From Sphingomonas cannabina (lineage in GTDB: Bacteria > Pseudomonadota > Alphaproteobacteria > Sphingomonadales > Sphingomonadaceae): DNA of 64,000 nt. The notes below the pieces were generated by a model, which searched no databases, was not told where the DNA came from, and was given only the letters and a program-made list of their open reading frames with translations. Positions 1 through 64,000 of this stretch are shown one piece after another (the first letter of the stretch is position 1; every line of letters begins with the position of its first letter). Both the position numbers and the translations under genes were made by a program. The stretch lies in contig NZ_CP090059.1 of the NCBI RefSeq assembly GCF_021391395.1, positions 1,535,001 to 1,599,000 on the forward strand, read 5' to 3'.

Positions 1-2
1 GC

Positions 3-299
3 GCCAACCATCCGGCACTGGTGACGATCGATTCGGGCTACAAGTCGCTGTCGACCGACGGCGGCGTGGCGGTGGTCCAGCGCGGCGCGCCGGCCGAGAC
101 GATGTTCATGTTCATGGGCGACGAGCACGCCGCGCTGATCGGCCCCGATATCGCCGCGAGGCTGCGCCCCGGCGACGCGGTGAGCCTGACCGTGCCGCAC
201 TGCGACCCGACGGTGAACCTCTATGATTTCTACCATGTCGTGAAGGGCGACACGCTGGTCGCCCTCTGGCCGGTGAGCGCGCGAGGCCGCGCCCGGTGA
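3..299 (+). CDS. D-threonine aldolase / D-serine dehydratase-like protein, C-terminal part
   Basis: This is the 3' end of a gene that enters from the left edge; the frame is open from base 3. The visible 98 residues match the C-terminal domain of the alanine-racemase-fold D-threonine aldolase/DSD1 family. They contain the metal-site motif VPHCDPTVNLYD (a His and a Cys close together) followed by the typical YHVVKGD and LWPVSARG ending. Such enzymes use PLP and a divalent metal to cleave or deaminate D-hydroxy amino acids in the cytoplasm. The PLP lysine would lie upstream, outside the window. The stop codon overlaps the GTG start of the following MFS transporter (GTGA), so the two are probably co-translated. 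Family is clear; exact substrate is unknown. Confidence 0.75.
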   Translation, partial: ANHPALVTIDSGYKSLSTDGGVAVVQRGAPAETMFMFMGDEHAALIGPDIAARLRPGDAVSLTVPHCDPTVNLYDFYHVVKGDTLVALWPVSARGRAR

Positions 300-1429
300 G
301 CGAGGCCGGCGCCCGCCTGTCGCCGGACCGCATCGTCGCGATTCTCGCCGTCGGGGTGATCGGCGTGTTGATCCCCGGGCTGCAGCCGCAGCTGCTCGGC
401 GCTCTCGAAGCCGAGGGGGTGCTCGGTGCCACCGCGCTCGGCGTGCTTGCCACTGTCGAGCTGCTGGCGATGGGTCTGGCCGCGGGGGGAGCGGGGTTCG
501 TGCTGCCGTCGGCCAGGCTGCGCGAGATCGCCGGCGTGGCGCTGATAGTGACCGGAGCGCTCGACCTCATGACGCCGATGCTGGGAACCGGCGCGATCTT
601 CCCTGCGCGGATCGCGGCGGGGCTGGCGGAAGGCGTGCTGGTCTGGATCGCGATCGGCTTCATCGTGCGCAGCCGCCGGCCGGAGCGGTGGGCGGGCATC
701 TATCTCGCGGTCCAGACACTCGCCCAGTTCGCGCTCGCGACGCTGATCGGCCTGGTCGGCGCGAGCGCCGGGCGCGGCTTCACGCTGCTCGGCGCGGTCA
801 CGATCGCCGGCCTCCTCGCCCTGCCTTGGCTGCCGCGCGCCTATGCCGCGCACGATGAAGCTGTCGGCGGCCGCCCGCCGCCGCGCGGCCTCGTCGCGCT
901 CGGCGGAGTGCTGCTCTACCTCGCCTTCATCGTCGCGATCTGGGTCTATATCGAGCCGCTCGCCCGCCAGCGGCAGGTCGGTCCGGGCGCGATCGCCATG
1001 GCGCCCCCGCTCGCGCTCGCTATGCAGGTCCTGGGCGCCGCCGCCGCGACCCTTTTGGCCGGACGCGTGCCGGCGCGGCTCACCCTCATTCTCGTCGGCG
1101 CCGTCAATCTCGGGCTGATCGGGCTGATCGGCGCGCCGCCGTCGGACGCGGCGTTCGTCGCGGCGGTGGCGGCGTTCGGTTTCCTGTGGCTGTTCGTGAT
1201 GCCCTTCCAGATCCCGATCGTGATCGCCGCCGATCCCAGCCGGCGCGCAGCGATGCTGATCGGCGGCGCGCAGCTCACCGGCTCCAGCCTCGGCCCGTTC
1301 CTCGCCGCGCTGCTGGTGAGCGATGCCGACGTGTCGCCGGTGCTCTGGTTCGGTGGGGCCTGCGCGGCTATGGGCGTGGCGGCGCTGATCGGCGCCGGCC
1401 GAGCGAGCGTTCCCGTACAAGAGAGTTGA
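296..1429 (+). CDS. MFS family transporter
   Basis: A 377-residue, very hydrophobic protein with about 12 predicted membrane spans and the loose 6+6 layout of a major facilitator superfamily permease. There is a basic cytoplasmic stretch (RSRRPERWAG) near residue 125 and a longer central loop around residues 185-200. No substrate-specific motif is recognised. The GTG start overlaps the stop of the aldolase-like gene by four bases, and a TetR regulator follows after one base, so transporter, enzyme and regulator look like one unit. The transporter may move the aldolase substrate or product (inference). Confidence 0.75.
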   Translation: MSEAGARLSPDRIVAILAVGVIGVLIPGLQPQLLGALEAEGVLGATALGVLATVELLAMGLAAGGAGFVLPSARLREIAGVALIVTGALDLMTPMLGTGAIFPARIAAGLAEGVLVWIAIGFIVRSRRPERWAGIYLAVQTLAQFALATLIGLVGASAGRGFTLLGAVTIAGLLALPWLPRAYAAHDEAVGGRPPPRGLVALGGVLLYLAFIVAIWVYIEPLARQRQVGPGAIAMAPPLALAMQVLGAAAATLLAGRVPARLTLILVGAVNLGLIGLIGAPPSDAAFVAAVAAFGFLWLFVMPFQIPIVIAADPSRRAAMLIGGAQLTGSSLGPFLAALLVSDADVSPVLWFGGACAAMGVAALIGAGRASVPVQES

Positions 1430-1430
1430 A

Positions 1431-2075
1431 GTGGCTGGAGTTCCAAAGCCTTCCAAGCGATCCCGCCCCAAGCAGGAGCGGGCGCAGCAGACCTATGAGC
1501 TGCTGCTCGACGTCGCCGGGGAGTTGCTGGCGGAGGTCGGGATCGAGCGCATCTCGACCAACATGATCTGCGCCCGCGCCGGGCTCACGCCGCCGGCGCT
1601 CTATCGTTATTTCCCCGACAAATATGCCGTGCTGGAGGCGCTCGGGCGGCGGCTGATGGACCGGCAGAACGCGGTGCTGGAGGCGTGGATCGCGCGCCAC
1701 GTCGACGGCGGCATCGAAGCGATGAGCGAGCATGTCGAGGAGCTGATGGAGGAGAATGCCGCGGTCACCCGCGACGAGCCGGGCGCGGTGTGGATCCTGC
1801 GCGCGCTCCACGCGACGCCGCGGCTGGTGCACGTCCGGCTCGAATCGCACCGCTACGTCACCGACAAGCTGACCGAGGCCTATGTCCGGCACCTGCCCGA
1901 TATCGACCGCGACGCGCTGTGGCAGCGGCTGCGGCTCGGCATCGAGCTCGGCTTCGCCGCCGACGAGATGCTGTACGAGGAGACGCGCGTCTCGGCGGAA
2001 ATGGTGTTCCGCAGCGTCGCCCAGATGCTGCGCGCGCAGATGGCGCAGACGCTGGCGGAGGGTGGGGCGGACTGA
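1431..2075 (+). CDS. TetR/AcrR family transcriptional regulator
   Basis: A 214-residue regulator. An N-terminal TetR helix-turn-helix is visible at residues 15-65: ERAQQTYELLLDVAGELL, then ISTNMICARAGLTPPALYRY and FPDKYAVLEAL. The C-terminal all-helical ligand domain is unlike any I can name. The gene starts with GTG one base after the MFS stop, so it is probably translated with the transporter and may repress this operon in response to its substrate (inference). A palindromic intergenic repeat follows the stop. Confidence 0.85.
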   Translation: MAGVPKPSKRSRPKQERAQQTYELLLDVAGELLAEVGIERISTNMICARAGLTPPALYRYFPDKYAVLEALGRRLMDRQNAVLEAWIARHVDGGIEAMSEHVEELMEENAAVTRDEPGAVWILRALHATPRLVHVRLESHRYVTDKLTEAYVRHLPDIDRDALWQRLRLGIELGFAADEMLYEETRVSAEMVFRSVAQMLRAQMAQTLAEGGAD

Positions 2076-2082
2076 GACACTC

Positions 2083-2163
2083 CGTCATCCCGGCGGAAGC
2101 CGGGATCTCGTGAGGCTTACGGTACTGCAATCGCCTGAGATCCCGGCTTTCGCCGGGATGACG
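2083..2163. repeat. REP-like palindromic intergenic repeat (CGTCATCCCGG type)
   Basis: Two inverted arms, CGTCATCCCGGCGGAAGC and its counterpart ending CGCCGGGATGACG, flank a short unique middle of about 25 bases. The element lies between the convergent TetR gene and dinB, where it could also act as a terminator or RNA-stabilising hairpin. Related arms built on GTCAT/CAC-CCCGGCGAAGGCCGGG occur at 18771 and 54172, and on CGTCATTCCCGCGAAGGCGG at 3330 and 8411. Confidence 0.8.
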
Positions 2164-2165
2164 GC

Positions 2166-3263
2166 TTATATCATTGCCGCTTCGCGCTCCTCGAACAGCG
2201 GCAGCAACGCGCCATCCGTGCTGCCTGCATCGAAGTTGGAGACGGTGACGCCGACCAGCCGAATGCCCTTCTCGGGCGGGAACAGCGTGCGGACGAGGTC
2301 GAGGCTCGCCTGACGCAACAGCTCCTGCGTCGAGACCAGTACGGTATGGCTGCGGCTGCGCGTGACGATGCGGAAGTCCTGGAACTTGACCTTCACCGTC
2401 ACCGTGCGGCCGAATGCCTGCGCCTTCTCGCACCAGGCCCAGACGTCGTCGGCCATGCGCAGCACGCCGGCCTCGATCTCGGGCGGGTCGGTGAGGTCGC
2501 GGTCGAAGGTGGTCTCGGAGCCCGACGACTTGCGCTCACGCGAAGGGTCGACCGGGCGGTCGTCCTCGCCGCGCGCGATCGCGTGATACCATTCGGCGGC
2601 GCTGCCGAAATGCTCGCGCAGGAACGCGAGGGACCGGGCGCGCAGGTCCGCGCCGGTCTCGATGCCGAGCCGCTTCATCTTGGCCGCGGTCACCGGGCCC
2701 ACGCCGTGGAAGCGCGCCACCGGCAGCGTCTCGACCCAGGCCGGACCCATCTCCGGCGTCACCGCGAACTGGCCGTTGGGCTTGCGGTGATCCGAGGCGA
2801 GCTTGGCTAGGAACTTGTTGTAGGAGATGCCGGCGGAGGCGGTGAGGCCGGTCTCCGCCAGGATGCGCGCGCGGATCTCCTTCGCGGTCGCCCAGGCAGT
2901 GGCGAGGCCGCGGCGGTCTTCCGTCACGTCGAGATAGGCCTCGTCGAGCGACAGCGGCTGGATGAGGTCGGTATAGTCGGCGAAGATCGCATGGATCTGC
3001 CGCGAGACCGCGCGGTAGACGTCGAAGCGTGGTTTGACGAACACCAGCTCCGGGCAGCGCCGTAGCGCGGTGACCGAGGGCATCGCCGAACGCACGCCGT
3101 ACCGCCGCGCCTCGTAGCTCGCCGCCGCCACCACGCCGCGCGCCACGGCATAGCCGACCGCCACCGGCTGGCCGCGCAGGGCAGGGTCGTCGCGCTGCTC
3201 GACCGACGCGTAGAAGGCGTCCATGTCGATATGGATGATCTTCCGGGGCGGCGGCGCGGTCAC
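2166..3263 (-). CDS. dinB: DNA polymerase IV (Y-family translesion polymerase)
   Basis: A 365-residue DinB-type polymerase for error-prone lesion bypass. Palm-domain catalytic acids are visible: Asp13 in HIDMDAFYASVE and Asp107/Glu108 in SLDEAYLDV. The helix-hairpin-helix segment (FHGVGPVTAAKMKRLGI) is near residues 180-200, and the little-finger domain fills the C-terminus. Length is normal for the family. The protein ends without an obvious beta-clamp pentapeptide at the extreme C-terminus, though LLPLFEE near the end may serve. The gene is monocistronic, with a repeat on each side. Confidence 0.95.
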   Translation of the reverse strand: MTAPPPRKIIHIDMDAFYASVEQRDDPALRGQPVAVGYAVARGVVAAASYEARRYGVRSAMPSVTALRRCPELVFVKPRFDVYRAVSRQIHAIFADYTDLIQPLSLDEAYLDVTEDRRGLATAWATAKEIRARILAETGLTASAGISYNKFLAKLASDHRKPNGQFAVTPEMGPAWVETLPVARFHGVGPVTAAKMKRLGIETGADLRARSLAFLREHFGSAAEWYHAIARGEDDRPVDPSRERKSSGSETTFDRDLTDPPEIEAGVLRMADDVWAWCEKAQAFGRTVTVKVKFQDFRIVTRSRSHTVLVSTQELLRQASLDLVRTLFPPEKGIRLVGVTVSNFDAGSTDGALLPLFEEREAAMI

Positions 3264-3329
3264 GGCGCCAGTCTAGTGCATGCCGAACAAATTGTGAACG
3301 CGAGTCAGAATTTGTCCTCACAGAGGGAT

Positions 3330-3424
3330 CGTCATTCCCGCGAAGGCGGGAATCCATTCTCGCTGCAGGCAATGAGTCTCACGAATGCCAGCCAGAATGG
3401 ATTCCCGCCTTCGCGGGAATGACG
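3330..3424. repeat. REP-like palindromic repeat (CGTCATTCCCGCG type)
   Basis: Arms CGTCATTCCCGCGAAGGCGG plus GAATCCATTCT and the inverse arm GAATGGATTCCCGCC/TTCGCGGGAATGACG are separated by about 30 bases of unique sequence. The element lies upstream of dinB. A second copy with nearly identical arms but a different middle is at 8411-8505. Each single arm folds into its own hairpin (CCCGCGAAGGCGGG), and the two arms can also pair with each other, as in paired REP (REPIN) elements. Confidence 0.85.
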
Positions 3425-3487
3425 AACGTCAGGCTGGCCCTCGCCGGAGGTAAGGAAAGACGATGAGATCGTCGTCTCATTCTCCGA

Positions 3488-5698
3488 TCACGCCACCGCC
3501 GGCAGCCGATCCAGGAACTTGTCGAGCGTGATCGGATAGTCGCGTACGCGCACGCCCGTCGCGTTGTAGACCGCGTTCGCCACCGCCGCGCCGACGCCGC
3601 AGATGCCGAGCTCGCCGACGCCCTTCGCCTTCATCGGCGACGAGATGGGATCGGTTTCCTCGAGGAAGATCACCTCCTGGTGCGGGATGTCGGCGTGGAC
3701 CGGCACCTCATAGCCGGCCAGGTCGTGGTTGACGAAGAAGCCGAAGCGCTTGTCGATCGCCAGCTCCTCCATCAGCGCGGCGCCGGTGCCCATCACCATC
3801 GCGCCGATCACCTGGCTGCGCGCCGACTTGGGGTTGAGGATGCGCCCGGCAGCGCACACCGCGAGCATCCGGCGGACGCGGATCTCGCCGGTATAGGCGT
3901 CGACCGCCGCCTCGACGAAATGGCCGCCGAAGGTCGACTGCTGATATTGCTTGTCGAGGTCGCCGTACTCGATGAAGTCCTCGGCGACGATTTCCCCGCC
4001 CCGCGCGGCGTCGCCGAGCGGCACGCTGCGGTTGCCTGAGCGGACCTGGCTGTCGGCGAACGCCGCGTCGGTGGCGTTGAAGCCGAGCCTCTGCGCCGCC
4101 GCCTCGCGCAGCTTCATGCAGGCGGCATAGACGCCCGACGTCGAGTTGTTCGCGCCCCACTGCCCGCCCGAGCCGCACGACACCGGGAAATCGGAGTCGC
4201 CGAGCCGCACCACGACCTTGTCGAGCGGCACGCCCATCGTCTCCGCCGCGGTCTGGGCGATGATCGTGTAGGTGCCGGTGCCGATGTCGGTCATGTCGGT
4301 CTCGACCGTCACCATGCCCTGCCGGTCGAGCCGCACGCGCGCGGCCGACTTGGTGAGCAGGTTGTTGCGGAACGCGGCGGCGACGCCCATGCCGACCAGC
4401 CAGCGCCCTTCGCGCACGCTGCCGGGCTTCGCTTGACGCCTGTTCCAGCCGAAGCGTTCGGCGCCGGTCCTGAGGCATTCGACCAGCCGGCGCTGCGAGA
4501 AGCGGCGGGAAGGCTGTTCGGGATCGACCTGGGTGTCGTTGAGGATGCGGAACTCGATCGGGTCCATGCCGAGTTTTTCCGCCATCTCGTCGATCGCGAT
4601 CTCCAACGCCATCAGCCCCGGCGCCTCGCCCGGCGCGCGCAGCGCATTGCCCTCCGGCAGGTCGAGCACGGCGAGGCGCGTCGCGGTCATGCGGTTGGCG
4701 CCGGCATAGAGCAGGCGGGTCTGGTTGACCGCCGTCTCCGGCCCGCCGCCGGGGAGGTCGCCCGACCAACTCTCATGGCCGATCGCGGTGATCTTGCCGT
4801 CGCGCGTCGCGCCGATGCGGATGCGCTGGATCGTCGCCGGGCGGTGGGTGGTGTTGTTGGCCATCAGCGGCCGCGTGAGCGCGACCTTGACCGGGCGACG
4901 CACCGCCTTCGCGCCCAGCGCCGCCAGCACCGCATCGGCGCGGACGAACAGCTTCCCGCCGAACCCGCCGCCGATATAGGGCGAGACCAGCCGCACATTC
5001 TCCCTGGGGATGCCGAGCGTCTTGGCGACGTCGCCCTTGCCCCAGTTGATCATCTGGTTGGAGGTATAGATCGTCAGCTTGTCGCCTTCCCACAGCGCGA
5101 TGCTGGCGTGCGGCTCCATCATCGCGTGCGACTGGTCGGGCGTAGTGTAGGTGGCGTCGAGCTTGACCGGCGCGGCGGCGAAGGCGGCGGCGAAATCGCC
5201 GACCGCGGTGTCGGGCTTGCCGCCGAACTCGCTCGGCGGGGGCGGGGGCGCCGAATCCTTCACCGCCGCCAAGTCGAAGCGGCCCTTGCCGCGGGCATAG
5301 TCGACCTTGATCAGCGAGGCGGCGGCGCGCGCCTGCTCGAACGTCTCGGCGACCACCACCGCGATCGCCTGGTGGTAGTGCTCGATCTCGGGCCCACCGA
5401 GCAGCTTGGCGGTGTTGAAATTGCCCTTGCCGAGCGTGCCGGCATTCTCGGCGGTGACGATCGCGAGCACGCCGGGCGCGGCCTTGGCATCGGCAAGGTC
5501 GATCGAGGCGATCCGGCCCTTGGCGATCGCAGCGCCCACGACATAGCCATAGGCGGGGTTCTGCACCACGTCGTGCCGCTCATAGGCATAGGGCGCGGTG
5601 CCGGTGGTCTTGAGCGGACCGTCGATGCGGTCGGTAGGGCGGCCGACTACCTTGAGCTGATCGATCGGGTTGGTTCCGGCTGGGGTGTCGAACTTCAT
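3488..5698 (-). CDS. paoC: Periplasmic aldehyde oxidoreductase, molybdenum-cofactor subunit PaoC
   Basis: A 736-residue large subunit of the xanthine oxidase family, carrying the molybdenum cytosine dinucleotide cofactor. Visible features are GGGFGGKLFVRAD near residues 242-254, the LRAPGEAPG substrate-channel arginine near residues 353-361, GSGGQWGANNSTSG near residue 515, and the catalytic glutamate in KGVGELGICGVG near residue 700. It is the third gene of paoA-paoB-paoC, 3 bases after paoB. By homology with E. coli PaoABC the complex oxidises aldehydes in the periplasm, exported as a folded complex by the Tat signal of PaoA. No PaoD-type maturation chaperone is seen nearby. Confidence 0.92.
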   Translation of the reverse strand: MKFDTPAGTNPIDQLKVVGRPTDRIDGPLKTTGTAPYAYERHDVVQNPAYGYVVGAAIAKGRIASIDLADAKAAPGVLAIVTAENAGTLGKGNFNTAKLLGGPEIEHYHQAIAVVVAETFEQARAAASLIKVDYARGKGRFDLAAVKDSAPPPPPSEFGGKPDTAVGDFAAAFAAAPVKLDATYTTPDQSHAMMEPHASIALWEGDKLTIYTSNQMINWGKGDVAKTLGIPRENVRLVSPYIGGGFGGKLFVRADAVLAALGAKAVRRPVKVALTRPLMANNTTHRPATIQRIRIGATRDGKITAIGHESWSGDLPGGGPETAVNQTRLLYAGANRMTATRLAVLDLPEGNALRAPGEAPGLMALEIAIDEMAEKLGMDPIEFRILNDTQVDPEQPSRRFSQRRLVECLRTGAERFGWNRRQAKPGSVREGRWLVGMGVAAAFRNNLLTKSAARVRLDRQGMVTVETDMTDIGTGTYTIIAQTAAETMGVPLDKVVVRLGDSDFPVSCGSGGQWGANNSTSGVYAACMKLREAAAQRLGFNATDAAFADSQVRSGNRSVPLGDAARGGEIVAEDFIEYGDLDKQYQQSTFGGHFVEAAVDAYTGEIRVRRMLAVCAAGRILNPKSARSQVIGAMVMGTGAALMEELAIDKRFGFFVNHDLAGYEVPVHADIPHQEVIFLEETDPISSPMKAKGVGELGICGVGAAVANAVYNATGVRVRDYPITLDKFLDRLPAVA

Positions 5699-5701
5699 GG
5701 C

Positions 5702-6652
5702 TCAGGCCCTCGCTTCGGCCAGTACCGCGCCGAGCGTGCGCTCGACCAGCGGCAGCTTGAAGGCATTGTCGTGCGTCGGCTTGGCGCCGGCGAGCAGCTG
5801 GGCGGTCACCGCCTTGGCGCCGCGCGGCATCGCCGCCTCGGCCGCCTCGACGCGCCACGGCTTGTGCGCGACGCCGCCGACCGCCACCCGGCCGCTGCCG
5901 TCGCGCTGCACGATCGCGGCGACCGAGACCAGCGCGAAGGCGTAGGACGCGCGGTCGCGGACCTTGTGGTAGAGTTGCGTGCCGCCGACCGGCTTGGGCA
6001 GCGTGACCGCGGTGATCAGCTCGCCCGGCGCGAGCACGGTCTCGACATGCGGGGTGTCGCCGGGCAGGCGGTGGAATTCGGCGATCGGGATGGTGCGGGT
6101 CGCGCCGTCGGGCTTCACCGTCTCCACCGTCGCGTCGAGCGCGCGCATCGCCACCGCCATGTCGCTGGGATTGGTGGCGATGCACGCCTCGCTGGAGCCG
6201 ATCACCGCATGGCCGCGGCTGAACCCGCCGATCGCACCACAGCCGCTGCCGGGCTTGCGTTTGTTGCAGGGCTGGTTGGTGTCGTAGAAATAGGGGCAGC
6301 GGGTGCGCTGGAGCAGGTTGCCGGCGGTGGTCGCCTTGTTGCGCAGCTGGCCCGAGGCGCCGGCGACCAGCGCGCGCGTGAGCACGCCATAGTCGCGCCG
6401 CACGCGGCTGTCGGCGGCGAGGTCGGTGTTGCGGACCAGCGCGCCGATGCGCAGGCCCCCGTCCGGCGTCTCCTCGATCTTGTCGAGCGCGAGGCCGTTG
6501 ACGTCGACCAAATGCGTCGGCGTCTCGATCTCCAGCTTCATCAGATCGAGCAGGTTGGTGCCGCCGGCGATGAACCGGGCTCCGGGCGTGCGGGCGACCA
6601 GCGCCGCCGCCTCGGCGGGGGAGGTCGCGCGTTGGTAGCTGAACGCCTTCAT
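5702..6652 (-). CDS. paoB: Aldehyde oxidoreductase, FAD-binding subunit PaoB
   Basis: A 316-residue FAD subunit. The start ATG at 6652 overlaps the paoA stop by four bases (ATGA) and begins [10 protein letters not shown] as in E. coli PaoB. The FAD-binding signature [10 protein letters not shown] is at residues 29-38, and ATTAGNLLQ lies near residue 110. It carries the extra [4Fe-4S] loop typical of PaoB, with Cys119, Cys129, Cys138 and Cys157 ([26 protein letters not shown]). It passes electrons from the molybdenum and iron-sulfur subunits to FAD and the acceptor. Confidence 0.93.
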
Positions 6653-7296
6653 GCCTTCGCTCCTCCCGCGACCTCGGCGATCGCCTCGATGATGTTGGAA
6701 TAGGCGCCGCAGCGGCAGATGTTGCCGCTCATCCGCTCGCGGACCTCCTCGACGGTGAAGTTGGGGAGCGCGGCGATGTCGGCGGAGACGTGGCTGGGGA
6801 TGCCCGCCTTGATCTCGTCGAGCACCGCCACCGCCGAGCAGATCTGCCCGGGCGTGCAATAGCCGCATTGGTAGCCGTCGTGCTTGACGAAGGCGGCCTG
6901 CATCGGATGTAGCTTGTCGGGGGTGCCGAGGCCCTCGATCGTGGTGATCTTGTCGCCCTCGTGCATCACCGCGAGCGTCAGGCACGAATTGATCCGGCGG
7001 CCGTCGACGATCACCGTGCAGGCGCCGCACTGGCCGTGGTCGCAGCCCTTCTTGGTGCCGGTGAGATGGAGGTGCTCGCGCAGCGCGTCGAGCAGCGTGG
7101 TCCGCGTGTCGAGCGTCAGCTCGCGCTTCTTGCCGTTGACCTCGAACGTGACGGGAGCCGTCACCGGTCGTTCTGCCATGTCGCTCGCTCCGCGCTGGAC
7201 CTTTGCCGCGCCGGGTACGGCGGTGACCGCCGCCGATGCCGCGCCGCCGATCAGGACGCCGCGGCGCGACACGTCGAAGTCATGGGACCCGCTCAT
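6649..7296 (-). CDS. paoA: Aldehyde oxidoreductase, [2Fe-2S] subunit PaoA with Tat signal
   Basis: A 215-residue small subunit. The N-terminus [20 protein letters not shown] is a twin-arginine signal, so the assembled PaoABC complex would be exported by Tat. Two [2Fe-2S] clusters are evident: Cys85, 90, 93 and 105 (CDHGQCGAC) and Cys144, 147, 194 and 196 (CGYCTPG and CRCG). It is the first gene of the pao operon, with ATGA overlap to paoB. The 182-bp gap to the divergent cation transporter should hold both promoters; no clear operator was found there. Confidence 0.93.
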
Positions 7297-7478
7297 CTCT
7301 ATGCTCCGATTCGTCGTTCCCGGTCAGGGGCTCAATCGGTCTGGCGCGGCCGGGTTCCGCGTCCGTCGGCCATTCTGCACCGCTCCCGGCGAGCGGGCAA
7401 GGGCGCGGACTGATGAGACTGGCGTGGGAAACGTCTGGTAACTGGCGGGTTATGCTCCGGCAATCTCGGGAAGGCGCC

Positions 7479-8402
7479 GTGGAAGGGAAGTCGAACCTCG
7501 TCCTCTATGCGGCGCTGGCCGCCAATCTCGGCATCGCGGTGGCCAAGTTCGTCGCGGCGGCGATCTCCGGCTCGTCGGCGATGCTGACCGAGGGGTTCCA
7601 CTCGGTGGTCGACAGCGGCAACCAGCTGCTGCTGCTCTACGGCAAGCGCCGCGCCGAACGGCCGCCCGACGAGATCCACCCTTTCGGCTACGGCCGCGAG
7701 CTCTATTTCTGGAGCTTCGTCGTCGCGATCCTGATCTTCGCGACCGGCGCGGGCCTGTCGGTGTACGAAGGCGTCGTCCACCTCCAATATCCCGAGGCGC
7801 TGCGCGATCCGCTGATCAACTACATCGTGCTGGCGGTCGCGCTCGTGCTGGAGGGCGGCTCATGGTGGATCGCCGTGCGCACCTTCGGCCGTGCCAAGGG
7901 CGATCTCGGCTGGTGGCGCGCGATCCGCAGCTCGAAGGACCCACCGAGCTTCATCGTGCTGTTCGAGGATTCGGCGGCGATGGCCGGCATCCTCATCGCC
8001 GCACTCGGCGTCTACCTCAGCCATGCAACCGGCGATCCCAAGTGGGACGGCATCGCCTCGATCGCGATCGGCGCGGTGCTGGCAGTGGTCGCAGCGCTGT
8101 TGGCCCGGGAATCGAAGGGCCTGCTGATCGGCGAGCGTGCCGACCCGGCGCTGACCGCCGCGGTGCGCGCCTGCGTCGCCGGCCTGCCGGAGGTGACGCA
8201 CGTCAATCATGTCCGCACGATCCACACCGCACCCGACAAGATCTTCATCGCGATGAGCGTCGACTTCGTCGATTCGGTGACGGCGGGCGAGCTGGAGCGT
8301 CTGATCGAGCGCATCGAGGACACGCTGATGGACCGCTGGCCGCGCATCTCGGCGGTTTATATCCGGCCCGAGCGCACGGCAGACAGCGGTCCGGCCGCAT
8401 AA
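7479..8402 (+). CDS. Cation diffusion facilitator family transporter
   Basis: A 307-residue protein with six predicted membrane spans and the CDF metal-site pattern in spans 2 and 5. Span 2 shows GFHSVVDSGNQ (His and Asp three residues apart). Span 5 region FEDSAAMAGILIAALG supplies the second acidic site. PPDEIHPFGYGRE is a signature of the COG0053 family, and a cytoplasmic C-terminal domain ends in YIRPERTAD. It would export Zn, Fe or Mn by proton antiport. I chose the GTG at 7479 because GGGAAGG lies four bases upstream and the protein then begins just before the first span; an ATG at 7452 is possible. Confidence 0.85.
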   Translation: MEGKSNLVLYAALAANLGIAVAKFVAAAISGSSAMLTEGFHSVVDSGNQLLLLYGKRRAERPPDEIHPFGYGRELYFWSFVVAILIFATGAGLSVYEGVVHLQYPEALRDPLINYIVLAVALVLEGGSWWIAVRTFGRAKGDLGWWRAIRSSKDPPSFIVLFEDSAAMAGILIAALGVYLSHATGDPKWDGIASIAIGAVLAVVAALLARESKGLLIGERADPALTAAVRACVAGLPEVTHVNHVRTIHTAPDKIFIAMSVDFVDSVTAGELERLIERIEDTLMDRWPRISAVYIRPERTADSGPAA

Positions 8403-8410
8403 ACTCCTAT

Positions 8411-8505
8411 CGTCATTCCCGCGAAGGCGGGAATCCATTCTGGCTGGCTCTCGTGAGTCTCACGGCCTTCAGCGACAATGGATTCCCGCCTTCGCGGGAA
8501 TGACG
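8411..8505. repeat. REP-like palindromic repeat (CGTCATTCCCGCG type), second copy
   Basis: Arms match those of 3330-3424 almost base for base (left arm CGTCATTCCCGCGAAGGCGG, right arm mirrored and ending GGGAATGACG), but the middle differs. The element sits between the convergent cation transporter and the DUF2147 gene, immediately after the transporter stop. Confidence 0.85.
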
Positions 8506-8524
8506 AGGGAGAGCGCGGTCCCGC

Positions 8525-8947
8525 TCAACCCGCCCGCGTCCACACCTTGGTGCGGCAGAAGAAGGCGACGCAGCCCTTGATCTCGAGCTTCCCGTCGGGG
8601 CGGAGCTTGAGATAGCCCTTGCTGGCCCCGCTCCCCGTCTCGGGGTCATAGACCGGACCGCCCTTCCAATCGGTCGGGCCGCCGGTGAAGCCCTGCAGCA
8701 CCACCAGCCCCTTGAGCCGCCGCTCGCGCAGCTTCGGATCGGCGTTGCGGATGTCGCGGCGGTCGGGATCGGCGCGCAGCGGTGCGGCATCGACGACGCG
8801 GCCGCACAGCGCCGCGCCGCAGCGGTAGATCTGGACGCGGCCATCGTTGCTCCCCGTCGCCCAGAGGCCGGTGATGTCGGCTGGCGGGGCGGGTGCGGCG
8901 GCGACCAGCATCGCCGCGGAGGCAGTGACGGCAAGGAGGAGCTTCAT
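8525..8947 (-). CDS. DUF2147 family secreted protein
   Basis: A 140-residue protein with a Sec signal peptide (MKLLLAVTASAAMLVAAAPA). The DUF2147 layout follows: GLWATGSNDGRVQIYRCG near the start, LKGLVVLQGF, then YDPETGSGASKGYLKLRPDG and a Cys-containing end (GCVAFFCRTKVW). DUF2147 proteins are small periplasmic beta-rich proteins, often lipocalin-like, of unknown role. The start ATG overlaps the stop of the PF10118 gene by four bases, so the two form an operon and share its promoter. Confidence 0.85.
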   Translation of the reverse strand: MKLLLAVTASAAMLVAAAPAPPADITGLWATGSNDGRVQIYRCGAALCGRVVDAAPLRADPDRRDIRNADPKLRERRLKGLVVLQGFTGGPTDWKGGPVYDPETGSGASKGYLKLRPDGKLEIKGCVAFFCRTKVWTRAG

Positions 8948-9798
8948 GCGGCAGCGGCCTGTGGCGGAGTCAGCGTATCGATAGCCTCGCGCAGCAGCGC
9001 GCGGTCGTCAATCTGCCAGGGATGGAAGCCGGGGCGGAAATAGCCGACGACGCTCTGCAGCAGCAGCCGCATCGGGCCCGGCCGGCCGTAGAGATAGGCG
9101 AGCAGGCGGAGCCAGGTGCGGAGATCGTTGCGCCCGTCCTGCCGCAGCAGGTCGGCGATGTTGGCGAAGATCACGCGGTGAAAGCGGATCGTCGCCGCCA
9201 CCATCACCGCGCTGCGCAGCGCCCAGCGCCGCAGGCGCGGCATATCGCGCGTCGCATGGTTCCAGGTGTCGAAGGCGACCGCCTTGTGCTCGATCTCCTC
9301 GATCGCGTGCCAGCGCCACAGCCGCTTGGCCTCGCTCGTCGCGCCGGCGAGATGTGCGGGATCGGCCAGCGCACCATGCGCCAGTGCCGCGGTATAGTGC
9401 TCGAGCGCGCAGGTGGCGGCGAGCTGCGCGATCGGTCTCCGCCGCTTCGCCCAGCTGATCGTGCGGCGCGTGCGCTCCTCGAGCGGCGCGATGTCGTAGC
9501 CGGCATCCTCGGCCTGGCGGTTGAAGACGACATGCTCCCGCGAGTGCATCGATTCCTGGTACATGAAATCGTCGATCTGGCTGCGCAGCGGCTCGGGCGT
9601 GCCGTCGCGATAGGGCTTGATCGAGGTCATGAAGAACTTCTCGCCGAGCGGGAAGGTCGACGACAGCGCGTTGAAGAAAGCGGTGCGACCGGGATCGCCG
9701 CCATGCCACCAGCGCGGCGGCGGCGCGTCGCGGCCGAACTTCCAGTCGCGCTTGTTGATGGCCAGGTCGGCCGGGGTCCGTGGGGTGGTCTCGCTCAT
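8944..9798 (-). CDS. Metal-dependent hydrolase of the PF10118 family
   Basis: A 284-residue protein of the COG3687/PF10118 family, predicted to be a ferritin-like di-metal helical protein. Conserved acidic and histidine ligands are visible: MYQESMHSREHVVFN, CALEHYTAAL and HAIEEIEHKAVAFDTW. The start at 9798 is chosen because AAGGAG lies seven bases upstream; a longer in-frame reading would run through a palindromic operator. It is the first gene of an operon with DUF2147, divergent from a TetR gene. The substrate is unknown; TetR-linked PF10118 proteins often sit in lipid or xenobiotic contexts. Confidence 0.85.
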   Translation of the reverse strand: MSETTPRTPADLAINKRDWKFGRDAPPPRWWHGGDPGRTAFFNALSSTFPLGEKFFMTSIKPYRDGTPEPLRSQIDDFMYQESMHSREHVVFNRQAEDAGYDIAPLEERTRRTISWAKRRRPIAQLAATCALEHYTAALAHGALADPAHLAGATSEAKRLWRWHAIEEIEHKAVAFDTWNHATRDMPRLRRWALRSAVMVAATIRFHRVIFANIADLLRQDGRNDLRTWLRLLAYLYGRPGPMRLLLQSVVGYFRPGFHPWQIDDRALLREAIDTLTPPQAAAA

Positions 9799-9822
9799 CC
9801 GATCGCTCCTTGCGCGACTCAA

Positions 9823-9840
9823 ATTAACATTGATGTTAAT
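9823..9840. promoter_or_regulatory. Perfect palindromic operator, probably for the adjacent TetR regulator
   Basis: ATTAACAT-TG-ATGTTAAT is an 18-bp perfect inverted repeat in an AT-rich island. It lies 25 bp upstream of the PF10118 start codon and in the 198-bp gap to the divergent TetR gene at 9997. Size and symmetry fit a TetR dimer site. Its position would block transcription of the PF10118-DUF2147 operon. Confidence 0.65.
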
Positions 9841-9996
9841 ATCAAACGCGACGAGCCGGCGCAAGTTCCCGTGCACCCGTTATCCGAGAGAGGGAGTCGG
9901 CGGGACGGAATTGGGCTATGATGGGCGGCGCAATGTATCTACACCGATGTCCAATCGGGGGAGTGTAGGCGTGCGAGCGAGAGGGGACCTGTCGAG

Positions 9997-10605
9997 ATGA
10001 GCGAAGCGAAGCCGGTGCGCGTGCGGCGGCGCAAGCGGCAAGGGGATGAGGCGCGCGAAGAAGGGCTGGTGGCGGCGCGCAAGCTGCTGCTCGATCAGGG
10101 GCCGGCGGCAGTCACGCTCGCCAACGTCGGGCGCGAGATCGGCATGTCGCACGCCAACGTCCTCCATCATTTCGGCTCGGCAGCGGGGCTGCAGTCGGCG
10201 CTGATGGGGTCGATGATCCGCGACCTCATCGGCGCGCTCGAGGAGGCGGTCGACCATCTGCGCAGCGATGCCGCGGCACCGCGCTCGCTCGTCGACCAGG
10301 TGTTCGACGCGTTCGATGACGGGGGTGCGGGCCAGCTCGCCGCCTGGATCGCGCTGTCGCGCGACTTCCGGCATCTCGAGCCGATCCGCGAGGCGGTCAA
10401 TTCGCTGGTCGCGGCGCTCAGCGACAAGTTCGTCGATGCCGGGGCCGAAGCCCGCATCCGGTCGGCGGTGCTGATGATAGCCGTCTGCGCATTCGGCGAC
10501 GCGGTGATCGGGCCGCACCTGCGCGACATGCTCGGCCAGGAGGACAGCGAGATGCGGAGCCTCACCGCCAAGCTGCTCCAGCTCTTCCTCATTCCGCCGC
10601 TTTGA
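9997..10605 (+). CDS. TetR/AcrR family transcriptional regulator
   Basis: A 202-residue regulator with a basic N-terminus (VRVRRRKRQ) and a TetR helix-turn-helix at about residues 22-68 (GLVAARKLLLDQG, VTLANVGREIGMSHANVLHH, FGSAAGLQSAL). The C-terminal domain is helical and contains one Cys. It is divergent from the PF10118-DUF2147 operon with a perfect palindrome in between, so it is the likely repressor of that operon and of itself. AGAGGGGA precedes the ATG. A GntR gene follows 13 bp downstream. Confidence 0.9.
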   Translation: MSEAKPVRVRRRKRQGDEAREEGLVAARKLLLDQGPAAVTLANVGREIGMSHANVLHHFGSAAGLQSALMGSMIRDLIGALEEAVDHLRSDAAAPRSLVDQVFDAFDDGGAGQLAAWIALSRDFRHLEPIREAVNSLVAALSDKFVDAGAEARIRSAVLMIAVCAFGDAVIGPHLRDMLGQEDSEMRSLTAKLLQLFLIPPL

Positions 10606-10618
10606 CGGGAGTCCTCGT

Positions 10619-11269
10619 GTGAGCCTGACCGTCCGTAACCTCTCCGACCAGCTCGTCGACCTGGTCCGCGACCGCATCCTCTCCGGCGGGGTATTGCCCG
10701 GCAGCCCGATCCGCCAGGACGCGCTGGCGAGCGAATTCGGCGTCAGCAAGATTCCGCTGCGTGAGGCGCTGGCCCGATTGGAGCAGGAAGGGCTGGTGCA
10801 ATCGCACGTCAACCGCGGCTTCTTCGTGCGCGCGCTCAGCGCCGCCGAGGCCGAGGAGGTCTACGACCTGCGCCTCACGCTCGAACCCATCGTCACCGTC
10901 GCCGCGGCGCTGAACGCGAGCGAGGAGGATCGCATGATCGCCCGCGAAAGGCTGGCTTCGCTCGAGCAGGTGATCGGTGCGGGCGGAGAGGGGGCGGGCG
11001 CCTTCAACCGTGCCTTTCACCTGGCCCTGCTGCGGCCGAGCGCGCGCCAGGTCGCCGTCGGCATCCTCGAGCGGCTGCATACGCTGTCGGAACGCTATGT
11101 CCGCAAGCACCTCGAATCGCTGGGCCATGACGAGCGCGCGGTCGAGGAGCACAGGACGATCCTCGATGCATGGCTGGCGCGCGACGGCGAGCGGCTGCAC
11201 GAGCTCACCGCGGCGCATATCCGGAACACGCTCCACGATCTCCGCCGGCAGCTCTCCGCCGCGGCCTGA
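10619..11269 (+). CDS. GntR family transcriptional regulator, FCD type
   Basis: A 216-residue protein with an N-terminal winged helix (GSPIRQDALASEFGVSKIPL, then REALARLEQEGLV) and a C-terminal FCD helical ligand domain. That domain contains YDLRLTLEP, FHLALL and the ending VEEHRTILDAWLARD...HIRNTL, whose Asp/His residues usually bind a metal and an organic acid. GTG start with GGGAG five bases upstream. It sits 13 bp after the TetR gene and 75 bp before an APC permease, so it may control uptake by that permease (inference). Confidence 0.9.
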   Translation: MSLTVRNLSDQLVDLVRDRILSGGVLPGSPIRQDALASEFGVSKIPLREALARLEQEGLVQSHVNRGFFVRALSAAEAEEVYDLRLTLEPIVTVAAALNASEEDRMIARERLASLEQVIGAGGEGAGAFNRAFHLALLRPSARQVAVGILERLHTLSERYVRKHLESLGHDERAVEEHRTILDAWLARDGERLHELTAAHIRNTLHDLRRQLSAAA

Positions 11270-11344
11270 TCGGCGATCCCCTCTCGATCGGGAAGCGGGC
11301 AACCGCTACGAGGTCCCGATCGATAAGAACCAGGGGAGGGACAT

Positions 11345-12769
11345 TTGGCGCGAGGATTATTGGGGCCGCTCAAGCCGCTCGATACCGAGGCGGCGGCCGA
11401 GCCCGACCGCAAGCTGCGCAAGACGCTGAGCTGGCCGCATCTGATCGCGCTCGGCATCGGCGCGATCGTCGGGACGGGCATCTACACGCTGACCGGAGTC
11501 GGTGCCGACCGCGCCGGGCCCGCAGTGATCCTGTCCTTCGCCATCGCCGGCGCGGTCTGTGCCTTCGCCGCGCTCGCCTATGCCGAGATGGCGACGCTGA
11601 TCCCGACCGCGGGCAGCGCCTATACCTATACCTATTCGGTGATCGGCGAGACGCTCGCCTGGGTGGTGGGGTGGAGCCTGATCCTCGAATATTCGCTGGC
11701 GAGCAGCACCGTCGCGGTCGGCTGGTCGGCCTATCTGGTCGGCTGGATCGAGCAACTGGGCGTCCACCTGCCGCCCGAGCTGCTGTCGGGTCCGCACGGC
11801 GGCGGCATCATCAACCTGCCCGCGGTGCTGGTCGCGCTGGCGATCGCGGGGATGCTGATCGCCGGCACGCGCGAGAGCGCGACCTTCAACATCGTCCTCG
11901 TCGTCATCAAGATGACAGCGCTCGCGCTGTTCGTCGCGCTGGCGCTGCCCGCCTTCACCGGCAGCAATTTCGAGCCGTTCATGCCCTATGGCTTCGGCAG
12001 CGCGGTCGGACCCGACGGGGTCAAGCGCGGGGTGATGGCGGCGGCGGCGATCGTGTTCTTCGCCTTCTACGGCTTCGACACCGTCGCGACCTCGGCCGAG
12101 GAGGCCAAGGACCCGGGCCGCGACCTCACCATCGGCATCGTCGGATCGATGGCGGCGTGCGCGCTGATCTACATGGCGGTCGCGCTGGCGGCGGTAGGGG
12201 CGGTCGGCTACGCCGATCTCGGCAAGTCGGCCGAGCCGCTCGCGCATGTGCTGCGCACGCTCCAGCATCCGGCCGCCGCCTGGGCGATCGGGCTCGCCGC
12301 GCTGATCGCGCTGCCGTCGGTGATCCTGGTGATGATGTACGGCCAGAGCAGGGTGTTCTTCGTGATGGCGCGCGACGGGCTGCTGCCGCGCGTGCTCAGC
12401 CGCGTGTCGGCGCGGACGGGCACGCCGGCGCTGATCACCGCCGTCACCGGCGTCTTCGTGGCATCGGTCGCCGGTTTCTTCCGCCTCGACGAGATCGCCG
12501 AGCTCGCCAACGCCGGCACGCTGCTCGCCTTCATCGCGGTGGCGGCGTGCATGATGATCCTGCGCCGCACGCGGCCGGACCTGCCGCGCGTGTTCCGCTG
12601 CCCGGCGCCCTATGTGGTGGGGTCGCTCGCGATCCTGGGCTGTCTCTATCTGATGTCGAGCCTGCCGCTGCACACGCTGACCCGCTTCCTCGGCTGGAAC
12701 GCGATCGGGCTGGCGTTCTATTTCCTCTATGGCCGCGCGCGCAGCCTGGCGGGAAGGGAGGTCCCCTAA
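11345..12769 (+). CDS. APC superfamily amino acid permease
   Basis: A 474-residue transporter with about 12-13 membrane spans. The APC signature GIGAIVGTGIYTLTG lies near residues 36-50, the second conserved stretch (AYAEMATLIPTAGSAYTYTY) near residues 78-97, and SRVFFVMARDGLLP near residue 337. It resembles the bacterial YfnA/CAT-type cationic amino acid permeases. The TTG start is supported by GGGAGGG five bases upstream. Its stop overlaps the stop of the convergent TonB receptor. A close relative is at 58693. Confidence 0.88.
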   Translation: MARGLLGPLKPLDTEAAAEPDRKLRKTLSWPHLIALGIGAIVGTGIYTLTGVGADRAGPAVILSFAIAGAVCAFAALAYAEMATLIPTAGSAYTYTYSVIGETLAWVVGWSLILEYSLASSTVAVGWSAYLVGWIEQLGVHLPPELLSGPHGGGIINLPAVLVALAIAGMLIAGTRESATFNIVLVVIKMTALALFVALALPAFTGSNFEPFMPYGFGSAVGPDGVKRGVMAAAAIVFFAFYGFDTVATSAEEAKDPGRDLTIGIVGSMAACALIYMAVALAAVGAVGYADLGKSAEPLAHVLRTLQHPAAAWAIGLAALIALPSVILVMMYGQSRVFFVMARDGLLPRVLSRVSARTGTPALITAVTGVFVASVAGFFRLDEIAELANAGTLLAFIAVAACMMILRRTRPDLPRVFRCPAPYVVGSLAILGCLYLMSSLPLHTLTRFLGWNAIGLAFYFLYGRARSLAGREVP

Positions 12770-15612
12770 AAGAACAGCTTGCGGATACTGAGCCTGATCG
12801 TCCGGCCGGTCGGATCGAGCAGGTCGGGCTGGTAGTTGATCGGCGTCGCGCCGGTCGCGTCGGTCACCTTGAGCTTGGCGTCGAACAGGTTAGTGATGCT
12901 GAGCGTCACCCGCGTGCCGATCAGCCAGCGGTGCTCGCGCGCCAGCGCCATGTTAGGCTGGAAATTGGTGAACAGCCTCAGGTTGAAGGTCGCGAGCGGG
13001 GCGAAGCGCAGGTCGGTCGGCGCCGCGGCGGTGCCGCCCTGCACCGTGCTGCCCGACTGCCAGTTGCCGGACAGGCGGATGCCGTAGCCGGCCAGGGTAC
13101 CGCCCGCCTGCAGCTCGAGCTCGTGGCGCGGTTGTCCGCCCTGGTTGCCGGTCGCGCCGCCATTGAGCTGGTCGATGATCGGCACGCCCGGCCGGATCAG
13201 GATGCGGTCCTCGAAATGCCAGGTGTGGTAGAAGGCGAATTGCAGCCGCCCGCCGCGTCCGCCGCCGCCGCGCCCGCCGAAGCCGCCGAATCCCCTGCCG
13301 CCGAAGCCGCGGCCGAACCCACCGCCGGGACGCTCGCCAGGACCGCTGTCGGGCGATCGCGTTTCCCCCGTCTGCGACTGGCCCGTAGCCGGAGCCGATT
13401 GGTCGCGATCCTGGCTCGGCGTTTCGGTCGGCGCCGTCGTCGCTGCATCGGCGGCGGCGCGTTCGGCGGCCTCCTGCTGCTGGCGGCGGCGGAAGGCGCC
13501 GTACCCTCCGGCGGGTCGCGGCGGCGGGGCTGGGCCGATCCGCTTCGAGAAGTTGATGCCCCAGCGCAGCTCCTCGCTGTCCTCGCGTGCGAAATTGACG
13601 GGACGGCTGTCGATCCGGAGCAGCTGGCCTGGCTCATCCGGGTCCGTGCTCGCGGCGCGGATAATGCGATCGGGAAAGGCCGCCTCGATCGCCGCGGTCG
13701 GGCTCGGAAAGTTCGCGATCGGATTGAGGGTGCGCTTCTTGAGATAGTTGGCGGTGAGCGTGAGATCGCTGCTGCCGAGCGGCTTCAGCGTGAGCCCCAG
13801 CTTGGTCACGCGCCGGTTCTCCGCCCGCAGCGCGGAATTGCCGCCGGTGACGCTGGTGATGTCGACGCTCTCGCCGCGGACATAGTCGAACACGCGCGTG
13901 TCGGGCGTCACCACGGTCGGGTTGCCGAGCTGCGCCATCGACGGCGCACCCTCGGTCTCGGTCACCGAGAAGATCAGCCGGATCGCGTCGATCGGCGACC
14001 AGCGCGCGCCATAGCCGGTGGTCTTGAGGTCGCCGAAGTCGGACAGATGGTCGAGCGCGGCGTTGGCGTTGACCGACAGATTGCCGACCGCGCCGAGAAA
14101 GCCGGTGCGCCGGCTGGTCAGCGGCACGTCGACGCTCGCCTGAACGCTGCCGGTCTGGCGGTCGAGATTGCTTGGGTCGCTGATCAGGCCGCCGCGGATC
14201 GCGCGCGCGTCGAAGGCGTCGGTCTCGAACCCCGACTTGAACGAGGCGACGAGATTGCCGCCCGGCAGCTTCAGCAGCGGCCCGCTCGCGGTCGCCTCGG
14301 CATCGGCGGAGGTAGTGACGGAACGTGCATAATCGCGCCGATAGTCGCCGAGCAGCGCCGGATCGAGCAGAGCGAACGGGTTGACGCTCGAATCACCGGC
14401 ATCGATGCGCGCCTGCACCGCGGCGAGGTCGAGCGCATTGTCGCTCAAGGTGCGGGAGAAGGTGCGGTCGGCATTGGCGGTGAACGACCAGCGCCACTTG
14501 CCGACGTCGCCGCCCAGCGTCGCGCCGAGATGGCCGACATTGCCGTCGACCTGGCGCTGCCGCGCACCCGCCTCTACGAAATAGCGGTCGACCATGACCG
14601 GCGTAGTGAAGGGCGAGAAGGGATTGCCCGCCGGCACATTCAGGCTGCCGCTGCCGAGCCCCAGCCGCGAATCGCTCACCGTCGCCTCGAAACTGCCGTT
14701 CAATGAGGCGGTGACGTCGCCGAAGATGGTACGGCTGTAGGTGCCGTTGGCGGAGAATTCGCGCGTCGCGGCGGCGAGGGTGCGGTAATTGGCGACGCTG
14801 CTCGGGTTGGGCGGCAGCAGGAAATCGCCGAGCGCCGGGCGGCCGCTGACCCACTGGGGTACGCCCGCGACTGTCATCTGCTGTCCGGCGAGCGCGCTCA
14901 GCGCGGGATCGATCTCGTCCGCGCCTGCGACAGGCGTGACGTTGCCGACGATGCTGTAGGGCCGGGTCGGCGTGGTCGGGATGATGTCGCGGTCACGCTC
15001 GTAGAGCGGGGTCGCGCCGTCATAATGGAGGTTGAGGTTGAAGCGCTCGTCGCGGTTGATCCGCAGCCGGTTGGCATCGGCCTGCGCGGTATAGCGGCCG
15101 CCCTCGGTGGTGCCGCCGCCACGCAGCTCGCCGGTATAGGCACGGAATCGGCGGCGCAGCACGATGTTCACGACGCGCTGGTCGGGGCGGTAGCCAAGCC
15201 CGAGCGCCGCTTCCTCGGGCAGGATGTCGACGCGCTCGATCGCCTCGGTCGGGATATCGCGGATCTCGCGGAAGCTGGAGATGCGCCGGCCGTTGAGCAG
15301 CACCACCGGCGCGCCGCCCGGCCCCTGATCGCTGCGCACCTGCGGGCCGAGCTCCGTCAGCAGCTCGTCGATCGAGCTGACGCCATAGGATCGGATGTCG
15401 GCCGGGCGGAGCTGGATATCCGGCTTGATGTCGCCCGGCACCGCGCCGCGCTCGCGTTGGCCGGTGACGGTGATGTCGGGGCCGAGCTCCTCGTCGGGAC
15501 CGCCGCCGTCGACGTCCTCGCCGACGGGACTCGACGGCTGGTCGGGCGCGACCTGTGCCGCCGCCGGCCAGGTCATGATCATCCCCAGCAACACCACCCC
15601 GCTCAAGCGCAT
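12766..15612 (-). CDS. TonB-dependent receptor with Gly/Arg-rich insert
   Basis: A 948-residue outer-membrane receptor. The signal peptide (MRLSGVVLLGMIMTWPAAAQ) is followed by an acidic spacer and a plug domain with LLNGRRISSFREI and VERVDILPEEAALGLGY. The barrel ends in LSIRKLFF with the C-terminal Phe needed for outer-membrane insertion. Between roughly residues 685 and 800 it has an unusual insert: Pro/Gln/Ala-rich, then repeats of GFGGRGF type. The start is placed at 15612, where the signal peptide begins. A single winged-helix regulator gene lies upstream on the same strand. The ligand is unknown. Confidence 0.88.
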   Translation of the reverse strand: MRLSGVVLLGMIMTWPAAAQVAPDQPSSPVGEDVDGGGPDEELGPDITVTGQRERGAVPGDIKPDIQLRPADIRSYGVSSIDELLTELGPQVRSDQGPGGAPVVLLNGRRISSFREIRDIPTEAIERVDILPEEAALGLGYRPDQRVVNIVLRRRFRAYTGELRGGGTTEGGRYTAQADANRLRINRDERFNLNLHYDGATPLYERDRDIIPTTPTRPYSIVGNVTPVAGADEIDPALSALAGQQMTVAGVPQWVSGRPALGDFLLPPNPSSVANYRTLAAATREFSANGTYSRTIFGDVTASLNGSFEATVSDSRLGLGSGSLNVPAGNPFSPFTTPVMVDRYFVEAGARQRQVDGNVGHLGATLGGDVGKWRWSFTANADRTFSRTLSDNALDLAAVQARIDAGDSSVNPFALLDPALLGDYRRDYARSVTTSADAEATASGPLLKLPGGNLVASFKSGFETDAFDARAIRGGLISDPSNLDRQTGSVQASVDVPLTSRRTGFLGAVGNLSVNANAALDHLSDFGDLKTTGYGARWSPIDAIRLIFSVTETEGAPSMAQLGNPTVVTPDTRVFDYVRGESVDITSVTGGNSALRAENRRVTKLGLTLKPLGSSDLTLTANYLKKRTLNPIANFPSPTAAIEAAFPDRIIRAASTDPDEPGQLLRIDSRPVNFAREDSEELRWGINFSKRIGPAPPPRPAGGYGAFRRRQQQEAAERAAADAATTAPTETPSQDRDQSAPATGQSQTGETRSPDSGPGERPGGGFGRGFGGRGFGGFGGRGGGGRGGRLQFAFYHTWHFEDRILIRPGVPIIDQLNGGATGNQGGQPRHELELQAGGTLAGYGIRLSGNWQSGSTVQGGTAAAPTDLRFAPLATFNLRLFTNFQPNMALAREHRWLIGTRVTLSITNLFDAKLKVTDATGATPINYQPDLLDPTGRTIRLSIRKLFF

Positions 15613-15731
15613 CGAGACCCCGCCCAGTCCATGTCCGGGCGTGCCCCGGCTCCACCGGCCGCGGCCTAGCAGCGATTTGTCGCAAAAGATTGGCAGATGG
15701 ATACGGCTGCTGAGGCTGGGTCGACCTTCAG

Positions 15732-15935
15732 CCTTTGCCCTCGCCCCTCCGCAGGAGGGGAGAGGGTTGCGCAGACTTGGCAGCTTGCTGCCTAGTCGAA
15801 GCTGGGAGAGGGGTGGGCGGCTGCGAAGCAGACGCTCGGCGCTACGCGCCGATCTACCCCTCTCCCAACCTCCGCTAGGCGCCAAAGCGCCAAGCTGCGG
15901 TATCCCTCTCCCCTATCAAGGGGAGAGGGCAAAGG
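15732..15935. repeat. Long imperfect palindromic repeat (CCCTCTCCCC type) within the 329-bp gap 15613-15941
   Basis: The gap between the TonB receptor and the winged-helix gene holds outer arms GCCTTTGCCCTC and GAGGGCAAAGG. Nested inside are GGAGAGGGTT...CCCTCTCC arms and a central GGCGCTACGCGCC hairpin. It resembles the element at 36987-37119 in arm composition. About 120 bp remain between the repeat and the receptor start for a promoter; nothing else is recognised there. Confidence 0.7.
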
Positions 15936-15941
15936 GCTAAT

Positions 15942-16346
15942 TTAGGCCGGCAGCGGATCGCCTTCGCGCACGCCGATCCAGAAGGCGGTCGACCCTTCCG
16001 CATCCGCTTCGGCGCGGAAGCGGATGCCCCAGCCGCGCAGCGTCTCGATCGGATCGCATGCGCCTACGCCCTCGAACTTGCGGCGGATGCGGTGGATCAG
16101 CACGTCGCGGGAGTCGGAGCTGCAGCCATGCTCGGCGAGCAGCATATGGACGTCGTCCCAGCGCATCCGGCTGCGGCGGATCAGCGCGCCGAGCAGCGTC
16201 GCCTCGATCGGCGACAAGGGCACGCGCTCGGCATTCCAGTGGATCTCGACCGGATCGACCGACATCGTCACGGCTCCACGCTTGACGAGCGGCCTCCGCT
16301 CGCCGGCGGAGAGCAGGAAGCTGTCGGAGTGGGACGCGATGAACAT
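15942..16346 (-). CDS. Stand-alone OmpR-type winged-helix DNA-binding protein
   Basis: A 134-residue protein consisting mainly of a Trans_reg_C-type winged helix. A short beta region (VEIHWNAERVPLSPIEATLL) is followed by the recognition helix region DVLIHRIRRKFEG and the wing (ETLRGWGIRFRAE). There is no receiver domain, so it is not a classical response regulator. It is divergent from the LytS-type kinase (162-bp gap) and upstream of the TonB receptor on the same strand, so it may regulate either. Function is inferred only from the fold. Confidence 0.75.
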   Translation of the reverse strand: MFIASHSDSFLLSAGERRPLVKRGAVTMSVDPVEIHWNAERVPLSPIEATLLGALIRRSRMRWDDVHMLLAEHGCSSDSRDVLIHRIRRKFEGVGACDPIETLRGWGIRFRAEADAEGSTAFWIGVREGDPLPA

Positions 16347-16434
16347 GGCGCCACGCTATGGCGCTGTGCCGGCAGCAGGCAGCCGAATGTTGCCAATGCC
16401 GGCCGCATTGCGACGAAGGGCCTGCCGCGCCACG

Positions 16435-16469
16435 AACCGCACGGCTCGTCCCACCAACGGCACGGCTCG
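16435..16469 (+). promoter_or_regulatory. Two 14-bp direct repeats 21 bp apart, candidate LytTR binding site
   Basis: AACCGCACGGCTCG (16435-16448) and AACGGCACGGCTCG (16456-16469) differ by one base and start exactly 21 bp apart, two DNA turns. LytTR-domain regulators bind paired direct repeats with about this spacing. The site ends 39 bp before the kinase gene whose partner is a LytTR response regulator, which suggests autoregulation. The divergent winged-helix gene could also be a target. Confidence 0.5.
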
Positions 16470-16508
16470 CGCTTGGCAGCGGTGCGGCGTGCGTAATAGC
16501 ACTCCTCC

Positions 16509-17606
16509 ATGAACGCCGCCGTGCAACCGGCGTCGCAGCTGCAATTCTCCGAGCAGCTCACGCGGCGCATCACCACCGCCACCATCCTGCTGTTCTGGGC
16601 GGCGCAGTTCGGCGTGATGACCGCCGGCCGCCTGATGACCGGCGCCGACGACGACGCCAGCTTCCTGCCGCCGCGCGCTATCGTCACCGTGATCGGCATC
16701 GCGCTGTCGTTCGGGATTGCGGATTTCCACCGCCGCACGCGCGGCGCCGCGCTGTCGCGCCGGCTGGTGCTGGCGGTGGTGGCGGCGCTGGTGTGCTCGG
16801 TGCTGCATGCGGTCGCCAACTTCCTGATCTTCCACCTGTTCATGCCGATCCGCAATTGGCAGGACGCGAGCGTCGCCAGCTATGCGCTGGCGGTGCTGCA
16901 ATGGTTCTGGGCCTATTCGGCGCTGTCGGGCCTCTTGCTGTCGGTGGTCTATTCGGCGGAGATGCGCGAATATGAGCGGCGCGCGGCGATGCTCGAGCGC
17001 GAGGCGCATACCGCGCACCTCAGGGCGCTGCGCTACCAGCTCAATCCGCATTTCATGTTCAACACGCTGAACTCGATCGCCTCGCTGATCTCGACCAGCG
17101 CGGTCGAGCCGGCGGAGCGGATGGTCGAGAATCTGTCGGACTTCCTCCGCGCCGGCCTCGCGATCGATCCCAACGAGGACATCCCGCTCGCGCGCGAGAT
17201 CGAGCTCCAGTCGCTCTACCTCGCGATCGAGGCGGAGCGCTTCCCCGACCGGCTCAAGGTGGCGATCGACGTCCCGCCCGAGGCGCGCAAGGCGCTGGTG
17301 CCGAGCCTCATCATCCAGCCGATCGTCGAGAATGCGGTGCGTCATGCGGTGGCGGCCTCGACGACGCCGGTGACGCTCCACATCCAGGCCCGGGTCGAGG
17401 GCGGGCGCGTCGATATCCGCGTGCACGACACCGGCGGCAACGGCGCCGCCGCCCGGACGAAATCGGAAGGGACCGGCGTCGGTCTGCGCAACGTCGCCGA
17501 GCGTCTCGCCGCCCGCTACGGCGAGGACTGCGCCTTCGCCGCCGGCCCGGAACCCGACGGCGGCTTCGCGGTCCGCTTCTCGATTCCGCTAGAGCGCCGT
17601 CCATGA
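16509..17606 (+). CDS. LytS-type sensor histidine kinase
   Basis: A 365-residue kinase. The N-terminal half has about four membrane spans (within residues 20-155). A His_kinase domain follows, with the phospho-acceptor in LRYQLNPHFMFNTLNS near residues 175-190 and an ATPase domain showing QPIVENAVRHAV, VHDTGGNG and GTGVGLRNVAERL. No recognised sensor domain; the membrane region probably senses. The ATG overlaps no upstream gene, and I see no Shine-Dalgarno before it. The stop overlaps the response regulator start (ATGA). Confidence 0.92.
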   Translation: MNAAVQPASQLQFSEQLTRRITTATILLFWAAQFGVMTAGRLMTGADDDASFLPPRAIVTVIGIALSFGIADFHRRTRGAALSRRLVLAVVAALVCSVLHAVANFLIFHLFMPIRNWQDASVASYALAVLQWFWAYSALSGLLLSVVYSAEMREYERRAAMLEREAHTAHLRALRYQLNPHFMFNTLNSIASLISTSAVEPAERMVENLSDFLRAGLAIDPNEDIPLAREIELQSLYLAIEAERFPDRLKVAIDVPPEARKALVPSLIIQPIVENAVRHAVAASTTPVTLHIQARVEGGRVDIRVHDTGGNGAAARTKSEGTGVGLRNVAERLAARYGEDCAFAAGPEPDGGFAVRFSIPLERRP

Positions 17607-18388
17607 TCCGGCTGCTGCTCTGCGACGACGAGCCGCTCGCGATCGAACGGCTGCGCGATCTCGCCGCGCGCATTCCCGATGTCGAGGTGGTGGGGACCGC
17701 CAGCAATGGCCGCGCCGCGCTCGACGCCATCGCCGCGCTCGCGCCCGATGTCGCGATGCTCGACGTCGAAATGCCGGCGCTCGACGGCTTCGACGTGGTC
17801 GAGGCGCTGGCGCTCGCCGGCGGACCGTCGCCGCTGATCGTGTTCGTCACCGCCTATCCGCAGTTCGCCGCCCATGCCTTCGACAGCGGCGCGATCGATT
17901 TCCTGACCAAGCCGGTACGACTCGCCCGGCTCGAGACCGCGATCGAGCGGGTGCGGCGCGCGATCGAGGACCGCAGCGCCGCCGCGCGCCTCGCCGACCT
18001 CGCCCGTCAGCTCGAGGTGCTCAGGGCCGAGCGGCAGAGCGAGAGCGGCGAGCGCGGCTATCTCTGGGTCCAGCGTCGCGGCGAGAGCGTACGGATCGCT
18101 CTCGGTGAGGTCGATCGCGTCCAGGCCGAGGGCGAATATGTCCGTCTCTACCACGGCGCCGTATCCTACCTGCATCGCGAGCCGATCAGCAGCCTGATCG
18201 AGCGTTTCGATCCGGCGCGGTTTCTGCGCATCCACCGCTCGCATATCATCAACCGCGACCGGGTAGCGTCGATCCGGCGACGGCCGGCGGGGGGCTATAC
18301 GATCGTCACCGTCGACGGCGAGCAGCTGCCGGTCGGGCGCAACTATCGCGCGGTGGTGCGCGACCTGGTCGGGCGCGGCGAGGGATGA
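17603..18388 (+). CDS. LytTR family response regulator
   Basis: A 261-residue regulator. The receiver domain has the acidic pocket CDDEP, phospho-acceptor Asp in VAMLDVEMPALDGF near residue 54, and Lys in FLTKPVRL near residue 105. The C-terminal LytTR DNA-binding domain spans about residues 150-258 (VDRVQAEGEYVRLYHG, RFLRIHRSHIINRD, LPVGRNYR). It partners the kinase upstream through a four-base overlap. The kinase promoter region carries paired direct repeats of the LytTR type. Confidence 0.93.
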   Translation: MIRLLLCDDEPLAIERLRDLAARIPDVEVVGTASNGRAALDAIAALAPDVAMLDVEMPALDGFDVVEALALAGGPSPLIVFVTAYPQFAAHAFDSGAIDFLTKPVRLARLETAIERVRRAIEDRSAAARLADLARQLEVLRAERQSESGERGYLWVQRRGESVRIALGEVDRVQAEGEYVRLYHGAVSYLHREPISSLIERFDPARFLRIHRSHIINRDRVASIRRRPAGGYTIVTVDGEQLPVGRNYRAVVRDLVGRGEG

Positions 18389-18429
18389 GGCGCTTGCCGT
18401 CCGCGCCCGACGGCGCGACAATGCCGCCG

Positions 18430-18759
18430 ATGCGACGCCTGAGTCTCCTGCCCGTCTTGCTGCTCGCCGGCTGCGGCGGCGGCACGCCCAGCCAGCCGGC
18501 CGCCGAGCCTACGGCCGAGCCGCCGAGCGCCTTCCAGAACCAGGTCGCGGCCTTGCCGGAGGGCCAGCGCAAGGGCGTGTTCATCCGTGCGATCCGCGAT
18601 GCCGGCTTCGACTGCCAGGGCGTGGTCGAAGCGCACCGCCAGGGCGAAGGGTTGAGCGGTCAGCCGCTCTACGTCGCGCAGTGCAGCGACAAGAAATATT
18701 ACGGCATCCTGCTCGGCCGCGACGGCACCGCCCAGGTGGTGACGCGGGGGGATCGCTGA
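18430..18759 (+). CDS. Small putative lipoprotein
   Basis: A 109-residue protein from the ATG at 18430, whose first 15 residues (MRRLSLLPVLLLAGC) form a compact lipoprotein signal with lipobox LLAGC. A Pro/Glu-rich linker and a small domain with two further cysteines follow (GFDCQGV and AQCSDKKYYGILL). An earlier in-frame ATG at 18385 overlaps the response regulator stop (ATGA), so co-translation from there is also possible. Function is unknown; the same domain type occurs in sphingomonad hypothetical proteins. Confidence 0.7.
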   Translation: MRRLSLLPVLLLAGCGGGTPSQPAAEPTAEPPSAFQNQVAALPEGQRKGVFIRAIRDAGFDCQGVVEAHRQGEGLSGQPLYVAQCSDKKYYGILLGRDGTAQVVTRGDR

Positions 18760-18770
18760 GACTACCCCTC

Positions 18771-18876
18771 CGTCACCCCGGCGAAGGCCGGGGTCCACCA
18801 AGCGTCTAGTTCTGACGCCTAAACCTCTTGTCCGGCACATGCGGCACGGTGGGCCCCGGCCTTCGCCGGGGTGACG
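18771..18876. repeat. REP-like palindromic repeat (CGTCACCCCGGCG type)
   Basis: Left arm CGTCACCCCGGCGAAGGCCG plus GGGTCCACC and its inverse at 18848-18876 (GGTGGGCCCCGGCC, TTCGCCGGGGTGACG) flank about 45 unique bases. It lies between the small lipoprotein and the PhoX-like gene, which converge here. It belongs to the same general class as 2083 and 54172. Confidence 0.85.
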
Positions 18877-18883
18877 GGAATGC

Positions 18884-18914
18884 AAAAAGAGGGGCCGCCG
18901 AAGCAGCCCCTTTT
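18884..18914 (-). terminator. Intrinsic terminator of the PhoX-like gene
   Basis: Read on the minus strand: GGGGCTGC-TTCG-GCGGCCCC followed by TCTTTTT. The stem closes with a stable UUCG tetraloop and a U-tract, 20 bases after the PhoX-like stop codon. Confidence 0.8.
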
Positions 18915-18934
18915 CCCTTCAGCCGATCGGCCGG

Positions 18935-21418
18935 TCAGAGCCCGATGACCCCGCCGTCGGTGCGCTGGATCACGATCGTTGCCGAGCGCGGGCGCGAGTT
19001 GCTGGGATCGCTGCCGGTCGCCTGGTTGGCCGGCCAGTGGCTGGTGATGTTGGTCGTGTTGCCGTTCTCGCCGGGGTGCTGAATGTTGACGAACATCGTG
19101 CGGCCGTCGGGCGTGGTGTCGACGCCGGTGATCTCGGCCTCGAGCGGGCCGACCAGGAAGCGCTTGAGATTGGTGCCCGGCGCCTTGCCGACCTTGGTCG
19201 CGACGCTGACGGTGGTGCCGTCGGCGTTGGTGTTGACAATGGTCTTGTTGGCCGCGTCGCCGCCGTCGCCGACGATGCCCGGGATCGCCGCCAGCATCAT
19301 GCAGTTGGTGACGTCCAGATAGGCGCTGTCGTCGGTCTGGATCCACAGCAGCGGCGTGGCCTGGCCGGCGACGTTGGAATTGCGCGAGAACCAGCAGCCG
19401 TCGGGGCTTGAGAAATCATTGTCGGAGGTGAGGCCCGAGACGTTGATGTTGGCCGGATCGAGGTCCTGCCCCGCACCGAACAGATAGATGTCCCAGGTGA
19501 AGGTCGTCGCCTCCGAGCTGTTGCTGGCCTCGCGCAGGCGGATGATGTGGCCGTTGCGGTTGCCGATCGAGGTGCTGGGCGGGTCCTTGTAGGCACGCGG
19601 GTTCGCGGCGTCGGCGTTGGCCGGGGTACGCGTCGAATTGTTGGTGAGGGTGAGATAGACCTCGCCGGTCGCCGGATTGACTGCGGTCCATTCCGGCCGG
19701 TCCATCTTGGTCGCCGCCAGCGCATCGCCGGCGAGCCGGGCGTGGGTCAGCACGTCGGCCTGGTCGGCGAACGGATAGGTGGTGTTGGCGCTGGTCAGCG
19801 GCGCGGTGCCGAAGGTCAGCGGCAGCCAGGTGCCGGTGCCGTCCGCCTTGAACTGCGCGACGTAGAGTGTGCCGCTGTCGAGATATTTGTCGCCCATCGC
19901 CAGCCGGTCGGCATTGGTCGCATCCGCCGCGACCCAGGCGGTCGCCGAGACGAACTTGTAGAGATATTCGTTCACCGCGTCGTCGCCCATGTAGAAGGCG
20001 GGCTTGACCCCGGCGACGAACGGCGAGGGCCAGCAGCCCTCGTGGTTCATGCGGCCGAGCGCGGTGCGCTTCCGCGGCGTCTTGCTCTTGTCGTAAGGAT
20101 CGATCTCGACCACCCAGCCGAACTGGTTGGGCTCGTTGCGGAAATCCGTGGTCGCCGAGCCGCCGGTCGCCTGCGCGTCGAAGCGGCGATAGCTGGTGTT
20201 GCTACCGTCGGCGGGCGCCACGGTCGCCCAGCCGAAATTGCCGCTGCTGCTGGTGACGCCGTAACGGGTGAGCGCGGTCACTTCCTTGGCGGAGCGGCGC
20301 GGATTGTCGGCCGCGGCGGGGCGGCGGAAATAGCCGGCCCAATTCTCCTCGCAGGTGAGCAGCGTGCCCCACTGCGTATAGCCGTTGGCGCAGTTGTTGA
20401 GCGTGCCGCGGCCCTGGCTGCCGTCGGTCGAGAAGGCGGTCTGGATCAGGCTCGACCCCTTGACCGGCCCGTTGAACACCACCGGCGTATTGGGCGTGAC
20501 GCGGCGGTTGTAGCTGCTCGCCTGGACATAGCCCCAGCCGGCGGAGCTCTTCGTCACCTCGACGACGCTGACGCCGTGCGCCTCGATCTCCTTGATCGCC
20601 TCGCTCTCCGGCCGCGCGCCGCCCGGGGAGGTCGGGCCGTTCACATGGAGATAGGCCTGGTTGATGTTCTCATGGTTCATCGCCAGCAGGCCGCGCGTCG
20701 AGCTCTGGTCGTCGCGCGATCCGTCGCTGGCGAGGCCGAACCAGTGCATCGCGTCATGATGGTCGCCGGCGCGGTTGGCGAAGCCCGTGTCGGTGCCGTC
20801 GTTCTTGTATGCCGCGGTGTCGGCGGTGATCGGGTCGCCGGTGCGGTAGAGCACGCCGACGGTATAGCCGGCCGGCACCGTCACCACGTCGTTCTTGTTC
20901 TTGGCCACCGCGGTAAAGCTGAGCTTCGCGGCGGAGACGCTGACGATCGCATCGGCGCTGGAGGTGTTGCCCGAATTGTCGGTCGCGGCGAAGCGGATCG
21001 CGACCGAGGTCGTCGACGATACCGCCGGCGCGACGAAGGTGGTGGAGGTGCCGGTGGTCGCGCTCAACGACACGACCGGGCCGCTGACCTGGGTGAAGGT
21101 AGTGGCGGTGACGGAGCCGTCGTCGGTGGCGGTGCCGGTGACGGTCACCAGCGTGCCGGCCGTCGCGGTCGCGGGCGAGGCCGTGGCGGAGACGGTGGGC
21201 GGGGGATTGCCCGTGCCGTTGTCGTCGTCATTGTTGTCGCACGCCGCCAGCGCGGTGCTGCCGAACACCGCCATCGCCATCGCACCGACGCCGCTGCGCA
21301 GCGTCTCGCGCCGCGAATAGCGCTGATCGATCAGGTCGTTGAGGCTGGGGCCGGTGCTGCGGTTGGTGTCGACGTCGCCGTCGTCATAGCCGATGTCGGT
21401 ACGGATAATCTCGGTCAT
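18935..21418 (-). CDS. phoX: PhoX-family (DUF839) Tat lipoprotein, probable secreted phosphatase
   Basis: An 827-residue protein. The N-terminus has a twin-arginine motif (RYSRRETLRSG, residues 33-43), a hydrophobic stretch and a lipobox (STALAAC, Cys60), then an acidic DNNDDD tract. An Ig/PKD-like domain (about residues 72-163) precedes the DUF839 catalytic region, with LLAMNHENINQ, GTLLTCEENWAGY, GRMNHEGCWPSPF, YMGDDAVNEY and MDRPEWTAVNP. PhoX enzymes are Ca/Fe-dependent phosphomonoesterases. The ATG at 21418 has GGGGGA five bases upstream. A Pho-box-like array lies 71 bp upstream, and type II secretion genes adjoin. Activity is inferred. Confidence 0.88.
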   Translation of the reverse strand: MTEIIRTDIGYDDGDVDTNRSTGPSLNDLIDQRYSRRETLRSGVGAMAMAVFGSTALAACDNNDDDNGTGNPPPTVSATASPATATAGTLVTVTGTATDDGSVTATTFTQVSGPVVSLSATTGTSTTFVAPAVSSTTSVAIRFAATDNSGNTSSADAIVSVSAAKLSFTAVAKNKNDVVTVPAGYTVGVLYRTGDPITADTAAYKNDGTDTGFANRAGDHHDAMHWFGLASDGSRDDQSSTRGLLAMNHENINQAYLHVNGPTSPGGARPESEAIKEIEAHGVSVVEVTKSSAGWGYVQASSYNRRVTPNTPVVFNGPVKGSSLIQTAFSTDGSQGRGTLNNCANGYTQWGTLLTCEENWAGYFRRPAAADNPRRSAKEVTALTRYGVTSSSGNFGWATVAPADGSNTSYRRFDAQATGGSATTDFRNEPNQFGWVVEIDPYDKSKTPRKRTALGRMNHEGCWPSPFVAGVKPAFYMGDDAVNEYLYKFVSATAWVAADATNADRLAMGDKYLDSGTLYVAQFKADGTGTWLPLTFGTAPLTSANTTYPFADQADVLTHARLAGDALAATKMDRPEWTAVNPATGEVYLTLTNNSTRTPANADAANPRAYKDPPSTSIGNRNGHIIRLREASNSSEATTFTWDIYLFGAGQDLDPANINVSGLTSDNDFSSPDGCWFSRNSNVAGQATPLLWIQTDDSAYLDVTNCMMLAAIPGIVGDGGDAANKTIVNTNADGTTVSVATKVGKAPGTNLKRFLVGPLEAEITGVDTTPDGRTMFVNIQHPGENGNTTNITSHWPANQATGSDPSNSRPRSATIVIQRTDGGVIGL

Positions 21419-21488
21419 TGCATCCCCCGTGTGCTGCCCGGCCCCGGACTTGAGGCGGCGTCTGGTGTTTCGTCGATGACGAGAGTCC

Positions 21489-21527
21489 CTGACGGATCGG
21501 TGAAGCTGCGGTGACACTTTTGTGAAG
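21489..21527 (-). promoter_or_regulatory. Pho-box-like array, four half-sites at 11-bp spacing
   Basis: On the minus strand the hexamers CTTCAC (21527-21522), TGTCAC (21516-21511), CTTCAC (21505-21500) and CGTCAG (21494-21489) recur at exactly 11-bp steps, with an A-rich first spacer (AAAAG). PhoB binds tandem 11-bp repeats based on TGTCA. The array ends 71 bp before the PhoX-like start, a usual place for an activator site. It could also affect the plus-strand module at 21600. Confidence 0.65.
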
Positions 21528-21599
21528 GCGCGCCAAGGCTCTCGTCAAGGATTTGCGTCGGGCTGTTCGCGTTCGTCAGAGTCGCCTAGTGGCGATGTC

Positions 21600-22124
21600 A
21601 TGGATTTGCCGCCGCCCGATCCCCTGCCGCCGACGCCGAGCCTTGTTGATCGCGTGCGCGAAAGGCTGATGCGGCCGCGACCCGCCATCGATCTGCGCGG
21701 CGGCTGGCGCTTGGGTGCGGCCTTGGCCGTGCTGCTCGCGGCAGGGCCGCTGGCGACCCTGCTCGGTGCCCGGCTGATGGAGGATCGTGCGCGGAGTGAA
21801 GCCGCCGCGCTCCGTCCCGCTGCCGCGCCGCGACTGGCGGTGGAGGCGGCGCGCAGTGCGGGTCAAGCGGAACTGGCGCCCTTGCTGACCCGCCCCGGAG
21901 TCGGCGCGACGCTGGAGGGAATCGCGCGGGCATTGCCGGCGGAGGCGACGCTGGTCCGAGCCGAGCGCGGCGGCGACGGCCGGTTGACGCTCGATATCGC
22001 CGCACCCGACCCGGACAAGCTGCGCTCGGCGCTGCGGCGCGACCCGTTGACCGGGCGGTTGCGCGATACCGGCCAGCGGCGCGGCGACGCGGCGATCGTC
22101 GTGACGTTCGAGGAAGGGGCATGA
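21600..22124 (+). CDS. PilN/GspL-like type II secretion platform protein
   Basis: A 174-residue bitopic protein. The first 40 residues are Pro-rich and basic, one membrane span lies at about residues 40-60, and a periplasmic domain with the PilN-like pattern LEGIARALPAEATLV...LTLDIAAPDPDKLRSAL follows. I placed the start at the ATG at 21600. It is the first gene of a three-gene unit (overlaps ATGA with the next) that resembles PilN-PilO-PilP or GspL-GspM-GspC. A full-length GspL is encoded at 27333, so this is an additional copy of the platform. Assignment rests on architecture more than on sequence identity. Confidence 0.6.
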   Translation: MDLPPPDPLPPTPSLVDRVRERLMRPRPAIDLRGGWRLGAALAVLLAAGPLATLLGARLMEDRARSEAAALRPAAAPRLAVEAARSAGQAELAPLLTRPGVGATLEGIARALPAEATLVRAERGGDGRLTLDIAAPDPDKLRSALRRDPLTGRLRDTGQRRGDAAIVVTFEEGA

Positions 22125-22579
22125 AGCTGCCGCCGCTCGTCTGGGGTGCGGCGCTGGGCCTGGCCGCCGCGATCCTGCTGGCGCCGTTCGGGTGCGCCGC
22201 GCTCGGCGACCTGGCGGCGGCGCGGGCGGAGCGCGACCGGCTCGCGGCGTCGATGAAAAGAGTGGTTCCGCGATCGGTGGTCCAGGATGGCCTCGCGATG
22301 CCGGCGGCGGATCGCGATGCGGCCAACCGGCTGCTCGCGGCGCGTATCCGCCTGCTCGCCGGGCGCGGGGCGGTGTTGGTCGAGGATGCCGCGCCTGTCG
22401 CCGACGCGGCCGGGCTGGCGCGGATCAGGGTGCGGCTGTCGGGCTCCGAGGACGCGGTGATCGCGCTGGCCGACACGATCGAGCGCACGCCGCCGCTCGC
22501 CCGCTTCGCCCGCTGGCGGATCGAGGCGAGCGGGAGCGCCGTCCGCCTCCAGGGCGAGTTGGTTGCGCCATGGCGTTGA
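22121..22579 (+). CDS. GspM/PilO-like protein (GspMb type)
   Basis: A 152-residue protein with one N-terminal membrane span (residues 8-27), a short coiled coil (LAAARAERDRLAASM) and a periplasmic ferredoxin-like domain ending LARFARWRIEASGSAVRLQGEL. This is the layout of GspM/PilO proteins, closest to the short GspMb (T2SSM_b) type. It overlaps the upstream gene by four bases and the downstream gene by ten. Together these three genes form a second inner-membrane platform module for the secretion system. Confidence 0.65.
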   Translation: MKLPPLVWGAALGLAAAILLAPFGCAALGDLAAARAERDRLAASMKRVVPRSVVQDGLAMPAADRDAANRLLAARIRLLAGRGAVLVEDAAPVADAAGLARIRVRLSGSEDAVIALADTIERTPPLARFARWRIEASGSAVRLQGELVAPWR

Positions 22580-23001
22580 GCCGATTCGAGACAGTCGTGC
22601 TGGCTTTGGCAGCGGGAATCGCGATGGCGATGCCGCTCTGGCTGCTTCAGCCGGACCGCACCGTGGCACCCGCCGGGCCGGCGGCGCCCCTTGCCGCGCC
22701 GCCCGTGCCGCCGCCGCTGACCGCCGTCTTCTCCCGATCGCTCTTCGGCGCCACGTCACCCGAGGCGGAGGCGCCGCTGCCGCCGGACGCGCCGCAGCTC
22801 GTCGGCATCGTCGGCCGGATCGGCAGCGATGCGGTGGCGATGGTGCGGTCGGGCGACGGCACTGGCCGCACGCTGCGGCCGGGCGAGAGCGTCGACGGCT
22901 GGACGCTCGAATCGCTCGCGATCGACGCCGCCTTCTTCACCCGCGGCGGCCAGCGCCTGCGCGTACCGCTGCCGGCCGGCGATGAGGCCGCGCCTCAGTA
23001 G
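22570..23001 (+). CDS. GspC/PilP-like protein with HR-type domain
   Basis: A 143-residue protein. One membrane span (residues 8-25) and a Pro/Ala-rich linker precede a small beta domain (PQLVGIVGRIGSDAVAMVRSGDGTGRTLRPGESVDGWTLE is its core, residues 77-115 approximately). That core matches the HR domain through which GspC and PilP touch the secretin. There is no PDZ domain, unlike the full-length GspC at 25064. Its end overlaps the convergent gspD stop by seven bases. It may supply an alternative link between platform and secretin. Confidence 0.65.
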   Translation: MALSRFETVVLALAAGIAMAMPLWLLQPDRTVAPAGPAAPLAAPPVPPPLTAVFSRSLFGATSPEAEAPLPPDAPQLVGIVGRIGSDAVAMVRSGDGTGRTLRPGESVDGWTLESLAIDAAFFTRGGQRLRVPLPAGDEAAPQ

Positions 23002-25049
23002 ATCCCGTTGACCTCCAGTGTCAGCCGCGGCCCCGGCGGGTTGAGCAGCAGGCTGCGCTTGTCGCGCACGGTGGCCTCATGGCCGCGCAGCTTGGCATAG
23101 CGCTCGTCGGTCGCCGCCTTCGCCGCCGCGCCGTCGCGCAGGATGGTCGGCTTCAGGAAGATGAACAAAGTGCGCTTGACCTGCCCTTCGCGCCGCGACT
23201 TGAACAGCTCGCCGAGCACCGGGATGTCGCCGAGCAGCGGCACCTGGCTCTTGGTCTGGGACCGGTCGTCGGAGATGAGACCGCCAAGCACGATCGTCTG
23301 GCCGTCGTCGGCGAGCACGGTGGTGTTGATCGCGCGCTTCTGGGTGATGATGTCGGCGGCGGTCGACAGCTGCGTCGACGAGATCGCCGAGGCTTCCTGG
23401 CTGATCTCCAGCCGGATGGTGTCGCCGGCGTTGATCCGCGGCAGCACGCGCAGGGTGATGCCGACGTCCTTGCGCTCGATGGTGTTGAAGGGATCGGCGT
23501 TGCCGTTGTTGGTGATGATCGATCCGGTGAGGAAGGGCACTTCCTGCGCCACCACGATCTCGCCGACCTTGTTGTCGAGCGTGGTGATCTGCGGCGTCGA
23601 CAACAGGTTCGACTTGGTCGAGGTGCCGAGCGCACGTACCAGGATCGAGAAGTCGTCGCCGATCGTGATATTCCCGCTCAAGCCCTCGCCGAGCAGATTT
23701 GCCGCAGGCACGCCAAGCGCGCCGAGTATTCTCGCCAGTGAGGGTCCAGGCGACTCGAACGAGGTGCCGACACCCTCGACCTGGCTGAGCGCTGCGGCGG
23801 AGGTACCGATCTGCACGGCCAGCTGCTCGGCATCGTCGCCGATGATCTCGGCGATCGCGGCCTCGATCAGCACCTGCGGGCGGCGGACGTCGAGGTCGGG
23901 GATCAGCCGCTCGATGTTGCCGACCGCGCTCGGCGTGCCGCGCACCACTATGGCATTGATGTCCGGCGCCGGCTGGACGGTGATGTCGGGGGTCGAGAAG
24001 CCCTGCGGCGTCGCTTCCTGCTGGTTCTGGCCGACGGTGGAGATGCTGCCCGTCGTGCCACCCTGGCCGGCCGCGCCCGCCAGCGCGCCGGCGGCATTGG
24101 CCTGGTTCGACGCGTTCTGCGCGATCAGGTTGCCGAGCTGTGCGGTCGGGCTCGCGCCGCCCGGCGAGCGGCGCTGGGAAAGGCTGCGCGCGACCGGATT
24201 GGTGACCGCGCCCTGCTCGCCCAGGATGCCGCGCAGCACGTCGGTCACCGATTCGGCGTCGGCATAGTTGAGGCGGAACACGCGCGTCACCGGCGTCGCG
24301 CCGCCCGGCGCGTCGAGCGCCTGCGCCATCCGCCGTGCTTCGGCGACCGCGGCAGGCGTGCCGCGCACGACGATGCTGTTGCTGCGCACGTCGCCCGCGA
24401 CGCGCGTGCCTTCGCCCATCACGGCCTGCAGCGACTGGGCGATGTCGGCGGCGTTGCCGTTCTTGAGGACGATGGTGGTGAAGGTCGATCCCCCGCCGCC
24501 GTCGAGCGAGCGCGCCAGCGCCTCGATGCGGCGGACGTTGTCGGCATAGTCGGTGACGACGATCGCATTGGGCTGGGTGAGCGGCTCGACCGAGCCGAAG
24601 GTGGCGACCAGCGGCCGCACGATCCGCGCCGCATCGGCCGAGGGGACGTTGGACAGGCGGATCATCCGCGTCACCAGCTCCTGCCCGCCCGCCCCGCGGC
24701 CGGGCACGCCGCCGTCGCGCACGGCGTTGGCCGCCGGCACGATCCGCCACGCGCGGCCGGAGCGCACCGCCGCGAAGCCGTTGGCGCGCAGCACCGACTG
24801 GAACAGGTCCCATACGCCGGCCTGGCTCAGCGGCTCGGCGGAGGTGACGGTGACGACGCCCTTGACCGCGGGATCCAGGATCAGCGTGCGGCCGGTCAGC
24901 CGGCTGATCTGATCGGCGACGTCGGCGATCTCGACGCCGCGCATGTTGACGACGATGTCGTTGGGCGCGCCCTGCGGCTCGGTCTGCGCATTCAGCGCGG
25001 AACTCGCCAATATCAGCGCGAGCATGGAAAGGCGGATCGGATGGGCCAC
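22995..25049 (-). CDS. gspD: Type II secretion secretin GspD
   Basis: A 684-residue secretin. The signal peptide (MAHPIRLSMLALILASSALNAQ) precedes an N0 domain (IVVNMRGVEIADVADQISRL), KH-like N1-N3 domains with repeated NSIVVRGTP-type motifs, and the secretin core ending VPLLGDIPVLGELFKS and TLFIFLKPTILRD near residues 600-640. A Gly/Asn/Gln-rich stretch of about 60 residues separates N3 halves. It forms the outer-membrane channel. It is the last gene of the gspG-H-I-C-D unit, 14 bp after gspC. No pilotin gene was recognised nearby. Confidence 0.95.
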   Translation of the reverse strand: MAHPIRLSMLALILASSALNAQTEPQGAPNDIVVNMRGVEIADVADQISRLTGRTLILDPAVKGVVTVTSAEPLSQAGVWDLFQSVLRANGFAAVRSGRAWRIVPAANAVRDGGVPGRGAGGQELVTRMIRLSNVPSADAARIVRPLVATFGSVEPLTQPNAIVVTDYADNVRRIEALARSLDGGGGSTFTTIVLKNGNAADIAQSLQAVMGEGTRVAGDVRSNSIVVRGTPAAVAEARRMAQALDAPGGATPVTRVFRLNYADAESVTDVLRGILGEQGAVTNPVARSLSQRRSPGGASPTAQLGNLIAQNASNQANAAGALAGAAGQGGTTGSISTVGQNQQEATPQGFSTPDITVQPAPDINAIVVRGTPSAVGNIERLIPDLDVRRPQVLIEAAIAEIIGDDAEQLAVQIGTSAAALSQVEGVGTSFESPGPSLARILGALGVPAANLLGEGLSGNITIGDDFSILVRALGTSTKSNLLSTPQITTLDNKVGEIVVAQEVPFLTGSIITNNGNADPFNTIERKDVGITLRVLPRINAGDTIRLEISQEASAISSTQLSTAADIITQKRAINTTVLADDGQTIVLGGLISDDRSQTKSQVPLLGDIPVLGELFKSRREGQVKRTLFIFLKPTILRDGAAAKAATDERYAKLRGHEATVRDKRSLLLNPPGPRLTLEVNGIY

Positions 25050-25063
25050 GGCGGGAATGCTTC

Positions 25064-25855
25064 CTATCGGATGGGGACGGTGAGCGTCAGCCGCTTGCCG
25101 TCGCGAAGGACCTGGATCTGGGCGGTGCCGTCCTGCTGCGCCTTCATCAAGGCGTCGCGGGCGGCGTCGGGGCTGCCGAGCGACGCGCCGTTGAGCGACT
25201 GGACGACGTCGCCCGACTGGAGCCCGGGCGGGGCCCCGTCGCCGACCTGATAGCCGCCCGAGACCGGCCGCGCGCCGAACTGCTGCATCAGCGTTGCGGC
25301 GGACGGGACGGCCGGAGGGGGCGGCGGCGCGGAGGGCCCGGGTGCCGCGGCAGGGGCCGGCGCGCCCGTCGGGCTCGCGGCGGGCGCCGGAGCCGGCTGG
25401 GCGAAGGGATCGGGGAAGGCGAGCGATTCGAGCCGGCCGTTGTTGCGCAGCAGGACGCGCTTGGGCTCGATCGCCTCGATGACCGCGCCGGCAATGGTCT
25501 CGCCGACGCGATAGGTCTTGGTCTCGCTGCCTGCCGCGATGAAGGCGCTGGCGAGCTCGGCCGGCCGCGCGAACACCAGCCCCTTGAGCTCGATCTGGAG
25601 CGCAGTCGGCACCGCGCCGTCGCCGGGCGCGCCGCGCCCGAACGGTGCGAACGCGAGCGCCGGCGCCAGGTCTGGCGGCGGCGGGGCGGGGCGGGCGGTC
25701 ACCGGCACGCTCACGGCACCGGTCCCGGCATGGCCCGCGAGCCGCCAGGTCAGCCCCGCCAGCGCGAAGGCGACCGACACGATCACCAGCCCGGCCAGCA
25801 CGTCGAGCGCGAGCTTGATGCGATAGGGGGTGAGCTGGAAGCGGCCCTGCGTCAT
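25064..25855 (-). CDS. gspC: Type II secretion protein GspC
   Basis: A 263-residue protein. One membrane span lies near residues 17-40, the HR domain (ALQIELKGLVFARPAELAS...YRVGETIAGAVIEAIEPKRV) at about residues 85-140, and a long Pro/Ala linker leads to a C-terminal PDZ domain (YQVGDGAPPGLQSGDVVQSL, then NGASLGSPDAARDAL). It couples the inner-membrane platform to the secretin and may recruit substrates. The ATG overlaps the gspI stop (ATGA). The gene lies between gspI and gspD rather than at the operon head. Confidence 0.92.
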   Translation of the reverse strand: MTQGRFQLTPYRIKLALDVLAGLVIVSVAFALAGLTWRLAGHAGTGAVSVPVTARPAPPPPDLAPALAFAPFGRGAPGDGAVPTALQIELKGLVFARPAELASAFIAAGSETKTYRVGETIAGAVIEAIEPKRVLLRNNGRLESLAFPDPFAQPAPAPAASPTGAPAPAAAPGPSAPPPPPAVPSAATLMQQFGARPVSGGYQVGDGAPPGLQSGDVVQSLNGASLGSPDAARDALMKAQQDGTAQIQVLRDGKRLTLTVPIR

Positions 25856-26232
25856 GAGCGCCGTCCCTCCCGCGGCCCCAGGTCGAGGAAGCCGTCGAGC
25901 ACCGCGGCGGGGGTCTTCTCCCCGGCGGCAGACACCTGCACCCGCACCTTGGCGATCTCGGGGTCGTCGGTGGCGGTGCGCGTCACGCCGACCTGCCAGT
26001 CCTGTCCCAGCATCGCCACCTGATCGCCGCCGGTCGCGCCGAGCGTCAGCTCCGCCATCCGGTTCTCCGCCACCCACATCGCGGCGGCGCGGCGCTCCAT
26101 CGCGCGGGTCGAATCGATATGCTGCTCGACCGCGCCGATCAGCCCGACCGTGGCGATCGCCAGCACCACGAGCGCGACCAGCGCCTCGATCAGCGAGAAG
26201 CCTTCGCTGCCGGTCCCCCCCGCGGCTGTCAT
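25852..26232 (-). CDS. gspI: Type II secretion minor pseudopilin GspI
   Basis: A 126-residue prepilin. The leader MTAAGGTGSEG is cleaved before FSLIEALVALVVLAIATVGL, with Gly at -1, Phe at +1 and Glu at +5. The globular part has VAENRMAELTLG as in GspI. It forms part of the pseudopilus tip, normally with GspJ and GspK; neither of those is encoded here, since gspC begins within the gspI stop. It overlaps gspH by four bases. Confidence 0.9.
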   Translation of the reverse strand: MTAAGGTGSEGFSLIEALVALVVLAIATVGLIGAVEQHIDSTRAMERRAAAMWVAENRMAELTLGATGGDQVAMLGQDWQVGVTRTATDDPEIAKVRVQVSAAGEKTPAAVLDGFLDLGPREGRRS

Positions 26233-26660
26233 GGCGTCGACGCCGGCATGGCGACGGCGGTGAGGCCGTCGTAGCGGACGATCCAGCGCTGCCGCCCGCT
26301 GGTGACGGTGGCGACCAGCGGCTTGGCGGCGCCGTCGAGGCCCAACACCAGCGGGGGGCGCTCCGACAGCGTCATGGTGATGCCGCCGGGCATCCGGTGC
26401 GGATCGATCTCGGGCCGGCCGCCGGGGATGGTGCCGTCGGCATTGACCCGGGCGAAGCCGTAGCCGCCCTTGTCGGCGGTGAGCGCGATCATGCGGTCCC
26501 CCAGCATCGCATCGTCCGCCGCCGCCTGCAGCCTCAGCGCGAACCGCCGCGCCTCGCTCTCGACCGAAGGCGCACGGGTGGCGGCGCCGACGCTCAGCGA
26601 CACCGCGCCGGCGGCGATGCCGATGATGACGAGGACGATCAGCACCTCAACCAGGGTCAT
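26229..26660 (-). CDS. gspH: Type II secretion minor pseudopilin GspH
   Basis: A 143-residue pseudopilin from the ATG at 26660: MTLVEVLIVLVIIGIAAGAV is the transmembrane helix with Glu at +5, followed by a GspH globular part (ALRLQAAADDAMLGDRMIAL). This start leaves no leader peptide before the cleavage site. The in-frame upstream codons give LGEELG, with the needed Gly at -1, but they lie in an inserted palindromic repeat. Translation from a start as far as 26825 would make a leader of 55 residues. The Shine-Dalgarno GGGGAGGA seven bases upstream of 26660 is also repeat-derived. Gene identity is firm; the start is not. Confidence 0.85.
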   Translation of the reverse strand: MTLVEVLIVLVIIGIAAGAVSLSVGAATRAPSVESEARRFALRLQAAADDAMLGDRMIALTADKGGYGFARVNADGTIPGGRPEIDPHRMPGGITMTLSERPPLVLGLDGAAKPLVATVTSGRQRWIVRYDGLTAVAMPASTP

Positions 26661-26811
26661 CCCTAATTCCTCCCCGAGCTTGTCTCGGGGAGGGGGACCA
26701 GCCGAAGGCTGGTGGAGGGGACGACGGCGAAGCCGGCGCTGCGCGCCCCCCCTCCACCACCGGCTTCGCCGGCGGTCCCCCTCCCCGAGCGAGCTCGGGG
26801 AGGAACTAGGG
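26661..26811. repeat. Palindromic repeat (CCTCCCCG...GGTCCCCC type) between gspG and gspH
   Basis: Outer arms CCCTAATTCCTCCCCGAG and CTCGGGGAGGAACTAGGG enclose inner arms GGGGGACCAGCCGAAGGCTG/GGTGGAGGGG and CCCCTCCACCACCGGC/GGTCCCCC. It is a variant of the family at 30459, 56329, 62071 and 62927. It starts directly next to the gspH ATG and ends ten bases from the gspG stop. Confidence 0.85.
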
Positions 26812-26821
26812 TGCGCGATCC

Positions 26822-27256
26822 TCACTTCTTCCCCACGATGTCCGCGTCGAGCCCTTCGCCGCCGGGCTTGCCGTCCTTGCCGAGCGACATCAGCCGGAAC
26901 CCGCCGGGGGCAGGGGACTCATAGACATAGGGATGCCCCCACGGATCGACCGGCACCTCGGGCAGATAGCCCTCGGGCGACCAGGCCTGCGGGAGCGGCG
27001 GCATGGCCGGCTTCTCCGCCAGCGCCTTCAATCCCTGCGCGGTGGTCGGGTAATCCCCGTTGTCGAGCCGGTACATCTTGAGCGCGGCGCCGATAGTGCG
27101 CAGGTCGGTGGTCGCGGTGGTGACGCGGGCCTGGTCGGGCCGGTTGATGACGTTGGGGACGATCAGCGCGGCGATCAGCGCGATGATCACCAGCACCACG
27201 ATCATCTCGACCAGGGTCACGCCCGCCTCGCCCCCGCCTTCTCCGGCGCGGGACAC
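26822..27256 (-). CDS. gspG: Type II secretion major pseudopilin GspG
   Basis: A 144-residue major pseudopilin. The leader MSRAGEGGGEAG is cleaved before VTLVEMIVVLVIIALIAALI. The GspG globular part contains IGAALKMYRLDNGDYPTTAQ near the middle, then PWGHPYVYESP and the Ca-site region near GEGLDADIVG. I chose the GTG at 27256 because it gives a normal-length leader with AAGG upstream and leaves 76 bp to the divergent gspL. ATG codons at 27322 and 27334 would give 34-38-residue leaders and overlap the gspL control region. Confidence 0.9.
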   Translation of the reverse strand: MSRAGEGGGEAGVTLVEMIVVLVIIALIAALIVPNVINRPDQARVTTATTDLRTIGAALKMYRLDNGDYPTTAQGLKALAEKPAMPPLPQAWSPEGYLPEVPVDPWGHPYVYESPAPGGFRLMSLGKDGKPGGEGLDADIVGKK

Positions 27257-27290
27257 ACGAACCTTGCGGGCGGCGGCAAGCGCTGCCACG

Positions 27291-27308
27291 GTGTCACGAA
27301 ACTGTCGG
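27291..27308 (+). promoter_or_regulatory. Possible second Pho-box-like site between gspG and gspL
   Basis: GTGTCAC-GAAA-CTGTCGG: two TGTC half-sites exactly 11 bp apart with A-rich spacers (GAAAC, then AAAAC). The form resembles one 22-bp Pho box. It lies in the 76-bp gap between the divergent gspG and gspL starts, 25 bp from gspL. With only two half-sites, chance cannot be excluded. Confidence 0.4.
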
Positions 27309-27332
27309 AAAACAATGCGCATTCGCGGTCCC

Positions 27333-28484
27333 ATGGCCCTCGCCCGTGACACATCCATTACAGCGGAAGCGTGGGAAAACGCCAGCGCCCGCGCGCGCTC
27401 GTCCAATGGGGGTAGTGGCCCCGCCGGAGTCTGGACGCTCGACGGCGACGCGCTGACCGCCGCCGACGAGGACGGACCCGCCACCGTGCTGGTCCCCACC
27501 GAGGCGGTGCGGCTGGTCGCGGTCGACCTGCCGGTCGCCGGACGCGCCAAACGGCTGGCGGCGCTGCCCTTCGCGATCGAGGACATGATCGCCGAGCCGA
27601 TCGAGAGCGTGCATCTGGCGCTGGGCGCGGAAATCGCGCCGAAGCGGTTCCTCGTCGGGGTGGTGCGGCATGACCGCATGGCCGAATGGATCGCGCGACT
27701 CGAGGATGCCCGGCTCGACCATGCCGCGCTGGTGCCCGACGCGCTCGCCTTGCCGAGGCCCGGCGAGGGCGAATGGGCGGTCGAGCTCGGCACCACCCGC
27801 GCTCTCGTGCGTGCCGGCGACGGAACGGGCTTCGCCGTCCCCGCGCCGATGCTGCGCACAGCCTGGGAGGCAGCCGGCCGCCCGCGCGCGATCGCCTATG
27901 GCGCGCCGTTGCCGGAGGACATGGCGGCCGGCACCGGCGCCATCGCCGCCGAGCCGCTCGCGCGCCGAGTGCTCAACCCCGCGCTCGACCTCAGACAGGG
28001 TCTCTATGCCCGCCGTCGCAGCGCCGTGCCCGGCTTCGGCCGGCGCCTGGCGATGATCGCCGGGCTGGGGCTGCTCGCGCACACCGGCATCGCCGCCGCC
28101 GACACGCTGATGCTCCAGCGCATCGCCGACCGCCGCGCCGACGACCTCAAGACGCTGGTCGCCACCATGGCGCCGGGCGCGAACCTTGCGGGCGAGGACC
28201 TCGCCGGCACGATCGCCGACATGCTGCCGCCCGCCGGAGCGGGGGCAGGGGGCGCAGACCCCTTCCTGCCGGTCGCGGCGCGGATCTCGACCGCGCTTGC
28301 ACCGCTCGGCGGCACCGTTCCGGTCAAGGCGATGACCCTCGCCGACGGCATCTTCACCATGGCGATCGACTCGACCGATCCCGCGCTCGCCGCCCGCATC
28401 AACGCCGCGCTGCGCGAAGGCGGCGTGGAGGCGAAGGTCGCGACGGCGGCCGACGGCATCCGCATCACCGCGGAGGCGGCATGA
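27333..28484 (+). CDS. gspL: Type II secretion platform protein GspL
   Basis: A 383-residue protein. The N-terminal cytoplasmic domain is actin-like (VLVPTEAVRLVAVDLPVAGR, LAALPFAIEDMIAEPIESVH) and in family members binds GspE. One membrane span lies at about residues 232-252 (MIAGLGLLAHTGIAAAD). The periplasmic ferredoxin-like domain follows. The ATG at 27333 is used; an in-frame ATG at 27315 is an alternative. It is the first gene of gspL-M-E-F and overlaps gspM (ATGA). Confidence 0.9.
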   Translation: MALARDTSITAEAWENASARARSSNGGSGPAGVWTLDGDALTAADEDGPATVLVPTEAVRLVAVDLPVAGRAKRLAALPFAIEDMIAEPIESVHLALGAEIAPKRFLVGVVRHDRMAEWIARLEDARLDHAALVPDALALPRPGEGEWAVELGTTRALVRAGDGTGFAVPAPMLRTAWEAAGRPRAIAYGAPLPEDMAAGTGAIAAEPLARRVLNPALDLRQGLYARRRSAVPGFGRRLAMIAGLGLLAHTGIAAADTLMLQRIADRRADDLKTLVATMAPGANLAGEDLAGTIADMLPPAGAGAGGADPFLPVAARISTALAPLGGTVPVKAMTLADGIFTMAIDSTDPALAARINAALREGGVEAKVATAADGIRITAEAA

Positions 28485-28972
28485 CCGTGCTCCGCCTCAC
28501 CGACTCGCCGATCGTCGTGCGCCTGACCGCCTGGTGGGCCGGTCTCACCCGGCGCGAGAAGGTCATGGTCGGCGGGCTCGGCATCATCCTGGCGGCGCTG
28601 GTCCTCATCTTCGGCGTGGTGAAGCCGCTCCAGGCTGCCCGTGCCCAGGCACTTGCCGACATCCGCACCTACGACACGCTCAAGGCACGCGTCCGCGCCG
28701 CCGGCACGCTCGGCACCGCTCCCGGCCCGGCACCGCGCACCGGCGCTCCCGCGGAGGTCGTCACTGCCTCGGCGAACAGCTTCAACCTGACCGCGCAGAC
28801 CGAACCCACCCCCGGCGGCGTGCGTGCGACGATCGCCGAAGGGGGCTATGATGCGGTGATGAACTGGCTTGCCGACATCGCCCGCACCAGCAGCCTCTCG
28901 GTCACGCGTGTCGATATCCGCAAACGCCCGGCACCCGGCATGGTCAGCGCGACGGTGGAGTTCCGCGGATGA
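28481..28972 (+). CDS. gspM: Type II secretion platform protein GspM
   Basis: A 163-residue protein: short cytoplasmic tail with LTRREKVMVGGLG (the typical GspM motif), one membrane span (about residues 30-48), coiled region and a ferredoxin-like periplasmic domain (DAVMNWLADIARTSSLSVTR). It dimerises with GspL in the inner-membrane platform. Start and stop overlap gspL and gspE by four bases each, so L-M-E are tightly co-translated. Confidence 0.92.
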   Translation: MTVLRLTDSPIVVRLTAWWAGLTRREKVMVGGLGIILAALVLIFGVVKPLQAARAQALADIRTYDTLKARVRAAGTLGTAPGPAPRTGAPAEVVTASANSFNLTAQTEPTPGGVRATIAEGGYDAVMNWLADIARTSSLSVTRVDIRKRPAPGMVSATVEFRG

Positions 28973-30447
28973 CCGACACGCTCGTCGCCGCGCCGCCGCG
29001 GCTGCCCTACGGCTTCGCACGCCGCAGCGGCGTGCTGCTCCAGGCCGATCCCGGCGGCGTGGTGTGCCTCCACCGCCCCGACGCCTCGCTCGACGCGATC
29101 CTGGAGGTGCAGCGCATCGCCCCCTGGACCAGCTTCGTCCCGGTGACCGAGGAGGCATTCGCCGCCGAGCTGTCGCGCACCTACGGCGAAGGCGCCGCGC
29201 AGGCCGCCGAGTTCGAGATGGACGCGACCGACCTCGCCGCGCTCGCCGACTCGGCCGCGGCGGTCGACGATCTCCTCGACACCCGTGATGATTCGCCCGT
29301 CATCCGCCTGATCAACGCGCTGCTGCTCGAGGCGATCAAGGAAGGCGCCTCCGACGTCCATGTCGAGACCACCGAGAAAAGGCTGGTGGTCCGCTTCCGC
29401 ATCGACGGCGTGCTGCGCGACATCGTCGAGCCGCAGCGCGCGCTGGCGCCGCTGCTGGTCAGCCGCATCAAGGTGATGGCCAAGCTCGACATCGCCGAGA
29501 AGCGCGTGCCGCAGGACGGCCGCGTGACCCTGCGCATCGGCGGCCACGACGTCGACGCGCGCGTCTCGACCATCCCGACCCAGCATGGCGAGCGGGTGGT
29601 GATGCGCCTGCTCGAGAAGGGCTCGCTCAAGCTCGACCTCGGCGGCCTTGGCATGAGCGAGCGCGACCAGGAGGTGTTCACGCGCCTGCTCGACCGGCCG
29701 CACGGCATCCTGCTCGTCACCGGCCCGACCGGATCGGGCAAGACCACCACGCTCTACGCCGCGCTCACCCGCCTCAACGACCGCAAGCGCAACATCATGA
29801 CGGTCGAGGACCCGATCGAATACGAGCTGCCCGGCATCGCCCAGACCCAGGTCAACCCGCGCACCGACATGACCTTCGCCCGCGGCCTGCGCGCGATCCT
29901 GCGCCAGGACCCCGACGTGATCATGGTCGGCGAGATCCGCGACCACGAGACCGCGGAGGTCGCGGTGCGATCGGCGATGACCGGCCATTTCGTGCTGTCG
30001 ACGCTCCACACCAACAGCGCGATCGGGTCGGTCACGCGCCTGATCGACATGGGCGTCGAGCGCTATCTGCTCGCGCCGATGCTGGTCGGCCTCGCGGCGC
30101 AGCGGCTGGTGCGGCGGCTGTGCCCCGATTGCCGCTGGCAGGACGTCGCGACCGAGGCCGATTCGCGGCTGCTCGGCGGCGAGCTCAAGCCCGGCAAGCC
30201 GATCTGGCGCGCGGGCGGCTGCGACCATTGCCATGGCGAAGGCTATCGCGGCCGCGCCGGCATCTACGAGGTGGTGGCCATCGACGAGACGTTGCAGGCG
30301 ATGATCCACGAGGGCGCGTCGGAGGCCAAGCTCGAGAAGGAAGCGCGCAAGAAGAACCCGTCGCTGCTCGACGACGGCGTCGCCAAGGTCCGCGCCGGCA
30401 TCACGACGGTCGAAGAGGTCGCGCGCGTGACGCGCGAGGAGGGGTGA
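28969..30447 (+). CDS. gspE: Type II secretion ATPase GspE
   Basis: A 492-residue secretion ATPase. The N-terminal GspL-binding domain (about residues 1-100) is followed by VIRLINALLLEAIKEGASDV, Walker A GPTGSGKTTT at residues 252-261, Asp box VEDPIEYELPGIAQTQV, Walker B and His box (ILRQDPDVIMVGEIRDHETA, VLSTLHTNSA), and a tetracysteine zinc motif (LCPDC near residue 385, then GCDHCHGEGYRGR). It powers pseudopilus assembly from the cytoplasm. A palindromic repeat separates it from gspF. Confidence 0.96.
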   Translation: MTDTLVAAPPRLPYGFARRSGVLLQADPGGVVCLHRPDASLDAILEVQRIAPWTSFVPVTEEAFAAELSRTYGEGAAQAAEFEMDATDLAALADSAAAVDDLLDTRDDSPVIRLINALLLEAIKEGASDVHVETTEKRLVVRFRIDGVLRDIVEPQRALAPLLVSRIKVMAKLDIAEKRVPQDGRVTLRIGGHDVDARVSTIPTQHGERVVMRLLEKGSLKLDLGGLGMSERDQEVFTRLLDRPHGILLVTGPTGSGKTTTLYAALTRLNDRKRNIMTVEDPIEYELPGIAQTQVNPRTDMTFARGLRAILRQDPDVIMVGEIRDHETAEVAVRSAMTGHFVLSTLHTNSAIGSVTRLIDMGVERYLLAPMLVGLAAQRLVRRLCPDCRWQDVATEADSRLLGGELKPGKPIWRAGGCDHCHGEGYRGRAGIYEVVAIDETLQAMIHEGASEAKLEKEARKKNPSLLDDGVAKVRAGITTVEEVARVTREEG

Positions 30448-30458
30448 GTAGAGCCCGC

Positions 30459-30596
30459 AAGATCCTCCCCGGCACGGGGAGGAGGACCATGCGCAGCATG
30501 GTGGAGGGGGCTCTCCGCCAGCGACTCGCCAAGCGGCGAGCCCCCTCCACCACCGCCTTCGGCGGCGGTCCCCCTCCCCGTGCCGGGGAGGATCTT
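30459..30596. repeat. Palindromic repeat (GATCCTCCCCGGCACGGGGA type) between gspE and gspF
   Basis: Outer arms AAGATCCTCCCCGGCACGGG and CCGTGCCGGGGAGGATCTT enclose inner arms GGTGGAGGGGGCTC and GAGCCCCCTCCACC with small hairpins inside. The element fills nearly the whole 152-bp gap. Its right end GGGGAGGA lies eight to nine bases before the gspF ATG and is the only Shine-Dalgarno available. Confidence 0.9.
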
Positions 30597-30599
30597 TAA

Positions 30600-31823
30600 A
30601 TGCCCGCCTACGCCTACAAAGCGGCCGACAAGGCAGGCACCACCCGCAAGGGCATCGTCGAGGCTTCGTCTCCCGTCGCCGCCCGCGCGCTGCTGCGCGA
30701 GCAGGCGCTGCTGCCCCTATCGGTCGAGCCCGCGTCCGATCGCCGCGCGAGCTTCGGCGAGTTCCGCCTGCCGCGGCTGCGCAAGGGCGTCACCTCGCGC
30801 CAGCTCGCGACGCTCACCCGCCAGATCGCGACGCTGGTCGGCTCCGACATCCCGGTCGAGGAGGCGCTGCGCCTCGTCGCCACTCAATCGGATTCGGGTG
30901 CGGTCAGCTCGCTGCTGCTCGACGTGCGCGGCGCCATCCTCGACGGGCGCAGCTTCGCTTCGGCGCTCGGCAACCATCCGAAGGCCTTCCCCGAATTCTA
31001 CCGCGCCTCGGTCGCGGCCGGCGAGAGCTCGGGTCGGCTGGCGCATGTCCTCAACCACCTCGCCAATTTCGTCGAGACGCGCCAGGCCAACGGCCAGAAG
31101 CTCCAGCTCGCGCTGCTCTATCCGGCGCTGCTGGCGGTCGTATCGGTCGGCGTGATCGTGATGCTGATGATCTACGTCGTGCCGGACATCGTGCGCGTGT
31201 TCGTCTCGCGCGGCGCCGACCTGCCGTTCCTGACCCGAGCGCTGATCGCGATCAGCGCCTTCCTTCAGCATTACGGATTGTGGCTCGGCCTCGCGATCGT
31301 GGCGGGAAGCCTCGTGTTCGGCCGCTGGGCGAGCGTGCCCGCCAACCGCCTGAGACTCGATCGTTTCTTCGTCGAGCACCGCCCGTTCCGCCGCTTCGTC
31401 CGCCAGCACAACGCCGCCCGCTTCGCCGGCAGCCTGGCGACGCTGGTCGACAGCGCGGTGCCGCTGGTCGAGGCGCTCCAGGCCGCCGCGGCGGTCACCC
31501 CCAACCGTTGGATCCGCGAGCGCGCCTTCAACGTCGCGACGCGCGTGCGCGAAGGGCTCAGCCTGCGCGCGGCGATGGCCGAGGCCAATGTCTTTCCGAC
31601 GATGCTGACCGCGCTGGTCGCGAGCGGCGAGAGCTCGGGCAAGCTCGCCCCCGCGCTCGGCCGCGCGTCATCGGAGCTGGAGCGCGAGCTCGATGCGCTG
31701 GTCGCGACCTTGGTCGCGCTGGTCGAGCCGATGGTGCTGCTGCTGATGGGCGGCATGGTGCTGCTGATGGTGCTTGCGATCCTGCTGCCGATCATCAACC
31801 TCAACAATCTGGTGACGTTGTAG
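30600..31823 (+). CDS. gspF: Type II secretion inner-membrane protein GspF
   Basis: A 407-residue polytopic protein with the duplicated T2SSF domain. The N-terminus is MPAYAYKAADKAGTTRKGIV, then TSRQLATLTRQIATLVGSDI, and the repeated EFYRASVAAGESSGRL and TALVASGESSGKLAPAL motifs of the two halves. Three membrane spans are predicted (two central, one C-terminal). It is the platform core that GspE acts on. It is the last gene of gspL-M-E-F. Its ribosome-binding site is provided by the repeat upstream. Confidence 0.95.
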   Translation: MPAYAYKAADKAGTTRKGIVEASSPVAARALLREQALLPLSVEPASDRRASFGEFRLPRLRKGVTSRQLATLTRQIATLVGSDIPVEEALRLVATQSDSGAVSSLLLDVRGAILDGRSFASALGNHPKAFPEFYRASVAAGESSGRLAHVLNHLANFVETRQANGQKLQLALLYPALLAVVSVGVIVMLMIYVVPDIVRVFVSRGADLPFLTRALIAISAFLQHYGLWLGLAIVAGSLVFGRWASVPANRLRLDRFFVEHRPFRRFVRQHNAARFAGSLATLVDSAVPLVEALQAAAAVTPNRWIRERAFNVATRVREGLSLRAAMAEANVFPTMLTALVASGESSGKLAPALGRASSELERELDALVATLVALVEPMVLLLMGGMVLLMVLAILLPIINLNNLVTL

Positions 31824-31850
31824 GCATCGCCGGCTCCAGTGTGGCGATGC
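31824..31850 (+). terminator. Possible weak terminator after gspF
   Basis: GCATCGCC and GGCGATGC form an 8-bp stem starting right after the gspF stop, followed by GTTGATTTCCC with only a short T run. A second small hairpin (TTGGCCGGCGGCCAA then GCTTTGTT) is at 31869-31891. Either could end the gsp transcript; neither is a strong terminator. Confidence 0.35.
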
Positions 31851-31916
31851 GTTGATTTCCCACATTCTTTGGCCGGCGGCCAAGCTTTGTTAACCAAGGC
31901 GCGTTAGCCCGGCAGG

Positions 31917-34265
31917 GTGATCTCTGGCCGTTTCTTGCCGCTTGCGCAGCCGCGGGGCCATCCGACCGCCTCCGCGAACGCAGGGGTGCGCCCGACCAGC
32001 CGCGTGAAGATTCTGCTGTGGGCGTTCGGGGTAGCGTTCGTCACGGGCTTGCTGGGTCTGGGGCTGCCGATTGAAGATTATTACCGGATGGCGCGCAATG
32101 CCATGCGGGCCCACCCGCCGTCCGGTGACATTGTGGTCATCGGAATCGACGACCGCAGCCTTGAGCAGGTGGGAAGCTGGCCGTGGCCCAGGACCCGGCA
32201 TGCCGAACTGGTGGATCGCCTGAAAGCAGCGGGCGTGAAGCGGATATTCTTCGATATTTTCTTCAACTCCCCCGCGCATCGCGGCGAGGATCGGGCCTTT
32301 GTCGATGCGATGAAGCGCGCCGGCAATGTCTATCTTGCCGGGTATAGCGCCACGGCCCGTGTCGGCGGCTTCAGTGAGAAGCTGCCGATCCCCCCGCTTC
32401 GTGCGGTCAGCCGGCTGGTGAGCGTCAACGTCCGCTATAGCGGCACGATGTCCGTCCGGACGCTGCCGTACGCAAGCAACATTCGCGGAGTCACGACATC
32501 CTCGCTTGCGGCCACGCTGGCGAACGTCGCCGGCCCCGCCGACATTCAATTCCCGATCGACTACGCCATCGACATCGAGCGGTTGCCGACCGTCAATGCA
32601 GCCGAGGTTCTGGCCGGCCCGCCAGGTTTGGCCGAGCGGCTTCGCGGCAAGGATGTCGTCATCGCCGCCGCGTCCCAGGAGATGGGCGACGTCTATTATG
32701 TCCCCGGCCAGGGGCAGGTGAACGGCGGCTTCATCAATGTTCTTGGCGGCGAGACGCTCAAGGAGGGACGCCCGATCGACCTGGGCTGGTTGCCGGCGCT
32801 CGGCATCGGCCTCCTCCTGGCGGCAATCAACCTGTTGGCCCGACGGCGTTGGGTCGGCCGTCTCGCGCTCGCAGCTGCCGCGCTGGGCGTTACGATCGTG
32901 CCGTGCATCGCCGAAATGAACCTGATCTTCTTTCAGGTGATCCCCGCCGCACTGCTCGTCGGGATCGTCGTGGTGAGCCATGCCTGGGCGAAATTCCGCC
33001 AGTCGTACAAGGTTCGCGGGAACATCAACGCCTTGTCGGGCTTGCCCAACCTCAATGCCCTGCGCGGCGAGAATGTGCCCAGCGATGCCGTGCTGGTCGC
33101 CGCGCGCGTACGGAACTTCGCCGAGATCAGTTCGGCGCTTCCGCCTGAAAGCGAGCGCGCGCTGATCAACCAGATCGTCTCCCGGCTGGCGCTCGGCGCG
33201 CGCGGTGCTCGCATCTATCAGGGGGACGAGGGCATTTTCGTCTGGACCTCCAATGCCGAGATCGCCGGTGCGGATCAGCTGGAGGCGCTCCATGCCCTGT
33301 TCCGAAGCCCGGCGCTGATCGATGGTCGTGCGGTTGACCTCGCCGTCACCTTCGGCGTCGATGCCGGTAGCAACCGCAGTCTGGCGAACCGGATCGCCGC
33401 AACCTTGGTCGCCGCCGATGAGGCGGCCGCCGAAGGGCTGCGCTGGAAGGCTTATGATCCCGCGAAGCTGGCCGATGCCGAGTGGAAGCTATCGCTGCTC
33501 GGACGGCTCGACGCCGCGATCGACAGCGGCGAAATCTGGGTCGCCTACCAGCCGCAGCTCGACCTTGCGTCGGGACGCATCGTCGGCGCGGAGGCGCTGG
33601 TGCGCTGGTCGCATCCGGAGAAGGGAGAGGTCAGCCCTCAGGAGTTTGTGCTCGCGGCCGAGCAGCATCATCGTATCGACAAGCTTACCGAGTTCGTCCT
33701 GTCCGATGCGATCAAGACGGCAGCCTCCTTTGCGGCGCGCAATGTGGAGCTCGACGTCGCAGTCAATATCTCCGCTCGGTTGCTCGAGAAGCCGGGCCTG
33801 GTCTCGCTTGTCCGCAGGTTGCTTGCCGAAGCGCGCCTCGCTCCCGAGCGTTTGACGCTCGAAGTCACGGAATCGGCGGCGATGACGAGCGGCCGGGCCT
33901 CGATTCGCACGCTGGAGGAAATCGGCTCGCTCGGCATCAACGTATCGATCGACGATTACGGCACCGGCTTCTCGACGCTCGAATATTTCAAGCGGATTCC
34001 CGCGACCGAAGTGAAGATCGACCGCAGTTTCATCGCGTCGCTCGATCGTAACGCCAGCGACCGCGTCATGGTGCGGTCGACGATAGAGCTAGCGCATTCA
34101 TTGGGTAGGAGCGTCGTCGCAGAAGGCGTTGAAAGTCGCGAAGTTCTTACCGAGTTGACGAAGCTCGGCTGCGATCGTGCGCAAGGCTATCTCATCGGAC
34201 GGCCGATGAAGCTGATGGGGCTGACTAAGCTGCTATTGGAGGATCACAAGTCGAGCGCCGCCTGA
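31917..34265 (+). CDS. CHASE2 - degenerate GGDEF - EAL cyclic-di-GMP phosphodiesterase
   Basis: A 782-residue membrane signalling protein. A first membrane span near residue 35 is followed by an extracytoplasmic CHASE2 domain (IVVIGIDDRSLEQVGSWPWP, then RIFFDIFF). Three more spans lie at about residues 285-355. A GGDEF-like domain has QGDEG in place of GGDEF, so it is probably not a cyclase. The EAL domain looks active: EALVRWSHP, VAVNISARLL, LEVTESA, SIDDYGTGFSTL, EVKIDRSF, AEGVES, QGYLIGRPM. It should hydrolyse c-di-GMP in response to a periplasmic cue. The GTG at 31917 is tentative; other in-frame GTGs exist near 31985. Confidence 0.88.
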   Translation: MISGRFLPLAQPRGHPTASANAGVRPTSRVKILLWAFGVAFVTGLLGLGLPIEDYYRMARNAMRAHPPSGDIVVIGIDDRSLEQVGSWPWPRTRHAELVDRLKAAGVKRIFFDIFFNSPAHRGEDRAFVDAMKRAGNVYLAGYSATARVGGFSEKLPIPPLRAVSRLVSVNVRYSGTMSVRTLPYASNIRGVTTSSLAATLANVAGPADIQFPIDYAIDIERLPTVNAAEVLAGPPGLAERLRGKDVVIAAASQEMGDVYYVPGQGQVNGGFINVLGGETLKEGRPIDLGWLPALGIGLLLAAINLLARRRWVGRLALAAAALGVTIVPCIAEMNLIFFQVIPAALLVGIVVVSHAWAKFRQSYKVRGNINALSGLPNLNALRGENVPSDAVLVAARVRNFAEISSALPPESERALINQIVSRLALGARGARIYQGDEGIFVWTSNAEIAGADQLEALHALFRSPALIDGRAVDLAVTFGVDAGSNRSLANRIAATLVAADEAAAEGLRWKAYDPAKLADAEWKLSLLGRLDAAIDSGEIWVAYQPQLDLASGRIVGAEALVRWSHPEKGEVSPQEFVLAAEQHHRIDKLTEFVLSDAIKTAASFAARNVELDVAVNISARLLEKPGLVSLVRRLLAEARLAPERLTLEVTESAAMTSGRASIRTLEEIGSLGINVSIDDYGTGFSTLEYFKRIPATEVKIDRSFIASLDRNASDRVMVRSTIELAHSLGRSVVAEGVESREVLTELTKLGCDRAQGYLIGRPMKLMGLTKLLLEDHKSSAA

Positions 34266-34329
34266 TGTCCCGAATTAAGATTCTGAAAATGGTAAATATA
34301 TTGTAAACGAGCCGTCGCTTTGATAAAGC

Positions 34330-34378
34330 GCTCCCTGCGTGCCGTCCCGTGGCGGCACAGGTGGAATCTTCAGGGAGC
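34330..34378 (+). promoter_or_regulatory. Structured leader that can pair with the Shine-Dalgarno of the 31-codon ORF
   Basis: GCTCCCTG (34330-34337) and CAGGGAGC (34371-34378) are perfect 8-bp complements. Nested inside is GTGCCG/CGGCAC (34339-34344 and 34353-34358). The right outer arm contains the AGGGAG ribosome-binding site of the ORF starting at 34385. When folded, the RNA would hide it. This layout fits translational control by temperature, a ligand or an sRNA. Confidence 0.5.
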
Positions 34379-34384
34379 TGAGCA

Positions 34385-34480
34385 ATGAAGAAGATGCAGC
34401 GCCCGGCGCGCGGCCTTTGGGACTGGCTTTCGACCGGTCACTGGGATGGCGGCGACGGCGCGGGTGGCGTGAACGGCTAA
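34385..34480 (+). CDS. Small 31-residue ORF, Trp/Gly-rich peptide
   Basis: A 31-codon reading frame starting MKKMQRPARG, with three Trp residues in GLWDWLSTGHWD and a Gly/Asp-rich tail ending GVNG. AGGGAG lies seven bases upstream of the ATG. It has its own AT-rich upstream region and is followed 28 bases later by a strong intrinsic terminator. There is no signal peptide or membrane span. I recognise no family. Real translation is plausible from the ribosome-binding site and terminator but unproven. Confidence 0.5.
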   Translation: MKKMQRPARGLWDWLSTGHWDGGDGAGGVNG

Positions 34481-34508
34481 GCCGCACGCAATCCGTTCAA
34501 AAGGACAG

Positions 34509-34536
34509 AAGCCCCGGCTCCGGTCGGGGCTTTTTT
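34509..34536 (+). terminator. Intrinsic terminator after the 31-codon ORF
   Basis: AAGCCCCG-GCTCCGGT-CGGGGCTT followed by a run of six T in total: an 8-bp stem, 8-base loop and strong U-tract. It ends the short transcript containing the 31-codon ORF and possibly readthrough from the CHASE2-EAL gene. Confidence 0.85.
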
Positions 34537-34632
34537 CTTGCCTGGCGTCCCGTCCCGGCACAGAAGCCGGCATCCGGCCGGAACCTCTATCCTGCCGGAC
34601 CATTTCCGTGGTGGAACAAGGGAGAGATGGCG

Positions 34633-35166
34633 ATGACCAGGATTCTGGCGGCGGCCGCGCTGCTGATCGCGGCGGGTTGCGCGAACCAGGGAACCACCTC
34701 CGCGGCAGAGGCCGCGGCACCTGCGGCCGGCTCCGCGGTCGCGGACCTCGCCGATGCGAAGGGCACGCGGGTGGGACGTGCGGTCGGCACCGAGCACGGC
34801 GGCATGATCCATCTCAGCGTCGAGGCGCGCTCGCTGCCGCCCGGCGTGCACGGCATCCACGTCCACACCGTCGGCCGTTGCGATGCGCCCGACTTCACCA
34901 CGGCGGGCTCGCACTGGAACCCGGCCGGCAAGCAGCATGGCACCGAGAATCCGCAGGGCCCCCATGCCGGCGACATGCCGAACCTCACCATCGGGGCGGA
35001 CGGGCGCGGCAGCCTTACCTTCATGCTGCCGTCGGGCACGCTCGACGGGATGCTCGATGCCGACGGCGCGGCGCTGGTGATCCATGCCGCGGCGGACGAC
35101 CTCAAGACCGACCCGTCTGGCAACAGCGGCGCGCGGCTTGCCTGCGGAGTGTTCCGGCGCGGCTAA
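34633..35166 (+). CDS. sodC: Periplasmic Cu/Zn superoxide dismutase, lipoprotein
   Basis: A 177-residue Cu/Zn SOD with a lipoprotein signal (MTRILAAAALLIAAGC, Cys16). All ligands are visible: His76 and His78 (HGIHVH), bridging His94 (GSHWNP), His102, His111 and Asp114 (PHAGDMPN), and His151 (VIHAAADD). The disulfide pair Cys83 and Cys171 and active-site Arg168 (GARLACG) are present. It detoxifies periplasmic superoxide. I chose the ATG at 34633 because GGAG is eight bases upstream; the ATG at 34627 is only two bases from it. Confidence 0.93.
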   Translation: MTRILAAAALLIAAGCANQGTTSAAEAAAPAAGSAVADLADAKGTRVGRAVGTEHGGMIHLSVEARSLPPGVHGIHVHTVGRCDAPDFTTAGSHWNPAGKQHGTENPQGPHAGDMPNLTIGADGRGSLTFMLPSGTLDGMLDADGAALVIHAAADDLKTDPSGNSGARLACGVFRRG

Positions 35167-35699
35167 CCCGCGAGCGGATAGCGCGCGACCGGTTCGTAGG
35201 TCGCCCGGCTGCGGCCGAGATGGCTTTCGAACAGCAGGAAATGGTCGAGCGTGAAGGGCGGGCCGGCGAGGCCCGCCTGGTCCGCGAGGAAGCGCTCGAC
35301 CGCCTCGCGCGGGACGTTCAGCCGCGCCAGCGTGACGTGCGGCAGATAGGCGCGGCGCTCGGGCTCGCAGCCGGCGCGGACCAGCGCCGCATCGATCTTG
35401 TGATGGAGCGCGGTGATCGCCTCGGTCGGACGGATGCCGGCCCACAAGGTGTTGACCCGCCCCCGGCTGTCGAACGCGCCGACGCCGGCGACGGCCAGGT
35501 CCAGCGGCGGCGCATGGATCGTGTCCAGCGCCGCGGCCATGTCCTCCGCCTGCGGCCGGTCGACCTCGCCGACGAAGCGCAGCGTGACGTGGAGCTGGCC
35601 GTCGTCCTGCCAACGCGCGCCGGGGATGCCGCCCATCACCGCGAGCAGCCTGTCGCGCACCGCCTGAGGGGGCCTCAATCCGACGAAGAGCCTGTGCAT
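35163..35699 (-). CDS. thpR: RNA 2',3'-cyclic phosphodiesterase (2H family)
   Basis: A 178-residue 2H phosphoesterase of the ThpR/LigT type. Both catalytic HxT motifs are present: His37-Val-Thr39 (HVTLRFVGEV) and His121-Val-Thr123 (LPHVTLARL). Length and the MHRLFVGLRPP start are typical. It opens 2',3'-cyclic phosphates on RNA ends in the cytoplasm; the physiological role is unsettled. It converges with sodC with a four-base overlap. Confidence 0.92.
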   Translation of the reverse strand: MHRLFVGLRPPQAVRDRLLAVMGGIPGARWQDDGQLHVTLRFVGEVDRPQAEDMAAALDTIHAPPLDLAVAGVGAFDSRGRVNTLWAGIRPTEAITALHHKIDAALVRAGCEPERRAYLPHVTLARLNVPREAVERFLADQAGLAGPPFTLDHFLLFESHLGRSRATYEPVARYPLAG

Positions 35700-35819
35700 G
35701 ATTTCTGTGTCTAAATGTTGCTGACGGACGAAGCGATCCCGGTTTCGCTTGAAAGCGGACGGCCCAAGGGCGATATTCAGCGCATCCGGCATATTGCCGG
35801 GCAAAGGAGCTGTTTGAAA

Positions 35820-36548
35820 ATGGCAAACTGGTCTGACCCCCGGATGGGCGCCGCGAATTTCGCGCCGGCCGCCGCGCGCGCGGGCGCGTATGACGAGGGG
35901 CTCCGGTCCTACATGCTGTCGGTTTACAACCGCATGGCCTCGGGCGTGCTGCTGACGGGCATCGTCGCGCTGGTCTTCGCCTATTCGGGCGCGGCCGCCA
36001 CGGTGATGACGACCCCGCTCGCCTGGGTGATCATGCTGGCGCCGCTCGGCTTCGTGATGGCGCTGAGCTTCGGTGCGAACCGCATGGCGACGAGCACGAT
36101 GAGCCTGTTGTTCTGGGCCTTCGCGGTGGTGATGGGCCTGTCGCTGTCGACGGTGTTCCTGGCCTATACCAACACCTCGATCGCGGGCGCCTTCTTCGCG
36201 ACCGCGGCAGCGTTCGCCGGCCTCAGCCTCTACGGCTACACGACCAAGCGCGATCTGGCGCCGTTCGGGACCTTCCTGATCATGGGCCTGGTCGGCCTGA
36301 TCGTGGCGAGCCTGGTGAACCTGTTCCTGCAGTCGGGTCCGATGGGGCTGGTGATCAGCGTGATCGGCGTGCTGCTGTTCGCGGGCCTCACCGCCTATGA
36401 CACGCAGAAGATCAAGAGCCTCTACTTCGAGGTGCAGGGCACCGAGATCGCCGGCAAGACCGCGATCCTGGGCGCGCTGAGCCTCTACCTCGACTTCATC
36501 AACATGTTCCTGTTCATCCTCCGCCTCTTCGGCAGCAGCCGCAACTGA
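35820..36548 (+). CDS. Bax inhibitor-1 / YccA family membrane protein
   Basis: A 242-residue protein with seven predicted membrane spans. BI-1 family hallmarks are GLSLSTVFLAYT in span 3-4, LYGYTTKRDLAPFGTFLIMG, and the conserved acidic site AGLTAYDTQKIKSLYFEV near residue 195. Relatives (YbhL/YccA) are pH- or Ca-leak channels or modulators of FtsH proteolysis. The ATG at 35820 has AAGGAG about ten bases upstream. A strong terminator follows. Confidence 0.9.
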   Translation: MANWSDPRMGAANFAPAAARAGAYDEGLRSYMLSVYNRMASGVLLTGIVALVFAYSGAAATVMTTPLAWVIMLAPLGFVMALSFGANRMATSTMSLLFWAFAVVMGLSLSTVFLAYTNTSIAGAFFATAAAFAGLSLYGYTTKRDLAPFGTFLIMGLVGLIVASLVNLFLQSGPMGLVISVIGVLLFAGLTAYDTQKIKSLYFEVQGTEIAGKTAILGALSLYLDFINMFLFILRLFGSSRN

Positions 36549-36573
36549 CGGAAGCGGGAACGGAACCACCTTC

Positions 36574-36604
36574 GCCCGGCGGGGAGACTCGCCGGGCCTT
36601 TTCA
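36574..36604 (+). terminator. Intrinsic terminator after the BI-1 family gene
   Basis: GCCCGGCG-GGGAGACT-CGCCGGGC followed by CTTTTCATTT: an 8-bp GC stem and short U-tract, 26 bases after the stop. Confidence 0.8.
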
Positions 36605-36677
36605 TTTCCGCGGCCGGCTGCCGGAACGGGGTGCCGCCACCATTCGTTACTCTCCTGAAACGCCCAGGAGAGAGGCC

Positions 36678-36956
36678 ATGAACGACGTGAAGGACAAGCA
36701 CGACAAGAAGACGTCGGCCGCGCCCGACGCCGCCAAGGCGCCGGGGCAGAAGCAAGATGCCGGCCATGACGAGTCGATCCAGGAGCGGCTCCAGCGCCGT
36801 CCCGACAGCCGCGAGGCACGGCTCGACCGCGCGCTCGACGAGTCGATGGACGCGAGCGATCCGCCCGCCTCGACCCAGCCGATCCACAGCCACGAACCGC
36901 CGAAGTCATCGGGCTACAGCGAGGAGGAGGAGAAGGCGCGGCAGGAAGACGCCTGA
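36678..36956 (+). CDS. Small highly charged, probably disordered protein
   Basis: A 92-residue hydrophilic protein rich in Asp, Glu, Lys, Arg, Pro and Ala, with no hydrophobic segment (MNDVKDKHDKKTSAAPDAAK at the start; SEEEEKARQEDA at the end). AGGAGAG lies six bases before the ATG. Short disordered proteins of this kind are common in sphingomonads. I cannot assign a role. It stands alone between a terminator and a palindromic repeat. Confidence 0.7.
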   Translation: MNDVKDKHDKKTSAAPDAAKAPGQKQDAGHDESIQERLQRRPDSREARLDRALDESMDASDPPASTQPIHSHEPPKSSGYSEEEEKARQEDA

Positions 36957-36986
36957 CGGTCAGGCTATCAAGCAGTCGCCCACTGT

Positions 36987-37119
36987 CCCTCTCCCTTTGG
37001 GAGAGGGAAGGAGCTGCGAAGCGGCGGGAGGGTGAGGGTGACTACGGCTGGTGTGGTCACCCTCACCCTCCCACCCGGCTACGCCGGGCGGGCCCCTCCC
37101 TCTCCCAAAGGGAGAGGGG
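36987..37119. repeat. Palindromic repeat (CCCTCTCCCTTTGGGAGAGG type)
   Basis: CCCTCTCCCTTTGGGAGAGG at the left and CCCTCTCCCAAAGGGAGAGG at the right are each self-complementary and also mutually complementary. Inner arms GGGAGGGTGAGGGTGAC and GTCACCCTCACCCTCCC pair around a short loop. It lies between the small charged protein and the convergent DUF4893 gene. Confidence 0.85.
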
Positions 37120-37137
37120 TGATGGAAGCATCGACAG

Positions 37138-37767
37138 CTAAGCCGCAGGCGCCAGCTCGATCACATCGAGCAGCGATTCGTATGCGGGATAGGGCAAGGC
37201 GATCCGCCAGCGGCGCTCGCCGACGCGCTCGACTACCCCCGCCATGTCGCGCGCGTCATCGCGGCCGTACTGGACCGGCACCATCTCGTCGCCGAACGTC
37301 AGCGTGCCGAGGAAGATCGCCCGCGCATTGCTCTCGCGGTAGATGCGCCCGATCGGACGCTGCGGACCGTCGTCCTTGCGAAAGCCGAGGACGTCGCCGT
37401 CGGCCTCGATCCGGCATCGCGACCAGGGATAGGCAGTGAACTCCGCCGCGGCGGACCCTTCCTTGGCGCCGAGCTTGAAGGTGCGGCACCGATAGTCGCC
37501 GGCGGGCGGCATCGCTCCGGTGAGCGCCAGGTCGGGCTCGAACAGCGCCCCGCCGGCGGTGATCTCCGCGCCCTTGCCGGCGCCGCGGGCCTTGTCGAGC
37601 GCCTCGATCCACGCGTCGCGCCAGCGCCGAAGCCGGTCGCGATCAGGATCGGTGGCGACCGCGCGCCAGTTCGCATGGACCGGCTCGGCGGTGGTGCAGA
37701 CCTTCTCCGCCTTGCCCGCACAGGCGGCGAGCAGCGAACAGGCGAGCAGGGCGGGGAGGCTGCGCAT
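37138..37767 (-). CDS. DUF4893 family putative lipoprotein
   Basis: A 209-residue protein with a lipoprotein signal (MRSLPALLACSLLAACAG, lipobox LLAAC, Cys16). The DUF4893 pattern follows: WRAVATDPDRDRLRRWRDAW near residues 34-53, MPPAGDYRCRTFKLG, YPWSRCRIEADG, IGRIYRESNARAIFLG and a C-terminal ALPYPAYESLLDVIELAP. The family is restricted mostly to Sphingomonadales and its function is unknown. It lies 43 bp downstream of bdhA on the same strand. Confidence 0.85.
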   Translation of the reverse strand: MRSLPALLACSLLAACAGKAEKVCTTAEPVHANWRAVATDPDRDRLRRWRDAWIEALDKARGAGKGAEITAGGALFEPDLALTGAMPPAGDYRCRTFKLGAKEGSAAAEFTAYPWSRCRIEADGDVLGFRKDDGPQRPIGRIYRESNARAIFLGTLTFGDEMVPVQYGRDDARDMAGVVERVGERRWRIALPYPAYESLLDVIELAPAA

Positions 37768-37810
37768 CGGCTGCGACTGTGCCCGTCCGCGGCGCCGCTG
37801 CCAAGCGCCT

Positions 37811-38596
37811 CTATTCCGCGGTCCACCCACCGTCGACGGTCAGGTTGGCGCCGGTGATCTGCGCCGCCTCGTCGCGGCACAGGAACAGCGCGAGCGCGGC
37901 GACCTGATCGGGCTGGACGAACTCCTTGGTCGGCTGCGCCTCCAGCAGCACGTCGTTGATCACCTGCTCGCGCGTCAGCCCGCGCGTCTTCATCGTGTCG
38001 GGGATCTGGTTCTCGACCAGCGGGGTCCAGACATAGCCCGGCGAGATCGCGTTGACGGTGATGCCGAACGTCGCCGTCTCCAGCGCCACCGTCTTGGTGA
38101 GGCCGGCGATGCCGTGCTTGGCGGCGACATAGGCCGACTTGTTGGGGCTGGCGACCAGGCTGTGCGCCGAGGCGGTCGAGATGATGCGGCCCCACTTCTT
38201 CTCCTTCATGTGCGGCACCGCGGCGCGCATCACGTGGAAGGCGGAGCTGAGGTTGATCGCGATGATCGAGTCCCATTTGTCGATCGGGAACTCCTCGATC
38301 GGGGAGACGTGCTGGATGCCGGCGTTGATCACGACGATGTCAGGGCCGCCGAGCTCGTCGTGGCAGCGCTGGACCATCGCCGCGATCTGGTCCGGCTTGG
38401 TCATGTCGGCGGCGTCGTAGAGCGCGCCGGCGCCGCTCGCCTCGGCGAGCTTGGCCCGCTCCGCCTCGATCGCCGCCGCGTCGCCGAAGCCGTTGATCAC
38501 CACCGCCGCGCCCGCGCCCGCGAACGCCTTGGCATAGGCGAGGCCGATGCCCGAGGTGGAACCGGTGACGAGAGCGGTCTTGCCCTTGAGGAACAT
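37811..38596 (-). CDS. bdhA: 3-hydroxybutyrate dehydrogenase
   Basis: A 261-residue short-chain dehydrogenase. The NAD motif TGSTSGIG is at residues 11-18, NAGIQHVSPIEEF at 91-103, and the catalytic triad Ser143, Tyr156, Lys160 (STASAHS, SAYVAAKHG). The sequence fits bacterial D-3-hydroxybutyrate dehydrogenases, which interconvert 3-hydroxybutyrate and acetoacetate in polyhydroxybutyrate turnover. AGGAG lies six bases before the ATG. The patatin-like lipase upstream is a frequent neighbour of bdhA. Confidence 0.93.
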   Translation of the reverse strand: MFLKGKTALVTGSTSGIGLAYAKAFAGAGAAVVINGFGDAAAIEAERAKLAEASGAGALYDAADMTKPDQIAAMVQRCHDELGGPDIVVINAGIQHVSPIEEFPIDKWDSIIAINLSSAFHVMRAAVPHMKEKKWGRIISTASAHSLVASPNKSAYVAAKHGIAGLTKTVALETATFGITVNAISPGYVWTPLVENQIPDTMKTRGLTREQVINDVLLEAQPTKEFVQPDQVAALALFLCRDEAAQITGANLTVDGGWTAE

Positions 38597-38617
38597 AGCT
38601 GACTCCTAGTTCAAATC

Positions 38618-38713
38618 CGTTCGTCCCGAGCGAAGTCGAGGGACCTTGCCGGACGAGGCAAGGCGGCCTCGCTCGGCTCGGTGCCGTGTCTCGACTTCGC
38701 TCGACACGAACGG
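38618..38713. repeat. REP-like palindromic repeat (CGTTCGTCCCGAGCGAAGTC type)
   Basis: Left arm CCGTTCGTCCCGAGCGAAGT (ending CGAGGG) and right arm TCTCGACTTCGCTCGACACG (ending AACGG) are inverse copies. They are separated by about 45 bases, between the patatin-like gene and bdhA. It would be transcribed within the operon and could tune bdhA expression. Confidence 0.8.
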
Positions 38714-38731
38714 TGGGGGAAGAAACACGGC

Positions 38732-39895
38732 CTACCGCCGCGTGAGGTCGAACGCGGCGGTCTTGCCGTCGAGGATGTTGCTGGCGACGAGCTGCGCGTT
38801 GGCGATGGTCTCGTCCACCGCGGCGCGGCCGGCGGTCCAATGCTCGCGCATCGTCCGCGCCGAGAACTCGAAGTCGCGCGCGCCGCCTTCCCAGGCATTG
38901 GCGCGGTAGATCAGGTGGACGATGTTGACCGGCCATTCGTCGGCCTCGTCGGCCAGCCTGCGCACCTCCGGCATCTCGCACAGCTCGGGCGGCAGCTTGG
39001 CGAGCATCCTGCGGATCGCCTCGCGTTCCCGGCGCAGCCTCAGCCGTTCGTCGGAGATGGCGCGCGTGCGGCTGGAGAAGCGGATCTCCTTCTCGCGCGC
39101 CGCGACGTCCAGGATCGTGCGCGGCATCTCCGCCGTGGCGGAGAACAGGTCGACCTGGAACACCAAGGTGTCGCAGCTCTGATGGTCCAGCACATGCGTC
39201 AGCGGCGTGTTGGAGACGAGCCCGCCGTCCCAATACCAGCGCCCGTCGATCTCGACCGGCGGCAGCCCCGGCGGCAACGCGCCGGATGCCATGATGTGGC
39301 GCGCGTCGATGCGGTCGGTGGTGGTGTCGAAATAACGGAAGTTGCCGCTCTCGACGTCGACCGCACCGACCGACAGCCGCACCGGCCCTTTGTTGAGCAG
39401 ATCCCAGTCGACCAGTGCGTCGAGCGTCTTTGCGAGAGGCGCCGAATCATAGAAGCTGAGCGCTTCGGGAGTGCCGGGCGTCGCGAACGTCGGCGGGACG
39501 GGGCGCGGCGTGAAGAAGCCCGGCACGCCCATCAGCATCACCGCGCCCGCCGACCATTCGTGGACGAACTCGCGGACCTGGTCCTGCGGATAGATGGGAA
39601 AGCTCGGCAGCGCCGAGGTGGCCGTGTCCCAGAAGGCCTGGAGCCGTTCGATCCGCCGCTCGGGCGGATTGCCGGCGACGATCGCGGCGTTGACCGCACC
39701 GATCGAGATGCCGGCAACCCAGTCGACCTCGACGTCGGCCTCGCCCAGCGCCTCGATTACGCCGGCCTGGTAGCTGCCGAGCGCGCCGCCGCCCTGCAGC
39801 ACCAGCGCCACGCATTCCGGCAGCGGCAGCGCCGCCGCCCGCGAGCGGGTAGGGCGTTTCGCCTGGGGCTCGGCATCGGCCATCGCCGCTCTCAT
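38732..39895 (-). CDS. Patatin-like phospholipase family protein
   Basis: A 387-residue patatin-fold lipase with the DUF3734 C-terminal region. The oxyanion motif LVLQGGGALGSYQAG lies at about residues 31-45, the nucleophile elbow GISIG with Ser64, and the dyad aspartate in RWYWDGGLVSNTPL. The C-terminal part contains ISDERLRLRREREAIRRML. Such proteins beside bdhA are thought to act in lipid or PHB metabolism (established association, mechanism unknown). Start at 39895 (MRAAMADAEP); an ATG at 39883 is equally possible. Confidence 0.88.
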   Translation of the reverse strand: MRAAMADAEPQAKRPTRSRAAALPLPECVALVLQGGGALGSYQAGVIEALGEADVEVDWVAGISIGAVNAAIVAGNPPERRIERLQAFWDTATSALPSFPIYPQDQVREFVHEWSAGAVMLMGVPGFFTPRPVPPTFATPGTPEALSFYDSAPLAKTLDALVDWDLLNKGPVRLSVGAVDVESGNFRYFDTTTDRIDARHIMASGALPPGLPPVEIDGRWYWDGGLVSNTPLTHVLDHQSCDTLVFQVDLFSATAEMPRTILDVAAREKEIRFSSRTRAISDERLRLRREREAIRRMLAKLPPELCEMPEVRRLADEADEWPVNIVHLIYRANAWEGGARDFEFSARTMREHWTAGRAAVDETIANAQLVASNILDGKTAAFDLTRR

Positions 39896-40019
39896 GCCGC
39901 AGTGCAGCGAGTCGGGGCAAATGAAATCCGGTTCACGTTGGCCGGGCAGCGGGAAGCGATTGCAACTGCGGCGATCCCGGCGCATTCATGGCCGGACGGC
40001 AATCAGGGGAGGCCGGGCA

Positions 40020-40928
40020 ATGCGGCTCGACGATCTCGATCCAAGCGAAAACGTCCGCGATCTCGGTTCCGGCGGCAGGGGCGGAGGCGGCGGCTTTCCG
40101 CTGCTCGGCCTGCTGCCCCTGCTGTTCAGCGGGCGGAGGATGGGCTGCGGCACGATCGGCCTGCTGGTCGTCGTCGGCCTCGTCTATGTGATGATGAGCG
40201 GCGGTGGCGGCGGCCTGCTCGGCGGCGGCGGAGGCTCGCTCGCGCCGACGCAGCAGGGCGCGTCGACCGCGGGCGGCACGGGCGCCAAGGTCTGCAACAC
40301 CGCCGAGCGGCTGTTCTCCTGCCGCGTGCTCGCCAGCACCGAGCAGGTGTGGGGCAAGCTCTTCGCCGCGAGCGGACAGCGCTACCAGCCGCCGACGCTC
40401 AACTTCTATCAGGGAGGCACCCAGTCGGGCTGCGGCGCCGCCACCTCTGCGGCCGGGCCATTCTACTGCCCGCCTGATCACGGCGTCTTCCTCGACACCA
40501 GCTTCTTCGACGAGCTCCAGAACCGCTTCGGCGCCAAGGGCGACTTCGCCGAGGCCTATGTGATCGCGCACGAGGTCGGCCATCACATCCAGACGCTGAC
40601 CGGCACCTCGCAGCGTGTGCAGCAGGCCCAGCAGCGCGCCGGCCGCGTGCAGGGCAACCAGCTCTCGGTGCGGCTCGAGCTGCAGGCGGATTGCTACGCC
40701 GGCGTCTGGGCCAAGCAGAGCGGCCGCCTGGAGCCCGGCGACGTCGAGGAGGGCATGACCGCCGCCCGCGCGATCGGCGACGACACGCTCCAGCGCCAGG
40801 CGCAGGGGACGGTGGTGCCCGACAGCTTCACCCACGGCAGCTCCGACGAGCGCATGCGCTGGCTCCGCCGCGGGCTGGAGACGGGCGACCCCGCGCAGTG
40901 CGACACGTTCAGCGGGTCGATCGACTAG
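40020..40928 (+). CDS. YpfJ-type neutral zinc metallopeptidase
   Basis: A 302-residue protein of the Zn_peptidase family (YpfJ/KPN_00206). A Gly-rich N-terminus (GSGGRGGGGGFPLLG) and one membrane span (about residues 43-59) are followed by another Gly-rich linker. The peptidase region has HEVGHH at residues 184-189, LELQADCYAGVWAKQSG with the third ligand glutamate nearby, and SFTHGSSDERMRWLRRGL at the end. The catalytic domain probably faces the periplasm. Substrates are unknown. Confidence 0.9.
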   Translation: MRLDDLDPSENVRDLGSGGRGGGGGFPLLGLLPLLFSGRRMGCGTIGLLVVVGLVYVMMSGGGGGLLGGGGGSLAPTQQGASTAGGTGAKVCNTAERLFSCRVLASTEQVWGKLFAASGQRYQPPTLNFYQGGTQSGCGAATSAAGPFYCPPDHGVFLDTSFFDELQNRFGAKGDFAEAYVIAHEVGHHIQTLTGTSQRVQQAQQRAGRVQGNQLSVRLELQADCYAGVWAKQSGRLEPGDVEEGMTAARAIGDDTLQRQAQGTVVPDSFTHGSSDERMRWLRRGLETGDPAQCDTFSGSID

Positions 40929-41086
40929 GCGGTGAGCTGGTAACGGGGAACGGTCGAGGCTGGTGGTTAGCCGTCGTTGGGGCAGCGACAGGGGTTCGGC
41001 GGATGCGCGCTCGGCTCCAGCCGGAAAGGCCGATGGAGTCCTTTCTCAAAAGCAGACGTTCCCCGAGGCGATTTTCCCGACCCGCG

Positions 41087-41590
41087 CTACTCGCCGATGC
41101 TGGAAAGGAATTCGTCGAGTTGCTCCAGTTGCTCCGGCAATGCGGCCGCCGAGCCCTGCAGTGCTTCCTCGAGCGCCTCCTTGGACGGATAGGCTTCGTG
41201 GAAACGCAGCAGCGTCTTACCGCCCTGGTCCTCGAAGGTCACGGTCGTGACCGCGCCCTCTTCGCCCTCGTCGTTGGTCCAGACGATGCGCTCGTTCGGC
41301 ACCACCTCGAGATACTTGCCGTAGAAGGCCATGGTATCCGAACCGCCGGCGCTGAATTCCAGGCGATATTTGCCGCCGGTACGGACGTCCATATCGCACG
41401 ATACCAGCGAAACGCCGGATGCCGATCTTGGCATCCACCAGCGCTGGAACAACTCAGCTTGGCTCCACGCCCGGTAAACCATGCTCGGCGGCGCATCGAA
41501 TGCCCGCGTTACGACGAGTTCGCGATCCCCTCTGCGCTCGATTGACGTGCGGTTCTGCGCACCGCCTGCACTGCTAACCTGCTGATTCAT
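41087..41590 (-). CDS. SRPBCC / AHSA1-like domain protein
   Basis: A 167-residue START/Bet v1-like protein of the AHSA1 type: LVVTRAFDAPPSMVYRAWSQ, LFQRWWMPRS, then GGKYRLEFSAGG, NERIVWTNDEGEEGAVTTVT and ALPEQLEQLDEFL. The fold binds small hydrophobic ligands. It overlaps the ArsR gene by 17 bases, and such ArsR-SRPBCC pairs are very common; the SRPBCC protein may be a co-effector or detoxifying partner. Confidence 0.88.
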   Translation of the reverse strand: MNQQVSSAGGAQNRTSIERRGDRELVVTRAFDAPPSMVYRAWSQAELFQRWWMPRSASGVSLVSCDMDVRTGGKYRLEFSAGGSDTMAFYGKYLEVVPNERIVWTNDEGEEGAVTTVTFEDQGGKTLLRFHEAYPSKEALEEALQGSAAALPEQLEQLDEFLSSIGE

Positions 41591-41930
41591 CGCTTCCCTC
41601 CTGTTTCATTTCGCTGATGATTTCGTCCAATGCGTCGAAGCGGGCCTCGAACAGCTTGCGATGCGCCTCGATCCACTCGGCCTCCGCCTCGAGGCCGCGT
41701 TTCCCGAGCTTGCAGGTCCTCACCCGTCCGACCTTCTGCGTGACGACGAGCCCCGCCCGCTCGAGAACCTGGACGTGCTTCTTCATGCCGGTCAGCGTCA
41801 TCTGGAACTTGTCCGCGAGACTGGTGATCGACGCGCTCTCTCGCCCAAGCTGATCGATGATCCCGCGGCGGGTCGCATCGGACAGCGCCGCAAACGAGAG
41901 ATCGAGGGGAGGGCTTGAATACTGAACCAT
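41574..41930 (-). CDS. ArsR family winged-helix regulator
   Basis: A 118-residue ArsR-type regulator: LSDATRRGIIDQLGRESASI, LADKFQMTLTGMKKHVQVLE, RAGLVVTQKVGRVRTCKLG. There is no CxC metal site in the usual helix, so it is of the metal-independent type paired with SRPBCC proteins. A perfect inverted repeat overlaps its start codon, which suggests tight autorepression. Downstream it overlaps the SRPBCC gene. Confidence 0.92.
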   Translation of the reverse strand: MVQYSSPPLDLSFAALSDATRRGIIDQLGRESASITSLADKFQMTLTGMKKHVQVLERAGLVVTQKVGRVRTCKLGKRGLEAEAEWIEAHRKLFEARFDALDEIISEMKQEGSDESAG

Positions 41931-41940
41931 ATAGTTCAGT
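41921..41940. promoter_or_regulatory. Perfect inverted repeat overlapping the ArsR start codon
   Basis: ACTGAAC-CATATA-GTTCAGT: 7-bp arms with a 6-bp spacer that contains the start codon (minus strand). The AT-rich centre and symmetry fit an ArsR dimer operator. No Shine-Dalgarno is evident before the ATG, so the promoter may be very close and the mRNA nearly leaderless. Confidence 0.6.
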
Positions 41941-42071
41941 GTCTAGCCTGCTCGCACAGGAAGCGCAAGCGTCCCGAACTTTCCATGCCGTAGACCGGTC
42001 ATCCGAGGCGCGTGCTTGCGCTCGATATGCCGGGTGCGATCCGGAACCGGGATGGCCGCCGTCTCTCACGC

Positions 42072-42357
42072 CTTGCAATGTAGGATTTCGCCTGCTTGGC
42101 TCGTCGGGTCCGAGCTGCGCGAGGCGCCGGCCCGCTCTTTGATCCTGTCGATCCCATCCCGCGTCGCGCCGCTGTCGCGTCCCCGCCGCATCCCTGGCGC
42201 GTCAGCGTCGCGCTGCTGGCGCGCCTCTGTCGCGCCCTTGGCGCGCCGGTGTCGCGCCGCTGTCGCGTTGCCGTCGCATCCCTGTCGCGTCGGCGCCGCG
42301 TTCCCACGTGCCGGCTCGCGTGCACCTGCCCCGAGTCAATTTAGTCAACATTTTCGG
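42072..42357 (+). repeat. Dispersed element, copy A: conserved ends around a 13-unit, 11-bp-period array
   Basis: This fills most of the 532-bp gene-free stretch 41931-42462. Left end CTTGCAATGTAGGATTTCG, then TGCTTGGCTCGT and CCGCTCTTTGA. Right end CCCGAGTCAATTTAGTCAAC (then ATTTTCGG). Between them, 42166-42308 splits without gaps into thirteen 11-mers of consensus GCGYCNCTGTC. The same ends and the same unit (GCKTCCCTGTC) occur at 51134-51402 on the other strand. Reading frames are not conserved between copies, so it is probably non-coding. The rest of the gap holds nothing I recognise. Confidence 0.8.
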
Positions 42358-42462
42358 GGCAATCCGACACCAGAAACGCAATCCGGAAAGGGGCCCGCTC
42401 TACCCGTGACTTTCGTGACCTTCGACGGATTTCCGCGGGTTTCCGGCGCCTGTCGCCGTCTC

Positions 42463-43449
42463 TCAGAGGCGCACCAGCATCTTGCCGGTGTTGGCGCCGC
42501 TGAACAGGCCGAGGAAGGCGTCGGGCATCGCCTCGATCCCGTCGACCACCGTCTCCTCCCGCCTGAGCTGCCCGGCGGCGAGAAGCGCGCCCATGCCGCG
42601 GTAGAACTCGTCCGCGCGGTGCATATGGTCGAAGACCAGGAAGCCGGTGATACGGATGCGTGCGCCGATCACGCGGGCGAGGTAGCGCAGCCTCGTCGGT
42701 TCGGCGCTGTTGTAGACGTCGATCATCCCGCAGATCGCGAAACGCGCATGCAGCCGCGCCGCGGCGAGTGCAGCATCGAGATGGCCGGCGCCGACATTGT
42801 CGAAATAGACGTCGATCCCGTCGGGCGCTGCCGCGCGCAGCCCGTCCAGCACAGGCCCGGCCTTGTAATCGATCACCTGGTCGGCGCCGAGCGAGCGCAC
42901 CCAGGCGCATTTCTCCGCCCCGCCCGCCGAGCCGATCACCGTCATTCCCTTGGCCTTGGCGATCTGGACCACGGTCGATCCGACCGCGCCCGCCGCGGCG
43001 GAGACGAACACCGTCTCGCCCGGCTTGGCCTCGGCGACGTCGAGCAGGCCGAAATAGGCGGTCATGCCCGGCATCCCGAGCTGCCCCAGGAACGCCTGCG
43101 GCGGCACGTCGAGCGCCGGCAGCTTCTGCGCCTCGTCCGCGGGCAGCGCCGCCTCCTCGCGCCAGCCGCGCATGTGCTGGACGAGATCGCCCGGCGCGAA
43201 GCCGTCGGCCCGGCTCTCGACCACCTTGCCGACCGCGCCGCCGGTCATCGGCTCGCCGAGCGCATAGGGGGCGGCATAGCTCTTCGCGTCGTTCATCCGG
43301 CCGCGCATATAGGGGTCGACCGACAGCCACAGGTTGCGCACCCGGATCTCGCCTTCGCGGAGCGCGGACGGCTCGATCTCCCTGAGCGCAAAGTCGCCGG
43401 CCTGCGGCAATCCCTGCGGGCGGCGTTCGAGGGTCCAGGCGCGGGGCAT
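42463..43449 (-). CDS. NADPH-dependent MDR-family oxidoreductase (CurA/leukotriene B4 dehydrogenase-like)
   Basis: A 328-residue zinc-independent medium-chain reductase. The N-terminus has LWLSVDPYMRGRMND, typical of the CurA/PTGR group. The nucleotide-binding part shows FVSAAAGAVGSTVVQIAKAK near residues 143-162, then GADQVIDYK and DVYFDNVGAGHLDAAL. It ends FLGLFSGANTGKMLVRL. Such enzymes reduce double bonds of enones with NADPH. Start at 43449 (MPRAWTLERR). An intrinsic terminator of the upstream gene separates it. Confidence 0.9.
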   Translation of the reverse strand: MPRAWTLERRPQGLPQAGDFALREIEPSALREGEIRVRNLWLSVDPYMRGRMNDAKSYAAPYALGEPMTGGAVGKVVESRADGFAPGDLVQHMRGWREEAALPADEAQKLPALDVPPQAFLGQLGMPGMTAYFGLLDVAEAKPGETVFVSAAAGAVGSTVVQIAKAKGMTVIGSAGGAEKCAWVRSLGADQVIDYKAGPVLDGLRAAAPDGIDVYFDNVGAGHLDAALAAARLHARFAICGMIDVYNSAEPTRLRYLARVIGARIRITGFLVFDHMHRADEFYRGMGALLAAGQLRREETVVDGIEAMPDAFLGLFSGANTGKMLVRL

Positions 43450-43514
43450 CGTCGCTCTCCCATTGGCTTTCGAGCCATGGGTATGGCCGCCGCGCCCGCA
43501 CCGCAAGCGCGTGA

Positions 43515-43548
43515 TGCGAAAACGCCCGGGCGGCGAGGCCCGGGCGTT
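43515..43548 (-). terminator. Intrinsic terminator of the DUF2171 gene
   Basis: Minus strand: AACGCCCGGG-(8-base loop)-CCCGGGCGTT followed by TTCGC. It is a perfect 10-bp stem 33 bases after the stop codon of the gene at 43581. Confidence 0.8.
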
Positions 43549-43580
43549 CCATAGCTGGATCGGGCAGGCGCCCGGCCGGC

Positions 43581-44645
43581 TCAATAGGTGCCGGAGAAGC
43601 TCCGGTTGAGGTTGGTCGTGCCCTCGCCGGTGTCGCGATCGCGGTCGCGATCCGATCCGAAGAAGGCGCTCGAGCGCTCCTCGTCGCGCCAGTGCGTCTT
43701 CGCTTCCTCGGCCGACTTGATGATCGTCACCTTACCGTCGACCGACTGGATCCAGCTCGACGGGATCGAGTGATGGCGGCCGCCCGCGTCGGCATCGCTC
43801 TTGGTCAGGACGATACGGTCGCCGCGGACGCAGTCGACGGTGCCGACATGCTCGCCGTCGGAGCCGACCACCTCCATATGCTCCTCGACCTGCTGCAGCG
43901 CGCTGCGCTGGGTCTGGCGGTTCGAGCGCCAGGTGCCGAACTCGCTCTCGAACCGGCGCGCATTCTCCCGGCGATATTCGTCATAGTCGCGGTCGAGCGC
44001 GTCGATCTGCGAGCGGCGCCAGTTGTGATAGTCGCGGTCGTGGTGGCCGTAGCCCGCCCAATTCTGACCACGCTCGCCATAGCCCATGCGCTCGTCATAG
44101 CGCTGGTCGAGTTCGCGGCGGCGCTCGGCATCCTCGTCGCCGAACCACGAGCGGACCTCGTCGCCTGCCCGCGCCATGAAGCCGCGGTCCTCATAGTCGT
44201 AGCCCTCGGGCACGCGGCCAAAGTCGCGGCGCCCGCGATAGCCGCGCTCGCGCCAGTCGTCGCGGCCGCCGCGATAATCGCGCTCATATCCGCCGCGCCC
44301 GGTTTCGGTGAAGCGATGTCCGTCATGGGCATAGGCGCCGCGATAGTCGCCGCCGAAATTCTGCTGGCCGTAGCCCTGGCCGCGGTAGCCGTAATAATCG
44401 CGCTCGCCATAGCCGCGCCGGCCATAGTCGCCGGGCCGCTCGTACGACGCACCATAGCCGCCGCCATAGCCGGTGCCGCCGCCGCGGAAATTGCGGTCGT
44501 AGCGCGGGCCGATCACTCCGGCGGCCTCGTAGTTGCGGGCGCTCGAATAGCTGTAGTCGCGGCCGGATCCGTAGTCGCGGCCATAGTCCTGTTCCTCGCG
44601 GTCATAGTCGCGCGTGAAATCGTCGTTGCGGAAACGGTCGGTCAT
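43581..44645 (-). CDS. Tyr/Gly/Arg/Asp-rich protein with C-terminal DUF2171 (PRC-barrel-like) domain
   Basis: A 354-residue protein. The first 200 residues are low-complexity repeats of Tyr, Gly, Arg and Asp (GTGYGGGYGASYERPGDYGR, GERDYYGYRGQGYGQQ and similar), resembling RGG/YGG disordered segments. Then comes a segment RSWFGDEDAERRRELDQRYD and a helical NWRRSQIDALDRDYDEYRRE. The C-terminal DUF2171 domain has EVVGSDGEHVGTVDCVRGDR and HHSIPSSWIQSVDGKVTI. Relatives are linked to stress or envelope functions in sphingomonads, but the role is unknown. Start at 44645; GGAAGG lies nine bases upstream. Confidence 0.85.
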   Translation of the reverse strand: MTDRFRNDDFTRDYDREEQDYGRDYGSGRDYSYSSARNYEAAGVIGPRYDRNFRGGGTGYGGGYGASYERPGDYGRRGYGERDYYGYRGQGYGQQNFGGDYRGAYAHDGHRFTETGRGGYERDYRGGRDDWRERGYRGRRDFGRVPEGYDYEDRGFMARAGDEVRSWFGDEDAERRRELDQRYDERMGYGERGQNWAGYGHHDRDYHNWRRSQIDALDRDYDEYRRENARRFESEFGTWRSNRQTQRSALQQVEEHMEVVGSDGEHVGTVDCVRGDRIVLTKSDADAGGRHHSIPSSWIQSVDGKVTIIKSAEEAKTHWRDEERSSAFFGSDRDRDRDTGEGTTNLNRSFSGTY

Positions 44646-44877
44646 GTCCTGCATCCTTCCTTCGAACCTGTCTGGATGCGCGCCGCGACGGCGGCGGCTC
44701 CTCCGGGGAATCAAAGGACGACGACAGCGAATGTTCCGCGCCGGAAGGCGCCCGGGGCGACGAAACGGGCCAGCCGGGCGTTGAGAAAAAAGCTTGCGCG
44801 ATGGGCGTTGCATCGCCCGAACCATGCCGCTAAGGGAGCGCCTCCCGACGGCCACGGCCGGGCGGGACCGGGAGTGC

Positions 44878-44953
44878 GGGGCTGTAGCTCAGATGGGAGA
44901 GCGCTGCAATCGCACTGCAGAGGTCAGGGGTTCGATTCCCCTCAGCTCCACCA
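44878..44953 (+). tRNA. tRNA-Ala (anticodon CGC)
   Basis: The cloverleaf is complete. Acceptor GGGGCTG pairs with CAGCTCC and includes the G3-U70 wobble that identifies alanine tRNAs. The D arm contains TAGCTCAG, the anticodon stem CTGCA/TGCAG holds loop ATCGCAC (anticodon CGC, codon GCG), and the T arm is AGGGG-TTCGATT-CCCCT. The 3' CCA is encoded. The upstream 230 bp to the DUF2171 start should hold its promoter and that of the divergent gene. Confidence 0.97.
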
Positions 44954-45073
44954 TCGCCTCCCGTTTGAAATTCCACGATTTTATTCCCGCCGCCTGACCC
45001 ACTCTCGACCGCGCATCGGCACGTCGGGGCGCGGCGGGCTTGATCCTGAGCGGCGATAGAGCATTAAAACCGC

Positions 45074-46681
45074 ATGGTTTTGCGTAAACGACGGTCGATG
45101 CCCGCGGGCTTCGCCATCACCGCCGCGCTGCTGCTGGCGCCCTTTGCCCTGTCGCCGCTGCCCGCCGCGGACCCGGCGCCGTTCGACCTGCCGGGGCCGG
45201 CGCTCGGCATCTCCGTCACGCGTAACGGCGTCACGCTGCCGATCGGGGAGGTGCCGGCGCTGGCGGAGGGGGACAAGCTGACGATCGCCGCCGACCTGCC
45301 GGAGGACCAGCGCGCCCGCTTCCTGCTGCTGTCCGCCTTCCTCAGCGGCGCGACCAACCCGCCGCCCAAGGACTGGATCCGCACCGCCGAGACCTGGAAG
45401 CGCAAGGCCAAGGACAAGCGCCTTGCCCTGACGGTGCCGGAGGGGGCGCGGCAGCTGGTCCTGTTCCTGGTTCCCGAGACCGGCGGAGCGTCCGACACCA
45501 TCACCGACGCGGTGCGCGGGCGGCCGGGCGAGTTCGTCCGGGCGACGCAGGATCTCAACCAAGCGTCGCTCGACCGCTCGCGGCTCAACGTCTTCATGGC
45601 CGCGATCCGCGCGCAGGAGGACACGCATCCCGAATATCTGAGGAGCATCGCCCCCAGGCTGGCGCGCAGCCTGTCGATGAAGCTCAACGCCGATTGCCTT
45701 GCCCAGGTGATCGAGCAGCAGGCGGCGTGCCTCCTCGAGAACCGCGACTCGCTGATCCTTGCCGACGTGCACACCAGCTCGCTGAGCGAGACGCTGGTCG
45801 GCGCGCCGACCGATCTCGCCCTGCAGCTCAGCTACACGCGTGAGGGCGGCCTCGGCTATTACAGCCCCTATATCGGCGTCGTCCGCGACATCGCCCGGGT
45901 GTTCGGCGCGTTCAGCAATCCGCAGTTCGGCTATCTTCCGACGCTGAGCCTGCGGCAGGGCGACCGCGTGTCGCTGCTCCTCAACGCCGCGCCGTCGTTC
46001 GCCAAGCCCAAGTCGGTGATGGTCGTCTCGATGCCCGCGATCGGGCCGGATCGCCCGCCGCAGCTGCACAATGCGGCCGAGCGCCCGATCTGCGCCACCC
46101 GGCCGAATGCGGTCCTTCCCGTCGAAGGCGCGCCGCTGATCTATTCGACCGGCTATGCGCGCAACATGAAGGTGCGGCTCGCCGCGGCGTCGGGCCGTAC
46201 TCTCGACGTGCCGGTCAAGGCGCGTCCGGACCTCGGCGGCTATGTCTGGGCGGGTGCGATTCCCGCCGGCGCGCCGAAGGGCGCGGTCACCGCCCAGCTC
46301 CATGGCTTCTGGGGATTCGATCCGTTCGACGGCCCGCAATTCGACCTGCAGTTCCCCGGCGACACGGGCTGGAGCGCCGGCGAGGGCGTGCCGCTGGCAG
46401 TCGGGCGCGACAACAAGGTGGTGTTGAGCGGGCCGGCTCCTGCCTGCGTGGAAAGCATTGCCCTGCGATCGGGCAATTCACCCTCGCGGCCGATCGCCTG
46501 GACGATGGCCGACGACGGCCGCATCGCGGTGACCCTTCCGCTGCGCGAGACCCCCGGCGGCGAGGTCGCGATCGAGATCAGGCAGTTCGGTGCCGCCAAG
46601 CCCGTGAAGCTGCCCTTGCCGGTCCAGGCGGAGGCCGCGCCGGTCGAGCCGGCCGTGACGCCGGCCCCGCCCGCGCCTTGA
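45074..46681 (+). CDS. Uncharacterised secreted protein
   Basis: A 535-residue protein with an N-terminal signal (RKRRSMPAGFAITAALLLAP). No family is recognised. Visible features are an early beta-like region with VTRNGVTLPIGEVPALAEGD, a middle helical part with SMKLNADCLAQVIEQQAACL (two cysteines six to eight residues apart), then LILADVHTSSLSETLVGAPT, and a C-terminal beta-rich half ending in a Pro/Ala-rich tail (PAVTPAPPAP). It is probably periplasmic or surface-exposed. It lies 120 bp after tRNA-Ala, with a NUDIX gene 37 bp downstream. Confidence 0.75.
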   Translation: MVLRKRRSMPAGFAITAALLLAPFALSPLPAADPAPFDLPGPALGISVTRNGVTLPIGEVPALAEGDKLTIAADLPEDQRARFLLLSAFLSGATNPPPKDWIRTAETWKRKAKDKRLALTVPEGARQLVLFLVPETGGASDTITDAVRGRPGEFVRATQDLNQASLDRSRLNVFMAAIRAQEDTHPEYLRSIAPRLARSLSMKLNADCLAQVIEQQAACLLENRDSLILADVHTSSLSETLVGAPTDLALQLSYTREGGLGYYSPYIGVVRDIARVFGAFSNPQFGYLPTLSLRQGDRVSLLLNAAPSFAKPKSVMVVSMPAIGPDRPPQLHNAAERPICATRPNAVLPVEGAPLIYSTGYARNMKVRLAAASGRTLDVPVKARPDLGGYVWAGAIPAGAPKGAVTAQLHGFWGFDPFDGPQFDLQFPGDTGWSAGEGVPLAVGRDNKVVLSGPAPACVESIALRSGNSPSRPIAWTMADDGRIAVTLPLRETPGGEVAIEIRQFGAAKPVKLPLPVQAEAAPVEPAVTPAPPAP

Positions 46682-46717
46682 TTGCCGCTGCCCGGCCGCC
46701 GCTCTAGATCAGGAGAC

Positions 46718-47479
46718 ATGGCCGATCAGCCCGCAGCGATCATCCCCGCCGCCACCGTCGTCGTGATGCGCGACCGCCCGAGCGGCGCGCCCGAGCTGCT
46801 GATGCTGGAGCGGTCGGCGGCGATGTCCTTCGCCGGCGGGGCGCTGGTGTTTCCCGGCGGACGGGTCGATCCCGGCGATCGGGCGCTGGCGGAGGTCGGC
46901 GGCGCCGACGATCCCGAGGACGCCGCCGCACGGATCGCCGCGGTGCGCGAGGCGATCGAGGAAGCGGGAATCGCGCTGGCGCTCGATCCGATGCCGGACG
47001 CCGCTGTGCTCGGGGAGATGCGGGCGGCGCTTCACGGCGGGATGCCCCTTGGTGAGGCACTCGAGAGGGTGGGAGCGGGGCTGGCGCTCGACCGGCTGGT
47101 GCCGTTCGCGCGGTGGCTGCCGCTCGGCGTCCCGCATCGCATCTTCGATACGCGCTTCTATCTCGCTCGAGCCCCGGAAGGCGCGGCCCCGAGCGTTGAC
47201 GCGACCGAGAATAGCCGCCTGTTCTGGGCCACCGCCAGCGACGTGCTGGAGGAGGCTGACGCCGGCCGAGCGACGATCATTTTCCCCACCCGGCGCAACC
47301 TCGAGCGGCTCGCGCTGTTCGGCAGCTTTAACGATGCAGTCGCCGATGCGCGCGCGCATCCCGTACGGACGATCACGCCGCACGTCGAGGTGCGGGACGG
47401 CGTCGAGCATCTCTGCATCCCGGACGATCTCGGCTACCCAGTCACCGCGGAGCGGCTGACCCGCGTCCGGCGCGCATGA
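46718..47479 (+). CDS. NUDIX hydrolase, NUDT19-like
   Basis: A 253-residue NUDIX protein. The NUDIX box is split by an insert, as in NUDT19/acyl-CoA diphosphatase relatives: FPGGRVDPGD, then about 20 residues, then AAVREAIEEAGI. The C-terminus has RIFDTRFYLARAP and TIIFPTRRNLERLALF. It probably hydrolyses a nucleotide diphosphate derivative such as CoA esters. AGGAGA precedes the ATG at 46718. Its stop overlaps the extensin-like gene start (ATGA). Confidence 0.88.
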   Translation: MADQPAAIIPAATVVVMRDRPSGAPELLMLERSAAMSFAGGALVFPGGRVDPGDRALAEVGGADDPEDAAARIAAVREAIEEAGIALALDPMPDAAVLGEMRAALHGGMPLGEALERVGAGLALDRLVPFARWLPLGVPHRIFDTRFYLARAPEGAAPSVDATENSRLFWATASDVLEEADAGRATIIFPTRRNLERLALFGSFNDAVADARAHPVRTITPHVEVRDGVEHLCIPDDLGYPVTAERLTRVRRA

Positions 47480-48216
47480 GCAAACCCCGCAAGACGCTGT
47501 GGAAGCTGTGGTGGACGGTCAAGAACGCCTCCGTGCTGCTGGCGTTCCTGTTCGTGCTCTATGCGTTGATGAAGGCGCGGCCACAGGACCTGCCCTGGAC
47601 GGAGCTCGACCTTGCCGAGACGCCGGGCATCTCCACCGGCGACAAGCTCATGGCGCTTGGCGGGGACTTCGCCGAATGCCGCGCGCTGCTCGACAAGGCC
47701 GGTGTGCGCTTCACGCCGCTGGCGCCGCTCGCCGACGGACAATGCGGCTACAGCAACGGCGTGCGGCTGGATGATGGGGGATCGCAGCAGATCGCCTTCT
47801 CACCCGACCGGCTGGGCGTGTCCTGTCCGGTCGCGGCGGGGCTGGCGATGCTCGAATGGAACGTGATTCAACCCGCCGCACAACGCCATTTTCGCTCGCG
47901 CGTGGTGCGGATCGAGCATCTCGGCAGCTACAACTGCCGCCGCATGTACGGCCGCAGCACCGGCGACTGGAGTGAGCATGCCCATGCCAACGCCCTTGAC
48001 GTTGCCGGCTTCGTCCTCGCGGACGGAACGCGGATCAGCGTGCTGAAGGATTGGCAGGGGCAGGGGGAGAAGCCGCGCTTCCTGCATGAGGTCCGCGACG
48101 GCGCGTGCGAGTTGTTCGCGACCGTCCTGTCGCCCGATTACAACGCTGCCCACCGCGACCATTTCCACATCGATCAGGCGCAGCGCGGCGCGCTCGGTTC
48201 ACGAGCGTGCCGCTAG
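47476..48216 (+). CDS. Extensin-like domain protein
   Basis: A 246-residue protein with one N-terminal membrane anchor (about residues 17-32). The Extensin-like_C domain follows: CRALLDKAGVRFTPL, CGYSNGVRL, FSCP-like VSCPVAAGLAMLEWNVIQPA, SYNCRRMYGR, SEHAHANALDVAGFVLADG and NAAHRDHFHID. The His/Asp pattern resembles the metal site of LAS-type peptidoglycan peptidases (SxHxxGxAxD/HxH), so a cell-wall role is likely. It is co-translated with the NUDIX gene through a four-base overlap. Confidence 0.85.
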   Translation: MSKPRKTLWKLWWTVKNASVLLAFLFVLYALMKARPQDLPWTELDLAETPGISTGDKLMALGGDFAECRALLDKAGVRFTPLAPLADGQCGYSNGVRLDDGGSQQIAFSPDRLGVSCPVAAGLAMLEWNVIQPAAQRHFRSRVVRIEHLGSYNCRRMYGRSTGDWSEHAHANALDVAGFVLADGTRISVLKDWQGQGEKPRFLHEVRDGACELFATVLSPDYNAAHRDHFHIDQAQRGALGSRACR

Positions 48217-48220
48217 CAGC

Positions 48221-48772
48221 TCAGTTAGGCAGCGCGGCCGCGTCGACCTTCTCGACCCAATAGGGGAAGAAGGCCGGCTTGCGCGTCGACCAGCCTGAGG
48301 CGGTCGCCGCCGCTTCGCTGATCGACTGGAGCAGCTTGCGGCGAAGGTCCGGGTGCAGCGTCGGCAGCGCCGATGCGGCGCAGAATGCCGCCGGCAGCCA
48401 CGGCCGCACCTCGGCGCCGATCAGCCGCTCGTAGAGGAAGCGATAGGCCGAGAAGGTCGGCAGCCGCCCTTGGCCGAGGTCGAACGCCGACACCGTGATC
48501 AGCGGCGCCATGAACGGCTCGATTGCCTCGAGCCCGCTGTCGTCGGGCAGCAGCGCACGGACCTCGGGAAGCCGGTCGTACATCCGCGCCTGCGCCCGGA
48601 TGCTCGCCGCCTCGACCACGTCGCGCGACCAGCGCGCCAGCGCATCCTCGCGATCGAGCCCGATGTCGAGCGCGCGCCGGATGTAGCGCTGCGTCGCCGC
48701 GCTGAACCCGGCGAATTCCTTCATCTCCGCCAGCGTCATCGCGCCTTCGGCCGGTTTCATCTTGGAAGCCAT
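48221..48772 (-). CDS. Uncharacterised protein
   Basis: A 183-residue, mostly helical soluble protein (MASKMKPAEGAMTLAEMKEF at the start; RYIRRALDIGLDREDALARW; SAYRFLYERLIGAEVRPWLP; GWSTRKPAFFPYWVEKVDAA). No signal peptide and no recognised domain. The start at 48772 is the first ATG giving a compact N-terminus; an upstream start at 48793 is possible. It converges with the extensin-like gene, leaving 4 bases between stops. Confidence 0.7.
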   Translation of the reverse strand: MASKMKPAEGAMTLAEMKEFAGFSAATQRYIRRALDIGLDREDALARWSRDVVEAASIRAQARMYDRLPEVRALLPDDSGLEAIEPFMAPLITVSAFDLGQGRLPTFSAYRFLYERLIGAEVRPWLPAAFCAASALPTLHPDLRRKLLQSISEAAATASGWSTRKPAFFPYWVEKVDAAALPN

Positions 48773-49121
48773 CGTCGTCACCCCACCCGCCAAACACGAC
48801 AGGACGATGCACCCGAGCGGTTAACCAACCCCTTAACCATTCGTCGTCCGCCGTTCATCTATGGAAACATGAACGCCGTTGCACCGCAACAAAGCTGCGA
48901 CGAACCGAGTCGGCTATCCACAGGATTTCGTGCAGTGATGCATGGAGGCAACAATATGTAGCCTCTTGCGAGCGATGCAGCCGCGGCGGGATCGGGGTGA
49001 ACCGAAAGGTTCCGCTCAATTCGTCCCATCAGGTCACCGGTTCAACGCCGATGGGGTTCCCGCGCCCGTCCGCGCCTGCATAGTGCCTCCCAGTTGGATC
49101 GTTAAGGACCGGGGGGTCTTC
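48773..49121. other. 349-bp divergent intergenic region
   Basis: The gap lies between the uncharacterised minus gene and the CHAP gene. It contains two TTAACC hexamers (48821 and 48833). A 30-codon reading frame runs 48869-48961 without a good ribosome-binding site. A perfect GGAGG (48944-48948) sits seven bases before an ATG that is followed at once by TAG (48956-48961). No hairpin terminator, repeat family member or known RNA was seen. Confidence 0.5.
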
Positions 49122-49697
49122 ATGCACATTCGCGGTGTTGCGGCGCGTGTCGCGCTGGTGGCTGCCGGCCTGCTGATGACCGCCGCTCCCGCCCAGGCCA
49201 AGTTCTGGCAGTGCGTGCCCTACGCCCGCATGATTTCCGGCGTGAACATCCACGGCAATGCGCTCACCTGGTGGGATCAGGCCGCGGGGCGCTACGAGCG
49301 CGGCTCGGCGCCGAAGAAGGGCGCGGTGCTCGCCTTCGCGCCGACCAGGCGGATGCGGCTCGGCCATGTCGCCACCGTCTCCAAGGTGGTGAGCGAGCGC
49401 GAGGTGCTGCTGACCCATGCCAACTGGTCGCGCCGCGGCGGCGTCGAGACCGATGTCCGCGCGGTCGACGTGTCCGAGGCCGGCGACTGGAGCCGCGTCA
49501 AGGTATGGTACGCGCCGAACGGCGGGCTCGGCACCTCCACCTACCCGACCCACGGCTTCATCTATCCGGACAGCGCGCCGACGACGACGCCGGATGAGGA
49601 TGAGGCGCCGATTGCCCCGGTGATGACCGCGGCGGCCACCGCAGCCGCGAACTTCAAGCTTGCCAGCATCACGGCGATCGGCACCGCCTCGAACTGA
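49122..49697 (+). CDS. CHAP domain protein (putative cell-wall amidase/endopeptidase)
   Basis: A 191-residue protein with a signal peptide (MHIRGVAARVALVAAGLLMT, cleaved after APAQA). The CHAP domain has the catalytic Cys in FWQCVPYARMISG, then WWDQAAGRYERGSAPKKGAV, the catalytic His in RLGHVATVSKVV, and HANWSRRGG. Such domains cut peptidoglycan cross-links or stem peptides. The C-terminal 50 residues are Thr/Ala-rich and lack a domain. The ATG at 49122 is preceded by a G-run. Confidence 0.88.
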   Translation: MHIRGVAARVALVAAGLLMTAAPAQAKFWQCVPYARMISGVNIHGNALTWWDQAAGRYERGSAPKKGAVLAFAPTRRMRLGHVATVSKVVSEREVLLTHANWSRRGGVETDVRAVDVSEAGDWSRVKVWYAPNGGLGTSTYPTHGFIYPDSAPTTTPDEDEAPIAPVMTAAATAAANFKLASITAIGTASN

Positions 49698-49698
49698 G

Positions 49699-50181
49699 CT
49701 ATCCTGTCAGGGCGCGGGGCGTGAACGCCAGCGCCACGCCGTTCATGCAATAGCGTTTGCCGGTCGGCTTCGGGCCGTCATCAAACACATGCCCCAGATG
49801 CCCGCCGCAGCGGCGGCAATGGACCTCGTTGCGCACCATGCCGAGCGTGGTATCGCGACTCAGCGCGACGGCATTGGGGAGGGGCGCCCAGAAGCTCGGC
49901 CAGCCGGTACCGCTGTCGAACTTGGTCCTGGAGGTGAACAGCGGCAGCTGGCAGCCGGCGCAGGAGAAGACGCCGGAGCGATGCTCCTTGTTGAGAGGGC
50001 TGGTGAAGGGATATTCGGTGCTCGCCTTGCGCAGCACGGCATAGGCCTGCGGCGACAGCCGCTTGCGCCATTCGGCGTCGGAGAGCTGGACCTCGTAGGC
50101 CGCGACAGTGCTTCCCGGCCATAGGGCGGCGGCGGTGAAGCCGGTCAGGCCGACGAAGACGGTCCGCCGATCGATGTGCAT
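49699..50181 (-). CDS. msrB: Peptide-methionine (R)-S-oxide reductase, exported
   Basis: A 160-residue MsrB with an N-terminal export signal that carries twin arginines (MHIDRRTVFVGLTGFTAAAL). Zinc ligands Cys74, Cys77, Cys122 and Cys125 (SCAGC, HCRRCGGHLGHVF) and the catalytic Cys145 (RYCMNG) are all present, as is GTGWPSF. It would repair oxidised methionines in periplasmic proteins. It converges with the CHAP gene (one base between stops). Confidence 0.94.
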   Translation of the reverse strand: MHIDRRTVFVGLTGFTAAALWPGSTVAAYEVQLSDAEWRKRLSPQAYAVLRKASTEYPFTSPLNKEHRSGVFSCAGCQLPLFTSRTKFDSGTGWPSFWAPLPNAVALSRDTTLGMVRNEVHCRRCGGHLGHVFDDGPKPTGKRYCMNGVALAFTPRALTG

Positions 50182-50273
50182 CGAAACCTCTCCAGCAGGG
50201 CGCAAGCAGACGAGGGCTCGCCTGAAACGCCAGTCCGGTCCATATGGACCCGCGATCAATATGGAGAGGGGCG

Positions 50274-51089
50274 ATGGCGATTGGCAAGCTGGCGATGCTG
50301 CTCGCGGGATTGATGCTGGCCGGAGCGGCGCAGCAGCCGCCGCGCGATCCGCACCTCCCGGCGCCGGTCGTCGACAGCGTGCCGCCCGAGCTGCCGCGTG
50401 GACTTCGCGACGGCGTGCTGATCCTGTCCAAGACCAACGGCTGGCGCCATCTCGAGCATCTTCCGCATTCGAACGCCGTGATTGGCGAGCTCGCGGCGGC
50501 CGCCCGGCGGCGCAGCTATGCGACCGAGAATGCGGCGGTGCTGAACGAGGCCCAGCTCGCGCATTTCTCGGTGGTGGTGCTGAATAGCGTCAGCGGCGAC
50601 TTTGCCACTCCGGCACAGCAGGCGGCGCTCCGCAAGTGGATCGAAGCGGGCGGCGGCGTGGTGGCGCTTCATGCGGCGGGCGACGGCAGCCATGCCTGGC
50701 CATGGTGGATCGACGAGGTGATCGGCGCGCGCTTCACCGGCCATCCGGGCGGTGCGGATCATATCCAGCGGGCCAGTATCTCGATCCTCGCGCCGGATCA
50801 TCCGGTGATGGCGGGCGTCCGGCTGCCCTGGGCGCCGGAGGACGAATGGTATTCGTTCGATCGCGTGCCGGGCGGTGCCGGGCTCACCCTGCTCGCGACC
50901 ATCGACGAGGGCAGCTACCGCCCGCCGGAGGGCAAGGCGATGGGCAAGCTCCATCCGGTGATCTGGGCACGGCAGGTGGGGCGGGGCCGGGTGGTCTATG
51001 CCGCGCTCGGACACACGCCCGAAGCCTATGACGACCCGAACTTCCGGCGCGTCATCGCCAATGCCTTGCGCTGGGTGGCGAAGCGCTAG
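50274..51089 (+). CDS. ThuA-like (trehalose utilisation domain) protein
   Basis: A 271-residue protein with a signal peptide (MAIGKLAMLLAGLMLAGAAQ). It has the ThuA class-I glutamine amidotransferase-like fold: GVLILSKTNGWRHLEHLPHS, VVVLNSVSGDF, WIEAGGGVVALHAAGDGS, GARFTGHPGG, then PVIWARQVGRGRVVYAALGH ending NALRWVAKR. GGAGAGGGG precedes the ATG. ThuA-like proteins act in sugar metabolism, but the exported ones lack a defined activity. Confidence 0.88.
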   Translation: MAIGKLAMLLAGLMLAGAAQQPPRDPHLPAPVVDSVPPELPRGLRDGVLILSKTNGWRHLEHLPHSNAVIGELAAAARRRSYATENAAVLNEAQLAHFSVVVLNSVSGDFATPAQQAALRKWIEAGGGVVALHAAGDGSHAWPWWIDEVIGARFTGHPGGADHIQRASISILAPDHPVMAGVRLPWAPEDEWYSFDRVPGGAGLTLLATIDEGSYRPPEGKAMGKLHPVIWARQVGRGRVVYAALGHTPEAYDDPNFRRVIANALRWVAKR

Positions 51090-51133
51090 GTCGCGTCGCA
51101 TGTCGCGGCCGCCGCTTGCCGGTTCGAGGTCGA

Positions 51134-51402
51134 CCGAAAAAGTTGACTAAATTGACTCGGGGCGCGTGTCTGCGAGCCTACGCTGGGAAGGCTGCGTCGA
51201 CGCGACAGGGAAGCGACAGGGAAGCGACAGGGAAGCGACAGGGAAGCGACAGGGAAGCGACAGGGACGCGACATGGACGCGACATGTGTGCGACGCGGAC
51301 GCGCCATGAGCGCGGCACGGGAATGAACGGGGTCAAAGAGCGGACCGACGCTCGCGGACGTCGGAGCGCACGAGCCAAGCAAACGAAATCCTACATTGCA
51401 AG
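51134..51402 (-). repeat. Dispersed element, copy B: conserved ends around a 9-unit, 11-bp-period array
   Basis: This is the main content of the 541-bp gene-free stretch 51090-51630. Read on the minus strand it starts CTTGCAATGTAGGATTTCG, continues TGCTTGGCTCGTGCGC and CCGCTCTTTGACC, and ends CCCGAGTCAATTTAGTCAAC plus TTTTTCGG, the same ends as 42072-42357. The core 51204-51302 is nine 11-bp units, five of them identical (GCTTCCCTGTC). It sits between the convergent ThuA-like and P450 genes. Confidence 0.85.
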
Positions 51403-51467
51403 GGCGGCAGGGCGTCCGCACTCAACAGTGGCGAACCTGCCTTGTGCTTTTCCGTATGAGACCGAAT

Positions 51468-51543
51468 CGTGCTCCTGCGAAGGCAGGAGCCTTGGCCGAG
51501 AGCGCCTCGGCTTGCCAGGGCTCCTGCCTTCGCAGGAGCACCG
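51468..51543. repeat. REP-like palindromic repeat (GTGCTCCTGCGAAGGCAGGA type)
   Basis: Arms GTGCTCCTGCGAAGGCAGGA and GGCTCCTGCCTTCGCAGGAG are inverse copies separated by about 25 bases, with further pairing CGAGAGCGCCTCGG inside. A separate hairpin CCCCTCCTCCTGAAGGGGAG lies at 51571-51595, just past the P450 stop, and might help end that transcript. Confidence 0.8.
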
Positions 51544-51630
51544 GTTTCATTTCTTCGGACAGACCATAGCCCCTCCTCCTGAAGGGGAGGGGTTAGATTG
51601 CCGAACGTCGATCAGTCCCTGCTTTCAGGT

Positions 51631-52875
51631 TCAATACCGGCTCAGCTCCACCGGCATCTTGCGGTATCCGTGAACGAAGCAGGCGGAGACGCGCACCGGC
51701 TCCTCGAGCAGGTTCACGCGCAGCCGCCGCTTCGCCATCTCCTCGAGCAGCACGCTGATCTGCAGCTCCGCCAGCCGCGCGCCGACGCAGCGGTGGATGC
51801 CGTGGCCGAAGGCGAGGTGGCGCCGCGCGTTCGGGCGGTCGACCACGATCTTGTCGGCATCCTCGCCGAACACGCTCTCGTCGCGGTTGGCGGAGATGTA
51901 CCAGAGCGCGATCTTGTCGCCCTCCTTGATCCTGTGCCCCTCGACCTCGGTATCCTGCGTCGCCGTCCGCCGCATGTGGGCGAGCGGGGTCTGCCAGCGG
52001 ATGATGTCCTGCACCGCGTTCGGGATCAGCGACGGATCGGCCTCCAGCTTCGCGCGCTCGTCGGGGAACTGGTTGAGGCCATAGGCGTAGGCCGACATCG
52101 AGTTGCGCGTGGTGTCGTTGCCGCCGACGATCAGCAGGATGAGGTTCCCGATGAACTCGTACTGATCCATGTGCGCCATCGCGTCGGAATGGATCATCAT
52201 GCTGATGAGGTCGGGGGTCGGTTCCTTGCCGACCTTCTGGTTCCACAGGTTCTGGAAATAGGCGCCGCACTCGAACATGTGCTGCAGCCGCTGCTGGCGG
52301 AGCTCGTCGTTCTTGACGATCTCGATGTCGCCGGCCCAGTCCGACCAGAAGGTGAGCTTGCGCCGGTCCTCCCACGGGAAGTCGAACAGGATCGCCAGCA
52401 TCTGCGTGGTCAGCTCGATCGAGACGCGGTCGACCCAGTCGAACGTCTCGCCGACCGGCAGCGCGTCGAGGATCTCGGACGTGCGGCGGCGGATGTCGTC
52501 GGTCATCCGCACCATTTCCGACGGGGTGAAGGCCGGTGCGACGGTGCGGCGCTGCGCCGTATGCACCGGGCGGTCGCGGGCGATGAACATCGGCATCTTC
52601 ACCCCGTCCGTGGAGGGATCGAAGTCGGCGATGGTGATCCCGCCCGCCTCCGATGAGAAGATTTCGGGAAGCGATTCGATATGGACGATCGGCTTGTAGG
52701 TCGCGACCGACCAGAACGGGCCGAAGCCGCTGTGCTCGGTCTTGTGGATACCGCCGCGGCGCCGGATCTCGGCGAAGGGCGCCTGCCACACGTCGTCGCG
52801 GTAGAGCTCGGGCCGGCTGACGTCGAGCGGATCGACCTCCGGGCTATGCACCGAATCCTGCGCAAGCGTCGCCAT
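51631..52875 (-). CDS. Cytochrome P450, CYP153-like
   Basis: A 414-residue soluble P450. The I-helix oxygen motif is IVGGNDTTRNSMS, followed by IIRWQTPLAHMRRTATQDTE, the K-helix region ISANRDESVFGEDAD, and the heme loop FGHGIHRCVGARLA with ligand Cys363. These motifs match the CYP153 family of terminal alkane/fatty-acid hydroxylases closely. No ferredoxin or ferredoxin reductase gene is in the window, so redox partners must be elsewhere. It lies 34 bp downstream of the ABC permease gene on the same strand. Confidence 0.92.
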   Translation of the reverse strand: MATLAQDSVHSPEVDPLDVSRPELYRDDVWQAPFAEIRRRGGIHKTEHSGFGPFWSVATYKPIVHIESLPEIFSSEAGGITIADFDPSTDGVKMPMFIARDRPVHTAQRRTVAPAFTPSEMVRMTDDIRRRTSEILDALPVGETFDWVDRVSIELTTQMLAILFDFPWEDRRKLTFWSDWAGDIEIVKNDELRQQRLQHMFECGAYFQNLWNQKVGKEPTPDLISMMIHSDAMAHMDQYEFIGNLILLIVGGNDTTRNSMSAYAYGLNQFPDERAKLEADPSLIPNAVQDIIRWQTPLAHMRRTATQDTEVEGHRIKEGDKIALWYISANRDESVFGEDADKIVVDRPNARRHLAFGHGIHRCVGARLAELQISVLLEEMAKRRLRVNLLEEPVRVSACFVHGYRKMPVELSRY

Positions 52876-52909
52876 CCTGCCTCTCCCGATATGCGGCGAG
52901 GAGAATGCC

Positions 52910-54145
52910 TTAACTGACACCTGTGTCAATAGCGGTTCGTCGCCGGAACAGCCTCGGGCTGCCCGATTGCAGCACGCCGCGCCGGAACAGCTGGGCGCCG
53001 AGCCAGATGGTGATCGCCACCCACAGCGCCTGCCAGCCGAGCGCCAGCAGGTGCGGCCACAGCTCCGGCTTGTTTGCCGCCCGCGCGCCCATCGCCAGCG
53101 GCGAGCTGAACGGGAAGATCTCGGCGCCCCGCGCGATCCAGCTGTCGGGGCTGGAGGCAGCCGCCTGCGCCCAGCCGAACATCGCCATCTGGAACATGGT
53201 GATCGGCAACGACAGCAGCTGGATCTCGCGCGGGGTCGACGCCTGCGCCCCGACGCTCAGGAATACCGCGCCCTGCAACAGGTATGACATGGTGAAATAG
53301 GCGAAGAACAGGATCGGGAACGCCGGTATCCCGACCGCCGGCCCGATGCTCGCAAAGGCGCGGCCGAGCCCTCCCGGCAGCAGCGTGGCGAGATTGCCGA
53401 GGATCGTGCCCCAGAAGCCGACGAACAGGATCGCGACGCCGAACATGCCGATCAGCTTGCCCAGGAACACGCTTTCGAGCGGCACTGCGGCGGCGAGCAC
53501 CTCGATCACCTTGTTCGACCGCTCCTCCGCCATGGTGCCGACCGCCTGGCCCGCCAGCATCAGCGTCAGGAGGAAGATGCCGAACACGGTGAAGAATGCC
53601 GCCTGCCCATGCCCCGAGACGGTGGCGGTGACGCGCTTCACCGGCTGCTTGGTGGCGGTGGAGAGCGTGCCCGGCACGCGGGTATCGCGCAGGCTCTCCT
53701 CGGCCAGGCGGGCCAGATAGTCGGCATGGCGGCCCCCGCGATCGGCGTATAGCACCGTCGGACGCTCGATCGGCCCGAAGAGGACGGCAGAGGCCTCGAT
53801 ATCCCTGCGTTCGAACAGCGCGCGCGCTTGGGCCTGCGGAGCGGCATCGGGAGCCTCGACGACCAGTTCCGGCGGCGCTTCGCTGCGGCGGAACAGCGGG
53901 CGCAGGTTCCGATCGGCCGCGAGCAGCGCGCGGCCTTCCGCGGCGGGCACGATCGCGACGATTCGCTCCTTGTCGAGCGAGCTGTCGGCGATGCTGTGCG
54001 CGCCCATCCCCCCGATCGCGCCGAAGCTCATCATGATGAGCGGCGCGAGCAGGAAGATGAGGAAGGTCGGCGTGAACACGGTCGCGATGAAGTCGCGCCG
54101 GGCGACCGTCAGCGTCTGGCGGATGAGGCGACGGGCGGTGCTCAT
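52910..54145 (-). CDS. ABC transporter permease (NatB/YhaP type)
   Basis: A 411-residue ABC-2 type permease. One span near residues 20-40 (FIATVFTPTFLIFLLAPLIM) is followed by a large extracytoplasmic loop and a cluster of five or six spans (TVFGIFLLTLMLAGQAVGTM, AEERSNKVIEVLAAAVPLES, then YFTMSYLLQGAVFLSVGAQA). The EERSNKVIEVL motif is typical of NatB-like exporters. It pairs with the ATPase gene upstream, from which a palindromic repeat separates it. Substrate is unknown; Na+ or a small molecule export is likely. Confidence 0.88.
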   Translation of the reverse strand: MSTARRLIRQTLTVARRDFIATVFTPTFLIFLLAPLIMMSFGAIGGMGAHSIADSSLDKERIVAIVPAAEGRALLAADRNLRPLFRRSEAPPELVVEAPDAAPQAQARALFERRDIEASAVLFGPIERPTVLYADRGGRHADYLARLAEESLRDTRVPGTLSTATKQPVKRVTATVSGHGQAAFFTVFGIFLLTLMLAGQAVGTMAEERSNKVIEVLAAAVPLESVFLGKLIGMFGVAILFVGFWGTILGNLATLLPGGLGRAFASIGPAVGIPAFPILFFAYFTMSYLLQGAVFLSVGAQASTPREIQLLSLPITMFQMAMFGWAQAAASSPDSWIARGAEIFPFSSPLAMGARAANKPELWPHLLALGWQALWVAITIWLGAQLFRRGVLQSGSPRLFRRRTAIDTGVS

Positions 54146-54171
54146 GCCGCCAAGAACCTATCGAACCCAAT

Positions 54172-54303
54172 CGTCACCCCGGCCCCCTCGACGCCGCCTG
54201 CGGCGTCGCTCGGGACAGGCTTGTGCCGGGGTCCACCGTGCCGATCATTCATCGGCCGCGGAGCTTGCTGCACGGTGGATGCCGGAACAAGTCCGGCATG
54301 ACG
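54172..54303. repeat. REP-like palindromic repeat (CGTCACCCCGGCC type)
   Basis: Left part CGTCACCCCGGCCCCCTCGA, GGGACAGGCTTGTGCCGGGG and GTCCACCGTGCCG pairs with right part GCACGGTGGATGCCGGAACA and AGTCCGGCATGACGG. The inner CACCGTGCCG/GCACGGTG stem brackets about 25 bases. It lies inside the ABC transporter operon between ATPase and permease. Confidence 0.8.
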
Positions 54304-54329
54304 GTGGGAGAAGGGGCGCCGTGCTACAC

Positions 54330-55247
<918 letters not shown>

Positions 55248-55289
55248 CAAAACGCCCCCTTCAGCCTCGACTCGTGCTAGCTGGCCCGC

Positions 55290-56393
<1,104 letters not shown>

Positions 56394-56471
56394 CAAGTCG
56401 CCAAGATCAAAACCCCCTCCACCACGCCCTTCGGGCGCGGTCCCCTCCCCGTGCCGGGGAGGAGCTTTGGG

Positions 56472-56846
56472 CTACTTCCCGCCCTCCCGCCGATTGAGCG
56501 CGGCCACGCAGCTCGCGCGGTCGATTGCGCTGCCGTCGCGCTGGCGGGTGTCGATGTGGGTCACCACCGGCTCGCCGCCGCCCTCCTTGGGCGGATAGAG
56601 ATAGGCGTCGAGCACGCAGATCTGGCTGGTGAACTGGAGCTTGCGCGCGCTGCCCTCGGCGATCTCGACGTCCGGTTTGCCGAACGCTCTTGTCAGCGCC
56701 GGAGCGGTCTGACCGATCACGCGCTCGAGCCCCGTGGTGGGATAGATGCGCGGCGGCGGCACTGGGATCGGCGCCGCCGGGCGCGGGGCAGTGGTCGTAG
56801 CGCAGCCGCCCGCGAACAGTCCCAGGGCGACGACGGCGATCCTCAT
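56472..56846 (-). CDS. Putative lipoprotein of unknown function
   Basis: A 124-residue protein with a lipoprotein signal (MRIAVVALGLFAGGCATTTA, lipobox FAGGC, Cys15). A Pro-rich linker is followed by a small domain with ERVIGQTAPALTRAFGKPDV, LQFTSQICVLDAYLYPPKEG and SCVAALNRREGGK (two cysteines that may pair). The RAFGKPD segment recalls SmpA/OmlA-like outer-membrane lipoproteins, but the match is short. Its start overlaps the EI24 gene stop (ATGA). Confidence 0.75.
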   Translation of the reverse strand: MRIAVVALGLFAGGCATTTAPRPAAPIPVPPPRIYPTTGLERVIGQTAPALTRAFGKPDVEIAEGSARKLQFTSQICVLDAYLYPPKEGGGEPVVTHIDTRQRDGSAIDRASCVAALNRREGGK

Positions 56847-57523
56847 GCTTCGAGCCTCCGATGGAAGAGATGCGTCGCCATCGCCGCGCCGAGCACGGGG
56901 GCGAGCAGGTTAACAAACGGCACCAGCAGCAGCGCGGTGCCGGCGGCGCCGAGCAGCCAGCGCCGGCCGGTGGTAGCCTTGCGGAAATCGGCCATCGCGG
57001 CAGCGGGCATGTGCCGCGCCGCCACCATGTCGCCGAGGTCGCGGCCGAGCAGCCAGGCATTGACGACGAAGAAGCCGATCGCGGTGCCGATGCCCGTCAC
57101 CAGCAGGACGATGTAGATCGGGCTCGCCGCCAGGTTGACGACCAGCGCCCGCACCGCCGAGCGCAGCCCCATCGCCATGCCGCGCGCGAGCGGCACCGGT
57201 CGGCTGGTGGCGAGCGCATGCGGATAGTGGCGCGCCTCGACCGCTTCGACCACCTCGTCGGCGAACACGCCGGTCACCGCGACCGCGATCGCGCGAAACA
57301 GCAGCCAGCCGAGCGCGATGCCGCCGAGCACCGCCGCGGCGCCGGCGACCTCGGCCCAGCCGGCACTCGCGCCCAGCCATTGGACGAACGCCCGAACGCC
57401 CAGCCACAGCGCGACTCCGATCGTCGCGAGCAGCGCCAGCGTCACCAGCAGCGACTTGACCAGCACGCGCAGCACCCGGCGGTCGCCAAGCTGCTCGAGC
57501 GAAAGGAGGAATGCCTGTATCAC
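56843..57523 (-). CDS. EI24 domain (CysZ-like) membrane protein
   Basis: A 226-residue membrane protein with about five spans. EI24/CysZ features are VLVKSLLVTLALLATIGVAL, VFADEVVEAVEARHYPHALA, then LLVTGIGTAIGFFVVNAWLL, GRDLGDMVAARHM and the C-terminal GTALLLVPFVNLLAPVLGAA. CysZ moves sulfate, but EI24 proteins in this group are not characterised. I use the GTG at 57523 (VIQAFLLSLEQ) with AGAGGG upstream; a GTG at 57544 is possible. Confidence 0.85.
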   Translation of the reverse strand: MIQAFLLSLEQLGDRRVLRVLVKSLLVTLALLATIGVALWLGVRAFVQWLGASAGWAEVAGAAAVLGGIALGWLLFRAIAVAVTGVFADEVVEAVEARHYPHALATSRPVPLARGMAMGLRSAVRALVVNLAASPIYIVLLVTGIGTAIGFFVVNAWLLGRDLGDMVAARHMPAAAMADFRKATTGRRWLLGAAGTALLLVPFVNLLAPVLGAAMATHLFHRRLEA

Positions 57524-57620
57524 GGCTGATCCCTCTACCGGCACGAAGCGCCGCTGTCGAAGCGTTGCGTGCGGGCGCGGCAGTCCCTAGGGGCGGCGAA
57601 TCGACTCTCAGGAGAATTGT

Positions 57621-58619
57621 GTGGAGACCAAGTACGACGTGGTCGCGATCGGGAACGCGATCGTCGACATTCTCGCCGATGCGACCGACGCCTTCATCGC
57701 CGAGGAGGGGATGACCAAGGGCTCGATGCAGCTCATGTTCTCGCCCGAGCAGGCCGATGCGCTCTACGCCCGAATGAACCCGGGGCAGGAAGTGAGCGGG
57801 GGCTCCGCCGCCAACACCGTCGCCGGTCTGGCCGCGCTGGGCGGCACGGCGGGCTTCATCGGCCAGGTGGCGACCGACCAGCTCGGACAGGTGTTCGCGC
57901 ACGATATCCGCGCGTCCGGCGTCGACTTCACCACCGAAGCGCGCGACGGCGAACCCTCGACCGCGCGCTGCCTGATCCTGGTGACGCCCGACGGCCAGCG
58001 GACGATGAACACCTTCCTCGGCGCCTCGCAGTTCCTGCCGGCCTCCGCGCTCGACGAGGAGATGATCCGTGCCGGCAAGATCCTCTACCTCGAAGGCTAT
58101 CTGTGGGATCCCGAGGAGCCGCGCGCGGCGATGCGGCGTGCGATGCAGGTCGCGCGCGACGCGGGGCGGCGGATCGCCTTCACGCTCAGCGACGTCTTCT
58201 GCATCGACCGGCACGGCGACGATTTCCGCGCGCTGATCGAAGAGGGGATGATCGACATCCTCTTCGCCAATGAGAACGAGCTGAAGGCGCTCGCCCGGAC
58301 CGACGATCTCGATGCGGCGATCGCGCACGTGCAGCCGCGTGTCGAGGTGCTGACGGTGACCCGCAGCGAAAAGGGCGCGCTGGCGTTCCAGGGCGGGCAG
58401 CGCTTCGAGGTGCCGGCGGAGCCGATCGACGAGGTGGTCGATACCACCGGCGCGGGCGACCTGTTCGCGGCGGGCGTGCTCTACGGGATCACGCGCGGCA
58501 TCCCGCTCGACCGCAGCCTCGTCTACGGCGCGGTATGCGCGGCGGAGGTGATCAGCCACATCGGCGCGCGGCCCCGCGCGGACCTGAAGGCGTTGATCGC
58601 GGAGAAGGCGGCGGCCTGA
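57621..58619 (+). CDS. PfkB family carbohydrate kinase, adenosine kinase-like
   Basis: A 332-residue ribokinase-fold kinase. GGSAANTVAGLAALGG (residues 60-75) and the ATP/anion-hole motif DTTGAGDLFAAGVLYG with catalytic Asp280 are present. GNAIVDILADATDAFI at the start and NENELKAL fit bacterial adenosine kinases, which salvage adenosine to AMP. GTG start, with AGGAG eight bases upstream. A strong bidirectional terminator follows. Confidence 0.9.
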   Translation: METKYDVVAIGNAIVDILADATDAFIAEEGMTKGSMQLMFSPEQADALYARMNPGQEVSGGSAANTVAGLAALGGTAGFIGQVATDQLGQVFAHDIRASGVDFTTEARDGEPSTARCLILVTPDGQRTMNTFLGASQFLPASALDEEMIRAGKILYLEGYLWDPEEPRAAMRRAMQVARDAGRRIAFTLSDVFCIDRHGDDFRALIEEGMIDILFANENELKALARTDDLDAAIAHVQPRVEVLTVTRSEKGALAFQGGQRFEVPAEPIDEVVDTTGAGDLFAAGVLYGITRGIPLDRSLVYGAVCAAEVISHIGARPRADLKALIAEKAAA

Positions 58620-58644
58620 TCCGCCCGCATCGCAGGCAAAGAAG

Positions 58645-58674
58645 AAGGCCGGGGAGTCGCCTCCCCGGCCTTTT
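58645..58674. terminator. Bidirectional intrinsic terminator between adenosine kinase and APC permease genes
   Basis: AAGGCCGGGGAG-TCGC-CTCCCCGGCCTT is a perfect 12-bp stem with a four-base loop. It is followed by TTCGTTT on the plus strand and CTTCTTT on the minus strand, between two convergent genes. Confidence 0.9.
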
Positions 58675-58692
58675 CGTTTGGGTGCCGTCCCC

Positions 58693-60246
58693 TCAGGCCT
58701 GCTGACCGCCGGGCGTCGGCGCGTCGGGCAGCGGCGGCACCGGCTGCGGCGGCACGTCGGCATCCGCCTCGTGCACCTCGACGATGCCGCGGCCGACGTG
58801 GCTGCGCCGGTAGCTGTAGGTGAAGTAGACGATCAGGCCGACCACCGCCCAGCCGAAGAACAGCATGATCGTCGGGCCGGACAGGCTGAAGAACAGGTAG
58901 ACGCAGCCGATGATGGAGATCGGCGCGATGAGCATGATCGCCGGGGTCCGGAACGGACGGGCGCGGCCGGGATCGGTCCTGCGCAGCACCATCACCGCGA
59001 TCGACACCGCGGCGAAGGCGAACAATGTCCCCGAGTTCGAGACGTCCGCCAGCAGGCCGACCGGGAAGAACGCCGCGAACAGGGTGACGAACAGGCCGGT
59101 CAGCAGCGTGATGACATAGGGGGTGCGGAACGTGGGGTGAATCTTCGAGAAGAGCTCGGGCAGCAGGCCGTCGCGGCTCATCACGAAGAAGACGCGGGTC
59201 TGGCCGAACATCATCATCAGGATGACCGACGGCAGCGCGATGATCGCCGCCGCGCCGACCAGCCAGCCGACGAACGGCCAGCCGACCTGCTTCAGCGTCC
59301 AGGCTAGCGCCTCCTTCGAGCAGACGACGGCGTTTTCCTGGATCGCGGCGCACGCCTGCGACAGCGCCGGCGTGCCGGGCGACAGCACCTCATGCCCCGG
59401 GCCGAACACCGGCTGCGCGCCGACCGTGCCGATTACGCCGGCGGCGACGAGCATGTAGAAGATGGTGCAGATCGCGAGGCTGCCGATCAGGCCGATCGGC
59501 ATGTTGCGCTGCGGGTTCTTGGTCTCCTCGGCGGCGGTCGACACCGCGTCGAAGCCGACATAGGCGAAGAAGATCGAGGCCGCCGCGCCCGAGATGCCGG
59601 CGAAGCCGAGCGGGGCGAACGGCGTGAACTGGCCCGTCCTTATAACGGGGATCGTCAGGATCACGAACATCGACAGTGCGAGGATCTTGATCGCGACCAG
59701 CACGGCATTGACCGTCGCGCTCTCCTTGGTGCCCTTGACGAGCAGCGCCGTCACCACCGCGGCGATCAGCATCGCCGGCAGGTTGATCATGCCGCCGTCG
59801 AACGGCCCGCGCACCAGCGCAAGGGGTATCGAGATATTGAAGCTGGTGTTGAGCCAGCCGATGAAATAGCCCGACCAGCCGACCGAGACCGCGCCGGCCG
59901 CGATCGCATATTCGAGGATCAGCGCCCAGCCGACCATCCAGGCGACCAGTTCGCCCATCACGGCATAGCTATATGTGTAGGCCGATCCCGAGACCGGCAC
60001 CATCGCCGCCATCTCGGCATAGCAGAGCGCCGCCACCGCGCAGACGAAGCCGGCGATGACGAAAGACAGCATCATGCCGGGGCCGGCCTTTTGCGCGGCC
60101 TCGGCGGTGAGCACGAAGATGCCGGTGCCGATCACGGCGCCGATGCCGAGCATGGTGAGCTGGAATGCGCCGAGCGATCGGTGCAGCGATTTCTTCTCGG
60201 CCGTCGCCAATATGGCGTCGAGTGGCTTGATACGCCCGAAAATCAT
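58693..60246 (-). CDS. APC superfamily amino acid permease (YfnA/CAT-like)
   Basis: A 517-residue transporter with about 12-14 membrane spans. MLGIGAVIGTGIFVLTAEAA lies near residues 32-51, YAEMAAMVPVSGSAYTYSYA near residue 78, FAYVGFDAVSTAAEETKNPQ near residue 230 and TRVFFVMSRDGLLPELFSKI near residue 357. The C-terminal tail is acidic then Pro-rich. It is paralogous to the permease at 11345. It lies about 100 bp downstream of the HIT gene and may have its own promoter there. Confidence 0.9.
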   Translation of the reverse strand: MIFGRIKPLDAILATAEKKSLHRSLGAFQLTMLGIGAVIGTGIFVLTAEAAQKAGPGMMLSFVIAGFVCAVAALCYAEMAAMVPVSGSAYTYSYAVMGELVAWMVGWALILEYAIAAGAVSVGWSGYFIGWLNTSFNISIPLALVRGPFDGGMINLPAMLIAAVVTALLVKGTKESATVNAVLVAIKILALSMFVILTIPVIRTGQFTPFAPLGFAGISGAAASIFFAYVGFDAVSTAAEETKNPQRNMPIGLIGSLAICTIFYMLVAAGVIGTVGAQPVFGPGHEVLSPGTPALSQACAAIQENAVVCSKEALAWTLKQVGWPFVGWLVGAAAIIALPSVILMMMFGQTRVFFVMSRDGLLPELFSKIHPTFRTPYVITLLTGLFVTLFAAFFPVGLLADVSNSGTLFAFAAVSIAVMVLRRTDPGRARPFRTPAIMLIAPISIIGCVYLFFSLSGPTIMLFFGWAVVGLIVYFTYSYRRSHVGRGIVEVHEADADVPPQPVPPLPDAPTPGGQQA

Positions 60247-60345
60247 GAAAACAACATCCCCCCAGGGAAGCAGCGCGCGCATATGCGCCGCAGCGGTTTA
60301 CGGATGGCGGGGGAGCCTAGACCGAAAACCGTTCCGCGCAATCCC

Positions 60346-60723
60346 TTAACGCGCGAGCATCGGCCCCAGCGGCTTGCCGGCGAAGATATGGACGTGGAGA
60401 TGCGGCACCTCCTGGTGCGCATCGACGCCGGTGTTGGCGAGCAGGCGATAGCCGGGCGCGACGAGGCCCGCCTCGCGTGCGACATGGCCGATCGCGCGGA
60501 CGAAGCCGACGATCTCCGCTTCCGAAGCCCTGGCGCTGAAATCGTCCCACGAAACATAGGCGCCCTTCGGAATCACCAGGACATGGTGCGGCGCCTGCGG
60601 GTTGATGTCGTGGAAGGCGAGCGCGAACTCGTCCTCGTAGACGCGCTTCGACGGGATCTCGCCGCGCAGGATCTTCGCGAAGATGTTCTGGTCGTCGTAG
60701 GGCTGGGTGGCGTCGATCGGCAC
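60346..60723 (-). CDS. HIT family protein (HinT-like nucleotide hydrolase)
   Basis: A 125-residue histidine-triad protein. The active-site motif HLHVHIF has His108, His110 and His112. The N-terminal part has DQNIFAKILRGEIPSKRVYE, FHDINPQAPHHVLVIPK. It probably hydrolyses AMP-lysine-type phosphoramidates. The GTG start has GGAGG eight bases upstream. It follows hisE by 17 bp; hisE-HIT adjacency is conserved in many alphaproteobacteria. Confidence 0.93.
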   Translation of the reverse strand: MPIDATQPYDDQNIFAKILRGEIPSKRVYEDEFALAFHDINPQAPHHVLVIPKGAYVSWDDFSARASEAEIVGFVRAIGHVAREAGLVAPGYRLLANTGVDAHQEVPHLHVHIFAGKPLGPMLAR

Positions 60724-60740
60724 GTCTCAAACCTCCATCG

Positions 60741-61055
60741 TCATGCGGAGCGGCTCGCCTTCTCGTCCAATCCCGAGACACCCTCGCGCCGGGCGAGCTC
60801 GGCGCGGACATCGTCGAAGCTGACGCCGGCATGGGCAAGCAGGACGAGGAGATGGAAGGTGAGGTCCGCCGCCTCGCTGGTGAGCGCCGCACCGTCGTCC
60901 CCCATCGCCGCGATCACCGTCTCGACGGCTTCCTCGCCGAGCTTCTGCGCGATCTTGGCGCGCCCCTTCGCGGCCAGGCGCGCGACATAGGAGCTGTCGG
61001 GGTCGGCTATCAGCCGCTGGCGAATCGTGGCTTCGAGAGCGTCGAGCTGGTCCAT
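60741..61055 (-). CDS. hisE: Phosphoribosyl-ATP pyrophosphatase
   Basis: A 104-residue MazG-fold enzyme for the second step of histidine synthesis. LEATIRQRLIADPDSSYVAR, KIAQKLGEEAVETVIAAMGD and LTSEAADLTFHLLVLLAHAG contain the conserved ExxE/ExxD metal ligands. There is no fused HisI domain, so phosphoribosyl-AMP cyclohydrolase must be encoded elsewhere. It follows the small membrane protein gene by 33 bp. Confidence 0.95.
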   Translation of the reverse strand: MDQLDALEATIRQRLIADPDSSYVARLAAKGRAKIAQKLGEEAVETVIAAMGDDGAALTSEAADLTFHLLVLLAHAGVSFDDVRAELARREGVSGLDEKASRSA

Positions 61056-61088
61056 CGCCGCCCGTTCAGGCGGAGCGGCGCGCGCAAG

Positions 61089-61277
61089 TCAATCCTTGGC
61101 GCGCTTGCCGGCCCGCCGCCGCATGCTCCGCTGCGCCAGCCAGACGCCGATCGCAGCGAAGACGAACAGCGCGACATCGCTGAGCGCGAAGCCGTTGCGA
61201 ACGATCTGGCCCGAATGAGGAGCCGCCGCTTCGGCGAGGCCGGGCAAGGCGAAGGATAGGAAGGCCAGCGCGCGCAT
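61089..61277 (-). CDS. Small membrane protein with PEP-CTERM-like tail
   Basis: A 62-residue protein. A short signal (MRALAFLSFALPGLAEAAA) and a linker precede a C-terminal hydrophobic helix, LSDVALFVFAAIGVWLAQRS, and a basic end (MRRRAGKRAKD). The SD..LF..AA.GVWL pattern plus Arg-rich end is like the anchor of PEP-CTERM sorting signals, but the Pro-Glu-Pro box is missing. It lies between hisF and hisE and is probably co-transcribed. Function is unknown. Confidence 0.65.
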   Translation of the reverse strand: MRALAFLSFALPGLAEAAAPHSGQIVRNGFALSDVALFVFAAIGVWLAQRSMRRRAGKRAKD

Positions 61278-61301
61278 AGGCGCCCTCTACTCCGGCAGAG
61301 G

Positions 61302-62063
61302 TTAAGCGTGCCTCACCGGAATGCCGGCTTCAGCGATTGCGGCATGGGCATCGGCAATGCTCGCCTCGCCGAAGTGGAAGATGGAGGCGGCCAGCACCGC
61401 GCTGGCGTGGCCGTCGCGGATGCCCTCGACCAGGTGCTGCAGCCCGCCGACGCCGCCGCTGGCGATCACCGGCACGGTGACCTGGTCGGCGATCGTGCGG
61501 GTCAGCTCCAGATCATAGCCGTCGCGGGTGCCGTCGCGGTCCATCGAGGTGATCAGCAATTCGCCCGCGCCGAGCTCTGCCAGCCGCAGCGCGTGCGCGA
61601 CAGCGTCGATGCCGGTGGCGCGGCGGCCGCCGTGGGTGAACACTTCCCAGCGCCCGTCCACCCGCCGCGCGTCGACCGAGGCGACCACGCACTGGCTGCC
61701 CATCCGCTCGGCGATCTCGGCGACCACCTCGGGCCGCGCGACCGCGGCGGAATTGACCGCGACCTTGTCCGCCCCGGCGAGCAGCAGCGCGCGCGCATCC
61801 TCGACCGAGCGCACGCCGCCGCCGACGGTTAGCGGCATGAAGCATACCTCGGCGGTGCGGCGAACGACGTCGACGATCGTCTCGCGCCCTTCATGGCTGG
61901 CGCCGATGTCGAGGAAGCAGAGCTCGTCAGCGCCGGCCGCGTCATAGGCGCGGGCCTGCTCGACCGGATCGCCGGCGTCCTTGAGATCGACGAAGTTGAC
62001 GCCCTTCACCACGCGCCCGCCGGCGACGTCGAGACAGGGGATGACGCGCGCGCGGACGGTCAT
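61302..62063 (-). CDS. hisF: Imidazole glycerol phosphate synthase, cyclase subunit
   Basis: A 253-residue (beta-alpha)8 barrel. Catalytic Asp11 lies in [16 protein letters not shown], and the second aspartate in [13 protein letters not shown] (about residue 130). Phosphate loops [11 protein letters not shown] and [11 protein letters not shown] are visible. With HisH it makes IGP and AICAR from PRFAR. A palindromic repeat separates it from hisA; its Shine-Dalgarno GGGGAGGA is the end of that repeat. Confidence 0.97.
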
Positions 62064-62070
62064 GACGTAA

Positions 62071-62204
62071 GATCCTCCCCGGCACGGGGAGGGGGACCGC
62101 CGGCGTAGCCGGGGGTGGAGGGGGCCCTCCTCCCGGCGACCCGCTCGCGGCGCGCCCCCTCCACCAGCCTTCGGCTGGTCCCCCTCCCCGTGCCGGGGAG
62201 GATC
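62071..62204. repeat. Palindromic repeat (GATCCTCCCCGGCACGGGGA type) between hisA and hisF
   Basis: Arms GATCCTCCCCGGCACGGGGA and CCCCGTGCCGGGGAGGATC enclose GGTGGAGGGGGC and CCCCCTCCACCA with GCCGGCGTAGCCGG and AGCCTTCGGCT hairpins. It fills the whole hisA-hisF gap. One end touches the hisA stop codon; the other provides the hisF ribosome-binding site. Confidence 0.92.
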
Positions 62205-62922
62205 AGCACGTCGCCACCCGGATCGCCTCGCCGAGATCGAGCCGGCCGTCGTAGAGCGCGCGTCCGGTGATGACTCCCTCGATGCCGGGCCGGCCGGCCA
62301 GCGCTTCGATGTCCTCGATCCCGGCGACGCCGCCGCTCGCGATCACCGGAATCGCCACGGCTTCGGCAAGCGCGACCGTCGCCTCGACGTTGCAGCCCTT
62401 GAGCAGCCCGTCGCGGCCGACGTCGGTGAACAGCAGTGCCCCGACGCCCGCGTCCTCGAACCGGCGGGCGAGATCGACTACGGCCACGTCGGAGACGTCG
62501 GCCCAGCCCTTGGTCGCGACCATGCCGTCGCGTGCGTCGACCGCGACGACCACCGCGCCGGGGTAGTCACGCGCCGCCTCGCGCACCAGCTCGGGGTTCT
62601 CCAACGCCGCGGTGCCGATCACGACGCGCGTCACGCCGAGGGAGAACCAGCGTTCGATCGCCTCGCGGCTGCGGATGCCGCCGCCGAGCTGAACCTTGCC
62701 GGGGAACGTCTCGAGGATGCGCGCGACCGCGGCGCCGTTGACCGAATCGCCGGCGAAGGCTCCGTCGAGGTCGACGACGTGGAGCCATTCGGCACCGGCC
62801 GCGGCGAAGGCGGCGGCCTGCGCGGCGGGATCGTCGCCGTAGACGGTGGCGCGGGCCATATCGCCTTCCGCGAGGCGCACGACCTGGCCTGCCTTCAAGT
62901 CGATGGCGGGGAAGACGATCAT
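62203..62922 (-). CDS. hisA: ProFAR isomerase
   Basis: A 239-residue (beta-alpha)8 isomerase. Catalytic Asp8 lies in [14 protein letters not shown] and the second aspartate in [16 protein letters not shown] (about residue 128). Phosphate loops [11 protein letters not shown] and [12 protein letters not shown] are clear. The start at 62922 gives the normal length; sequence further upstream is a repeat, whose end GGGGAGGAGC serves as Shine-Dalgarno eight bases before the ATG. Confidence 0.97.
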
Positions 62923-62926
62923 CGAA

Positions 62927-63063
62927 AGCTCCTCCCCGGCACGGGGAGGGGGACCGCCAGCGCAGCTGGTGGTGGAGGGAGCTCCGCCCCAAGCGCTTCG
63001 AATGTGGAGGGCCCTCTCCACCAGCCTTCGGCTGGTCCCCCTCCCCGTGCCGGGGAGGAGCTT
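62927..63063. repeat. Palindromic repeat (AAGCTCCTCCCCGGCACGGG type) between hisH and hisA
   Basis: Arms AAGCTCCTCCCCGGCACGGG and CCGTGCCGGGGAGGAGCTT enclose GGTGGAGGGAGC and CCCTCTCCACCA, with AGCCTTCGGCT inside. It fills the gap completely: the hisH stop codon lies in its end and the hisA Shine-Dalgarno in its other end. Confidence 0.92.
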
Positions 63064-63664
63064 ATGGCTGCCATGTCAGGAACCTCCGCAGCAATTCGAT
63101 GCCGTAACGCTGGCTCTTCTCCGGGTGGAACTGCACGCCGACCAGATTGTCGCGCCCTATCGCCGCGGTCAGCGTGCCGCCGTGCTCGGTGGTCGCGATC
63201 ACGTCCTCGCCGGTGAAGGCGAAGCCGTGCAGGAAATAGGCCTCGCCCGCCTCGATCAGCGGGTGCGGCACGGTGGGGATCACGTCGTTCCAGCCCATGT
63301 GCGGTACGCGTACGCCTTCCTTCGGGGCGATCGGCGCGACCTCGCCCGCGATCCAGCCGAGCCCTTGGTGCTCGCCGAGCTCGAGCCCGCGTGTCGCCAT
63401 GAGCTGCATCCCAACGCATACGCCGAGGAACGGCGCGCCGCCGCGCAGCACGCGCTCGTCCAGCGCCTCGACCATGCCCGGGATGCCGCGCAGCCCGCCG
63501 GCGCAGGCGCCGAACGCGCCGACGCCGGGCAGCACGACCCGCTCGGCGCCGCGCACGGCATCCGGATCGGCGGTGACGGCGATATCCGTGGCGCCCGCCG
63601 CTTTCAGCGCGTTGTGGACCGAATGGAGGTTGCCCGCGCCATAGTCGATCAGCGCGACGCTCAT
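63062..63664 (-). CDS. hisH: Imidazole glycerol phosphate synthase, glutaminase subunit
   Basis: A 200-residue class-I glutamine amidotransferase. Nucleophile Cys83 lies in [11 protein letters not shown]; His180 and Glu182 lie in VQFHPEKSQ. The N-terminal [17 protein letters not shown] and oxyanion PGVGAFG are typical. It supplies ammonia to HisF. The start overlaps the YciI-like gene stop by four bases (ATGA). Confidence 0.97.
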
Positions 63665-63969
63665 CGCAGCAACGCGGCGATCGCCGGCGCCGCCATGCTA
63701 GCCGCGACCTCGGTGACGGCGAAATCGCTGGCACCGCTTGTCACGAACGGATCGGTGGCCGCCAGCGCTTCGACCTCGGCGCGATGGCCGCGGCACAGGA
63801 TGACGCCGCCGACGCGCGGCACCTGCCGGCCGGCGATCAGGAACAGGCCCTCGTCGAATCCCTTCTCCAGCCAGGCGACGTGCTCGGGCAGCAGCCGGTC
63901 GATCTCCTCGACCGGCGCGCGATAGGTCAGCGTGATGATGCTGACCGGTGCGGCTTCGACCCGCGCCAT
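63661..63969 (-). CDS. YciI family protein
   Basis: A 102-residue YciI-like protein (dimeric alpha-beta barrel): IITLTYRAPVEEIDRLLPEH, VAWLEKGFDEGLFLIAGRQ with the family His/Asp site, and TDPFVTSGASDFAVTEV. The gene is wedged into the histidine operon: its ATG shares a base with the hisB stop (TGATG) and its stop overlaps the hisH ATG. The family function is unknown; the YCII fold sometimes acts on small metabolites. Confidence 0.88.
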   Translation of the reverse strand: MARVEAAPVSIITLTYRAPVEEIDRLLPEHVAWLEKGFDEGLFLIAGRQVPRVGGVILCRGHRAEVEALAATDPFVTSGASDFAVTEVAASMAAPAIAALLR

Positions 63970-64000
63970 CAGAGCGTGCCCTTGGTCGAGGGCACCGCGT
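63969..64000 (-). CDS. hisB: Imidazoleglycerol-phosphate dehydratase, C-terminal end
   Basis: Only the last codons are in the window. The minus-strand frame reads AVPSTKGTL and then TGA. The ending PSTKG(V/T)L is characteristic of HisB, and the position at the head of the yciI-hisH-hisA-hisF group agrees. The remainder of the gene lies beyond the right edge. Confidence 0.8.
   Translation of the reverse strand, partial: AVPSTKGTL

What the first reader, a model, noticed from the sequence alone, without database searches (positions are those of the whole stretch)
42072..42357. Dispersed element with conserved ends and a strict 11-bp-period core (copy A, 13 units)
The core 42166-42308 parses without gaps into thirteen 11-mers of consensus GCGYCNCTGTC, though the units are divergent. 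The flanks (CTTGCAATGTAGGATTTCG and CCCGAGTCAATTTAGTCAAC) are shared with copy B 9 kb away. An 11-bp period does not fit coding (it shifts frame every unit) but keeps each unit on nearly the same DNA face, which fits cooperative protein binding or a structured RNA. I know no described element of this form.
Basis: seen in the sequence. Interest (0 to 1): 0.7.

Follow-up and report, generated by a model that had tools for sequence, protein, structure and literature searches.

The report
Promoter-boxA repeats with 11-bp arrays
A Sphingomonas-group genome carries about two dozen scattered copies of a short non-coding element that looks like a promoter with a ribosomal-RNA-style antitermination signal, an array of 11-base units and a paired end word, and a gene-carrying version with the same ends and array encodes a small DNA-binding protein, which suggests an undescribed family of bacterial repeats with a partner gene.

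Summary
The left flank ("L") has 30 places in this genome and the right flank ("R") 35; reversed-pattern controls 0. Of the 30 L places, 24 carry an 11-bp array, one optional module. Order: L; a boxA (GCTCTTTGA, as in a Sphingomonas rRNA leader); the array (279 units in 23 copies, SYGTCGCGYYS); R, a tandem word pair. The core is non-coding: L-to-R lengths keep phase modulo 11, not 3.
L looks like a promoter: boxA (46 of 77) or ATG (15 of the 39 without boxA) sits at positions 36-40.
Key result: a small helix-turn-helix gene ("HTH1"; 31 of 295 genus genomes) is followed by such an array at 29 of 30 fetched loci (other lags: at most 4 of 30), with L or its inverted core upstream in 29 of 30. The window copies look like non-coding derivatives, amplified here.
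Elements favour convergent genes (70 of 116), as parasitic repeats do. HTH1 binding and mobility are inferred. Closest kind: pneumococcal BOX elements. Nine paper searches listed nothing on it.

The parts
42072..42090 (+). Copy A, L box CTTGCAATGTAGGATTTCG: promoter-like left end (-35-like TTGCAA; predicted transcript start near 42108)
   Evidence: Exact; 30 places in the genome; boxA or ATG recur at positions 36-40 from its first base in other loci. Transcript start is inferred, not measured.
42134..42142 (+). Copy A, boxA-like GCTCTTTGA
   Evidence: same word in a Sphingomonas rRNA leader (L258)
42166..42308 (+). Copy A, array of thirteen 11-bp units
   Evidence: lag-11 match 0.659, shuffle maximum 0.492; TRF
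42330..42349 (+). Copy A, R1: tandem word pair GTCAATTTA-GTCAAC (pair at 42335-42349)
   Evidence: Exact; core of R at 35 places in the genome
42406..42423 (+). Copy A, R2: second tandem word pair GTGACTTTC-GTGACCTTC
   Evidence: Read; R2 at up to 3 mismatches within 700 bases of L in 17 of 30 L loci, 54-68 bases after R1 in 14 of them
51384..51402 (-). Copy B, L box
   Evidence: Exact
51333..51341 (-). Copy B, boxA-like GCTCTTTGA
51199..51308 (-). Copy B, array of about ten 11-bp units
   Evidence: TRF; lag-11 match 0.817 over 51196-51310
51142..51161 (-). Copy B, R1 tandem word pair; no R2 at up to 3 mismatches
   Evidence: Exact; L006 is not among the R2 loci

Best explanation
The two copies belong to a modular, non-coding family in Sphingomonas. 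SHOWN BY SEQUENCE: an L box; a boxA that starts 36-75 bases from the start of L; an optional 11-bp array; one or more R modules (tandem pairs of a word that differs between lineages). A gene-carrying unit with the order L-HTH1-array-R, where HTH1 is a small helix-turn-helix protein, is found in other species and once in this genome (G000 C1:293357-294022). INFERRED: L is a promoter whose transcript starts about 37 bases in, so that HTH1 is read as a leaderless mRNA and the non-coding copies give RNAs led by boxA, which recruits the Nus-factor complex. INFERRED: HTH1, or a relative of it, binds the 11-bp units (near one helical turn apart) and perhaps the R words as a cooperative cluster, making its own unit self-regulated and the scattered copies further binding loci. 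INFERRED: the copies spread as non-autonomous mobile elements, the cutting and joining being supplied by an unidentified enzyme because no catalytic domain was found in HTH1, and they persist mainly between convergent genes.
For: HTH1: 31 of 295 genus genomes at E<=1e-14, this genome included. Of the 30 loci fetched (36 matches), 29 have lag-11 self-match of at least 0.5 in some 77-base window within 450 bases downstream of the HTH domain, 0 of 30 upstream; any other lag from 6 to 16 reaches this in at most 4 of 30. L (14) or its inverted core TCCTACA (15) lies within 200 bases upstream in 29 of 30, with an in-frame start codon at position 38 in 19 and at 38-40 in 23 of 30. Loci of more distant HTH paralogues: 0 of 26 with such periodicity (threshold 0.55). 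In 116 L places from 13 genomes, chosen on L alone, boxA (one mismatch allowed) is present in 77, starting at 36-40 in 46 and at 51-75 in 31; of the 39 without boxA, 15 have ATG at 37 or 38, next commonest position 3. Sphingomonas rRNA leaders read GCTCTTTGACATTG (L258) and GCTCTTTCTCATTG (L259); both boxA spellings occur in elements. R pair: of 149 elements 55 have a perfect 8-mer tandem and 61 one mismatch, shuffled mean 1.74 mismatches; in array copies the pair found can be array units. Array units mix in register with R-like words (L020; L257). Spread: 24 of 30 L places carry arrays here against 3/15, 0/10, 3/41 and 1/7 in four relatives; 11 of 13 fetched copies in Sphingomonas sp. 7/4-4 align across the element with sharp shared ends. 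Context: 70 of 116 between convergent genes.
Against: No transcript, binding or transposition data. No clean empty site: in 201 genus genomes the listed matches to copy A's neighbourhood cover one side only, and the orthologous comparison of L177 was not clean. Terminal inverted repeats are not general. The -10 region after L is poor in many boxA copies, especially in G004 (by eye). Not every boxA family comes with HTH1: G140 and G143 have 8 and 11 copies of the TTTCCTACA-boxA form but are not among the 31 HTH1 genomes. The link between L-rich genomes and HTH1 is weak (Fisher p 0.037; 0.005 only if a contig-end HTH1 start in G004 is counted). The 30 HTH1 loci are not all independent: some share flanks at 85-92% identity. 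Not all ATGs at 37/38 open long frames. The stem before boxA averages 4.76 paired bases in this genome against 4.93 in shuffles of all long forms.
Confidence: 0.4

Rival explanations
1. The element is a BOX-like or MITE-like parasitic repeat with no host function. L, boxA and R are inherited promoter and leader parts, and the array is a slipping minisatellite that lengthens and shortens by whole 11-bp units.
For: Convergent-gene bias 70 of 116, the pattern that the pneumococcal repeat paper reads as a sign of mobile, parasitic repeats (PMC3049150, passages). Array length varies from 6 to 19 units among 23 copies, and L-to-R length keeps phase modulo 11. L009 holds a long run of nearly identical units, as slippage would give.
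Against: The array is kept behind HTH1 in 29 of 30 loci, one per genome; pure slippage would not keep it. Unit positions 3, 6 and 7 are 96-99% invariant across 279 units. Spacing from L to start codon or boxA is often kept.
Confidence: 0.27
2. The elements make functional regulatory RNAs. L drives them, boxA makes the polymerase resist Rho through the untranslated array, and the array or R words act on RNA (sponge) or as antisense to the convergent gene, comparable to boxA in CRISPR leaders.
For: boxA downstream of L in 77 of 116 L places, near the inferred 5' end in 46; direction mostly towards the 3' end of a convergent gene; boxA is reported upstream of natural CRISPR arrays (PMC7862264, passages citing Stringer 2020).
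Against: No RNA structure above shuffles in the window copies; no Rfam match at gathering score in the 10 loci scanned; tandem-context orientation is near even, 22 against 16; no expression data.
Confidence: 0.2
3. The array is a Rho-loading stretch that ends transcription between convergent genes.
For: Convergent position; A-poor top strand with regular pyrimidines at 11-base steps (A 0.049, C 0.376, G 0.338, T 0.237).
Against: C is barely above G; a boxA directly upstream would be expected to work against Rho; arrays are missing from most boxA elements of other species.
Confidence: 0.08
4. The core encodes a repeated peptide.
For: ORFs of 100 residues and more cross both arrays.
Against: L-to-R lengths spread over all frames (7/7/9); a change of one unit changes the frame.
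Confidence: 0.02

Closest known systems
BOX elements of Streptococcus pneumoniae (boxA-boxB(n)-boxC; PMC3049150, passages)
   Same: Conserved left and right modules around a variable number of tandem units; intergenic copies; over-represented between convergent genes; the core can open ORFs.
   Different: Core unit 11 bp; left module is promoter-like and followed by an rRNA-type boxA (unrelated to the pneumococcal name boxA); right module is a tandem word pair; a helix-turn-helix gene carries the same ends and array; RNA folding is not above shuffles in the window copies.
REP/BIME sequences with RAYT genes (PMC2817692, passages)
   Same: Many non-coding copies plus a gene unit carrying the same sequences; end words differ between lineages.
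   Different: RAYTs are tyrosine transposases flanked by palindromic REPs with a GT(A/G)G head; no catalytic domain was found in HTH1, and R is a direct, not inverted, pair.
boxA-led CRISPR arrays (PMC7862264, passages)
   Same: boxA in the leader ahead of an untranslated tandem array.
   Different: 11-bp units without spacers; scattered copies. cas genes were not searched for.
boxA outside rRNA, e.g. suhB and a toxin-antitoxin gene (PMC5725501, passages)
   Same: NusB/E site outside rRNA operons; that paper expects only a few per species.
   Different: Here 27 of 30 L places in one genome carry a boxA-like word, in non-coding repeats.
Plasmid iterons (recalled)
   Same: Directly repeated units near a gene for a DNA-binding protein.
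   Different: Array lies downstream of the gene, repeats are dispersed on the chromosome; no origin features were examined.

Membership tests
BOX elements | Conserved end modules with variable tandem core | tested here: met
   23 copies, 6-19 units
BOX elements | Sequence homology to boxA/boxB/boxC of streptococci | not tested
   No streptococcal element was aligned
BOX elements | Stem-loop structure of the transcribed element | tested here: not met
   z -1.44 and -0.33 for the window copies; -2.46 for L009
MITE | Terminal inverted repeats | tested here: not met
   Inverted L with at most 3 mismatches of 14 in 12 of 152 elements, controls 3 and 0; mostly one group of species
MITE | Target-site duplication at an empty site | tested here: inconclusive
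   No clean empty site; imperfect flanking direct repeats of about 20 bp in one subfamily
REP/RAYT | Tyrosine transposase flanked by inverted palindromic REPs | tested here: not met
   HTH1: only HTH matches below cut-off in Pfam, four-helix model, no fold hit at E<=1e-3
boxA antitermination leader | boxA word as in the rRNA leaders of the genus | tested here: met
   L258, L259 against elements
boxA antitermination leader | NusB/NusE binding and resistance to Rho | not testable with these tools
   Needs an experiment
CRISPR array | Repeats separated by unique spacers | tested here: not met
   Gapless 11-bp units in copy A

The most novel reading that the evidence does not exclude
A new kind of two-part genetic element: a tiny helix-turn-helix protein whose leaderless mRNA carries, downstream of the gene, an 11-bp array of its own binding sites, and a swarm of boxA-led non-coding copies sharing promoter, array and end words, which it controls or which parasitise it. 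Some promoters overlap GTTCN7GTTC boxes (LexA-type, recalled), so the system may respond to DNA damage.
Probability: 0.33. Interest if true: 0.85.

Novelty: new variant of a known kind. Interest (0 to 1): 0.67.

Why it matters
If right, boxA is not confined to rRNA, CRISPR leaders and a few genes but has been scattered tens of times per genome inside small repeats, which makes the genome-wide reach of the Nus complex testable. It would also give bacteria a repeat family whose partner gene codes for a DNA-binding protein without a recognised transposase domain, and whose mobilising enzyme is unknown. The elements would put a ready-made promoter and antitermination signal between convergent genes, and their arrays change by whole 11-bp units, so they could serve as strain markers and as natural tests of helical phasing.

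Tried and rejected
Coding core: rejected by frame spread. Structured RNA: not above shuffles in the window copies; no Rfam match at gathering score in the 10 loci scanned. Terminal inverted repeats: not general. L as the rRNA promoter: four plasmid-borne rRNA leaders show no L at up to 3 mismatches upstream of boxA (a fifth record, L262, was too short to tell). Hairpin before boxA as a fixed part: 118 long forms average 5.69 paired bases against 4.93 in shuffles, but this genome 4.76, so it is not listed as a part. Genome-specific co-change of R words: at three orthologous sites Sphingomonas sp. 7/4-4 and Root241 differ in R while coding flanks are mostly 90-100% identical, but Root241 also has the 7/4-4 type elsewhere (L157, L172), so I claim only that element contents turn over at fixed sites. 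Empty sites: L172's place aligns throughout in 7/4-4; L177's first element has no match at its place there, but the flank is rearranged. Plasmids: of 18 records only a 40-base array match in Sphingobium RAC03 (E 4e-6) was followed. Arrays among the 122 elements of that scan: 7 at lag 11, but 5 at lag 12 and 0 at lag 10, so arrays outside this genome are rare and partly noise.

Rows dropped before counts: 7 of 30 L loci for unit statistics (L001, L002, L018, L022, L027, L029, L030); for gene context 31 of 152 elements that lie near the ends of fetched stretches, then 5 of the 121 left (the gene finder is home-made); 3 of 152 for the R-pair test (L022, L029, L030). A few elements of the scan come from other organisms and are probably chance hits; they were not removed.

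Full report
1. The observation. Both flanks occur exactly where stated and again, exactly, on the minus strand nine kilobases away. The core of copy A is thirteen 11-mers without gaps; its lag-11 self-match is 0.659 and the highest of 5000 shuffles is 0.492; copy B reaches 0.817. Pooled over 26 copies, lags 11, 22, 33 and 44 match at 0.665-0.698 and all other lags from 2 to 43 at 0.155-0.381.

2. The genome-wide family. L has 30 places at up to 3 mismatches, the R core has 35, and reversed patterns have none. R lies within 360 bases of L in 26 of 30 and at 666 in L030. Of the 30 L places 27 have a boxA-like word and 24 an array. A second tandem pair, R2, lies within 700 bases of L in 17 of 30, 54-68 bases after R1 in 14 of them; in L022 there is no R1 between L and R2.

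3. Which organism. G030, placed in the same genus, holds the element of L084, and a 100-base stretch of L084 is found in L133, which is Sphingomonas tagetis; so the genus is Sphingomonas in the sense used by the collection. This is inference.

4. The array. Twenty-three copies give 279 units with consensus S-Y-G-T-C-G-C-G-Y-Y-S; positions 3, 6 and 7 are 97, 96 and 99% invariant, and much of the other change is C/T or G/A. L-to-R lengths fall 19 of 23 into four consecutive residues modulo 11 (0 of 20,000 simulations reach this) but 7, 7 and 9 modulo 3. So the array grows and shrinks mostly by whole units and is not read as protein. In L020 units of the form GTGTCGCGTCG alternate in register with GTGTTACCTCG, a word seen elsewhere in an R pair (GTGTTACCCTAGTGTTACC). 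This suggests, without proving it, that array units and R words are of one kind.

5. boxA. Plasmid-borne rRNA operons show the rRNA leader of the group: GCTCTTTGACATTG in Sphingomonas sp. R1, GCTCTTTCTCATTG in S. paeninsulae, GTTCTTTGACATTG in a Sphingobium and a Novosphingobium. Both Sphingomonas spellings occur in elements. Among 116 L places from 13 genomes, chosen on L alone, 77 have boxA within 25-95 bases, one mismatch allowed.

6. L as a promoter. In the 77, boxA starts at position 36-40 in 46 and at 51-75 in 31. Of the 39 places without boxA, 15 have ATG at 37 or 38; the next commonest position has 3. Some of these open long frames of unrelated proteins: several helix-turn-helix proteins, a 494-residue protein and a short phage-repressor-like one (names are my reading of the translations); others open short frames only. 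L also stands before a tRNA-Trp gene in L029 and L077. The simplest reading is a transcript start near position 37, giving leaderless mRNAs or RNAs led by boxA. The -10 region is poor in many boxA copies, so this is inference.

7. A second L form. TTTCCTACA-N12-42-GCTCTTT, which holds L's core TGTAGGA inverted, has 41 matches in 19 of 121 genus genomes, reversed control 1. Of the 30 loci read, 13 have a perfect 8-mer tandem pair downstream and 10 one mismatch; of 150 shuffles 7 and 35 do. Some loci have several pairs in series. Six have a perfect GTTCN7GTTC near the -10 (L325, L331, L339, L340, L343, L348). That this is the LexA box of alphaproteobacteria is recalled, not from a call.

8. The gene-carrying unit. 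L030 holds, between an L and an R, a 114-residue helix-turn-helix ORF and then an 11-bp array. The protein (HTH1) has 282 homologues at E<=1e-3; among the 120 listed, those with a name are most often 'LysR family transcriptional regulator', else 'hypothetical protein', 'AraC-like DNA-binding protein' and twice 'transposase-like protein'. At E<=1e-14 it is in 31 of 295 genus genomes. Of the 30 loci fetched, one per genome, 29 have an 11-bp periodicity downstream of the domain (the end of the ORF included) and none of 30 upstream; no other lag from 6 to 16 reaches the threshold in more than 4. More distant HTH paralogues have none (0 of 26, L091-L116). L (14) or the inverted core (15) lies upstream in 29 of 30, with an in-frame start codon at position 38 in 19 and at 38-40 in 23. 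By flank similarity the 30 loci fall into nine groups, so more than one genomic position is used, though single loci may only be too diverged to group; a uracil-DNA glycosylase gene adjoins three, including this genome's. The model is four helices with low-confidence ends, mean pLDDT 74, and no solved structure matches at E<=1e-3. Pfam hits are HTH families below their cut-offs plus one unrelated weak hit.

9. Distribution and spread. Among 61 genomes 13 have L at up to 2 mismatches, with 0 to 43 copies; all but one weak hit are in the genus. Of the 80 named rows of the large scan nearly all are Sphingomonas or Sphingomonadales; exceptions include a 'Proteobacteria' bin and a Clostridiales bin. 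Arrays are mainly a feature of this genome: 24 of 30 L places, against 3/15, 0/10, 3/41 and 1/7 in four relatives. In Sphingomonas sp. 7/4-4, 11 of 13 fetched copies of one subfamily align across the element with abrupt ends and imperfect flanking direct repeats of about 20 bp. At several orthologous sites of related species L and boxA persist while the interior and R differ. Gene context, by a home-made codon model, is convergent in 70, same-strand in 22 and 16, divergent in 8 of 116; no matched control of intergenic regions was run. The pneumococcal repeat paper reads the same bias as a sign of parasitic repeats (PMC3049150, passages).

10. Mechanism. Shown: the anatomy, its recurrence, the recurring spacings and the HTH1-array association. 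Inferred: promoter activity of L; Nus-factor recruitment by boxA; HTH1 binding to 11-bp units and perhaps R words; non-autonomous mobility with an unknown enzyme. At 11 bp against about 10.5 bp per turn neighbouring units share a DNA face, but thirteen units drift by more than half a turn, so contacts over four or five neighbours are more likely than a rigid stack over the whole array.

11. Against the reading. No experiment; no clean empty site; G140 and G143 have boxA families without an HTH1 match at 1e-14; L-rich genomes are only weakly enriched for HTH1; RNA structure is not supported in the window copies, though L009 folds better than shuffles (z -2.46).

12. Literature. Searches listed no paper on this element, judged from the titles and abstract starts of the listed papers; most lists were cut, one search found none, and the library lacks most subscription journals. 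Passages, not whole papers, were read of PMC5725501, PMC2817692, PMC7862264 and PMC3049150. Nearest kind: BOX elements. I file this as a new variant of modular interspersed repeats and keep the bolder reading as the novel case.

Noticed in passing
L030 / G000 C1:293357-294022 (minus strand): Short helix-turn-helix gene beside a uracil-DNA glycosylase gene, followed by the same kind of 11-bp array; the gene-array pair recurs across the genus.
   Followed up: yes
L029 and L077: L-like box upstream of a tRNA-Trp gene in two species; in L077 a GTTCN7GTTC box follows it.
   Followed up: partly
L064 and L083: L-like box with the ATG of a similar 494-residue protein at position 37 in two species.
   Followed up: no
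L325, L331, L339, L340, L343, L348: Promoter-boxA units with perfect GTTCN7GTTC boxes near the -10, suggesting DNA-damage control of non-coding boxA transcripts.
   Followed up: partly
L338, L346, L350, L352 (genome G143): Several different tandem word pairs (e.g. TCTCAACATTCTCAACATTCGC and GCCTAACCTTAGCCTAACCTTCC) in series behind one boxA, as if R modules were themselves mobile.
   Followed up: no
L195/L196, L168/L173, L165/L189: Orthologous sites in two close species with coding flanks mostly 90-100% identical but element interiors (50-150 bases from L) at 55-82% identity.
   Followed up: partly
window 51440-51600 and several L loci: Other dispersed-looking repeats (CTCCTGCGAAGGCAGGAG type and CCTCCCC...GGGGAGG type) lie beside several of the elements.
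   Followed up: no
L257 (Sphingobium sp. RAC03 plasmid pBSY17_1, 442724-445763): Decayed-looking L-gene-array-R unit on a plasmid in another genus, with the R pair in 11-bp register with the array.
   Followed up: partly
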